From an uncultured Anaerolineae bacterium (GTDB lineage: Bacteria > Chloroflexota > Anaerolineae > CG2-30-64-16), in NCBI GenBank assembly GCA_937124585.1, contig CAKZKT010000149.1:1-36997 (forward strand): a DNA stretch of 36,997 nt, written 5' to 3'. Below the pieces are notes generated by a model that saw nothing but the letters and a program-made list of their open reading frames with translations, made no database searches and was not told where the DNA came from. Positions 1 through 36,997 of this stretch are shown here, piece after piece; the first letter of the stretch is position 1; each line of letters begins with the position of its first letter. Position numbers and translations under genes: made by a program.

Positions 1-105
1 CGCGCCATTCAGGCCGAACATCAACGCAATCTCCTGGTCTGGCTCGAAGACCAGTTCCGGTCGGGCATCACTGCTGAACAGCTCTATGCCCGCCTACCAG
101 CATAG
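1..105 (+). CDS. 3' tail of an unidentified ORF, cut by window edge
   Basis: An open frame enters from the left edge and stops at a TAG at 103-105, giving 34 residues ending in ITAEQLYARLPA. The stretch is charged and probably helical. I do not recognise it. It is in a different frame from the transposase remnant that begins 22 bases later, so it may be an earlier part of the same decayed element or the end of an unrelated gene. It could also be chance open frame; the missing upstream sequence would settle this. Confidence 0.25.
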   Translation, partial: RAIQAEHQRNLLVWLEDQFRSGITAEQLYARLPA

Positions 106-127
106 TAACAAAGTGCAAAGATAGTGA

Positions 128-535
128 TACCTGGTCGACCGTGGCTTCGGTCGTCTGAAAGGCAAACCTCTGTCGCTGACACCGATGTACCTGCATAGCG
201 ATACCCGTGCCACCGGCCTGATCCATCTGCTTTCGATTGGACTACGTATCCTTACTTTGATCGAATACCAGGCGCGCACAGGGCTGGCTGAACGCCAGGA
301 GAAGCTGGCTGGTTTGTACGCTGGAAACCCCAAACGTACCACTCAGCGACCGACCGCTGAAGCCCTGCTTACGGCCTTCAAGGGCATCTACCTGTCCACA
401 GTTACGATTGGAGACCAACTTCGCCGTCATGTGACGCCACTTTCGGCACTTCACGAGAAAATCCTATCCCTACTGGACTTCCCAGTCGATATCTATAGCC
501 AGTTGGCCGAGGAATTCCCTGGACCGGCCGGCTAA
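128..535 (+). pseudogene. C-terminal remnant of an IS4/IS1634-type transposase
   Basis: The frame reads YLVDRGFGRLKGKPLSL, then a TPMYLHSD stretch and an AGLYAGNPKRTTQRPTAEALL segment. This is the usual C-terminal end of DDE transposases of the IS4/IS1634 group. Residues upstream of base 128 are lost to a TGA at 125-127, so only about 135 residues remain and the first two catalytic aspartates are absent. At the place where the family has the catalytic Glu of the Y-R-E-K signature (normally VERGF) this copy has Asp (VDRGF). It is therefore a dead fragment. An in-frame ATG at 185 could start a 116-residue peptide, but nothing suggests it is a functional gene. The matching inverted end of the element was not found. 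Confidence 0.8.
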
Positions 536-587
536 ATGACCGAACCATGAGTCCAAAGTCCAAGATTTCTCCAGATACCCTGTGATT

Positions 588-1376
588 TCATCCGAAGATC
601 AAGATTACCAGCAGGCTGATCGTCACAACCACGCCGTTCAGCAGGTTGTGTGCCAGGATCGGCCCGACCAGGCTGCGCGTCCTGACGAACAAGAATGCAT
701 AGAAAAGCCCGAAGATGACGACGGTCACCTGTTGCAGCCAGTTGAAATACGTGATCCTGAACGGATTCAACTCAAAATTGACGTGCCCGAACATGAAGCA
801 TACCGTCACGACGATCACCGCCAACGTGACGTTCGTCTTCTCGCCGTAGCCGAGTTTCCGGCCCAATGCCAGCATGGACGTGATGACCAGCGAGCGGTAC
901 AGGATCTCCTCGCTGGTGCCCGAAAGCAAAACCTGAAAGAGAAAGTGGTCCCCGAAATTAGCCGCCGAAAGGGGAAACGGGAACGGGGCCGGTGTCGTGC
1001 CCGACAGCATCATCGCCGTGGCAATGCTGCCTTGCAAGATGAACCAGGCCCCGCAGAACTGCAGCACCCGCTTGACGGCATAACGCCACTGATTGGTGTT
1101 GAAGCCAAAGTTGGCCAGCGAGAGGCGCAATGCCTTGGCCAGCGCCAGGATAACGGCGAACGCCAGCGCGGCCTGAAACACATGGTGCAGGGTGATGTAC
1201 AAAAAGGCGCCGTCGGGGTCAAGCCGGCTCCAGGCCGGATAGATCCTCCCGGCAAGGGCAAACGACACATCGCTGATAACGCGAGTGACCACCAGGAACA
1301 GGCCCGCCAGGCCGAGAAGCGCCACCGACCTGCCGAGAACAGCCGGCAGCGCGTTTGGTTTGAGCGTTGCGTTCAT
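588..1376 (-). CDS. CPBP-family intramembrane protease (Rce1/Abi-like)
   Basis: The 262-residue polytopic membrane protein carries the three CPBP (Abi, Rce1-like) signatures: EEILYR at about 156-161 (EExxxR), FMFGH ending at His198 (FxxxH) and AHNLLNG near the C terminus (HxxxN/D). In studied relatives these residues form a glutamate/histidine site inside the membrane that cleaves membrane-anchored substrates; others act in bacteriocin immunity or protein scaffolding. The ATG at 1374-1376 was chosen because GGGGAG lies 5-6 bases before it; upstream in-frame codons lack a ribosome site and would run into the neighbour. It is the last gene of a minus-strand group, 41 bases after the preceding membrane-protein gene. 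The substrate is unknown. The family call is firm. Confidence 0.85.
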   Translation of the reverse strand: MNATLKPNALPAVLGRSVALLGLAGLFLVVTRVISDVSFALAGRIYPAWSRLDPDGAFLYITLHHVFQAALAFAVILALAKALRLSLANFGFNTNQWRYAVKRVLQFCGAWFILQGSIATAMMLSGTTPAPFPFPLSAANFGDHFLFQVLLSGTSEEILYRSLVITSMLALGRKLGYGEKTNVTLAVIVVTVCFMFGHVNFELNPFRITYFNWLQQVTVVIFGLFYAFLFVRTRSLVGPILAHNLLNGVVVTISLLVILIFG

Positions 1377-1417
1377 TTTTACTCCCCGCATTGTCGCCAG
1401 GTCTGTAACCCGCTGCG

Positions 1418-2305
1418 TCACACGTTGTACACGACGTTGGAAAGATTGCGGAAAGACGAGATCGTCAGGCCAATAGCGAACGCACCCATTACGATCCATG
1501 AGCCGATCATGCCAATATAGACCCCGATAGGGAAGACAATGCCGGCCAGCGTCTGACTGGCGGTTTGCGCAAGCACGACGACGCCGTTCATGGTGCAGAA
1601 CACCAGCATCGGCGTCGCAAGCAGGTACCCCAATGGCTGGCGTCGCAGCAAGGCGACGCCGGTGATAATGGTCGCGGGCATGATGACGGCCGAGTCAAAA
1701 CCGTGCGTGAACAGCGTCGTGTAAGGCCCCAGGAGCTCGGGCGCCTCACCGTGAAGCAAAGGGCCGACCAGTTCGCTCATCCAGAGCAAAAACGTAACGA
1801 CGCCGGTCACACAGACAAAAAGCGCCATGCCGCGATGGGGAAAGCCCGGCAGTATGCGCCGGGCCAGCGCCTGCGCATCGAACGTGGTCAGTGCCACGAT
1901 CACGGCAAAGAGACTGGCAGAAAACAGGGCCGCGTAAACCAGAAACAGGGAATTGAATGCGGCGCCAGCGAGCATCGAAATGCCATAGTAGAGAAAGTAG
2001 AACAACAATCCGATCATGATGAGCGCCGCATTGGCTGAGCCGCGCCGGTAACGCCAGTAGCAAACCGTCAACAGCGGCAAGCCGATGATCAACAATGCGG
2101 CGTCCGCACCCCTGAATCCAGCCCCCGCAACACGCGTGTCGTTTTCGTACAGACCCAGTCCATACATCTCGACGGCCTGCCCGCGCACGGTGGTGAATGT
2201 GAACGGACCGTCGCCGCCAGGCGCGAACAGACCTGCGCCTGCGGCGATGAGCGCCAGCAGCGCAATCAAAGGTACAAGCCAGGTCAAAGTGGTTCTACGC
2301 CTCAT
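1418..2305 (-). CDS. polytopic membrane protein of unknown function
   Basis: This 295-residue protein starts with a short basic MRRR segment and has about seven or eight hydrophobic helices: one N-terminal signal-anchor-like helix, an extracytoplasmic loop of roughly 50 residues, then a bundle with FLYYGISM and MNGVVVLAQ segments. I do not recognise a named family. The start at 2303-2305 is supported by GGGAG seven bases upstream and by an 11-base overlap with the end of the nitroreductase gene, which implies translational coupling. Longer frames up to 2371 would lie inside that gene. Co-transcription with a Tat-exported nitroreductase and a CPBP protease suggests a role at the membrane in the same process, perhaps as quinone or electron partner, but that is inference only. 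Confidence 0.7.
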   Translation of the reverse strand: MRRRTTLTWLVPLIALLALIAAGAGLFAPGGDGPFTFTTVRGQAVEMYGLGLYENDTRVAGAGFRGADAALLIIGLPLLTVCYWRYRRGSANAALIMIGLLFYFLYYGISMLAGAAFNSLFLVYAALFSASLFAVIVALTTFDAQALARRILPGFPHRGMALFVCVTGVVTFLLWMSELVGPLLHGEAPELLGPYTTLFTHGFDSAVIMPATIITGVALLRRQPLGYLLATPMLVFCTMNGVVVLAQTASQTLAGIVFPIGVYIGMIGSWIVMGAFAIGLTISSFRNLSNVVYNV

Positions 2306-3443
2306 CTTTGTACTCCCATAGCAAGATCTGTTCGACAGGCCGCCGCAAAGATTTAGGCAAAGGATCGGCATAGCCGAAGCGCACCAACAGTTGCTCGATT
2401 ACGCCGGACAGGCCCAGGGCGCTGCCGAACTGGCCGCGCCGAACGGCGACCTCGATGGGTTGGTTCAGGAAGGCCGACTTGATGTCCAGCGCGGTCATCT
2501 GCAAGTGCAAGGCCAGCCGCTCGTAGACCTGGCCGACGCGCACCCAGGCGGCCTTGCCCTCCCCGGTCGAGGCGATGACCAGCACGCCGGCCGAGCTCGC
2601 CAGCTTGGCCGCGTCCGCGTCGGCTTGTTGCTGCGGCTTGGTCCCGGCCACAAACATCCGCCCCAGCCAGCCCGGCACTTCGGGATTGCCCGAACAGCGC
2701 GAATAGAGGCCGTCGCGCGTGGCCAGGGCGGCCCGCTGGTTGAAACGCAGCCAGTGAATCAGCTCGTCCACGAACGCCTTGTCCCCATACTGACTCAGGT
2801 TGCCCTGCCGGACGTACTCCTGCACCTGCGCCATGTCGCCGGCCGCGGTGACCGGCCGCAGCGTCACGCCCGGCTCCAGGGGCGTGGACAACACCCGGTC
2901 GAGGTCGGCCGCTGCGACGGGCCGGCCATCGTAGGCCGAGCGCGTGTTCTGGCGCCGGGGGATAGCGTCGAACAGGAGGCCGGCCTGAGGCGTATCGGCC
3001 GCAAGCTGTACGCGGATGACGTCGGCCGCATCGGGGTAGGTCACTTCGGCGCTGTACCTTGCCGCACGCGCGGCCACCAGCAGGTTTTCCAGCGCGCAGC
3101 CCAGGCTGATCCACAGCTCGCGGTCGTGGGGGTCCACCACCGGCAGACGGCGGCTGTAGTCGGGGTGGATCTCGATGGCGTCCTGGCGGACGGCGAATTT
3201 CCAGGGCTGCGTGTTGTGCCCGTTCGCGGCCAGCGTGGCGTAGCGGACAAGTTCCTTCAGGTCGGTCGGCATTGCTCTTTCCTCTCCAACAGGCTGCCAG
3301 GTCTGCGCGGCCTGGCCGGCGTAGTCGAGCCAGGGCGCATATTCGGCCAGCGCGTAGCCGCCTACCGCGGTGACACCGACGGCGGCGGTCAGCCGCAGGA
3401 ACGCACGGCGGGTCAGGCGGGGGTGTGGTGTGGTGTTGGTCAC
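2295..3443 (-). CDS. Tat-exported nitroreductase-family protein (Acg-like)
   Basis: The 382-residue product begins with a twin-arginine signal (LTRRAFLRLTAAVGVTAVGG), so it is predicted to cross the membrane folded and with cofactor. The mature part opens with an AANGHNTQPWKF motif, the FMN-contact segment of the Acg-like branch of the nitroreductase superfamily, followed by two tandem half-domains (PRRQNTRSAYDGRP; later IASTGEGKAAWVRVGQ). Acg-like proteins bind FMN but have lost classical nitroreductase activity in at least some cases. GTG at 3441-3443 is preferred because AGAGGA lies eight bases upstream; the alternative TTG at 3461 has no clear ribosome site. It lies directly downstream of a Tat-exported flavodoxin and overlaps the membrane protein after it, suggesting an extracytoplasmic flavin-based electron relay. 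Confidence 0.8.
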   Translation of the reverse strand: MTNTTPHPRLTRRAFLRLTAAVGVTAVGGYALAEYAPWLDYAGQAAQTWQPVGEERAMPTDLKELVRYATLAANGHNTQPWKFAVRQDAIEIHPDYSRRLPVVDPHDRELWISLGCALENLLVAARAARYSAEVTYPDAADVIRVQLAADTPQAGLLFDAIPRRQNTRSAYDGRPVAAADLDRVLSTPLEPGVTLRPVTAAGDMAQVQEYVRQGNLSQYGDKAFVDELIHWLRFNQRAALATRDGLYSRCSGNPEVPGWLGRMFVAGTKPQQQADADAAKLASSAGVLVIASTGEGKAAWVRVGQVYERLALHLQMTALDIKSAFLNQPIEVAVRRGQFGSALGLSGVIEQLLVRFGYADPLPKSLRRPVEQILLWEYKDEA

Positions 3444-3468
3444 GGTGGCATTCCTCTGCAATGATATT

Positions 3469-3518
3469 GTAGGGGCGGCGTGACCCCGCCCAGGGGGGCG
3501 AGGAGACCTCGCCCCTAC
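3469..3518 (-). repeat. imperfect palindromic intergenic element overlapping a stop codon
   Basis: A 50-base element bounded by GTAGGGGC and GCCCCTAC, with nested GC-rich inverted segments, fills the gap between the flavodoxin and nitroreductase genes. Its outer arm contributes the TAG that ends the flavodoxin frame (3515-3517). A related element with the same GTAGGGGCGG edge lies at 4233-4276. The form suggests a small non-autonomous palindromic repeat family; its copy number elsewhere cannot be judged from this window. Confidence 0.6.
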
Positions 3519-4162
3519 GCGGCCAATGCCGCCGGCACCCAGCCTCGGATCTGCGCCCAGTCGCGGTGGTCCGCCTCGACGGCCTTCACCATCCCGGCGA
3601 TGAGGCGGTCGAGGAAGGAGAGGCGGCTGAAGTCCATCTTGCCCTCGAAATAGACCTCCTCCGCGCCGTTCAGCAGCGGCCGGACGGCGTTCAGGTAGGC
3701 GTGACGGGCGGTGCGGCTGGCCTCGTCGTCGCCGGTGTTGAGCATGTGCACGGTGAAGAGCGCCACAGGCACCGCATTGAGCGTGGCCTGGTTGGCCTTG
3801 ACGAAGTCCACTGCCTCGGGCAGCCAGTTGCCCATGCGGATGGCGCTGCCCAGCACCACGGCTGCGTAGCCGGCGAGGCTCGGCTTGCTCTTGACGGGCT
3901 TGACGTCCACGGTGTAGCCGCGGGCGGACAGGGTTTCGGCAATGGCGGCCGCGACCTCGGCGGTCGAGCCGGCGCGGGTGGCGTAGGTGACGAGAACACG
4001 GTTGTTCATGGTGGGTTCCTCTCCGAAGGTGAGTTCAGGCGTCTCGACCGCGGGCGTGCGGGTGGCCGCCACGCCCAGGCCAGAGCCGGCCAGCGCCATG
4101 CCGACCACGGTCAGGCCGGCGGCTTTGAGAAAACGACGACGGGAAAGTGTTTGGGTTGGCAT
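3515..4162 (-). CDS. Tat-exported flavodoxin-domain protein (HemG-like fold)
   Basis: The 215-residue protein has a twin-arginine signal (LSRRRFLKAAGLTVVGMALAG) followed by a flavodoxin domain that starts at MNNRVLVTYATRAGST. The YATRAGSTAEVA segment is the FMN phosphate-binding loop, and VVLGSAIRMGNW is the second flavin-contact loop, as in flavodoxin_5/HemG-type proteins. Flavodoxins are normally cytosolic, so a Tat leader is unusual and implies an extracytoplasmic flavin carrier. The ATG at 4160-4162 has GGAGG four to five bases upstream. A second ATG (4007-4009) exactly at the flavodoxin domain start is preceded by GAGAGGAACCCACC, a plausible internal ribosome site, so a leaderless cytosolic form may also be made. 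It ends on a TAG supplied by a repeat element. Probable partner: the nitroreductase just downstream. Confidence 0.8.
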   Translation of the reverse strand: MPTQTLSRRRFLKAAGLTVVGMALAGSGLGVAATRTPAVETPELTFGEEPTMNNRVLVTYATRAGSTAEVAAAIAETLSARGYTVDVKPVKSKPSLAGYAAVVLGSAIRMGNWLPEAVDFVKANQATLNAVPVALFTVHMLNTGDDEASRTARHAYLNAVRPLLNGAEEVYFEGKMDFSRLSFLDRLIAGMVKAVEADHRDWAQIRGWVPAALAA

Positions 4163-4232
4163 GATACCTCCGTTATTTGTGTCGGGCGCAATGGGCAGAT
4201 GCCATCTGCTCCTACCACCATCCCCCACCCTC

Positions 4233-4276
4233 GTAGGGGCGGACGGCGTCCGCCCTATCGGCGTCCGCCCCGGCAC
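4233..4276. repeat. GC-rich palindromic element related to 3469-3518
   Basis: The segment contains GGCGGACG-G-CGTCCGCC, an eight-base perfect dyad at 4238-4254, flanked by a TAGG/CCTA extension and followed by a second copy of the right arm (GGCGTCCGCCC). It begins with GTAGGGGCGG like the element at 3469. It occupies most of the 129-base gap between the small-protein gene and the flavodoxin gene; transcribed as RNA it would fold strongly. Confidence 0.55.
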
Positions 4277-4291
4277 GCCAAGCGATCATTT

Positions 4292-4525
4292 TCAAACCAC
4301 GGTCTCCAGGGCCAGGATGGTGCAGCCCAGGTTGTGCAGGTGCCGCACCAGCCCCACGATGCCGGACTGGTCGGTATGGATGTCAGACAGGCAGGCAGCG
4401 TCGCCTTGGTGGGCGAGGAGCGTCCCCGCCGGGCAGTACGCGGCCACGAACTCCTCGTCCACCTGCCCGCGCAGGGTGATGCGGTAGGTTCGCGGATCGT
4501 CCGGCCAGTTGGTGTGCGCTGTCAT
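4292..4525 (-). CDS. small conserved-looking protein, function unknown
   Basis: A 77-residue soluble protein with no membrane segment. The pattern is YRITLRGQVDEEF near the N terminus and TDQSGIVGLVRHLHNLGCTILALE at the end. The end resembles short Chloroflexota and actinobacterial proteins that finish in a VDQAALHGLLxRIRDLGLPLLSV-like helix; this resemblance is from memory and unchecked. The start ATG (4523-4525) has GAGGAGG five bases upstream and is well supported. It is the first gene of the minus-strand redox group and sits immediately below a strong dyad at 4573-4600, so it may be co-regulated with the flavodoxin and nitroreductase. No catalytic motif is visible; two Cys and four His are present, which leaves metal binding possible but unproven. 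Confidence 0.65.
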   Translation of the reverse strand: MTAHTNWPDDPRTYRITLRGQVDEEFVAAYCPAGTLLAHQGDAACLSDIHTDQSGIVGLVRHLHNLGCTILALETVV

Positions 4526-4572
4526 GGTGTCCTCCTCGCGTTTCGCCCTCAGTCTACACCGGGGAAAACAAA

Positions 4573-4600
4573 AACGGACTACATGATGATGTAGTCCGTT
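4573..4600. promoter_or_regulatory. 12-bp perfect dyad, probable operator of the redox operon
   Basis: AACGGACTACAT, four bases GATG, then ATGTAGTCCGTT form a perfect 12+4+12 inverted repeat. A third half-site, GATGTAGTT, follows at 4611-4619. The dyad lies 48 bases upstream of the small-protein start and within reach of a weak -10 (TAGACT on minus, 4550-4555). Repeated half-sites argue for a protein-binding operator rather than only a transcript hairpin, although the dyad could also help terminate the regulator gene upstream. The binding factor is unknown. Confidence 0.5.
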
Positions 4601-4622
4601 GGCTGAAAAAGATGTAGTTATC

Positions 4623-4655
4623 ACGTGCCAGGCACTTCATAAGTGCCTGGCACGT
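4623..4655. repeat. 15-bp-arm palindromic repeat, family A
   Basis: ACGTGCCAGGCACTT, three bases CAT, then the exact reverse complement of the arm. The same arm occurs at 5966-5998 inside the downstream-read regulator gene, and a variant (13-bp arms) occurs four times at 12070-12258. Here it begins ten bases after the stop codon of the regulator gene on the minus strand, followed at distance by a T-run (4604-4608), so it could act as a transcription terminator or 3' stabiliser. Confidence 0.8.
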
Positions 4656-4664
4656 TGCTTGCGG

Positions 4665-7424
4665 TCATGCCATCAGCCCCAACTCCCGCGCTCGAGCCAC
4701 GGCCTGCGCCTGGCGGTTCACGCCCAGCTTGCCGTAGATCTCCTTGACGTGGAAGCGCACCGTGTTGAGGCTGACCACCAGCCGGTCGGCGATCTCGGCG
4801 TACTTGAACCCCGCGGCCAGCAGCCGCAGCACCTCCAGCTCGCGCTCGCTGAGGGGTTCGACCACCTCACCCCCCTGGCCCCCTCTCCTGAGAGGCGAGG
4901 GGGAGGTTAGGGGGAGCCAGGCGGGCCGGCCGAGGCGCGCCAGCAGGGCCTCGAGGGCCGGGCCTTCGTCCAGGAAGGGCCGGATTGCGCCTTCCGGCTC
5001 GGCAAGGGCCAGCGCCCGCTCCAGATAGCGCCGCGCAGCCCGCAGGTCGTCGGCCGCCAGCCGCGCGGCCCCGAGCAGCGCGTGGAGCAGCGTACCGTGT
5101 CGGCCGCCGGCATCGGCCGAGCGGATGATGCGTTCCGCCAGGCCGGCCGCGCGGCTGTCCCCACGGCCGGCCAGCAGCCGCAGCCAGGCCAGGTGCACCG
5201 GATCGGTGTGGACGGCGACGGGGTCGTCCAGGCCGATGCCGCTGCCCCGCAGGTGCGCCTCTGCCGCTGCGTCGTCGCCCCGCGCCAGCGCCAGGCGCGC
5301 CTGCTCGCCGATGAGCGGCGGCCGCAGCCAGCCCGGCGCGCCCGCCGCCAGCAAGCGGGATGCCTCGGCCAGCGCATCCGCCGCGTCGTCCAGCGCGCCT
5401 TCCGCCTGCAATAGCCGCGCCAGGTTGAGCTGGCTGTAGATCAGCGAGGCGTTGTGGCCCACGAGGGCGCTCAGCCGGATGGCGGTCTGGAGGTGTTCGC
5501 GTGCCCGGTCGAGCTCGTTCCACTGGTAATGGATCAGCCCCAGCGCGCCGTGCACTGCGCCCACGATAGTGGGAGGCGCCGCGGCAGGCGCGGCCGACAG
5601 CGAGGCTGCCCCGCGTTCCAGCCGGTCGAGGGCCTCGGTCGCGGCCTGGGCCGCCAGCCGCAGCCGGCCGTACTGCGTCGCCATCAGGGTCAGGTGCGAC
5701 ACCGCCAGCATCTCGGTCACCCGGTCGCCCGAGGCCCGGCTGGCCCGGATGGCATCCTGGAGCGCGGCGACGGCCCGGTCGTAGTCGGGCAGTTGGCGGT
5801 AGGCGCCGCCCAACGCCAGCGAGGCCAGCCCGATCAGCCGTTGGTCGTCGGCCGGGGCGTGTGCCAGGGCCTGGCGGCCGGCCTCGATAGCCTCGGCGAT
5901 CCGGCCCTGCGCCTGCAACAGGTTGGCCCGCAGCGCCAGGCATTCGCTGCGCCAGGCCGTCGCGGACGTGCCAGGCACTTCCGAAGTGCCTGGCACGTGG
6001 ATCGCGGCTTCTGTCTGCGCCAGGTGCGGCGCGACCTGCGCCAGGTTGCCCCGCAGCAGGCTCATCCAGCCCAGGTCCAGGCTGATGCGCGGGCTGCGGT
6101 CGCGCAACCCGACCGGCAGGGCGCTCAGCCAGCCTTCCAGCGTCCGGGCGTAGCCGCGATTAAGCAGCGCCCAGCCGTGGCATTCCAGCAGCGCCACGAC
6201 CCGCTCGTGCTCGGCCGCGGCCAGCGCATGGCCGATGGCATCTGCGGGCATCCCATGCGCCTCGTACCAGCGACTGGCGCGGTTGTGCAGGCCGGGGACT
6301 TCCTCCGGCCATGTGCGGCGCAGCTGCGCTTGCAACAGCTCGGCGAACAGGTGATGATAGCGATACCAGCGCCCCTCGTCGTCCAGGGGGATGATGAAGA
6401 GGTTGGCGCGTTCCAGGTGTTCGAGGACGGACCTCGCTCCCCTCCCCCGGCCTGCAGCCACCCCCTCCCCTCTCTCCTGAGCGTAGTGCTGCTCAGGAGA
6501 GGGGGGAGGGGGCCGGGGGGTGGAGGGTGAGGTCACCGCGTCGCACAGCTCGGCCGTGAGCTGCGCCAGGATGGAGGTGCGCAGCAGGAACGTCTGCACC
6601 TCGGCCGGCTGCCGCGCCAGCACCTCCTCGGTCAGGTAGCCCAGGATGAAGCGGTGCGTGCCGCTGAGGCTCTGGACGAAGGCGGAGGCGTCGGAACGGC
6701 CCTGCAGGGAGAGCCCGGCCAGTTGCAGGCCTGCAGCCCACCCCTCGGTGCGTTCGGCCAGCCGGGCCAGGTCCGACTCGGACAACGGCAGCCCCATGCC
6801 GTCGCGCAGCAGGGCCGCGATCTCGGCCTCGCCGAAGCGCAGGTCGGCCGCGCGCACCTCGGTGAGCTGGTCGCGGGCGCGCAAGCGGGCCAGGGGCAGC
6901 GGCGGGTCCTCGCGCGTGACCAGCACCAGGTGCAGGCCGGCCGACGGATGCGCCAGCAGGTCGCCCAGGATGCTCAGGATGGCCTTGTCCTGGATGACGT
7001 GGAAATCGTCCAGCACACAGACGATCGGCATGGCTGCGACCAGGTCGTTCAGCAGTGTCGTCGTCAGAACGGCCGGCGGCGGCAGCTGGCCTGCGCGCAG
7101 GGCAGGGGTCAGCTCAGCGCCGATGGCCGGGGCCACCCGCTGCAGGGCTGCCACGAAATAGGTGAAGAAGCGCAGCGGGTCGTCGTCGGCCTCGTCCAGC
7201 GCCAGCCAGGCGACCGGCCGGTCGAGCCGGGCCGCCCACGCCGCGGCCAGGGTGGTCTTGCCGTAGCCCGCGGGCGCGGCGATCAGCGTCAGCGGCCGGC
7301 CGGCGGCCAGCCCGGCGTCGAGCCGCGCCATCAGCGCCGGCCGCGGCACCGGATGGCGCGGGGCCGCGGGCCGGTGGAATTTGGCCGCGATCACGGTGGG
7401 TTCGGGCAGAGGGCCTCTCAGCAT
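4665..7424 (-). CDS. MalT/LAL-type LuxR-family ATP-dependent transcription regulator
   Basis: A 919-residue one-component regulator. Walker A is APAGYGKTT at about 50-58 and Walker B VCVLDDFH at about 135-142 (STAND-type NTPase); a long helical TPR-like sensor follows, and the C-terminal 63 residues are a LuxR helix-turn-helix (SERELEVLRLLAAGF...VSLNTVRFHVKEIYGKL). In MalT-like proteins, ATP and an inducer drive oligomerisation and activation. Three repeat elements lie inside the frame without breaking it: HVPGTSEVPGT (about 476-486), a Pro/Arg/Gly-rich stretch (about 297-331) and SPLRRGGQGGE (about 838-853, just before the HTH). No ribosome site precedes the ATG at 7422-7424, but TATAAT ends six bases before it, so the mRNA may be leaderless. 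It is transcribed away from the 7641-10287 trio, a possible target. Confidence 0.88.
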   Translation of the reverse strand: MLRGPLPEPTVIAAKFHRPAAPRHPVPRPALMARLDAGLAAGRPLTLIAAPAGYGKTTLAAAWAARLDRPVAWLALDEADDDPLRFFTYFVAALQRVAPAIGAELTPALRAGQLPPPAVLTTTLLNDLVAAMPIVCVLDDFHVIQDKAILSILGDLLAHPSAGLHLVLVTREDPPLPLARLRARDQLTEVRAADLRFGEAEIAALLRDGMGLPLSESDLARLAERTEGWAAGLQLAGLSLQGRSDASAFVQSLSGTHRFILGYLTEEVLARQPAEVQTFLLRTSILAQLTAELCDAVTSPSTPRPPPPSPEQHYAQERGEGVAAGRGRGARSVLEHLERANLFIIPLDDEGRWYRYHHLFAELLQAQLRRTWPEEVPGLHNRASRWYEAHGMPADAIGHALAAAEHERVVALLECHGWALLNRGYARTLEGWLSALPVGLRDRSPRISLDLGWMSLLRGNLAQVAPHLAQTEAAIHVPGTSEVPGTSATAWRSECLALRANLLQAQGRIAEAIEAGRQALAHAPADDQRLIGLASLALGGAYRQLPDYDRAVAALQDAIRASRASGDRVTEMLAVSHLTLMATQYGRLRLAAQAATEALDRLERGAASLSAAPAAAPPTIVGAVHGALGLIHYQWNELDRAREHLQTAIRLSALVGHNASLIYSQLNLARLLQAEGALDDAADALAEASRLLAAGAPGWLRPPLIGEQARLALARGDDAAAEAHLRGSGIGLDDPVAVHTDPVHLAWLRLLAGRGDSRAAGLAERIIRSADAGGRHGTLLHALLGAARLAADDLRAARRYLERALALAEPEGAIRPFLDEGPALEALLARLGRPAWLPLTSPSPLRRGGQGGEVVEPLSERELEVLRLLAAGFKYAEIADRLVVSLNTVRFHVKEIYGKLGVNRQAQAVARARELGLMA
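4866..4914. repeat. GC-rich C/G-tract repeat inside the regulator frame, family B
   Basis: A stretch with CACCCCCCTGGCCCCCTCTCC, then a GAGAGG centre and GAGGGGGAGGTTAGGGGG, forms an imperfect inverted repeat of polypyrimidine against polypurine. It encodes the low-complexity SPSPLRRGGQGGE linker between the sensor region and the HTH. The same CCCTCTCCTGAG core appears at 6461-6512, so the two are copies of one family. Confidence 0.6.
5966..5998. repeat. family A palindrome inserted in frame in the regulator gene
   Basis: Fifteen-base arms ACGTGCCAGGCACTT and its exact reverse complement flank a CCG centre. The element is 33 bases, a multiple of three, and contributes HVPGTSEVPGT to the protein in the TPR-like region. 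The arms equal those of the intergenic copy at 4623-4655, which identifies this as a mobile palindrome landing inside a gene, comparable in outcome to Rickettsia palindromic elements. Confidence 0.8.
6461..6512. repeat. 22-bp-arm inverted repeat inside the regulator frame, family B
   Basis: A left arm at 6461-6482 and right arm at 6491-6512 pair with one mismatch around the eight-base loop GTAGTGCT. The arm core is CTCTCCTGAGC. It codes for a Pro-, Arg- and Gly-rich stretch including PRPPPPSPEQHYAQERGEG between the NTPase region and the helical region. The surrounding 6436-6535 is also C/G-tract sequence, so the insert is probably about 90-100 bases. Confidence 0.7.
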
Positions 7425-7430
7425 AGAGGA

Positions 7431-7460
7431 ATTATACTCGCGATCGGGGCCTCCGGGCAA
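7431..7460 (-). promoter_or_regulatory. promoter of the LuxR-family regulator, leaderless
   Basis: On the minus strand TTGCCC (7455-7460), an 18-base spacer and TATAAT (7431-7436) precede the ATG by six bases. The expected transcription start therefore coincides with the start codon, fitting the lack of a ribosome site. Confidence 0.6.
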
Positions 7461-7565
7461 CCGGGCCGGGATGTGGGGATGAAGAGTGGACAGGGGAGTC
7501 CGCCGATCATCGGCGCCCAAGCTGATTGCGCCTCAGATATCTGGGAAAGACGGCGCATTCTGCCT

Positions 7566-7595
7566 TTGACAAGGCAACCGTTCTACCACTATACT
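7566..7595 (+). promoter_or_regulatory. sigma70-like promoter for the GNAT/TraB trio
   Basis: TTGACA (7566-7571), an 18-base spacer and TATACT (7590-7595) form a near-consensus promoter reading into the gene at 7641, with an expected leader of about 40 bases. It faces away from the regulator promoter 105 bases to the left. Confidence 0.7.
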
Positions 7596-7640
7596 GGACC
7601 GCAGTGATCGGCGCAACAGGGACGCAACGGAACAGGGCAA

Positions 7641-8555
7641 ATGGCGCGAAAGAGGTCGCTGTTCGACCGGCTGTGGCCCGGCCGGGCTGCCAATGACAGG
7701 CAGAGCGAGGTGTTCGGCCCCCAGCAGGAGGCTTATGTGCTCCGGCACGCAGGCGTGCCGGAGCACATTCCGGGGCTGATGGCCGGTGTCTCCGCCGCGG
7801 CGCCGTGCCTGGTGGACGATCATCTTTGCTTCACGAAGGAGAACTGGCTGATCTTTGTCGGGTATCCCCTGGAGGGGCCTTTCTCGGTTGAGCGCTGCAC
7901 GGCCGCGGTGAACCGGGCTGTGGCGCAGTATCATCCCCGGGTGATATGGTTTATCGGGCCGCAAGTGCCGGCAGAGCTGGCAGCGAGATGCTGCGCGCGA
8001 CAAACGGATGTCTACTACCGGCTCGATCTGCCCGTAGCACTCAAGCCGGCGCTGCGACGGGCCATCCGCGCGGCGGCTGCCAATCTGACCGTTCGCGCCG
8101 GCCGCGCGTACAAGGCCGAACACGTCGCGCTGGCCGACGAACTGATGGCGCGGACGCCTCTGCCGGCCATGGTGGCCGGCCTTTACCGTGCCATGCCCGA
8201 CTACGTGGCTCGCTCCGCCACCGCCACCGTGCTGGAGGCGCGCACAGCCACTGGCGCACTGGCCGCTTTCTACGTCGTCGAAGAGGCGGCTCCTGCGTTC
8301 GATGTCTATGTGCTGGCCGCATACACACGCCATCCCTACGTCCCTCACGCTTCTGACCTGCTCTGCGCCGCGATGATCGAACGGGCACAGGCAGCCGGCA
8401 AGCACCTGATCCATCTCGGCCTGGGTGTCAATGCGGGAATTCGACGTTTCAAGGAGAAATGGGGCGGCGTGCCCTTCCTGACCTATGAATTCTGCGAATG
8501 CCGCTTCTACAGCGGTCATCCGATGGTTGATCTCTTGTTGGAGTGGAAACTATGA
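7641..8555 (+). CDS. GNAT-like acyltransferase-fold protein, paralogue 1 of trio
   Basis: A 304-residue soluble protein. The C-terminal half has HASDLLCAAMIERAQAAGK, HLIHLGLGVNAGI and RRFKEKWGGVPF. This small-residue/helix/beta pattern ending in FKxKWG is the signature of the GNAT-like fold shared by Acetyltransf_6, FemAB-like and lysylphosphatidylglycerol-synthase-type aminoacyl/acyl transferases. The N-terminal half (VPEHIPGLM; WLIFVGYPLEG; YYRLDLP) is shared almost motif for motif with the third gene of the trio, so the two arose by duplication. The substrate is unknown. ATG 7641 has a weak AGGG upstream but a strong promoter. The stop overlaps the next start (ATGA), implying coupled translation. 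It lacks the longer central segment seen in its paralogue. A perfect 30-base palindrome lies at 7737-7766. Confidence 0.72.
   Translation: MARKRSLFDRLWPGRAANDRQSEVFGPQQEAYVLRHAGVPEHIPGLMAGVSAAAPCLVDDHLCFTKENWLIFVGYPLEGPFSVERCTAAVNRAVAQYHPRVIWFIGPQVPAELAARCCARQTDVYYRLDLPVALKPALRRAIRAAAANLTVRAGRAYKAEHVALADELMARTPLPAMVAGLYRAMPDYVARSATATVLEARTATGALAAFYVVEEAAPAFDVYVLAAYTRHPYVPHASDLLCAAMIERAQAAGKHLIHLGLGVNAGIRRFKEKWGGVPFLTYEFCECRFYSGHPMVDLLLEWKL
7737..7766. repeat. perfect 14-bp-arm palindrome within a coding region
   Basis: GTGCTCCGGCACGC, AG, then GCGTGCCGGAGCAC: a perfect 14+2+14 inverted repeat encoding VLRHAGVPEH about 100 bases into the first gene of the trio. The paralogue at 9355 keeps the VPEH codons but not the left arm, so the symmetry is particular to this copy. 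Confidence 0.8.
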
Positions 8556-9358
8556 TCCCCTGGCCCTGGCGTGAATGGCCGCTGCGCATGGTCTGGCGCG
8601 TCGAGCGCAACGGCCGGTGTTCACATCTCGTCGGCACCGCGCACTTTTTCCCATACAGTTTTGCCCGTCCCCTGACTCGGCTGATCCGTCCTGCCATCGT
8701 TGTGCTGACCGAAGGCCCGCTCGATGCGGCCAGTTCAGAGGCCATCGCCGAGTACGGCCGGTCGGGGACCAACAATCTGGCCGCGCTTCTGCAGCCTGAC
8801 GCCATCGGCCGGATCGAAAAGATCCTGCGCGAGCGGGCCAACCATGACGGTGCAGCCTGGTTCATCCCGCCCCCAGGGCCTGTCTACTTCGAGGCATACA
8901 CGACCGGCGTGCGGCCGTGGGCGGCCTTTTTCTCGATCTGGGGCGCGTATCTGGGTTGGCGCTACTCCGTGGATGCAGAGGGCTACCGCATCGCCGGCAA
9001 GTTGGGCAAGCGAATTGGTTCGCTGGAGACGTTGGAGGAGCAGCTGGCCGTGCTGGACAGCATCCCTGTCGAGCGCATCGTGCGCCAGCTCAACGACGTG
9101 GCCAACTGGGATGCCTACCGGCGGGAGTATGTGCGCCTCTACCTGGCGGGAGACCTGGACGGCCTGGTTGCGCTCACTGCTGGTTTTGTGACTCGTGGCC
9201 CTGCGGTGGTGGGCCGGCGCGACAGCAGCATGTTCGCCGCACTACGGCCGTTCTTCGACGCCGGGGACACGGTGGCGTTTATCGGCTTCCCGCACGTGCC
9301 GGGCGTGACCCATTTGTTGCGAGAGGCCGGTTACGCTGTGACGCAGGTGACCGCGTGA
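8552..9358 (+). CDS. TraB/GumN-family protein
   Basis: A 268-residue protein with the hallmarks of the TraB/GumN (PF01963, TIKI-related) family: VGTAHFFP near the N terminus (GTxH), LTEGPLD, the central GKLGKRIGSLETLEEQL segment, VGRRDSSMF (RN/RDxxM) and FIGFPHVPGVTHLLREAGY near the C terminus (GxxH). In TIKI-type members the two GxxH motifs with Glu and Arg build a metal-dependent protease site; most bacterial members have no assigned substrate. No signal peptide or membrane helix is apparent, so it is probably cytosolic. The ATG at 8552 overlaps the stop of gene 1 by four bases, and its TGA overlaps the GTG of gene 3 by four. Being held between two paralogues suggests the three act together. 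Confidence 0.82.
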   Translation: MIPWPWREWPLRMVWRVERNGRCSHLVGTAHFFPYSFARPLTRLIRPAIVVLTEGPLDAASSEAIAEYGRSGTNNLAALLQPDAIGRIEKILRERANHDGAAWFIPPPGPVYFEAYTTGVRPWAAFFSIWGAYLGWRYSVDAEGYRIAGKLGKRIGSLETLEEQLAVLDSIPVERIVRQLNDVANWDAYRREYVRLYLAGDLDGLVALTAGFVTRGPAVVGRRDSSMFAALRPFFDAGDTVAFIGFPHVPGVTHLLREAGYAVTQVTA

Positions 9359-10287
9359 TCGCCCCCGGGGAGCGCAGCTACATCGCAGCGCGTGCCTGCG
9401 TGCCGGAACACCTGCCCGCCTATGTGTCGGCCATCACCGGCGGCGAGCCGCATCTGTTCGGCGATTTCCTGGTCTATACCTGCGCTGATCGGTTGATCTT
9501 CGTGGGCTATCCTTTGAGCACGGCGTGCGACGAGACGGCCTGGCTGGCCGCGTTCGACGCGGCGATCGGTCGCTTCCGGCCCCGGCTCGTCTCGATCACC
9601 GCCGCGGCGTTGCCGCCGCGGCTGCGCGACTGCCCTGCATCTCCGGCCGACGCCTACTACCGGCTCGACCTGGCCGATGTGCGGCCCACGAAGAAAGTGC
9701 GCAACCTGCTGCGCCGTGCCAGCCGCGAGGTGACGATCGGACAGGCCGCCGCCCTGGGTCCCGAGCATCGCCGGCTGGTGACCGATTTTCTGGCCACCGT
9801 GCCGGTAGATGAGGGGACGCGCTTTATCTTCGAGCGGCTGGAGCGGTATGCGGGACCGCGGCACGGGTTTGCGACGTTGATCGGCCGGGTGGCTGCCGGG
9901 ATCCGATTGAAGTCCCTCTGGCGGTTCCATTCAGCCCAAGACGCGCAGGTGCCCGACCTGGGCGAACCGTTGATCCTCGAGGCGCGCAATGCGGTCGGCA
10001 GGCTGGCCGCGTTCGACATCGCCGCGTTCGGCGGGGAGTATGGGTTCTATCTGTTCAATTTTCGCGCGCGCGAACGCTATGTGCCCGGCGCGTCCGACCT
10101 ACTGCTGGCGCGGCTGATGGACGCGGCGCAGGCGCGCGGCAAGCGGTATCTCAACCTGGGTCTGGGGATCAACCCCGGTGTCGCTCATTTCAAAGAGAAG
10201 TGGGGTGCCATGCCGTTCCTGGCGCACGTCGCCTGCGTGTGGGAGCGGCCGCAGCGTGCGTGGGAGCAGGCGCTGGACGCGCTGTAG
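9355..10287 (+). CDS. GNAT-like acyltransferase-fold protein, paralogue 2 of trio
   Basis: The 310-residue product is a clear paralogue of the protein at 7641: shared blocks are ARACVPEHLPAY, LIFVGYPLS, DAYYRLDLAD, GASDLLLARLMDAAQARGK, YLNLGLGINPGV and HFKEKWGAMPF. The C-terminal half fits a GNAT-like/FemAB-like transferase. It has an extra 30-40-residue central segment (around FIFERLERYAGPRHGFATLIGR) that paralogue 1 lacks. The start is GTG 9355-9357 in a GTGA overlap with the preceding stop; only a weak GGTGA is seen upstream, so translation is probably coupled. The open frame extends upstream to 8917 but that part overlaps the TraB gene and is not convincing. Substrate unknown; divergence between the two copies hints at different specificities or a heterodimer. 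Confidence 0.75.
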   Translation: MIAPGERSYIAARACVPEHLPAYVSAITGGEPHLFGDFLVYTCADRLIFVGYPLSTACDETAWLAAFDAAIGRFRPRLVSITAAALPPRLRDCPASPADAYYRLDLADVRPTKKVRNLLRRASREVTIGQAAALGPEHRRLVTDFLATVPVDEGTRFIFERLERYAGPRHGFATLIGRVAAGIRLKSLWRFHSAQDAQVPDLGEPLILEARNAVGRLAAFDIAAFGGEYGFYLFNFRARERYVPGASDLLLARLMDAAQARGKRYLNLGLGINPGVAHFKEKWGAMPFLAHVACVWERPQRAWEQALDAL

Positions 10288-10402
10288 GCGCGTGCCACCA
10301 TGCAACCCAGGCCCGTCTTCTGCGTAAAGATGAGTAGACAGATGTCCGAGCGGGCGCACGGACACTGGCGTCCGCTCATCGTTGCAGGTGGAGGGAGTCA
10401 TC

Positions 10403-10636
10403 GTGGAAAACAAGAAACTTTATCGGAGCCAGACCGATCGCATCCTCGCAGGCGTGTGCGGCGGCCTGGGGCAATACCTCGGCCTCGACCCGACGGTGAT
10501 TCGCGTCATCTTTGCCGTGCTGACGGTGTTCAGCGGCACCGGCTTGCTGCTCTACATCATCCTGATGTTGATCATCCCCCTGGAGCCGAGCGGCAGCATG
10601 ACGTCTGGTCGGCCAGAGGATGAGGCGAAAGGCTGA
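10403..10636 (+). CDS. PspC-domain membrane protein
   Basis: A 77-residue protein made of one PspC domain: KLYRSQTDRILAGVCGGLGQYLGLDPTVIRV followed by a hydrophobic helix FAVLTVFSGTGLLLYIILMLIIP and a short acidic tail. PspC proteins sit in the inner membrane and report envelope stress, either through PspA or through LiaF-like partners. GTG at 10403 is chosen because GGTGGAGGGAG lies just upstream; the frame extends to a TTG at 10382 without a better site. The 115 bases before it hold only a weak dyad (GAGCGG/CCGCTC). It leads the cluster of membrane proteins up to 12808, the context in which PspC and LiaF-type proteins are usually found together. Confidence 0.9.
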   Translation: MENKKLYRSQTDRILAGVCGGLGQYLGLDPTVIRVIFAVLTVFSGTGLLLYIILMLIIPLEPSGSMTSGRPEDEAKG

Positions 10637-10643
10637 CCGGCAA

Positions 10644-10692
10644 ACGGAGCGCGCGCGCGGCGCCTTCGTTGGAGGCGCGCCATGCGCTCCGT
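10644..10692. terminator. strong stem-loop between PspC gene and next membrane gene
   Basis: ACGGAGCGC (10644-10652) pairs perfectly with GCGCTCCGT (10684-10692), and the inside is largely GC-complementary around TTCG. No clear T-run follows, so it may attenuate rather than stop transcription into the gene at 10720. Confidence 0.5.
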
Positions 10693-10719
10693 CTTTCGGA
10701 AGGGCAAGGGGAGCATTTC

Positions 10720-11232
10720 ATGGAACGTTCGCGTAGATCGGCGCTCGGCGTGGGCATTCTGTTGATCGTGCTGGGCCTGTTCCTGCTGGCCCGGCAGATC
10801 TTTCCGGAATTTCTCGGCTGGCACGGCCCACTCATCTGGCCGATGAGCGTCATCGGCTTTGGCGTTTTTCTGCTGTTGCTGGGCCTGGTCACCGGCAATC
10901 CAGGGCTGGCCGTGCCCGGTTGCATTGTCGGCGGCATCGGTGCCCTGCTCTACTGGCAGAATCTGACTGACCGTTGGGACAGCTGGGCCTATGTTTGGAC
11001 CTTGATCCCCGGTTTTGCCGGCGTCGGCTCGGTGATTGAGGGCTTGCTCACCGGCCGTCTGCAGAAGGTGACCGGAGGCGGCTGGACCATTCTGATCAGC
11101 CTGGTGCTGTTTGCCATCTTTTCCTCCCTTCTGGGCGGCCCGCAGTTGCTGGGAGTGTTCTGGCCGGTCCTGCTGATCCTGCTGGGGCTCATCGCCCTGG
11201 CCCGTTACTTCATCTGGTCGCAGCGAGGATAG
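10720..11232 (+). CDS. multi-pass membrane protein, LiaF/LiaI-TM-like
   Basis: A 170-residue, very hydrophobic protein with about five helices, starting MERSRRSALGVGILLIVLGLFLL. The repeating pattern of a glycine-rich helix (GVGILLIVLGLFLLARQI) and a tryptophan-containing turn (WHGPLIWPMSVIGFG) is typical of the LiaF/LiaI-type transmembrane module (DUF5668-like). Members act in envelope stress sensing. ATG 10720 is supported by AAGGGGAG six bases upstream. The gene is followed 16 bases later by a LiaF-like protein with a beta-rich domain and is similar in pattern to the protein at 12302. The assignment rests on hydropathy and context, not on a catalytic motif. Confidence 0.7.
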   Translation: MERSRRSALGVGILLIVLGLFLLARQIFPEFLGWHGPLIWPMSVIGFGVFLLLLGLVTGNPGLAVPGCIVGGIGALLYWQNLTDRWDSWAYVWTLIPGFAGVGSVIEGLLTGRLQKVTGGGWTILISLVLFAIFSSLLGGPQLLGVFWPVLLILLGLIALARYFIWSQRG

Positions 11233-11248
11233 GCATTGAGGGGGAAGC

Positions 11249-12043
11249 ATGAGACAGAGCGGCATATTCTGGGGTTTTGTTTTGGTCATCGTCGGCACAT
11301 TGTTGTTGTTGAACAACCTGAACTTTTTGCAAGTGAGCTGGGGCGTGATCTGGGCGCTCTTCCTGGTGGCTCTGGGCCTCTGGTTTCTGTGGGGCGCGTG
11401 GGCCGCGCCGCGACGGGCCGTGGATGTCGAGACGGCGACCATCCCGCTGTCAGGCGCAGACCGCGCGGAGGTCAAAATCGAACACGGCGCCGGCACGCTG
11501 ACGCTGACAGCCGGCGCGCCGGCCGACGCATTGCTCACCGGGCGCTTTGGCGGCGGGCTCGAGTGCCACACGAAGCGCGATGAGGGTGGGGTGGAGGCCA
11601 GGTTGCGTCCGGCCATCGCTGCATGGTTCCTGTGGCCCTGGAACTGGCGCGGCCCGCTCGACTGGGACATCCAATTCAACGACGCCGTGCCGCTCTATCT
11701 CAAAATAGAAGCCGGCGCCGGCCGTGCTCACCTCGATCTGACCGACCTGCGCGTGGCAGCGCTCAAACTGAGCACGGGCGCCAGCTCGACCCGGCTTACG
11801 CTGCCGGCACAGGCCGGCTTCACCCGGGCGAAGATCGAAGCGGGCGCAGCGGGTGTGGAGATCACTGTGCCCGGCGGTGTGGCCGCATGTGTGCGGACGG
11901 AGGGCGGCCTGGCTGCGATTGAGATAGATGCGTCGCGTTTTCCGCGCTTCGGCGATGAATACCGCTCGCCCGCATATGAGAGCGCGGCCAACAAAGTCGA
12001 AATAGAGATCGAAGCCGGCGTCGGCGCGGTGAAGGTGCAGTGA
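11249..12043 (+). CDS. LiaF-like membrane protein with C-terminal toastrack-type beta domain
   Basis: The 264-residue protein has two N-terminal helices (GIFWGFVLVIVGTLLLLNNL; VIWALFLVALGLWFLWGAW), then a beta-rich domain of repeating strands such as AEVKIEHGAGTLTLTAG, LKIEAGAGRAHLDLTDL, LKLSTGASSTRLTLP and VEIEIEAGVGAVKV. This arrangement is that of LiaF/DUF4097 (toastrack) proteins, extracytoplasmic or cytoplasmic modules linked to PspC and LiaRS-like stress signalling. Alternate hydrophobic residues and AGAG turns indicate a right-handed beta roll. ATG 11249 has GAGGGGG a few bases upstream. A tandem palindrome array begins 26 bases after its stop. No histidine kinase partner lies in the window. 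Confidence 0.8.
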   Translation: MRQSGIFWGFVLVIVGTLLLLNNLNFLQVSWGVIWALFLVALGLWFLWGAWAAPRRAVDVETATIPLSGADRAEVKIEHGAGTLTLTAGAPADALLTGRFGGGLECHTKRDEGGVEARLRPAIAAWFLWPWNWRGPLDWDIQFNDAVPLYLKIEAGAGRAHLDLTDLRVAALKLSTGASSTRLTLPAQAGFTRAKIEAGAAGVEITVPGGVAACVRTEGGLAAIEIDASRFPRFGDEYRSPAYESAANKVEIEIEAGVGAVKVQ

Positions 12044-12069
12044 AGCCTTTGTGCTGATGCGAATCTCTC

Positions 12070-12258
12070 CACGTGCCAGGCACTCTGCAAGATGCCTGGC
12101 ACGTGATGCGGCGTCTCTCCCACGTGCCAGGCACTCTGCAAGATGCCTGGCACGTGATGCGGCGTCTCTCCCACGTGTCAGGCACTCTGCAAGATGCCTG
12201 GCACGTGATGCGGCGTCTCTCCCACGTGCCAGGCACTCTGCAAGATGCCTGGCACGTG
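12070..12258 (+). repeat. tandem array of four 51-bp units with family A-like palindromes
   Basis: Four 36-base hairpin units (12070-12105, 12121-12156, 12172-12207, 12223-12258) are each built from CACGTGCCAGGCA, ten bases CTCTGCAAGA and TGCCTGGCACGTG. They are separated by the identical 15-mer ATGCGGCGTCTCTCC, so the period is exactly 51 bases. Unit 3 has one C-to-T change in its left arm (CACGTGTCAGG). The arm shares CACGTGCCAGGCAC with the single copies at 4623 and 5966. The array fills the gap between two membrane-protein genes and would give four hairpins in the transcript. Confidence 0.95.
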
Positions 12259-12301
12259 ATGTGCCCTCGCAATCCAACCATATTCACCCGTGAGGAATCC
12301 C

Positions 12302-12808
12302 ATGACAACCCGACTGAACCCGACCACCCGCAATTCGCTTGTCGCCGGCCTGGCACTGATCGTTTTCGGCGTCCTGATGCTCCTGGGTCAGCTGGAGCTG
12401 CTCGGCCGCCTGGAGCTGCTGATCGTGCCCACGCTGGCCGTAATCTTCCTGGCCTGGGGCCTGATAACGCACACATTTGGCCTCGTCATCCCGGGCGGCA
12501 TCCTGGCCGGCATCGCCCTGGCCAGCTACCTGATCGAGCAGCCGTTTGCGACCGCGTCCGAGCCGACCCGAGGCGCGATCTTCTTGCTGGCCTTTTCGAC
12601 GGGCTGGGTGCTGATCGCTCTGCTTTCCCTCTTCCTGTCGGCCCGTTTTCAGTGGTGGCCCCTGGTTCCGGCCGGGGTCATGGGTGCCATCGGCGCCCTG
12701 CTGCTGGCCGGTGAGGCCGGGCTCGGGATCCTGCGCGTGCTGGGCTACGTCTGGCCTCTCATCCTGATCGCTGTCGGCGTCTGGATCATTCTGCGACGCC
12801 GTCAGTAG
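12302..12808 (+). CDS. multi-pass membrane protein, second LiaF-TM-like protein
   Basis: A 168-residue protein with five to six hydrophobic helices: NSLVAGLALIVFGVLMLLGQ, LIVPTLAVIFLAWGLI, LVIPGGILAGIALASY, AIFLLAFSTGWVLIALLSLF and a last WPLILIAVGVWIILRRR. The glycine-containing helices and the WPLxxxAxGxxxxxRR end match the LiaF/DUF5668-type module and the pattern of the protein at 10720. ATG 12302 has TGAGGAAT six bases upstream; a GTG at 12290 in frame would start before that site and is less likely. It follows the tandem palindrome array and precedes a promoter for the M23 peptidase, so it ends the envelope cluster. Confidence 0.7.
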   Translation: MTTRLNPTTRNSLVAGLALIVFGVLMLLGQLELLGRLELLIVPTLAVIFLAWGLITHTFGLVIPGGILAGIALASYLIEQPFATASEPTRGAIFLLAFSTGWVLIALLSLFLSARFQWWPLVPAGVMGAIGALLLAGEAGLGILRVLGYVWPLILIAVGVWIILRRRQ

Positions 12809-12864
12809 TGGTTGCACCCCCGTCAGGGCTGGATATATCAGAATGGCGGCCGCCGGCGACGTGC

Positions 12865-12893
12865 TTGCGCGATTGGCCGGGTTGTGCTAGGAT
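12865..12893 (+). promoter_or_regulatory. candidate promoter of the M23 peptidase gene
   Basis: TTGCGC (12865-12870), 17 bases and TAGGAT (12888-12893) lie 32 bases before the ATG at 12926. The -10 matches consensus at four of six positions, so the call is moderate. Confidence 0.45.
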
Positions 12894-12925
12894 GATGCAT
12901 ATCTTGCTCTGCGAGGAAAAAAGCC

Positions 12926-13819
12926 ATGTCGCCAACCAGATCGGGACGCGCGCTGGCATCAGCAGTCCTGATCTTCTGTTTGTGTGCGGCGCTGATCGGT
13001 GCCATTCCATCCCCTGTCGGAGCTATACCCGTCGGCCCCGATCCGGACGACCCAGACTTTCTGCCGGCCAGGCCTGTGGGCCCCCTGCCGCGCACCACGA
13101 TCACGACCTACCGCATTCAGCCGGGGGACACCCTGTGGGACATCGCGGCCGCGTTCGACATTGACGTGGACACGATCCGCTGGGCCAATCCGGCAGTCGC
13201 TCAGAATCCCGACCTGGTGCCCCTGGGCACTGAGCTGATCATCCTGCCTGTCAAGGGTGCGTATGTGACGGTGCAGCCGGGCGAGACCGTGACGCTATTG
13301 GCCGCGCGCTGGGGCGTCGCGCCGGAGGATATCGTCAACTACCCGTTGAACAACTTGCGGCCCGGCGAGCCGTTGCAGCCGGGCATGAAGCTGGTCATCC
13401 CGCACGGCCGCCGCGACGTGAATCTGGCACCGCCTGGGCCGCCCCCGGCGGGTTTCACCTACGCCTGGCCGATTCGGGGCGCAATAACCCAGGGCTATTC
13501 GGCCAGCCACCGCGCGCTCGACCTGGGCGCACCCTACGGCGCAAAGGTCTACGCCGCGCGCGCCGGCCGGGTGACGCTGCGCCAATGGTCAGTCGTGGGC
13601 TACGGCTTCCTGGTGATCATAGATCATGGCGATGGCAGCCAGGCGTACTACAGCCATCTGAAGGGCGCGTGGGTGAACGTGGGCGATTGGGTGGCGCGCG
13701 GCGACCTGGTGGGCGAAGTGGGGAGCACGGGCAACTCCACCGGGCCGCATGTGCATTTCGAAATCCGCGTGGGCGGCGTCCCGCAGAATCCTCTCGATTT
13801 CTTGCCTCCGCGGCCCTGA
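12926..13819 (+). CDS. secreted LysM-LysM-M23 peptidoglycan endopeptidase
   Basis: The 297-residue product has an N-terminal signal peptide (basic start, then SAVLIFCLCAALIGA), two LysM domains (about 59-108, with YRIQPGDTLWDIA; about 112-159, with VTVQPGETVTLLA) and a C-terminal M23 LytM-type domain. The zinc ligands and catalytic residues are visible: His195 and Asp199 in SHRALDLG, His244 in YYSH, and His275/His277 in PHVHFE. It should therefore be an active metallo-endopeptidase that cleaves peptidoglycan stem peptides outside the membrane while LysM holds it on the wall glycan. ATG 12926 has GAGG about ten bases upstream. It has its own promoter and ends in a hairpin shared with the convergent thioredoxin gene. 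Confidence 0.92.
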   Translation: MSPTRSGRALASAVLIFCLCAALIGAIPSPVGAIPVGPDPDDPDFLPARPVGPLPRTTITTYRIQPGDTLWDIAAAFDIDVDTIRWANPAVAQNPDLVPLGTELIILPVKGAYVTVQPGETVTLLAARWGVAPEDIVNYPLNNLRPGEPLQPGMKLVIPHGRRDVNLAPPGPPPAGFTYAWPIRGAITQGYSASHRALDLGAPYGAKVYAARAGRVTLRQWSVVGYGFLVIIDHGDGSQAYYSHLKGAWVNVGDWVARGDLVGEVGSTGNSTGPHVHFEIRVGGVPQNPLDFLPPRP

Positions 13820-13825
13820 ACACGC

Positions 13826-13853
13826 CGGGAGCGCCACAGGCATGGCGCTCCCG
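13826..13853. terminator. bidirectional hairpin between convergent genes
   Basis: CGGGAGCGCCA, loop CAGGCA, TGGCGCTCCCG: a perfect 11-base stem, seven bases after the M23 stop and eight bases before the TlpA stop. No T-run follows on either strand, so termination would rest on the stem itself. Confidence 0.65.
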
Positions 13854-13861
13854 ACAGCCTC

Positions 13862-14407
13862 TCACCATATCCGGTTCAGGCGTATCTCCATCGCCTCGCG
13901 CCGGATCTGCCCCATCCAGACATCGCGAATGTTGCCCGCGCGGTCAATGATTATGGACGTGGGAAAGCCGCGCACCCGATAGAGGTCGTTGGTGATGGCG
14001 CCGTCGGCATCGAGCACGAGCGGAAAGGAGATATTGTTCTGGCGGGCGAAGGCGGCCACCACCGCCTGGCTTTCCTGGATGTTGACTCCGACGACGGTGA
14101 AGCCGCGCGTCTGGCCATACTGGCGATGGAGCGCATCCAGATCGGGCATCTCTGCCTTGCAGGGCGGACACCAGGTGGCCCAAAAATTGAGCAAGATGAC
14201 CTGGCCGCGCAAATCGCGCAGGCGCAAGAGCCGGCCGTCCACGGTTTGCAGCGCGAAATCGGGCGCCGGCCGGGCGGCCTCGGCCGCCGGCTGGGCCTGG
14301 CTCACGATTTTCTGCCGATCCTCACGCCACAACCAGAGGCTCAGGCCAAGCGTCGCCAGGCTGAGCGCGACCAGCGCCCAAAACAGCCACGATCGCGGCA
14401 ACCTCAT
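13862..14407 (-). CDS. membrane-anchored TlpA/ResA-like thiol-disulfide protein
   Basis: A 181-residue protein with an uncleaved N-terminal helix (WLFWALVALSLATLGLSLWLW) and a thioredoxin-like domain facing outside. The redox motif is WATWCPPC (Cys80, Cys83), preceded by APDFALQTVDG and followed by the FPTSIIIDRAG cis-proline segment typical of TlpA/ResA/AhpC-TSA proteins. These reduce or exchange disulfides outside the membrane, for example in cytochrome c maturation. The start ATG (14405-14407) overlaps the OsmC stop (ATGA), so translation is coupled; AGAAGG lies very close upstream. It is the last gene of the minus-strand chain that begins with glycosyltransferases, and its substrate is not evident. 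Confidence 0.88.
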   Translation of the reverse strand: MRLPRSWLFWALVALSLATLGLSLWLWREDRQKIVSQAQPAAEAARPAPDFALQTVDGRLLRLRDLRGQVILLNFWATWCPPCKAEMPDLDALHRQYGQTRGFTVVGVNIQESQAVVAAFARQNNISFPLVLDADGAITNDLYRVRGFPTSIIIDRAGNIRDVWMGQIRREAMEIRLNRIW

Positions 14408-14820
14408 GCCTTCTCGACCCGACAGCTCCGCGTGACCTCGGCCTTGCCGCGCACCGTAGCGATCGCCGAGCAATATTTCTCTTCGGAGAGCTGCGCGCTG
14501 CGCTCCAGCGCCTCCAGCTCCACGTCGCCGTAGGCTACATATTCCAGATGGATCTTGGTGTAGTATTTCGGATGTTCGGGATTTCGTTCGGTGGTCGCGA
14601 AGATCTTCAGGCCGGTGATCGGCTGGCGCTTCTTTTTCAGAATGCTGATGACATCCATGGCGGTGCAGCCCAGGATGCCCATGAGCATCACTTCCATTGG
14701 CCGCGGTCCGGTATTGTGGCCGCCGACCTCTTCCGACGCATCCATCACGATGGCGTGGCCCGAGTCGCTGCGCGCCACGAATTGCATGTCCTCAACCCAG
14801 GTAACGTTTGCGGTTGTCAT
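14404..14820 (-). CDS. OsmC-family peroxide-reducing protein
   Basis: A 138-residue OsmC/Ohr-fold protein. The two redox cysteines of the family are present: Cys52 in ILGCTAMDV and Cys117 in EKYCSAIATV. The PMEVMLMGILG segment carries the conserved Glu/Arg environment. OsmC proteins reduce organic hydroperoxides with thiol donors; the subgroup with YHTRI-type relatives is often annotated simply as OsmC family. ATG 14818-14820 has GAGGAT five bases upstream. The gene starts inside the last 29 bases of the GT28 gene and overlaps the TlpA-like gene by four bases, so all three are translationally linked. That puts a peroxide reductase and a thioredoxin-like partner side by side. Confidence 0.9.
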   Translation of the reverse strand: MTTANVTWVEDMQFVARSDSGHAIVMDASEEVGGHNTGPRPMEVMLMGILGCTAMDVISILKKKRQPITGLKIFATTERNPEHPKYYTKIHLEYVAYGDVELEALERSAQLSEEKYCSAIATVRGKAEVTRSCRVEKA

Positions 14821-16045
14821 AACGTATCCTCATCCATTCTTTGAAGGTCAATCCACGTTTGGTTGGATGCTGGGTGACGGCAGGCGTTACAGGTTGCCGC
14901 GGCTGGCGATACAATTCCAGGACAGCCTCAGCGATCTGCGCAGAGGCGTCGCATTGCGCCAGCGCGTACGATTGGACGGCCATCTGCGCCAGCGTCGGGT
15001 TGTCGGGCCGCAGCAGGTCGCCGACGAGCGCGCCAACCCGTTCCGGCTCGCGCGCGTAAATGCCGGCGCCGTGCTCTTCGAGCCAGGTGACGTTGCCGTC
15101 CTCCTGGCCGGGGATGTGGCCCGTGATGATAACCGGCAGGCCCGCGCAGGTGGCTTCGGCCAGCGTGCCCGGTCCGGCTTTGGTGATCAACAGGTCGGCT
15201 GCGGCCAGCCAGTTCGGCATGTCTTCGACGAAGCCAAGCACCTTCACTGGAATCGGCCAGCGTTCGGCCAGCAGTTGTTTTTGCAGGATCTGATTGCGGC
15301 CAGCGATGATCGCCATCTGCGCCGGATAGGAGGCGCGCGCCAGGTGACGGGCAATGGCGCGCGCCAGCGGCATCAATTTGCCGATGCCGGCACCGCCACC
15401 GGTCAGCAGCACTAGCGGTCGTTCTGCTGCCAGCCCCAACTGGCTGCGCGCTTCGGGTTTGGGGCGCCCCCACACGCTGGCGAAAGCCTTGCGCACCGGC
15501 AAGCCGAGGATGCGGATGCGCTCGGCCGGAACGCCGCATTCAATGGCTGTGCGACGGGCCGGCTCGGTGGCGACCACGGTCAGGTCTACCGCCGGGCAGA
15601 ACCAGGCCACTGGCGGCGTGACCGGATCGGTGACGACGGTGACGAATGGCGCCGGGTTGCCCAGCTCGCGCAGCGCGCGCAGCGGGATCTCGGTTTGCAG
15701 CGGGTGCACGCTGATGACGATGTCCGGCCAGTCGGGCGCAAAGGCTGCTGCGACTTCGCGGCGCACCAGGGGGTAGGCGGCGCGATAGGTGAATTCGACC
15801 CGCTTGCGCGAGGCGAATGCTCGATAGACCAGATGATACAACCATGGCGCGTAGTTCACCCAGGGGCCGTAAGTGAGCGACATCGTGTTCCAGGGAAAAT
15901 CCACGTAGTCGTCCACCAGGCTGATGATCGTAACGCGTGCGCGACCCTCCAGGGCCTCGGCCAGGCTGCGGGCGGCGCTCAAATGACCGCCGCCGGTATG
16001 CGCCATCAGAATGGCGATGCGGGGCAATAAGTCTTCTGTGACCAT
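14792..16045 (-). CDS. GT28/MGDG-synthase-like glycosyltransferase
   Basis: A 417-residue GT-B enzyme. The N-terminal IAILMAHTGGGHLSAARSLAEA motif is the MGDG_synth signature, and the C-terminal half has LLTGGGAGIGK, the LAAADLLITKAGPGTLAEA loop and GLPVIITGHIPGQEDGN, which bind the nucleotide-sugar diphosphate. Relatives (MGDG synthases, UgtP, MurG-like) add sugar to diacylglycerol or lipid II-type acceptors, so a glycolipid role is likely. ATG 16043-16045 follows the peptidase stop by four bases, with TGAGGA just before it; a GTG at 16099 would lie inside the peptidase gene. The last 29 bases overlap the OsmC start. The exact sugar and acceptor cannot be read from the sequence. Confidence 0.85.
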   Translation of the reverse strand: MVTEDLLPRIAILMAHTGGGHLSAARSLAEALEGRARVTIISLVDDYVDFPWNTMSLTYGPWVNYAPWLYHLVYRAFASRKRVEFTYRAAYPLVRREVAAAFAPDWPDIVISVHPLQTEIPLRALRELGNPAPFVTVVTDPVTPPVAWFCPAVDLTVVATEPARRTAIECGVPAERIRILGLPVRKAFASVWGRPKPEARSQLGLAAERPLVLLTGGGAGIGKLMPLARAIARHLARASYPAQMAIIAGRNQILQKQLLAERWPIPVKVLGFVEDMPNWLAAADLLITKAGPGTLAEATCAGLPVIITGHIPGQEDGNVTWLEEHGAGIYAREPERVGALVGDLLRPDNPTLAQMAVQSYALAQCDASAQIAEAVLELYRQPRQPVTPAVTQHPTKRGLTFKEWMRIRYDNRKRYLG

Positions 16046-16049
16046 GTCC

Positions 16050-17234
16050 TCACGCCGGTAGGAGTTCTTGTGCGAGTTGAGCATAAACTCGCGCCGCACG
16101 CGTCACATCCGCCAGGACCACCTGTTCGTTGACGGTGTGCACGTGGCGCTCGTCGCCCGGGCCAAAACCGATGGTGGGGATGCCGGCAGTCCCCAGAGTG
16201 TAGGCGCCGTCGGTCGAAAACTGCCAGGTGGTCAGACGCGGCGAATAGCCCAGGCTGCGCTCGACGGCCCGTACGGCCGCGCGCACGAGCGGGCTTTTTT
16301 CAGGCATCAGCCACGGCGGATAGTATTTGCGCACGCGGCGGACGAATCCCGTGTAGGTCTGTACCGTGATCTCCGTGGTCGCGATGTCGGCGTGCAGGCC
16401 TTCGCGACGGCTGATCTGTTGCAACTCGTTCACCGCGCGCGCCTCGGTCTCGCCCAGTGTCAGCCGGCGGTCAACGACCAGATCGCAGCGATCGGGGATG
16501 GCGTTGCGGCTGCCGGCCGTGCTGCTGATGTGCGTGACCGCGATCGTGCCCTGGCCCAACACGGGGTCGGTGAGCAGGCTCGGCTGGAGCAGTTCGATGC
16601 CGAAGATCAGGCGAGCCGCCGCGTTGATGGCGTTGACGGCCTGCTGCGGCGCAGCCGCATGGCCGCTGCGGCCGTGCACCGTCACGTCCAGCTCGATCCG
16701 GCCGCGCTGGCCCAGCGCGATGGCCAGATTGGTCGGCTCGCCCAACACGACGAAGTCAGGCGCCAGCCCTTCTTCTTCGCACAGCACCTGTGCGGCCATC
16801 CCCTCGCACGGCTCTTCCTGGACAACGAAGGCGACGAACAGGTCGCCGCCGAGTTGTGTCCCACTTTCGGCCAGCAGCTTGACGCCGAAGATCATCGCGG
16901 CCAGTGCGGCTTTCATGTCGGCTGCGCCACGACCGTAGAGGATGCCGTCTTCCACGACGCCAGCGAACGGATCGCGCGACCAGGCGCCGCGGTCACCCAC
17001 ATCTATGGTGTCCATGTGGCCGTCGAAGAGCAGGCGCGGGCCACGGCCCGCGCCATAGCGGCCGATGACGTTGCCCATCCGGTCAGTCCATACGTCGTGA
17101 AAGCCATGGCGTTTCATGGCCGCGGCCAGCAGCTGGGCGACGGCGCTTTCCTGGCCGGATACACTGGGCGTTTGCACCAGCTTGACCGCCAGTTCGACCA
17201 GTTCCTGCATGTCAGAAGTGGTGAGCGTCTGCAC
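16050..17234 (-). CDS. M20-family metallohydrolase, YgeY-like
   Basis: A 394-residue M20/DapE-type enzyme with the two-metal motifs FDGHMDTIDVGD, YGRGAADMKAAL, VVQEEPCEG and LGEPTNLAIALGQRGR, a central dimerisation domain (VHGRSGHAAAPQQAVNAI) and the C-terminal IGFGPGDERHVHTVNE His ligand. The order and wording of these segments, including WQFSTDGAYTLGTAGIPTIGFGPG, follow YgeY of Escherichia coli, an M20 hydrolase without a firmly known substrate. I take GTG 17234 (three bases after the upstream stop; GGAG about ten bases before). TTG 17240, overlapping the stop, is an alternative. Its place inside a polysaccharide operon is unexpected; it may process a modified amino-acid substrate linked to that pathway. 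Confidence 0.83.
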   Translation of the reverse strand: MQTLTTSDMQELVELAVKLVQTPSVSGQESAVAQLLAAAMKRHGFHDVWTDRMGNVIGRYGAGRGPRLLFDGHMDTIDVGDRGAWSRDPFAGVVEDGILYGRGAADMKAALAAMIFGVKLLAESGTQLGGDLFVAFVVQEEPCEGMAAQVLCEEEGLAPDFVVLGEPTNLAIALGQRGRIELDVTVHGRSGHAAAPQQAVNAINAAARLIFGIELLQPSLLTDPVLGQGTIAVTHISSTAGSRNAIPDRCDLVVDRRLTLGETEARAVNELQQISRREGLHADIATTEITVQTYTGFVRRVRKYYPPWLMPEKSPLVRAAVRAVERSLGYSPRLTTWQFSTDGAYTLGTAGIPTIGFGPGDERHVHTVNEQVVLADVTRAARVYAQLAQELLPA

Positions 17235-17236
17235 GG

Positions 17237-18664
17237 TCAATAAGCTCCATCTCCGAACAGGATTTGTGGGATCGTGCGCAGCATGATGCGAATGTCGGCC
17301 CCCAGCGACCAGTTCTCTCCGTAATAGATGTCCAGCATGACCATCTCGTCGAAAGAGAGGTCGCTGCGGCCGCTGACCTGCCAGAGGCCGGTGATCCCGG
17401 GCTGAATGTCAAGCCGTTTGCGCTGCCATTCCTGGTACTGGGCGACTTCGCTGAACAGCGCCGGCCGCGGCCCGACGATGCTCATCTCGCCCCGGATCAC
17501 GTTGATGAACTGCGGCAGTTCGTCCAGGCTGGTGCGCCGGATGAAGCGGCCGACGCGCGTGCGTCGGGGATCATCGCGCATCTTGAAGAGCGGCCCAGAG
17601 GCCTCGTTGTGCGCGGCCAGCTGCTTTTGCTGGGCCTCTGCGCCCGCGTACATGGACCGGAATTTGTAGACCATGAACGGCTTGCGATTCTTGCCGGCGC
17701 GTTCTTGTTTGAAGAAGACCGGCCCCGGCGAGTCCAGCTTGATGGCGATGGCGATGATCAGCCAGAGCGGCGCTGTGAGCAGCATGAGGAGGATCGCCAG
17801 GCTCAGGTCGAGCGCGCGTTTGATGATTAGGTTCCACCCTGTCAGCGCGGTCTGCTTGATGCTGATGAGGGGAATGCCGTTGATCGTTTCCACGTCCACG
17901 CCGCCCAGGCTGAGCTGGAACAGGTCGGGCACGACGCGCGCGCGCGCCCCAGCCTCTTCGGCCTCCAGCACGAGGCGCATGGTCTTGCGGTGATATTGCC
18001 ACGGCAGCGTGATGATCACCTGATTGATGCCGTGCGTTTGAATCACCTGAGAGAGGTTATCGGTGGTGCCCAGTGCCTTGATCGGCCCGATGTCGGTATG
18101 GCTTTTGGCCGGGTCGTCGTCCAGGAAGCCGACGATCTGATAGCCCAGCTCTGGCTGCGCGATGATATTGCGGATCACGGCCCGGCCCATGTCGCCGGCG
18201 CCAACGATCAACAGGCGGTCTATGCCCGCGCCGGCCTGGCGCAAACGCCCCAGGATCGTGCGGCGCACCAGTCGGGCCGTGCCGACCAGGATCAGGATGA
18301 GGAGGCCGGCATAGATGAAGATGATGCGCGAGTAAAAGAGGCTGCGATAGAAGAAGACAAACACGATCATCAGCATAATCGCGGTCGTGGTCGCGTTCAG
18401 CACCCCGTAAAGCTCGTCGAAAAGCGGTCGAGTGCGCCGCAGGTCGTAGGCGCCTTCCCGCCGCATAGCCAGGAGGAGTACGATTGTTTGCAGGATGACC
18501 AGGGGCAGATAGGCACTGTAGGGGACGTTGTTGGCCGGATCTACGGAGCGAAACAATTGTAGATCGTAGCGCAACCAGTAGGCGATCCGGAACGCCGCAT
18601 TGATCAGAATGGCATCGAGGAACAGCGTCACCCAGGGCATCCACCGTCGGACGTCGCTTTTCAC
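17237..18664 (-). CDS. polyprenyl glycosylphosphotransferase (exopolysaccharide initiation)
   Basis: A 475-residue WbaP/CpsE-type enzyme. It has four N-terminal helices, a CoA-binding_3-like Rossmann region (RLLIVGAGDMGRAVIRNII...VGFLDDDP), a fifth helix and the C-terminal bacterial sugar transferase domain: KRALDLSLAI, SPGPVFFKQERAGKN, YKFRSM, RRTSLDELPQFINV, SIVGPRP, GITGLWQVSGRS. It transfers a sugar-1-phosphate from a UDP-sugar to undecaprenyl phosphate at the inner membrane and so starts a surface polysaccharide repeat unit. The start is GTG 18662-18664, which overlaps the upstream stop as GTGA and has AGGAG eight bases before it; the longer frame to 18766 lies within the GT4 gene. The first sugar (glucose or galactose type) is not readable. 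Confidence 0.92.
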   Translation of the reverse strand: MKSDVRRWMPWVTLFLDAILINAAFRIAYWLRYDLQLFRSVDPANNVPYSAYLPLVILQTIVLLLAMRREGAYDLRRTRPLFDELYGVLNATTTAIMLMIVFVFFYRSLFYSRIIFIYAGLLILILVGTARLVRRTILGRLRQAGAGIDRLLIVGAGDMGRAVIRNIIAQPELGYQIVGFLDDDPAKSHTDIGPIKALGTTDNLSQVIQTHGINQVIITLPWQYHRKTMRLVLEAEEAGARARVVPDLFQLSLGGVDVETINGIPLISIKQTALTGWNLIIKRALDLSLAILLMLLTAPLWLIIAIAIKLDSPGPVFFKQERAGKNRKPFMVYKFRSMYAGAEAQQKQLAAHNEASGPLFKMRDDPRRTRVGRFIRRTSLDELPQFINVIRGEMSIVGPRPALFSEVAQYQEWQRKRLDIQPGITGLWQVSGRSDLSFDEMVMLDIYYGENWSLGADIRIMLRTIPQILFGDGAY

Positions 18665-19836
18665 GCTGATTCTCCTAATGCGGCATCGTATACGGCCGCC
18701 GTCTCCGCGGCCGTGCGCTGCCATGAGAAACGGCTGGCCTGCTCCAGGCCGACCGCGCGCATCCACGCGGCCAGATCAGGCCCATCGAGCACGCGCGCCA
18801 TGGCCTCGGCCAGCGCCGTCGGATCGTTCGGCGCGACCAGAAGCGCGGCGTCTCCTGCCACCTCGGGCAACGAGGAGACGTTGGATGTGATTGTCGGCGT
18901 ACCGCAAGCCATGGCTTCCAGCACCGGCAGTCCAAACCCCTCAAAAAGCGACGGATAGACGAAGATCTCGGCAGCGCGATACCACCACGGCAGCTCTTCG
19001 GCCGGAACGAAGCCCGGAAAGATCACTCGCTCGGCCAGTCCCAATTGCGCGACGCGAGCGAAAATCGTGTCGTAAAACCAGCCTTTGGCGCCGGCGATCA
19101 CCAGCATCGGCGCGGTACCGGCACCGCGCCACTGGCGCTGCGTCAGATGCGCGTAGGCTTCGATCAGCCGCTCGATGTTTTTGCGCGGCTCCAGCGTGCC
19201 CAGGAACAGGATGAATCGCTCCGGCAATCCCCGGCTTTGCCGAAATGCAGCCACCGCCTGGCGATCGGCCGGACAGAAATCCGGCGTCACGCCGTTCGGC
19301 ACCACGACCACCTTTTCGGCGGCCGCGCCGCACAGCGCGATCACGTCCTGGCGTGTGCTCTCCGACACGGCGATCACGCGCACGGCTTTGCGCACCGCCA
19401 CGCGCGTCATCCAGGCCAGATAGGCCCGGTTGAAACGCCGGAATGCCCGCGGATACCTGAGAAAGCTCAGATCATGCACTGTCACGACGGCCGGACAGGC
19501 ACAAGCCACCGGCAGCGCATAGGCCAGCCCGTGCAGCAGCGCCAGATGGCGAGACAACGCGGCCAGCCGGGTTTGTTCCCAAATGATGCGCCGCCACGGC
19601 GCGCGCGTGCTCCAACGCGAACGCACGACGGCGAGCCCGGCCGGTGCCACAAAACACGCGTCGTGCAGATAGGCGACACAGGTCCATGTTCGACCTCGCG
19701 CCGATTGCGTGGCCGGCAGATGACGCAACAGGTTCAGGATGTAGCCGTTGATGCCCGCCCCGCGATAGGTAGGTGCCAGCGACAGCAGATGCGCATTCAG
19801 GCCGATGCGCTGTGATAGATCTGATCGTATGGGCAC
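18661..19836 (-). CDS. GT4 glycosyltransferase
   Basis: A 391-residue GT-B retaining transferase. The N-terminal domain begins IGLNAHLLSLAPTYRGAGI with the glycine loop that binds the acceptor, and the C-terminal Rossmann domain has LFLGTLEPRKNIERLIEA, VIFPGFVPAEELPWWYRAA, PSLFEGFGLPVLEAMACG (the EGFGLxxLE motif, equivalent to the catalytic EX7E) and SLPEVAGDAALLVAP. It should add a sugar from a nucleotide donor to a lipid-linked glycan. The start is GTG 19834-19836: TATAAT (19843-19848 on the minus strand) ends six bases upstream, so the mRNA would be leaderless and no ribosome site is needed. It heads the overlapping chain of polysaccharide genes. Confidence 0.88.
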   Translation of the reverse strand: MPIRSDLSQRIGLNAHLLSLAPTYRGAGINGYILNLLRHLPATQSARGRTWTCVAYLHDACFVAPAGLAVVRSRWSTRAPWRRIIWEQTRLAALSRHLALLHGLAYALPVACACPAVVTVHDLSFLRYPRAFRRFNRAYLAWMTRVAVRKAVRVIAVSESTRQDVIALCGAAAEKVVVVPNGVTPDFCPADRQAVAAFRQSRGLPERFILFLGTLEPRKNIERLIEAYAHLTQRQWRGAGTAPMLVIAGAKGWFYDTIFARVAQLGLAERVIFPGFVPAEELPWWYRAAEIFVYPSLFEGFGLPVLEAMACGTPTITSNVSSLPEVAGDAALLVAPNDPTALAEAMARVLDGPDLAAWMRAVGLEQASRFSWQRTAAETAAVYDAALGESA

Positions 19837-19842
19837 ATTGTC

Positions 19843-19848
19843 ATTATA
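19843..19848 (-). promoter_or_regulatory. TATAAT box at the start of the polysaccharide operon
   Basis: A consensus TATAAT on the minus strand lies six bases before the GTG at 19836, so transcription should begin at or next to the start codon. The -35 is weak (TTTTGC, 17 bases upstream). Confidence 0.5.
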
Positions 19849-19876
19849 GCATAGATTGTCGTGACGCAAAACCTCA

Positions 19877-21028
19877 TCAGTCTCCTGCAGCCTGCCCCGC
19901 AACAGATTGTGTTGACGCTTTCTGTGCCAGGATCGTCCGGTAAACGGCATGAGTGGCCGCGGCGACCTGCGCCTGCGTGAAGCGCGCCAGCACGCGCGCC
20001 CGGCCGCGCTCGGCCAGCTCACGGCGCAGCGCCGCCGCGTCTATCAGCCTGGCCAGCGCCGCGGTCAGGGCCTGGACATCGCCCTCCGGGAAGATCAGGC
20101 CCGCGTCGCCGATCACGTTGGGGATCTCGCCGCAGGTCGAGCCGATGACGGGCACGCCACTCGCCATCGCCTCGATCAGAACGCGGCCGAACTGTTCCAC
20201 CCAGTTCGGCCGGCTGACGGACGGCAGCACCAGCACGTCGAAATCGCGGTAGAGCGCCGGTATCTGGGTCGAGGGGCGATGTCCCAGGAAATCTACCTGC
20301 TCGCGGATGCCCAGCGTCTCGGCCAGGCCGGCCAGCCGCGACCGCTCCGGCCCGTCGCCCAGCAAGCGCAACCGCCAGCCGGCCGTCGGCAGCCCGGCGC
20401 ACGCCCGCAGCAGCACATCCACGCCTTTCTCCGGGATCAAGCCGCCGGCATAGCCGATGCGGAAAGTCGTCGTCGTCTTTTCATCGGCCAGAGCCGGCCG
20501 GAAGATCTCAGGATCTACGCCGAATTGCGGGATCACCGTGACCGGCCCGCGGTAGCCTTTGGCCCGCAGCACCTCCACCGCCGTCGCGTTGCCGGCGATC
20601 ACATGAGCGGCCCGACGGTAGTTCGCCTTTTCGAAGGCGCGGAAAGGCCAGGGATAGCGCCGATTGAGATTCTGCCAGGTGAAAAACAGTCCGGCCGCCG
20701 CGACCGCCTCGGCCAGGCGCAGCGCATGCCAGGTCGCCAGGTTGTAGGGCTCCTCGTCCATGTGCACAATGTCGGGTCGGAGCTGCCTCAGGAGCCGTCC
20801 CAGCGTTGGATAAAAATGGAGATGATACTGCCCGGTGAACCGGAGCGGCGCGACGATCAGCGTATAGCCGTGGATGTGCGCCCGCTCCAGCACGACATGG
20901 CTGCGCCGATCGCGCCACGCAGGCGGCACGATCGCCGTCAGCTCGATGTCGGGCAGCCGTGCCAGCTCCTCCAGTTTGCGCTGATACGCGCCCACCACCA
21001 ACGCTTTGGAAATCATGACGACGCGCAT
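19877..21028 (-). CDS. GT4 glycosyltransferase
   Basis: A 383-residue GT4 enzyme. The N-terminal part (MRVVMISKALVVGAYQRKLEEL, DIVHMDEEPYNLATWHAL) is the acceptor domain; the donor domain has RIGYAGGLIPEKGVDVLL, LLGDGPERSRL, VLVLPSVSRPNWVEQFGRVLIEAMA (EX7E region) and GTCGEIPNVIGDAGLIFPEGD. The GGLIPEKGVD and EQFGRVLIEAMASGVPVIGS phrasing is common in polysaccharide cluster GT4 enzymes. ATG 21026-21028 has only a weak AGCGGAT site. It lies 24 bases after the M1 peptidase gene and about 40 bases before the leaderless GT4 gene, so it may be read from the peptidase promoter while the next gene has its own. Donor and acceptor are unknown. Confidence 0.88.
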   Translation of the reverse strand: MRVVMISKALVVGAYQRKLEELARLPDIELTAIVPPAWRDRRSHVVLERAHIHGYTLIVAPLRFTGQYHLHFYPTLGRLLRQLRPDIVHMDEEPYNLATWHALRLAEAVAAAGLFFTWQNLNRRYPWPFRAFEKANYRRAAHVIAGNATAVEVLRAKGYRGPVTVIPQFGVDPEIFRPALADEKTTTTFRIGYAGGLIPEKGVDVLLRACAGLPTAGWRLRLLGDGPERSRLAGLAETLGIREQVDFLGHRPSTQIPALYRDFDVLVLPSVSRPNWVEQFGRVLIEAMASGVPVIGSTCGEIPNVIGDAGLIFPEGDVQALTAALARLIDAAALRRELAERGRARVLARFTQAQVAAATHAVYRTILAQKASTQSVAGQAAGD

Positions 21029-21052
21029 GATCCGCTGCCCCTCGTCGTTGCC

Positions 21053-22696
21053 CTATCTGAAATAGACCGACAGAAGCCGGTCGAGCGCCGGGCCGAGCCG
21101 ATCGCGCAGCAACGCGAGGACTTCGGCCTCGTGTGCCAGCCGATCCTGGTAGCGCTCGCGGTACGTCTGCACGAAGCCGGTGAATGCCGCTGGGCCCATG
21201 AGTCGGCGCACGTCGAGCCAGAAGCGCGTGCTGCTAACATAGGCTGCCTGCACATAGGTCGTGGTGTCGGAGAAATGGTAGATCGGCTGGTTGATCGGCA
21301 GCGTCGGCATGTCGCGCGAAGGCGCTTCCCACCAGGCGAGATGGGCCGGATGCAGGGTTTCATAGTAGAACACCTCACCGTAGCGTGCCAGGCCCTCGTC
21401 CAGCCAGGGCTCGTGAGCCTGGTCGTTGCCCACCACGCCGTACCACCACTGATGGCCCAGCTCATGGACCACGAAACGCACCAGCAGGTCGGCACCGAAG
21501 CCGGCATCGGAGGACGGAGGTTGATAGGCGGCGAACCAATCCCGGCTGAATGTCATCAGCGCGCTGTATTCCATGCCGCCGAACTGGACGGCCTCAACGA
21601 TCAGCAGTTCGGCGTAGGGATAGGGGCCGTAGGCCTGGACGAAGAGCGGCAGCGCCTCCTGCACGCCGCGCAGCGCGGCCTGGGCAGCCACGTCGTGCTC
21701 GGGCAGATGATAGACGCGCACCGATATCCCCTGCACGTCGGCCTGGCTTGCCATCAGCCGATCACTGACCGCGAACGCGAAGCCGCGCGCACGGTCCAGC
21801 CGGAAGCGCCAGACGCCCTGCTGTGCGTCGGTCAGGCCCGCGGCGATCACCTGATGGGATGTCGGCGCGCGGACCGTCACCTCGTAGTCCGCCGTTTCAT
21901 ACACGATGGGGTCGCCCACCGGATGGTAGGGCGTGATCAGCCAGCGGCCGCCGCCTCTGGTCGCTGCGGCGACGTAGGGTGCCAGCACAGGATACCAATA
22001 GCCTGCGATCATTCCCAGCTCGGACCAGCCCAGCGCATGTATGGCCGAAATCCCCTCGTGGCCGGCCGGAGGCAGATGTACTGCGTAATCCAGACAGACG
22101 GTGAGGATCGCTGCGCGCGTCGCCGCTGTCGGCAGGCGCACGCGCAGGGTGGAGTCCTCCAGCAGCACAGCCGCCGGCTGGAGCAGGTCGGCGGCCTCGG
22201 TTTGCAGCGGCGAGAGTGCCAGGCGCACGGCCTCGAGCGCGAAAACGCCCGTCATGCCATTCGTCGGCACGTTGAACACGATTTCGCCCGTCTGCAGGCG
22301 GACCGGATCGGCCAACGCGATTGCCTGGCGCACATGAAGCCGATGGGTGGCCGGGTCGGCCGTCACGTCGAACCGATAGCGCGGCCGGTCGGGGGCGACA
22401 GGCAACGGCAGGCAGGTGTCTGTCGGCGCAGCAGGAGAGGGCGTCAGAGCAGGAGCGGGCCGGGTCGCGGCAACAGGCGGAGTGGCCGCGGCCGATGGGA
22501 CGGGCGATGGCGTTGACACGGCCGGCGGGACGGGTGATGGCGCGACTGACGCTGGGGTCGGCCGCGGCACGCTCGCGATCGGCGCGGGGACGCCAGCCGC
22601 CGACCGGTGCGCACAGCAGGCCAGTAAGCTCGCCAGCAGCGCCAGGACGACGATTTGGCTGAAAACCCTTGCTTTTGTGGCGCGTTTGGTGTACAA
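21053..22696 (-). CDS. M1-type zinc metallopeptidase lipoprotein
   Basis: A 547-residue protein. The N terminus is a lipoprotein signal (VVLALLASLLACC, lipobox Cys), followed by a Pro/Ala/Ser-rich spacer of about 60 residues, a beta-sandwich and a gluzincin catalytic domain. The zinc motif HELGH is followed 18 residues later by Glu in LDEG, the M1 HExxH-x18-E arrangement, and GGMEY replaces GAMEN of aminopeptidase N as the substrate-anchoring loop. It is thus expected to trim peptides outside the cell membrane. The only usable start I see is TTG 22694-22696, with no strong ribosome site. It is divergent from spoVS and followed after 24 bases by a GT4 gene. Confidence 0.85.
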   Translation of the reverse strand: MYTKRATKARVFSQIVVLALLASLLACCAHRSAAGVPAPIASVPRPTPASVAPSPVPPAVSTPSPVPSAAATPPVAATRPAPALTPSPAAPTDTCLPLPVAPDRPRYRFDVTADPATHRLHVRQAIALADPVRLQTGEIVFNVPTNGMTGVFALEAVRLALSPLQTEAADLLQPAAVLLEDSTLRVRLPTAATRAAILTVCLDYAVHLPPAGHEGISAIHALGWSELGMIAGYWYPVLAPYVAAATRGGGRWLITPYHPVGDPIVYETADYEVTVRAPTSHQVIAAGLTDAQQGVWRFRLDRARGFAFAVSDRLMASQADVQGISVRVYHLPEHDVAAQAALRGVQEALPLFVQAYGPYPYAELLIVEAVQFGGMEYSALMTFSRDWFAAYQPPSSDAGFGADLLVRFVVHELGHQWWYGVVGNDQAHEPWLDEGLARYGEVFYYETLHPAHLAWWEAPSRDMPTLPINQPIYHFSDTTTYVQAAYVSSTRFWLDVRRLMGPAAFTGFVQTYRERYQDRLAHEAEVLALLRDRLGPALDRLLSVYFR

Positions 22697-22697
22697 T
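22669..22697 (+). promoter_or_regulatory. promoter of the spoVS gene
   Basis: TTGCTT (22669-22674), 17 bases and TACAAT (22692-22697) face the spoVS gene, with a leader of about 80 bases that ends in AGGAGG. The -10 overlaps the start codon of the divergent peptidase gene, so the two transcripts may interfere. Confidence 0.6.
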
Positions 22698-22782
22698 CGT
22701 TCTTAGTAACCTGTTCCGTCAAATGGACGGCCCTGGCTTTCAAAGTATCAGTCGCAGCTCCGTCGCTGCCAGGAGGCGCACC

Positions 22783-23046
22783 ATGGAGGTGATCAAGGTT
22801 TCAGCTCAGTCCCGTTCGACAGCCGTCGCCGGCGCCATTGCCGGCGTGATGCGAGAGCGCCGCCACGCCGAAGTGCAGGCAATCGGGGCTAGCGCCGTGA
22901 ATCAGGCGATCAAGGCCATCGCGATCGCGCGCGATTATCTGGCGCTCGACGGCATCCAGATCATGTGCGTGCCGGAGTTCGTTGAGGTGGACATAGATGG
23001 CCAGGAGCGCACGGCCGTCAAGCTCATCATCGAGCCTCGCCCATAG
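22783..23046 (+). CDS. spoVS: stage V sporulation protein S (SpoVS) family
   Basis: An 87-residue protein matching the full length of the SpoVS family: MEVIKVSAQSRSTAVAGAIAGVMRE, then EVQAIGASAVNQAIKAIAIARDYL and a C-terminal VKLIIEPR strand. SpoVS has an Alba-like fold and is thought to bind nucleic acid; in Bacillus its loss affects septation and late sporulation, but the gene is also widespread in non-sporulating bacteria including Deinococcus-Thermus and Chloroflexota. AGGAGG lies six bases before ATG 22783, an optimal site. It stands alone with its own promoter, converging on ricT. Nothing else in the window belongs to a sporulation pathway, so a general chromosomal or RNA-binding role is more likely here. 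Confidence 0.95.
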   Translation: MEVIKVSAQSRSTAVAGAIAGVMRERRHAEVQAIGASAVNQAIKAIAIARDYLALDGIQIMCVPEFVEVDIDGQERTAVKLIIEPRP

Positions 23047-23095
23047 CGACGCCGTCGGAGACCTCAGCTGCGTGTGGATCGGATAGATCGAGAGA

Positions 23096-24118
23096 CTAGC
23101 GTTTCTTCCGGCGGCTCCGGGAACGCGTCCCTTGCTTGGCAGCCGATGCCGGTTGGGCAGGTTTTGGCGCGGGCTGTTCGGCTGCCTGTGGTGCTGTTTC
23201 GGCAGTCGTCTCGATCATTTCTTCGTCCTCAGCGAGCCTCGTTTCCTCCTCAGATGTCGTCAGGAGCGCGCGGCGCTTCGGACAACCGGCGCACCCGGCG
23301 GGCGCCGGCATGGCTGGCCGCTCCGGCAATGTGACTTCGACGTACTGGCTGCTCTCGCCGGGCCCTTCCACCAGCACGGTGACCGAGTTGCGCAGTACGT
23401 TCAGCTGTTTGACTTTGCCTCGCCCCTGCGGCGTCTCGATGATGCTGTTGAGCTTGGGCATGTGTTGCCGGGCCTCGGCATACAAGTCGTTTTCATAGCT
23501 CAGGCAGCAGAGCAGCCGGCCGCATACCCCTGAAACCTCCGATGAGTTGAGGGGCAGGTCCTGTGTCTTGGCCATCTTGATGGAAACCGGTGCGAACTCG
23601 CGCAGCCAGCTGGCGCAGCAGAGCGGTCGGCCGCACCGACCATAGCCGCCCAGGAACTTGGCCTGATCGCGCACGCCCACCTGGCGCATCTCGACGCGCG
23701 CGTGGAGGAGCTGGCCCAGCTCGTGTACCAGATTGCGAAAATCAATCCGCTGTTCGGCGGTGAAGTAGACCACGACGCTGCTGCCGTCGAGGCTGAACTC
23801 GACCTTGACGACCTTCATGCCCAGCTGGAGCGCGTCGGCGCGTTGCTGACACAGGGCGCGTGTTTCCGGTTCTCGGTGTGCCAGTTGATCGCGCTGCACC
23901 ATATCCCAGGCAGTAGCCCGCCGGATCACCGGCTTGAGCGTCCCGCTGATCTCGTTTGGCTCTACCTCGCGCGGAGCAAAGACGACCTGGCCCAATGTGC
24001 GACCCCGCGCAGTGTCTACCACGACGCGGTCGCCGGGCTGCAAATCGTCATGGCCGGCCGGATCGAAGTAATAGATCTTGGTTACCGGTTGAAACGCCAC
24101 TCCCACAACTAACGGCAT
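23096..24118 (-). CDS. ricT: RicT/YaaT-like PSP1-domain protein
   Basis: A 340-residue PSP1 protein. The body carries the family pattern: GVAFQPVTKIYYFDP, GDRVVVDTARGRTLGQVV, KVEFSLDGSSVVVYFTAEQRIDFR, then the cysteine clusters CGRPLCCASW and CGRLLCCLSYE. In Bacillus, RicT with RicA and RicF forms an iron-sulfur complex that stimulates RNase Y processing and affects biofilm and sporulation; these cysteines are the cluster candidates. An added C-terminal tail has CAGCP and an acidic, then Ala/Pro-rich and basic end (SRSRRKKR). ATG 24116-24118 has GGAG about seven bases upstream. It follows holB by 50 bases, the conserved holB-ricT order in many bacteria. Confidence 0.9.
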   Translation of the reverse strand: MPLVVGVAFQPVTKIYYFDPAGHDDLQPGDRVVVDTARGRTLGQVVFAPREVEPNEISGTLKPVIRRATAWDMVQRDQLAHREPETRALCQQRADALQLGMKVVKVEFSLDGSSVVVYFTAEQRIDFRNLVHELGQLLHARVEMRQVGVRDQAKFLGGYGRCGRPLCCASWLREFAPVSIKMAKTQDLPLNSSEVSGVCGRLLCCLSYENDLYAEARQHMPKLNSIIETPQGRGKVKQLNVLRNSVTVLVEGPGESSQYVEVTLPERPAMPAPAGCAGCPKRRALLTTSEEETRLAEDEEMIETTAETAPQAAEQPAPKPAQPASAAKQGTRSRSRRKKR

Positions 24119-24140
24119 CTCTCACTCCTCACCACACAAT

Positions 24141-24170
24141 TGTAACATTAGAATCTGTAACGTTAGAATC
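24141..24170. repeat. two adjacent 15-bp direct repeats
   Basis: TGTAACATTAGAATC (24141-24155) is followed immediately by TGTAACGTTAGAATC (24156-24170), differing at one base. The second copy overlaps the end of holB by two bases, and the pair fills most of the holB-ricT gap. Slippage duplication or a tandem binding site are both possible. Confidence 0.6.
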
Positions 24171-25182
24171 ACGCGACGATCGGCTTGGGCAGGCGCAAGG
24201 CCAGCACATCCAGGGCCAGCCGCACGTTGACATTGGCCCGAATGCGCTGCAACGTGCGCATCAGGTCGGTCAGCGTCGCCTCGACCTGCTCGGGGCGATA
24301 GAGGCCAGCCTGCTGCACCAGCTGGCCGCGACGATCGAGATTGACGATTGCCTCGGGGGCGCCGCGCTGCACCAGCAGCACATCATGCCACCAGGCAGCC
24401 CATAGCCCCAGGGTCTCTTCGATCAGGTCGGCCTGGTGGCTGAGCGCCTCGGCCCAGCTCAGCCGACCGCCATGGCCCGCCGTGGTCAGCGCCAGCAGCT
24501 CATCCAGGCAGCGATTGCGCACCGCGTTGACTTCGGGGTGCAAGCAGGCCTCTACGGCCCAGCCGACGCGGCCGCCGCTGAGCCGGGCGAGCAGTTCCGC
24601 CTGTGTCGGCTCCGCGGCAAAACGCGCGGTGAGCATCGCCTGCACCTGTGTCAGCGGTGCCGGCCGCAGGTTGATGATCTGGCAGCGTGAGAGCACGGTC
24701 GGCAGCACCAGATCGCGCCGGTGACTGGTCAGCAGCAGGATGACGTGCGGCGGCGGCTCTTCCAACGTCTTGAGCAGCGCATTCGCGGCCGGCGCAGTGG
24801 CGCGCTCGATCTCGCGCAGGATGAACACCTTGCGCCGGCCCTCCAGCGGCGACAGCGCCGCGTCGCTCTGTAAAACGCGCACCTGCTCGATCTGGATGGT
24901 GTTTTTCTCGGCTGCGATGATCTGCAGATCGGGATAGCGGCCCTCGGCGATGCGCCGACAGGTGCGACAGGCCGTCGCGCGCGCGTCGGGATCACCGACC
25001 GCGCAGGGCTCGCCGGTCTGCTTCTCGCACAGGATAGCGCGCGCAAACGTGCGCGCCAGGGTCGTTTTGCCTACCTGCGCCGGCCCCGTGAATAAGTACG
25101 CGTGGCTCAGGCGATCATCGGCGATAACCTTCGCCAGCAGGTCAACCGCCCATTCATGCCCGATAATCGGCCAGTTCGCCAA
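24169..25182 (-). CDS. holB: DNA polymerase III delta' subunit
   Basis: A 337-residue AAA+ clamp-loader subunit. It begins WPIIGHEWAVDLLAKVI and has Walker A-like GPAQVGKTT (about 33-41), the zinc-module cysteines around CAVGDPDARATACRTCRRI, the SRC-type segment TVLSRCQIINL and the sensor region ALLKTLEEPPPHVILLLTS. Delta' pairs with tau/gamma and delta to load the beta clamp at replication forks. The start appears to be TTG 25180-25182, as no ATG fits and GGGGGAAG lies just before it; this non-ATG start is a mild oddity. Its neighbour ricT downstream is the usual partner gene. The zinc module is intact in three of the usual four cysteines as read here. Confidence 0.9.
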   Translation of the reverse strand: MANWPIIGHEWAVDLLAKVIADDRLSHAYLFTGPAQVGKTTLARTFARAILCEKQTGEPCAVGDPDARATACRTCRRIAEGRYPDLQIIAAEKNTIQIEQVRVLQSDAALSPLEGRRKVFILREIERATAPAANALLKTLEEPPPHVILLLTSHRRDLVLPTVLSRCQIINLRPAPLTQVQAMLTARFAAEPTQAELLARLSGGRVGWAVEACLHPEVNAVRNRCLDELLALTTAGHGGRLSWAEALSHQADLIEETLGLWAAWWHDVLLVQRGAPEAIVNLDRRGQLVQQAGLYRPEQVEATLTDLMRTLQRIRANVNVRLALDVLALRLPKPIVA

Positions 25183-25257
25183 CTTCCCCCCTGCCGTCTC
25201 CCCCTTCTCCCGTCTTCCTGTTCTGCCGCTGTGCTGATTTCCCCACGTCTCCTATCG

Positions 25258-25623
25258 TTACGCTTTTATCCAATGAGGCCGCAGGCCCAAGGCACGTGTC
25301 ACCGGCACGACAAACAACAATCCGCTATCTGGATCAGTGAAGTCGCCCACCTTCTCTTGGGTGGCGGCCAAAAACCGGTCGAGGTCGAAGTCGTCGTCCA
25401 GCAGCACAAAGACTGTGCGATGGTGGTATTCCTCACTCTCTGTCAAATGACGCAACGAGGGAATCAGCGGCAGATCATCGCGCCGCGCAAATGCCTGCTT
25501 CAACCGGTGTAGCCCAATGCTCTCCAGAATCGTGACACCTGTCACGCCGAGACGCTCCCAGGTTCCGAGAACCTCCTGACACCGATCTAAGTTCGGCAAT
25601 ACCGCAACAACCAGGTTAGGCAT
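25258..25623 (-). CDS. PII-like signalling protein paired with antiporter
   Basis: A 121-residue protein with a ferredoxin-like fold of the PII type: NLVVAVLPNLDRCQEVLGTWERLGVTGVTILESIGL as first beta-alpha-beta, a long loop (RRDDLPLIPSLRHLTESEEYHHRTVFVLL) in the T-loop place, and SGLLFVVPVTRALGLR as the C-terminal strand. The nucleotide-binding details of GlnB (Tyr51 uridylylation site) are not evident, so it belongs to the wider PII-like set whose members bind nucleotides and gate a transporter encoded next door. AAGGAG lies seven bases before ATG 25623, and the first eight bases overlap the antiporter gene, which ensures coordinated synthesis. Likely partner: the CPA2 antiporter. That function is inference from family and context. 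Confidence 0.78.
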   Translation of the reverse strand: MPNLVVAVLPNLDRCQEVLGTWERLGVTGVTILESIGLHRLKQAFARRDDLPLIPSLRHLTESEEYHHRTVFVLLDDDFDLDRFLAATQEKVGDFTDPDSGLLFVVPVTRALGLRPHWIKA

Positions 25624-26824
25624 GGCTCAACTCCTTGTGCGCAAAAGCTTGCCGCAAGAATAACGGCGTCACCAGCGTCGTCACCAGGACAATGATCGTC
25701 ACAACGGCAAACAGATTGGGCTCGATGATCCCCTCGTTCACGCCCACCGCGGCCACGATCAGGCCGACTTCGCCTCGACTGATCATGCCCAGGCCGACAC
25801 GCAACGCCTCAGGATTGGTGAAGCCACCCAGGCGTGCGCCGATGCCACAGCCGACGATTTTCGAGACAATAGCAACGACGACCATCACCCCGGCCAGCAG
25901 GAACGTCGGCCCGGTGAGCAAATGGGTGTCGGTTTTCAAGCCGATGCTGACGAAAAAGATGGGGACCAGGAACGCGTAGGTGATCGTGTGCATGTTGCGG
26001 CTGATCTCGACGCGCAGACGGCTGCGGCTGAGGCCCATCCCGGCGATGAACGCGCCGGTGATGGCAGCCAGACCGCCCACAACCTCGGCCGACCAGGCAA
26101 AAGCGAGCGCAGCGACGAAAACCAACGTCGCCAGTCCCTGACTGATTGGCTGACGATTGACCCAGGTGGCCAGCCACGGCAGGAGCAAGAAGCTCGCCGC
26201 AAGGGCCACAACCAAATAGAAGGCCATTTTCAACAGGACGAACAGCACAGACATCAGGCTCGCTGCACTGCTGTTGAGTGCCAGGAAGAGCGACAAGAGC
26301 AGGATGACCAGTACGTCATCCACGACCGCCGCGCCCAACAGCGCGATCCCTTCTCGCCGACGCAGCACGCCCAATTCGAGCAGCGTTTGCGCACTGATGC
26401 TCACACTGGTGGCGGTCAGGGTAATGCCGGCGAACAGCGCCGGACTGCCGCGATAGCCGAACGGCAACACGGCCAGCGCGCCGAGCACCAACGGCACAAT
26501 CACCCCGCTGATGCCGGCGAGGATGGCGACGCGACCGGCATGCCGCATCTCGTCCAGTTCTATCTCCAGCCCGGCCAGGAACATCAGACAGATCACCCCC
26601 AGCTCGGCCAGCTCGTAGACCGCCTCGGTCAGCAAATGCGGCTCCGCGGGATTGGCCAGGATCTGCCAGTGGAGCAGGTCGATCAGGCTGGGGCCCAGCA
26701 ACACGCCAATCAGCAATTCACCCAATACAGCCGGCTGACGCAGGCGCACGGCAAGCCAGCCGCCGGCTTTGGCGGCGGTGATGATGATCATGAGGACAAG
26801 GACCAATTGCAGGAATGGCGTCAT
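25616..26824 (-). CDS. CPA2-family cation:proton antiporter
   Basis: A 402-residue membrane protein with about twelve helices, of the CPA2 (NapA/KefB-like) group. The conserved discontinuous-helix segment ITLTATSVSISAQTLLELG and the ion-binding AAVVDDVLVILLLS (adjacent Asp-Asp, as in electrogenic NapA types) are visible, as is the late GLGMISRGEVGLIVAAVG helix. It would exchange Na+ or K+ for protons across the inner membrane. There is no C-terminal RCK/TrkA domain, so regulation may instead come from the PII-like protein whose gene overlaps its end. ATG 26822-26824 has a weak GGGG site; a promoter (TTGTTG-16-TATAAT) lies upstream at 26907-26934. Confidence 0.9.
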   Translation of the reverse strand: MTPFLQLVLVLMIIITAAKAGGWLAVRLRQPAVLGELLIGVLLGPSLIDLLHWQILANPAEPHLLTEAVYELAELGVICLMFLAGLEIELDEMRHAGRVAILAGISGVIVPLVLGALAVLPFGYRGSPALFAGITLTATSVSISAQTLLELGVLRRREGIALLGAAVVDDVLVILLLSLFLALNSSAASLMSVLFVLLKMAFYLVVALAASFLLLPWLATWVNRQPISQGLATLVFVAALAFAWSAEVVGGLAAITGAFIAGMGLSRSRLRVEISRNMHTITYAFLVPIFFVSIGLKTDTHLLTGPTFLLAGVMVVVAIVSKIVGCGIGARLGGFTNPEALRVGLGMISRGEVGLIVAAVGVNEGIIEPNLFAVVTIIVLVTTLVTPLFLRQAFAHKELSHA

Positions 26825-26906
26825 GATGATGGAGCCCCATTGCGAGATGAGATAAAATCGCCATACTTTGGGCCCCAGCGGAAGCCCAACCGGTCATGGC
26901 AAGGCC

Positions 26907-26934
26907 ATTATACCCTGGGTCAGTCCGCCAACAA
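26907..26934 (-). promoter_or_regulatory. candidate promoter of the antiporter/PII-like pair
   Basis: On the minus strand TTGTTG (26929-26934), 16 bases and a consensus TATAAT (26907-26912) lie about 83 bases upstream of the antiporter start. It separates this pair from the sugar operon ending at 26974. Confidence 0.5.
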
Positions 26935-26973
26935 AACGGGGAAAGCTGCTCCGGAGAATCTGAATGTGCTGGC

Positions 26974-28788
26974 TCAGGCAAGGCTCGAATCGGGCAGCGG
27001 CGTCAGCCAGCAGGCCTGATACGCCGCCAGATTGGGTTGGCTTTGCCCGTCAGCGGTCGGCCAGGTCGCGCCGCTGATCAGATCGCGCCAGCCGTGAGGC
27101 GCGCGGCATTCTCCGATGGTGGTTGGCACGACGAGGGTTTGCGGCTGCGGCAAAACGCTCGTCAGGCACAGCACCGGCTGGCCGACATGCGGTGGGATGC
27201 GCAGCACGGCGAAGACGCCCGGCCCCAGGTCGAGCGTTTGCTGGGCGCCGGCCGGGTGAAAGGCCGCGGCAGTCCGACGCACCCGCAGCAGGTGACGATA
27301 GCCGTTGAACACCCGCTGTTCATGGCGGGTGACATCGGCCAGCACAGACTCCAGGTCGACGCGTGCAAATTTCTGGCGGTTCAGCGAGCGGGCCCGACCC
27401 GTTTCGGCAAAACAAGCATGGCAGTTGCGGGAGCCGAAAAGGCTGTGAACGTAGATGCCCGGCACGCCGGCCAGCGAGAGCAGGATAGCCTGCGAAGCCA
27501 GGAAGCGCGCCACATCGCACGGCGGATCGGGCCGGCCAGGGTCGTTTAGAAAATCGTAGAGCGTGATGTTCAGCTCGTAGACGCTGGTCGAGCCGTCGGA
27601 ATTGGCTTTGTATGAGACCTGGCCGCCATGCGCCAGCGTCTGCTCCACCAGGCCCTGCACCTCGGCCTCGCTCAGGATGCCGCGCGCCGGCAGGACGCCG
27701 ATGCCGTCGTGGGAGGCGATGAAGTTGAAGAAGGTGGCGGTCGGCGCAGGCGGCTGCAGGGTGGCCGCCCACTGTGTCAACCGGGAGGCATCGCCGGTTT
27801 GAAGCGCGTGCAACGTCAACGGCGCCAGCGAAAAGTTGTAGACCATCTGGGCTTCGTCGGTGCTCCCCGTCTCGGCCAGCGGCCGGCCGAAGTAGCTGAT
27901 GTTGTCGGCGTGGGGCACATTCGTCTCGGTGATCAGCAGCACGTGAGGCGCAACGGCATCCAGGACGGCTCGCCACAGCTTGACGACCGCATGCGTCTGC
28001 GGCAGGTGAATGCACGGCGTGCCGATGGTCTTCCACAGATACGCGATGGCATCCAGGCGGATAATCTCGGCGCCGTGCGCGACGTAGTCCAGCAGCACGT
28101 CGGTCATCTCCAGGAGCACCTGGGGATTGGCATAGTTGAGGTCTATTTGATCGTCGCTGAAGGTGGTCCAGACATGGCAGATGTGGTGGCCCATCGCGCC
28201 GGCCACCGCGACCGGCGTCAACAGGGGCAAGGCGCGCGGCCGCATCACCTGCGACAGATCGGCGCTGGGGTCCACGAGGATGAAATAGTCCCGATAGGGC
28301 GCCTCTCCGCGGCGGAAAGCCTGAAACCATGCGCTGTGCTGCGAGATGTGGTTGGCGACGAAGTCGAACATCAGGCGGTAATCGCGGCCGATGGCGACCA
28401 CGTCGTTCCAGTCGCCTAGCGCCGGGTCAATCTGATGGTAGTCAATCACCGAGAAGCCGTCGTCCGAGGAGTAGGGAAAGCACGGCAGGATGTGCACGCT
28501 GCTGATCACGTCCCGCAGGTGATCGTTCAGGAAGGCGTGCAGCGTGCGGAGCGGCGATCGGTCGGCCGCGCGGAACTGATCGCCGTAGGTGATCAGGATG
28601 GCATCGCGTTCGGTCAGGCCGCGGCGATCAGCCGCCGCGGTATCGGCCCCCGGTCCGGCCGGAGCGGTCGCCCGTCGCGCGCGAAAGGCAGCCAGCCGAC
28701 CGGCCAGGAGCGGCCACACCTGTGTCGCGGTCTCGGCGCCGTAGAGGCAGGTCAGCAGGTTGACGATGCGGCTGGCGGGGTCGTTCAT
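26974..28788 (-). CDS. GH13_18 sugar phosphorylase, probable glucosylglycerate phosphorylase
   Basis: A 604-residue (beta/alpha)8 enzyme of glycoside hydrolase family 13 subfamily 18. Key residues are readable: CFPYSSDDGFSVIDY (105-117), nucleophile Asp246 in IRLDAIAY, acid/base Glu288 in ITETNVPHADN and the transition-state Asp361 in SHDGIG. CFPYSSDDGF, GTPCIHLPQTH and ETNVPHADNISYF follow glucosylglycerate phosphorylases rather than sucrose phosphorylases, so the expected reaction is glucosylglycerate plus phosphate to alpha-glucose 1-phosphate and glycerate. This is from remembered motifs; glucosylglycerol or another glucoside remains possible. ATG 28786-28788 overlaps the GT4 stop by four bases. 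It is the last gene of the LacI-controlled ABC operon, whose uptake system presumably supplies its substrate. Confidence 0.82.
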   Translation of the reverse strand: MNDPASRIVNLLTCLYGAETATQVWPLLAGRLAAFRARRATAPAGPGADTAAADRRGLTERDAILITYGDQFRAADRSPLRTLHAFLNDHLRDVISSVHILPCFPYSSDDGFSVIDYHQIDPALGDWNDVVAIGRDYRLMFDFVANHISQHSAWFQAFRRGEAPYRDYFILVDPSADLSQVMRPRALPLLTPVAVAGAMGHHICHVWTTFSDDQIDLNYANPQVLLEMTDVLLDYVAHGAEIIRLDAIAYLWKTIGTPCIHLPQTHAVVKLWRAVLDAVAPHVLLITETNVPHADNISYFGRPLAETGSTDEAQMVYNFSLAPLTLHALQTGDASRLTQWAATLQPPAPTATFFNFIASHDGIGVLPARGILSEAEVQGLVEQTLAHGGQVSYKANSDGSTSVYELNITLYDFLNDPGRPDPPCDVARFLASQAILLSLAGVPGIYVHSLFGSRNCHACFAETGRARSLNRQKFARVDLESVLADVTRHEQRVFNGYRHLLRVRRTAAAFHPAGAQQTLDLGPGVFAVLRIPPHVGQPVLCLTSVLPQPQTLVVPTTIGECRAPHGWRDLISGATWPTADGQSQPNLAAYQACWLTPLPDSSLA

Positions 28789-30113
28789 GGCCTGACAGCC
28801 TCCAGCAACGACGCCAGCAGCGGCGTCACGGCTTCGTAGGAGTAGCGGCTGCGGGCCAGTTCATAGTTGCGCTCGACCATGCGGCGGCGCCGCACCGGAT
28901 CGGCCAGCACGGCGATCGTGGCCTCCACGGCTTGATCGGTGATCGTGCCGGCGATCTCGATCAGGTCGAAGCCGACCGCCGCGATATCGGCCGCGTAAAC
29001 GGGATAGCGATTGACCAGCGCCGGCAACCGGAAGTAGATCGTCTCCAGCAGCGCGTTGCCGAATCCTTCGATGAAGCTGGGATAGGTGACGAAATCGGCG
29101 TGAATGTAGGCGTCCCACAAGGAATAGATCTTGCGGCCGTCCTGCCAGCCGGCTTTGGCCGCGAAACGGTCGGCGACATAGAGCAGCGGGACATCGGCGG
29201 CCCGCGCCCACGCCAGCACGCGCTCCAGATATTCCAGCCCCTCGTCGCCGGCCGGATGCGTGATCACCAGCACGGCCTCTTTGCCGGCCAGTCGGGCCCG
29301 GTTCGGCGCCGCGCGCAGCCGGCGTACCAGCTCGATCGTCAGCTCGATGCCTTTGCGGCCGATAACGCGGGTCGGCTGCAGAATGAACAGTTGATCCTCG
29401 CGCAGCCCCAGCGCCTGGCGCAGGTCGGCGTTGAAATCAGAGATGCCCGGCGCGGCGGCCGCGAAATCGAAGATGTTGGGGAAGACGGTCGCCGCGATCC
29501 TTTTGCGTTCCCACAGCGCGGCCTGAGCCAGCGAGTTGATGACCAGGTGGCGCACCGACGGCAAGTTCGGCGGGAAGCAGCGCTCCAGGACGTCCGGGAT
29601 ACAGTTGACGGCGAAGCGTTCGCGCTCCCAGGGCAGGTCGTGATTGTGGGCCAGGGTGGGGATGCCGGTCTCGGCGATGTAGTCGTGCAACGCCACAGCC
29701 AGCGGGATGTGCATGGGGATGGCGAGCGCGTTCTGCACGAAGAGCACTTCCACGCCGAAATCAGCCACGAAGCGCGTGATGACGGCCTTCAGTCCGGCCG
29801 CCATCGTCGCGATGCGTTCGCGCAGGCCGGTCGCGGCCTCCGTTGTGCCGAAGCTGTGATCGTGGATCCAGCGCGCTTCCGGATGCGCGAAATGCATCTC
29901 CGGCACGAGCCGCCCCTGTTCTGCGACCAGCCAGGGCTCCAGCTCGCCGGCGCAGTAGCATACCTGGTGGCCCAGCCGGCCGCAGATCGTGGCCAGCTTG
30001 GCGATCTCCAGAGAGACGCCGTCGGCGCCAGCGATGCGGGTCGAAATAAAACCGATCTTCATGCGCTTGTTCGCAGCAGTCCGCTGCTGGGTGTCGAGTT
30101 TGATTTCCGGCAT
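28785..30113 (-). CDS. GT4 glycosyltransferase, possibly of mannosylglucosylglycerate type
   Basis: A 442-residue GT-B transferase. The N-terminal start MKIGFISTRIAGADGVSLEIAKL gives the acceptor glycine loop, followed by HNHDLPWERERFAVN, LQPTRVIGRKGIELTIELV, VTYPSFIEGFGNALLETIY (EX7E region) and a final VGFDLIEIAGTITD. The HNHD-WERERF combination recalls glucosylglycerate-modifying GT4 enzymes (mannosylglucosylglycerate synthase-like), which agrees with a phosphorylase for glucosylglycerate next to it, but that is a tentative link. ATG 30113 shares one base with the ATPase stop (TAATG); the domain itself starts at ATG 30062, so the first 17 residues may be extra. A synthesis-type enzyme in an uptake operon is odd and may act on the imported sugar. 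Confidence 0.75.
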   Translation of the reverse strand: MPEIKLDTQQRTAANKRMKIGFISTRIAGADGVSLEIAKLATICGRLGHQVCYCAGELEPWLVAEQGRLVPEMHFAHPEARWIHDHSFGTTEAATGLRERIATMAAGLKAVITRFVADFGVEVLFVQNALAIPMHIPLAVALHDYIAETGIPTLAHNHDLPWERERFAVNCIPDVLERCFPPNLPSVRHLVINSLAQAALWERKRIAATVFPNIFDFAAAAPGISDFNADLRQALGLREDQLFILQPTRVIGRKGIELTIELVRRLRAAPNRARLAGKEAVLVITHPAGDEGLEYLERVLAWARAADVPLLYVADRFAAKAGWQDGRKIYSLWDAYIHADFVTYPSFIEGFGNALLETIYFRLPALVNRYPVYAADIAAVGFDLIEIAGTITDQAVEATIAVLADPVRRRRMVERNYELARSRYSYEAVTPLLASLLEAVRP

Positions 30114-31192
30114 TAAAGCGCGCGACCGGTCGTTTTGTCAAGCAGGCGCACTTTGTCCGCACTCAGCTTCAACCAGACCGGCTGATCGGCCCGGAAAGGC
30201 GCGTCGGCGCGCGCGTTCACCTTGATCATCGCCTCGGCCGTGCGCACGGTCAGCAGGGTGTGAGAGCCGAGCGGCTCGACGACCAGGATACGGCCGGGGA
30301 GCGTTGTCGGCCCAGGCCCGGTGAGCGGTTCGATGTTCTCGGCCCGGATGCCCAGCCAGACCTCCTGGCTGCCGACGCGGCGCGCGGCATCGGCCATTTC
30401 GCCCACCAGCATCAGGCGCGCCTCTCCGACTGTCAGCCCGGCGCCGCCGTCGATCACGCGGGCGGGCAGGAAGTTCATCGGCGGGTTTCCGATAAAGCTG
30501 CCCACGAAGTGCGCGGCCGGCCGATCGTAGACCGTGAGCGGCGAATCCACCTGCAAGATCTCGCCCTGTTTCATCACCGCGATGCGATCGCCTAGGCTCA
30601 ACGCCTCCACCTGGTCGTGCGTCACATAGACCACGGTCGTCTGCAGCTCTTCGATGAGGCGCTTCAGCTCGGCACGCATCTCCAGGCGCAGCAGTGCGTC
30701 CAGATTGCTCAGCGGCTCGTCCATCAGCAGCACGTCCGCGTCGTAGGCGATGGCGCGCGCCACGGCCACGCGCTGGCGCTGGCCGCCGCTCAGCTGCGCG
30801 GGATAGCGGGCCAGCAATTCTTCGATGTGCAGCAGCTCGGCGGCCGCCTGCACCCGGCGCTTCACCTCGACGTCCGGCTTGTGCTGCATGCGCAGGCCGA
30901 ACGCGATGTTCTCGAAGACGGTCATGTGCGGAAAGACGGCATAGCTCTGGAACACCATCGAGATGCGCCGCTGGCGAACGGGCAGGTCGGTCACATCCCG
31001 GTCGCCGAAATAGACCCGGCCGCCGTCCACCTGCTCCAGCCCGGCGATGCAGCGCAACAGGGTGGTCTTGCCGCAGCCGCTCGGCCCCAGTAGCACGATG
31101 AACTCGCGATCGGGGATGACCAGGCTGACATCTTTGACCGCGACGACTTTTCCGAATTCCTTGCGCACATTTTCGATGCGGATTTCGGCCAT
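30113..31192 (-). CDS. ABC sugar transporter ATPase (MalK/UgpC/MsmX type)
   Basis: A 359-residue ATPase. Walker A GPSGCGKTT, Q-loop VFQSYAVFPHM, signature LSGGQRQRVAVARA, Walker B VLLMDEPLSNLD and switch His in YVTHD are all intact. The C-terminal third is the OB-type regulatory domain of CUT1 sugar ATPases (WLGIRAENIEPL, HTLLTVRTAEAMIKV). It powers the two permeases at 31206-32913. ATG 31190-31192 has GAGGTG eight bases upstream; a GTG at 31300 in frame would overlap the permease gene. The stop TAA shares a base with the following ATG. UgpC/MalK-type ATPases may serve more than one transporter, so sole use by this system is not certain. Confidence 0.95.
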   Translation of the reverse strand: MAEIRIENVRKEFGKVVAVKDVSLVIPDREFIVLLGPSGCGKTTLLRCIAGLEQVDGGRVYFGDRDVTDLPVRQRRISMVFQSYAVFPHMTVFENIAFGLRMQHKPDVEVKRRVQAAAELLHIEELLARYPAQLSGGQRQRVAVARAIAYDADVLLMDEPLSNLDALLRLEMRAELKRLIEELQTTVVYVTHDQVEALSLGDRIAVMKQGEILQVDSPLTVYDRPAAHFVGSFIGNPPMNFLPARVIDGGAGLTVGEARLMLVGEMADAARRVGSQEVWLGIRAENIEPLTGPGPTTLPGRILVVEPLGSHTLLTVRTAEAMIKVNARADAPFRADQPVWLKLSADKVRLLDKTTGRAL

Positions 31193-31205
31193 AGAGCACA
31201 CCTCG

Positions 31206-32039
31206 TTAGCGCAGTTTGACGCCCCACAGGCTGAATAGATAGCGCCGGGCGAAAAGCATGAAGACAATGGCCGGCACCAGGATGAAGAAGCCGCCTGCAA
31301 ACCGGAACGGGATCGGCGACTGATTGAGCTGCACGATCAATCTGGCCGGCAACGTCTGATTTTGAAGGGTGAGGATAGCCGCGGCGAAGACCTCGTTCCA
31401 GGACAACATGAAGGTGAAGATGGCCGAGGCCGCCAGTCCGGGCAGTGCCAACGGCAGGGCCACCCGACGGAATGCACCCGCGCGCGTGCAACCCATCGTC
31501 ATGGCCGCCTCCTCCAGGTCTTTCGAGACGCCGACGAAAATGCTGCTGGTGACCAGGATCGTGGTCGGCAGGGCCATGGCCGTGTGCAGCAGCGCCACGC
31601 CGAGCGCGGAGTCGTCCAGCCCCCAGGAAATGTAGGTGGTGATGAGGGGGATGGACAGGATGACCACCGGAAATGCTCGCGTGGAGAGGATCAGGATGCG
31701 ATAGATGTCGCCGCCGGGGAAAATATAGCGGGCCAGCGCGTAGCCGGCCGGCGCGCCGATTGCCAGCGAAATGACCAGGGTGAAAACGGCGACGAGCACG
31801 CTGTTTTTCACCGAATCCAGGATGCCGTAGCTGTTGATGAAAAAGGAGATCGTCTCCAGGCTGATCTGGGTCGGCAGGAGCGGCTTGGGATAGCCGTAGA
31901 CGACCGCGCGCGGGCTAAAGGCCATCACGGCGATCAGATAGATCGGTGCCAGGATGTACAGGGCAACCAGGATGGCGGCCAGATAGACGAGAACGCGGCT
32001 GAGACGCCGTGAGAGCGGAGGGGCGGGTCGAGCAGTCAT
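31206..32039 (-). CDS. ABC sugar permease, MalG type
   Basis: A 277-residue inner-membrane permease with six helices. The cytosolic EAA loop is EEAAMTMGCTRAGAFRRVALPLALPG, which docks on the ATPase. The first helix (VLVYLAAILVALYILAPIYLIAVMAF) and the lack of a long extra loop fit the MalG position of a CUT1 transporter. ATG 32037-32039 has AGGAGG seven bases upstream. It lies 13 bases after the MalF-type permease and 13 bases before the ATPase, so the three are one transcript. Confidence 0.94.
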   Translation of the reverse strand: MTARPAPPLSRRLSRVLVYLAAILVALYILAPIYLIAVMAFSPRAVVYGYPKPLLPTQISLETISFFINSYGILDSVKNSVLVAVFTLVISLAIGAPAGYALARYIFPGGDIYRILILSTRAFPVVILSIPLITTYISWGLDDSALGVALLHTAMALPTTILVTSSIFVGVSKDLEEAAMTMGCTRAGAFRRVALPLALPGLAASAIFTFMLSWNEVFAAAILTLQNQTLPARLIVQLNQSPIPFRFAGGFFILVPAIVFMLFARRYLFSLWGVKLR

Positions 32040-32052
32040 AGACGCACCTCCT

Positions 32053-32913
32053 CTAAACGGTCAGCGCTTCAGTGCGCGTGCGCAGCGCGCGCAGGTAGAT
32101 GACGGTGGAAAGGAGTGAGATCGCCAGGATCAACGCGGCGTAGGCCGCGGCCACGTTCAGGTTACGCCATTGACTGTACCACTGGTACGCCTCGGATGCC
32201 AGCACTTTGACCCCGTCGCCAGTGAGGGCCACCACCACGGCGAACACCTGGAAGGCCAGGATCGTGCGCAGGATGAGGGCTACCTGGATGCTGGGCCGCA
32301 GCAGCGGCAGCGTGATCCGGCGCAGACGGGCGAACCAGCCAGCGCCAAACACCTCGGCTGCCTCATGATACTCCTTGGGGATGCCCTGCAGGCCGGCCAC
32401 CAGGATCACAAAGACGATAGATGTCGCGCGCCACACCTCGGCCAGGATCACCGCAATCAGCGACCAGGTGGCGCCGTACTGAAGGAAGATGAAGGGCCGC
32501 TCTAGCAGGCCCAGGCCCTGCAAGATCGTGTTGAGGTAGCCGCGCTCGGTGAAGATGCTGAACCAGACGATGCCCGCGGCCAAGTCTGACACGGCGATGG
32601 GCAGCGCGTAGAAGTAGATCAGCGCGCCGGCGCCGCGCAGTCCGGCCGTGGCCAGCAGTGCCATGATCAGCGCCAGGATGAATTGCAACGGGATGATGGT
32701 CACCACCAGGATCAGGGTGGTGCGTAGCGCCGGCCAGAACGCGGCATCACCGATCATGCGCTGGAAGAACTCTGCCGTCCAGCGGCCATCGTCGGCCCGG
32801 AAAGCCAGGCCAAAGGCCTGCACCATCGGCCAGGCGAAAAAGACCGCCAGATAGGCCAATGAGGGCAGGAGCAAAAGATAGGGCTCGAGGTTAGCCCTGC
32901 GTCTGGGCTTCAT
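32053..32913 (-). CDS. ABC sugar permease, MalF type
   Basis: A 286-residue permease with six helices. The N-terminal LEPYLLLLPSLAYLAVFFAWPMVQAFGLAF segment is typical of MalF/UgpA-like first subunits, and the EAA loop reads HEAAEVFGAGWFARLRRITLPLLRPS. It pairs with the 31206 permease to form the channel. ATG 32911-32913 has AGGAGG five bases upstream. A long perfect hairpin separates it from the binding-protein gene before it. Confidence 0.94.
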   Translation of the reverse strand: MKPRRRANLEPYLLLLPSLAYLAVFFAWPMVQAFGLAFRADDGRWTAEFFQRMIGDAAFWPALRTTLILVVTIIPLQFILALIMALLATAGLRGAGALIYFYALPIAVSDLAAGIVWFSIFTERGYLNTILQGLGLLERPFIFLQYGATWSLIAVILAEVWRATSIVFVILVAGLQGIPKEYHEAAEVFGAGWFARLRRITLPLLRPSIQVALILRTILAFQVFAVVVALTGDGVKVLASEAYQWYSQWRNLNVAAAYAALILAISLLSTVIYLRALRTRTEALTV

Positions 32914-32930
32914 GGGCGCCTCCTGGGCAG

Positions 32931-32971
32931 ATGCAGACCCAAAGGGCTGTCACAGCCCTTTGGGTCTGCAT
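32931..32971. terminator. perfect 19-bp stem between binding protein and permease genes
   Basis: ATGCAGACCCAAAGGGCTG (32931-32949), loop TCA, and the exact reverse complement (32953-32971). It starts six bases after the binding-protein stop and ends 18 bases before the permease start. Its place fits a partial terminator or mRNA-stabilising hairpin that gives more binding protein than permease, as seen in many maltose-type operons. Confidence 0.8.
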
Positions 32972-32976
32972 ATCAT

Positions 32977-34395
32977 CTACTTCAACTGACACGCGGCCGT
33001 GCTCGCCGGATCGGGCGGCCAACACGGCGCACCGGTCTCATCGAGCAGCTTCTGGAGGTTGGCGCCCTCCTCTGTCAACACTTTGACGATATCCTCATTC
33101 TTCAGCACGATGCGGGTGAAGGCGTCGCGGTAGATCTTGTTGATCTCGCCGCCTTTCGCGCCCAGGCCTACCGGCAGCAGCGCGGGCAGCGCATCCGGCG
33201 ATGCCGACTGCTTGCTGACCGCCTCCCCTTCCATACGGATGCCCACGGTCACGTAGCCCGGATAGGAGACCCCTGTCACCGGGAAGAATGCGATCTCGCG
33301 CAGGATGTTGATCTGGACCTCATCCTGCAGCAGATAGCGCACCATTTGCTTCGCGCCTTCAGGGTTGGGTGCGGTCTTCGGAATGGCCACGCCGACGATC
33401 ACCGGCATGAAGCCCAGCCCCTTCGGGCCTTTCGGCGCCGGGAAGGCCACGAAGTCGTTCGGTTTCTGTTTGAAGGCCTCGACCAGGCGGGCGGTGTGAT
33501 CAAATGCCACCCACACCTCCTCCGATAGCAGCTGTTCCTGCATGAAGCCGTAGGTGGTGGCCTGCGGGTTGACGTATTGCCACAGGTCTTTGATGAACGT
33601 CCACATCGCCTCGGCCTCTTTGGTCTTGAAGCCGGTGACCATGCCACCGGTGTAGGAGGGATAGATGTAGCCCTGCAGGAAGCGATGCATCAGCCCGCGA
33701 TCGCTGGCCGGGAAGCCCAGTTTCTTCTCTTTGGTGGCCTCGGTGATGTTCTTGCCCCAATCGCGCAGCTGTTCCCAGGTCAGCGCATCAATGTTCGCGC
33801 CTGCGGGCAGGTATTGCAGCGCCTTCTTGTTGGCGGCCATGATGTAGGTCGCCTGCATCACAGGGATGTAGTACTGTTTGTCGGTGCCCAGCTTGCCCAG
33901 CTTCATGAAGGCTTCCGGGATGTTGCGATCTTTCAGGTTGGGCACCATATCGGACAGGTCGAGCAGGGCATTGGCAGCCAGCAACGTGGGATAGGTGCCG
34001 TGCAACGAGATCAGCACGTCGGCCGTGCCTTTGCCCGCTTTGGCCTCGGCCAGCACGCGATCTATCAGCGCCGGTTCTTCCATGCCGATGAACTCCGGCT
34101 TGCCCGGGAAGGCCTTGAGCACCACCCCACGCATCTTTTCCTGCTCTTCCACCGGATTGGCCTGCGTCGAGAGGATCGTGACCTTGCCGTAGTTGGCCGG
34201 GGCGGCCGTCACCTGCACCACCTTTTCGACCGGCTTTTCGACGACGACGGTTGCCTGCACCACCTTTTCGACCGGCTTTTCGACAACGACGGTCTTTTCG
34301 ACTACCTTCTCGATGACCTGCGGCGTCGGCGCGGCGCACGCCGCCACGAGCGCCAGGATCGTGACAAGTGCCAGAACGGCCCATACGCGCTTCAT
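32977..34395 (-). CDS. ABC sugar-binding lipoprotein
   Basis: A 472-residue solute-binding protein. MKRVWAVLALVTILALVAAC is a lipoprotein signal with lipobox VAAC. After it comes a 45-residue linker of repeated VEKPVEKVVQ units, a feature of Chloroflexota binding proteins, then two lobes of a CUT1-type cluster B fold (ADVLISLHGTYPTLLAA; QYYIPVMQATYIMAANKKAL; GLGFMPVIVGVAIPKTAPNPEGAKQMVRYLL). It captures the sugar outside the membrane and hands it to the permeases. ATG 34393-34395 has AGGAGG eight bases upstream. The hairpin at 32931 follows immediately. The ligand is not readable but the operon's phosphorylase suggests a glucoside. Confidence 0.93.
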   Translation of the reverse strand: MKRVWAVLALVTILALVAACAAPTPQVIEKVVEKTVVVEKPVEKVVQATVVVEKPVEKVVQVTAAPANYGKVTILSTQANPVEEQEKMRGVVLKAFPGKPEFIGMEEPALIDRVLAEAKAGKGTADVLISLHGTYPTLLAANALLDLSDMVPNLKDRNIPEAFMKLGKLGTDKQYYIPVMQATYIMAANKKALQYLPAGANIDALTWEQLRDWGKNITEATKEKKLGFPASDRGLMHRFLQGYIYPSYTGGMVTGFKTKEAEAMWTFIKDLWQYVNPQATTYGFMQEQLLSEEVWVAFDHTARLVEAFKQKPNDFVAFPAPKGPKGLGFMPVIVGVAIPKTAPNPEGAKQMVRYLLQDEVQINILREIAFFPVTGVSYPGYVTVGIRMEGEAVSKQSASPDALPALLPVGLGAKGGEINKIYRDAFTRIVLKNEDIVKVLTEEGANLQKLLDETGAPCWPPDPASTAACQLK

Positions 34396-34453
34396 TGTGC
34401 TTTCCTCCTGAGGTGTCATGAAATTCCCTGATCCGAAGAAGTGCAAACGAACA

Positions 34454-35512
34454 TCAAGCGATCGTAACCCCACCTCCTTTCTCCGTCGTGAACCTGTGCA
34501 TGTTCGCACCGCACGACTGGCGCACCATCAGCTTCGGCGCCAGGATCACCTGGTGTGGGGTCACGTCCAGCCCTTTCAGGAGCCGGATGAGCATGTCGCA
34601 GACCGTCTTGCCGATCTGATAGATGGGCTGGTGCACCGTCGTCAGCGGCGGATGCGAATGCTCGGCCATGGGGATGTCGTCGAAGCCAGTGACCGCGACA
34701 TCGCGACCCACGATCAGCCGCCGTTCCTGGATGGCACTCATTGCGCCCAACGCCATGAGATCGTTGCACGCTGCAATGGCGGTGGGCGGCTGGACGCTGT
34801 CCAGCAACTGGAGGGTGATCTGGTAGCCGCTTTTCTGGGTGAGATCGCCCGGCCTCACCAGCGAATCAGCGAGCTCCAGGCCGTAGGTTGCCAGGGCCTG
34901 GCGCAGGCCGATAAGGCGATGCTCGGCAAATGACAGATCGGCCGGCGGGGCCAGGCATGCGATGCGCCGGTGCCCCAGGCCGATCAGATGCTCGCCGATC
35001 ATTCGCATCCCCTGAATGCCGTCCACATCCACGAACGGGAAGTCCATGTCGCCCTCGATGCGGCCAAAAGCGACGAACGGAAAGCCGATTTCGCGCAGGT
35101 AGCGAATACGGGCATCCTGCCGCCGGGTGCGCACGATGACAAAGCCGTCCACCTGGCGGCTTTGTACTTTCTGGCGATAGACTTGCAGTTCGCGCTCGCC
35201 GGGCGGCTGCGTCGAGACGAGCAGATCATAGCCGTGCTCGGCGGCCATGTTGCCGACGCCGGCCAGGAACTCGCTGAAGAATGGATCGGAGAAGCGGGGC
35301 CCGAAGGTGGGCAGGATCAGGCCGATGGTATCGGAGCGGCGTTTCTGGAGGCGCTGAGCCAGAAGATTCGGCGTGTAGCCCAGCTCGTCGGCCACGCGAC
35401 GCACGAGGGTCTTCGTCTCCGCGCCGACGTCATCGTAGCCGGCCAGCGCGCGCGACACGGTGGTGATGGATTTTCCGGTACGACGAGCGATCTCTTTGAG
35501 CGTGACGGCCAT
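34454..35512 (-). CDS. LacI-family transcriptional repressor
   Basis: A 352-residue repressor. The N-terminal helix-turn-helix MAVTLKEIARRTGKSITTVSRAL is followed by a hinge (VADELGYTPNLLAQRLQ) and a periplasmic-binding-protein-like sensor ending in VAVTGFDDIPMAEHSHPPLTTVHQP. ATG 35510-35512 has AGGAGG seven bases upstream; the frame above it has no site. It is the first gene of the sugar operon and lies below the two operators, so it probably controls itself, the transporter, the phosphorylase and perhaps the divergent dehydrogenase. The inducer is likely the imported sugar or a breakdown product. Confidence 0.93.
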   Translation of the reverse strand: MAVTLKEIARRTGKSITTVSRALAGYDDVGAETKTLVRRVADELGYTPNLLAQRLQKRRSDTIGLILPTFGPRFSDPFFSEFLAGVGNMAAEHGYDLLVSTQPPGERELQVYRQKVQSRQVDGFVIVRTRRQDARIRYLREIGFPFVAFGRIEGDMDFPFVDVDGIQGMRMIGEHLIGLGHRRIACLAPPADLSFAEHRLIGLRQALATYGLELADSLVRPGDLTQKSGYQITLQLLDSVQPPTAIAACNDLMALGAMSAIQERRLIVGRDVAVTGFDDIPMAEHSHPPLTTVHQPIYQIGKTVCDMLIRLLKGLDVTPHQVILAPKLMVRQSCGANMHRFTTEKGGGVTIA

Positions 35513-35560
35513 CGGCGTTCCTCCTGTTTTGAGACGGGTTAGCAGCTTGCCGGCCAGGAT

Positions 35561-35572
35561 CAAAACGTTTTG
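35561..35572. promoter_or_regulatory. LacI-family operator O1
   Basis: CAAAACGTTTTG, a perfect 12-base palindrome with the central CG typical of LacI/GalR-type sites. It lies just downstream of the operon -10, about six bases past the predicted transcription start, so a bound repressor would block initiation. Confidence 0.8.
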
Positions 35573-35584
35573 GGAGACTTTTCC

Positions 35585-35613
35585 ACTATACACCAAAACG
35601 TTTTGGATGTCAA
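35585..35613 (-). promoter_or_regulatory. sugar operon promoter with operator O2 in its spacer
   Basis: On the minus strand TTGACA (35608-35613), 17 bases and TATAGT (35585-35590) form a near-perfect sigma70-type promoter. The spacer contains the 14-base palindrome CCAAAACGTTTTGG (35593-35606), a second LacI-type operator whose centre is 33 bases from O1. Confidence 0.85.
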
Positions 35614-35622
35614 GGGGGAATT

Positions 35623-35651
35623 TTGTCTTTTCGCCTCAAAAAGAGTATGAT
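35623..35651 (+). promoter_or_regulatory. promoter of the divergent dehydrogenase gene
   Basis: TTGTCT (35623-35628), 17 bases and TATGAT (35646-35651) read toward the dehydrogenase, about 50 bases before its start. O2 lies just upstream of its -35, so the repressor may influence both directions. Confidence 0.6.
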
Positions 35652-35700
35652 GACTTCGTATCTCGTTTCGGCCACATCATCCATCAGGAGGAAGAACCTC

Positions 35701-36753
35701 ATGGGACATATCATCGTGCTTGAGGGGCCGCGCACCATCGGCCTCGAGGCGGTGCCCGATCGGCCGCTCGAGGCGCACGAGGTGCGCATCCGCACCCTCT
35801 ATTCCGGCATCAGCGCTGGCACCGAGCTGACCGCCTACCGCGGCAGCAACGTCTATTTGCGCAAACAATGGGATGGCCGCCGGCGCCTCTTCTTGCCGGC
35901 CGAGACCCCCACGAAGCAGTATCCCGTGCGCGATCTGGGCTACGAGGAGGTGGGGGAAGTCGTCGCAGTGGGGCCCGAGGTGAGCCGGGTCAAGGCGGGG
36001 GACATCGTCTACGGCACGTGGGGGCACCGCACGCATCACGTCGCCGCGGAGGAGTACGCGGCGAGCCGGCTCCTGCCTGCCGGCCTCGACCCGATCCTCG
36101 GCATCTTCTCCCACATGACCGCCATCGCGCTCAACGGCATCCTGGATGCGGCCATCCGCCTGGGCGAGACGGTCGCCGTGTTCGGCCTCGGCGTGCCCGG
36201 CCAGATGGTCGCCCAGATGGCGAAACGGTCCGGCGCGACGGTGATCGGCGTGGACCTGATCGCGTTTCGGCTGGCCAGGGCGCTGGAGCTGGGCGCCGTG
36301 GATCACGTACTCGACGCCCGGGAGGGCCAGGTGGCCGAGCGGATCAAGGCGCTGACCGACGACCGCGGCGCGGATGTCTGTATCGAGGCGTCTGGCGCCT
36401 ATCCGGCGCTGCATGAGGCGATCCGGGCCGCAGCCTATTCGGCGAAGGTGGTGGCGCTCGGTTTCTTCCAGGGGCCGGGCCTGGGCCTGGAGCTGGGCGA
36501 CGAGTTTCACCACAACCGGATCAACGTGGTGTGTTCCCAGATCGCCGGCGTGGGGCCCGAGCTGACCTATCGCTGGAACCGGGACCGGTTGGTGCGCACC
36601 GGCATGCGACTTCAGGCCGAGGGAGTGCTCCGCTTCAGGCCGCTCATCACGCACATCGTGCCGTGGCAAGAGGCCTCTGAAGCGTTCCGGATGCTGGATC
36701 AGCATTCGGAAGCCGCGCTGCAAGTGGTGCTGGATTTTCGGGGAGCGGATTAG
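35701..36753 (+). CDS. MDR-superfamily dehydrogenase, YcjQ-like
   Basis: A 350-residue medium-chain dehydrogenase/reductase. An N-terminal GroES-like domain (LYSGISAGTELTAYRG) is followed by a Rossmann domain with VAVFGLGVPGQMVAQMAKRSG (GxGxxG-type) and VIGVDLIAFRLARAL. The usual catalytic Cys and GHE of zinc alcohol dehydrogenases are replaced by SGISAGTE and GYEEVG, as in BchC/YcjQ-like members, so metal use must differ from classical enzymes. In the E. coli ycj cluster a similar protein, YcjQ, accompanies a LacI regulator, an ABC transporter and glucosylglycerate phosphorylase; the same set occurs here, and that suggests oxidation of a sugar hydroxyl in a glycoside. ATG 35701 has AGGAGG nine bases upstream. 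Confidence 0.82.
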   Translation: MGHIIVLEGPRTIGLEAVPDRPLEAHEVRIRTLYSGISAGTELTAYRGSNVYLRKQWDGRRRLFLPAETPTKQYPVRDLGYEEVGEVVAVGPEVSRVKAGDIVYGTWGHRTHHVAAEEYAASRLLPAGLDPILGIFSHMTAIALNGILDAAIRLGETVAVFGLGVPGQMVAQMAKRSGATVIGVDLIAFRLARALELGAVDHVLDAREGQVAERIKALTDDRGADVCIEASGAYPALHEAIRAAAYSAKVVALGFFQGPGLGLELGDEFHHNRINVVCSQIAGVGPELTYRWNRDRLVRTGMRLQAEGVLRFRPLITHIVPWQEASEAFRMLDQHSEAALQVVLDFRGAD

Positions 36754-36760
36754 CGGCACG

Positions 36761-36833
36761 CTTTGGATTGCGGGAACGTGTTTCCGTTTTGGATTGCGGG
36801 AACACGTTCCCGCTTTGGATTCGACAGTGTTGG
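36761..36833 (-). repeat. 26-bp palindrome-core repeats, minus orientation
   Basis: Two full units (36761-36786 and 36787-36812) and a degenerate third (36813-36833) lie between the dehydrogenase stop and the array that follows. Read on the minus strand each full unit is CAATCCAAA(A/G) joined to a 16-base self-complementary core (CGGGAAC, two bases, GTTCCCG or its wobble variant). The layout matches the opposite-facing array at 36865. Confidence 0.75.
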
Positions 36834-36864
36834 ATTTTCGAGGAAAGGGACTGTGAAACTCAGG

Positions 36865-36997
36865 CGGCGACATGCCGCCGCAAGCCAAAGTGGTGGTGTA
36901 CCACCGCAAGCCAAAGCGGTGGCGTGCCGCCGCAAGCCAAAGCGGTGGTGTACCACCGCAAGCCAAAGCGGTGGCGTGCCGTCGCAAGCCAAAGCGG
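36865..36997 (+). repeat. 26-bp tandem array with constant 10-mer and palindromic 16-mer
   Basis: Five units start at 36865, 36891, 36917, 36943 and 36969, and a sixth is cut by the window end. Each has a 16-base core, for example CGGTGGTGTACCACCG or CGGTGGCGTGCCGCCG, followed by the constant CAAGCCAAAG. Cores differ between units but nearly always stay self-complementary as RNA, including G-U pairs. No coding frame is convincing here. The array evidently continues past the window. Confidence 0.9.

Follow-up and report, generated by a model that had tools for sequence, protein, structure and literature searches.

The trio described here lies in a 36,997-nucleotide stretch of DNA (the window, by which we mean the whole of the sequence analysed) and consists of two outer genes, A and C, on either side of a middle gene B, with the coordinates collected in Table 1. 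As the initial annotation had it, these same-strand genes are joined by ATGA and GTGA overlaps, and the strong promoter that it had placed in front of them stands as a near-consensus prediction, with TTGACA-18-TATACT occurring in none of 100 shuffles of the window. The gene divergent from the trio is likewise that of a MalT-type regulator (TPR_MalT 6e-41, GerE 3e-15), which has no counterpart among the neighbours common to relatives' loci and, because it does not recur beside their trios, was left out of the unit. Proteins A and C align over 296 columns with 32% identity (E = 3e-43) and share the blocks VPEH, LIFVGYPL, YYRLDL and FKEKWG, which makes them, by sequence, the paralogues that the initial annotation had taken them for, and not members of unrelated families.

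Table 1. Position and character of the trio genes and associated features in the window
Feature	Position	Strand	Remarks
Gene A (G1), dual-GNAT FemX/MprF-like transferase by fold	7641..8555	+	304 aa, ATG start
Gene B, TraB/PrgY/GumN protein	8552..9358	+	268 aa, ATG start
Gene C (G2), paralogue of A	9355..10287	+	310 aa, GTG start
ATGA overlap, stop of A and start of B	8552..8555	+	
GTGA overlap, stop of B and start of C	9355..9358	+	
Predicted sigma-70-like promoter TTGACA-18-TATACT, 5' of gene A	7566..7595	+	11/12 consensus positions
In-frame insert in gene C, ~100 bp	9859..9958	+	missing from aligned relatives of other genomes

The genome holds a further C-type copy, situated at the end of a different contig (C117; L011:7070-7906). 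This copy is 72% identical, has its frame disturbed near the 3' end and carries an unrelated in-frame insert of ~148 bp precisely where that of C lies. Repeats were also seen in the wider sequence. A palindromic repeat, ACGTGCCAGGCACTTCnnAAGTGCCTGGCACGT, lies in frame within the gene for the MalT-type regulator, with window sites at 5966-6007, 4623-4664 and 12069-12319 (four tandem copies at 12069), and again in frame within a cobB-like gene that lies on a different contig of the genome (L081:5426-5464), while 26-bp tandem repeats occupy the contig end (window 36864-36993).

Solved structures contained no meaningful sequence match for the outer proteins, even when searched with a 43-member profile, and comparison of folds was the sole informative comparison with solved structures. 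The AF2 model of A, built from six sequences (pLDDT 81.4, pTM 0.75), comprises a soluble dual-GNAT fold only, with no membrane or flippase domain. Its best Foldseek matches in the PDB are FemX (3e-10) and Pseudomonas aeruginosa MprF (3e-10), both at a TM of ~0.6, with L-PGS, A-PGS and the tRNA-dependent peptide synthases Sbb17/Sba18 also at the top and tandem-GNAT acetyltransferases lower down. The earlier description of the outer proteins as GNAT-like is thus borne out by the modelled fold, and in a more specific form, the predicted fold being dual-GNAT and FemX/MprF-like. The best Pfam match of the family is LPG_synthase_C (PF09924), found in 18 of 43 members with a best value of 4.8e-7; Acetyltransf_6 matches 16/43 and ATE_C, the C-terminal domain of arginyl-tRNA-protein transferase, 2/43. 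The window's own proteins (P0001 and P0003) score under the Pfam cut-offs, P0003 reaching 14.5 against 27.5 bits for PF09924. In the numbering of C, the invariant residues include P17, E18, D99, D248, G269 and F279-K280-x-K282-W283, H138 being nearly so, and F279-K280 and K282 are invariant in 55 outer proteins. In FemX, Lys305 is the only reactive residue, and DhpH-C needs both Phe328 and Lys329 (PMC12945691). The FK motif of the outer proteins putatively corresponds to these residues.

GNAT folds also use acyl-CoA, and the trio could then comprise two acetyltransferases carrying out acyl-CoA-dependent protein modification, with the TraB protein as a protease that reverses or polices it. The GNAT fold of A and the Acetyltransf_6 matches agree with this explanation, to which we nevertheless give only a slight chance: the best fold matches are aminoacyl-tRNA-dependent enzymes, the F-K-x-K-W motif appears closer to that of such enzymes than to an acetyl-CoA loop, and no dedicated target protein is conserved at the locus.

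Protein B scores 96.9 bits against TraB_PrgY_gumN (PF01963; cut-off 26.8) over residues 14-265 and has both of the GxxH motifs that the initial annotation had reported, GTAH at 28-31 and GFPH at 245-248. Among 20 to 25 trio-linked relatives, their glycines and histidines (G28, H31, G245 and H248) and E54 do not vary, and R215, R223 and D224 are invariant in trio-linked relatives as well. Judged on these alignments, B is a true TraB/PrgY/GumN protein; an AF2 model from three sequences was poor (pLDDT 48). The TraB/GumN family is widespread, with members in bacteria as well as human TIKI/TRABD, little is understood of its enzymatic roles, and TraB belongs to a hydrolase-type superfamily. The last point fits lipid aminoacylation in the style of MprF, in which G1 and G2 (the outer proteins before and after TraB, respectively) would attach amino acids to a membrane lipid and TraB would de-aminoacylate it, a concrete form of the modification-and-removal unit proposed initially. 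The presence of MprF, A-PGS and L-PGS among the top fold matches of A and of LPG_synthase_C as the best Pfam match speaks for it, but the modelled fold of A is soluble and has no membrane or flippase domain, FemX matches A just as well, and the radical SAM gene found in relatives (see below) is left unexplained. We consider lipid aminoacylation unlikely on balance.

When public genome contigs were scanned with C, two relatives emerged, one in a Desulfobacterales MAG and one in a Syntrophaceae MAG, both within trios with the gene order of the window. The arrangement is therefore not due to chance, since its order recurs in distant genomes; the lack of co-occurrence that would have refuted the initial annotation was thus not seen. 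We sampled 345 genomes of the phylum to which the Desulfobacterales MAG belongs (presumably Desulfobacterota), and an alignment search found the outer family in 29, most of which have two copies ~1.7 kb apart with TraB in between. Among 301 genomes sampled from the window's own phylum, only the window's genome and one genome with a lone C-type gene have the outer family, and further samples of genomes again gave these two alone; the sampled genomes are partly fragmented MAGs and cover two phyla. The lone C-type gene lies immediately 3' of a heme-O-synthase-like prenyltransferase gene (L012:6660-8405). The outer family is very rare in the window's own phylum, and for this reason the window's trio was probably acquired by horizontal transfer, although the GC content of the trio genes (0.65-0.68) matches that of the window (0.65). 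We rejected a phage or plasmid origin: PHROGs gave no match, and no plasmid match was found for a Desulfobacterales relative of C.

In a maximum-likelihood tree, 55 outer proteins fall into 28 that are encoded before TraB (G1) and 27 encoded after it (G2), a split with support 100/100, the window's A falling within G1 and its C within G2. From this clean split it follows that the duplication is older than the spread and that the copies were kept together. In relatives G1 always precedes TraB, and G2 always follows TraB where the order is usual. Rearranged loci comprise two genomes with the order G2-G1-TraB, two in which G2 lies apart from G1-TraB, and one in which G2 is divergent from G1; throughout these, G1 and TraB remain adjacent. 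Moreover, G1 and TraB are fused into a single protein in ~7 genomes, and one genome encodes a G2-radical SAM fusion of 711 aa. The proposal that the three genes form a functional unit is thus upheld by conserved order, ancient co-inheritance and gene fusions, and the trio is the core of an undescribed system co-inherited by distantly related anaerobic bacteria.

The usual form of this system is G1-TraB-G2-radical SAM/SPASM with a PF03601 membrane protein nearby. A radical SAM/SPASM gene stands directly 3' of G2 in ~22 loci, and a radical SAM match of at least 100 bits is present in 27/32 trio genomes as compared to 2/38 others (Fisher p = 4e-12, with kinship ignored); of the five trio genomes without a match of 100 bits, several have loci on contig ends. 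CxxxCxxC is retained in the radical SAM partners, and the SPASM cysteines in most of them. A PF03601 (YeiH-like) protein is encoded in 30/32 trio genomes and 12/38 others (kinship again ignored), and in 13 of the 32 its gene lies no more than ~3 kb from the trio or the radical SAM gene, where 0.25 would be expected. Where the radical SAM gene lies apart from the trio, as in G547, G322 and the lone-G2 genome G170, the PF03601 gene still adjoins it. PF03601 proteins linked to the trio are ~440-630 aa long and score 150-180 bits, as against ~350 aa and 226-311 bits for typical ones. The longer, divergent form is seen beside the radical SAM gene in two phyla (L006:12-1862, L112:3055-4389, L113:529-2079).

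Salmonella YeiH, of the PF03601 family, drives sulfite resistance (PMC12880088), and this family is the commonest extra neighbour, also beside radical SAM genes unlinked from the trio. Both observations would fit a sulfur-stress or sulfite module built around PF03601, whose enzymes make a protective small molecule or repair damage. We find such a module very unlikely, however, as no gene of the trio system is directly tied to sulfite and the trio-linked proteins, being longer and divergent (~440-630 vs ~350 aa), may differ in role from YeiH.

The families nearest to the radical SAM/SPASM protein are TIGR04317, a tungsten oxidoreductase maturase, and TIGR04311, both with cut-offs well above its scores; against TIGR04317 it reaches 151-167 bits where the curated cut-off is 380. 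This proximity raises the maturation of an AOR-family tungsten enzyme as an explanation, the radical SAM protein acting as metalloenzyme maturase and the trio assisting it, and an AOR gene indeed adjoins the outer family in five loci (0.75 expected), including that of the second C-type copy in the window's genome. We downgraded this explanation, which now seems distinctly unlikely, because AOR is entirely absent from four trio genomes (G354, G440, G520, G557) and other genomes have up to 22 AOR copies; the radical SAM score of ~157 bits against 380 also counts against it, and the four Desulfobacterota cases probably represent few independent events since their flanks are similar.

Several further neighbours were observed. 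Pairs of NF038143 (HYxxLL) proteins (for example L047:3133-4366, L054:4944-6183 and L012:3370-4713) are encoded in 7/32 trio genomes and 0/38 others, several of them beside the PF03601 gene. The AOR genes that lie beside the trio in some genomes are mostly divergent from it (L050:1-2823, L060:2299-4647, L073:1108-4307) and usually accompanied by a DUF362 gene, a gene for a small ferredoxin, or both. Alternative heme genes close to two of the loci, and a LarC-like gene for nickel insertion close to one, were regarded as incidental.

The window itself carries the trio alone, without radical SAM or PF03601 genes. Its genome does encode a radical SAM relative on another contig (C116:10019-11056), with a PF03601 gene 14 kb away, and these may or may not be partners of the window's trio. 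In the tree, the C116 radical SAM protein groups with its counterpart from a genome of the same family that lacks the trio, outside the trio-linked clade, and the genes for the two have the same flanking genes. We therefore dropped it as the missing partner of the trio, and the local pathway may lack the radical SAM step.

No conserved small precursor ORF was found at the trio loci; among small ORFs that do not overlap known genes, ferredoxin alone recurs, in a few related loci. This absence argues against a ribosomal peptide, so that a RiPP cluster was rejected, and fits assembly independent of the ribosome. In view of the radical SAM/SPASM and PF03601 partners, a biosynthetic pathway seems the better reading than a simple add/remove switch. 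We propose, tentatively and at somewhat under an even chance, that the system comprises two aminoacyl-tRNA-dependent transferases, a hydrolase and a radical SAM enzyme that together make or edit a small aminoacylated molecule. Here, G1 and G2 would be dedicated transferases of the FemX/MprF superfamily that draw on aminoacyl-tRNA and act in succession on a single small acceptor, be it a lipid head group, the precursor of a cofactor or a short metabolite of peptide-like character, much as FemA/FemB or DhpH/DhpK do. Such sequential action on one acceptor could account for the near-constant retention of two divergent paralogues. The radical SAM/SPASM enzyme would then oxidatively tailor the conjugate, and TraB may hydrolyse it for trimming, proofreading or product release; TraB keeps closest to G1, frequently as a fusion, and might proofread or cleave the product of that enzyme. 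The PF03601 protein, finally, might export the product or an anionic by-product.

A fuller statement of this biosynthetic proposal, as an undescribed and horizontally spread system of anaerobes in which a pair of aminoacyl-tRNA-dependent ligases works with a radical SAM/SPASM enzyme, complemented by a hydrolytic TraB step and a divergent PF03601 exporter, is possible but, taken as a whole, less likely than not. If true, it would yield a novel small molecule that serves as cofactor, metallophore or signal and is made without ribosomal precursor or NRPS, and would provide the first pathway role for the poorly understood TraB family. The trio may mark a new class of tRNA-dependent small molecules in Desulfobacterota and also in a few genomes of the window's phylum, and the conserved operon, with its occasional fusions, offers a concrete genetic context for finding a TraB substrate. 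A literature search, mostly without subscription journals, found no paper on the combination of trio, radical SAM and PF03601, in keeping with the initial annotation, which knew of no described system with such an arrangement.

With respect to known systems, the catalytic domain of MprF and aminoacyl-phosphatidylglycerol synthases (PF09924) supplies the best Pfam match of the outer family and top fold matches. Unlike full-length MprF, A (304 aa) and C (310 aa) have the size of the catalytic domain and no N-terminal membrane flippase domain; they also fall under the PF09924 gathering score, are paired with TraB and, in relatives, accompanied by radical SAM. They share with FemABX, as represented by FemX of Weissella viridescens, a dual-GNAT fold, a similar size and, putatively, the invariant FK lysine near the C-terminus, but have no detectable sequence match to the solved FemX, and the two divergent paralogues flank TraB with no link to cell-wall genes seen. 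TIGR04317 and TIGR04311 radical SAM/SPASM maturases are the families nearest to the fourth gene of the relatives, which nonetheless scores well below their cut-offs and is mostly not beside an AOR gene. Among natural-product pathways, the GNAT-fold transferases DhpH/DhpK, PacB and Orf11 provide precedents (PMC12945691). The outer proteins resemble these enzymes, and Sbb17, in fold and in the idea of pairing two aminoacyl-tRNA-dependent enzymes within a single pathway. We know of no pathway that joins such GNAT transferases with TraB and radical SAM/SPASM. Protein B, lastly, is a clear member of the TraB/PrgY/GumN/TIKI family (PF01963) with both GxxH motifs, and the B-type TraB proteins differ from their TraB/TIKI relatives in being operon-bound and often fused to an aminoacyltransferase-like domain.
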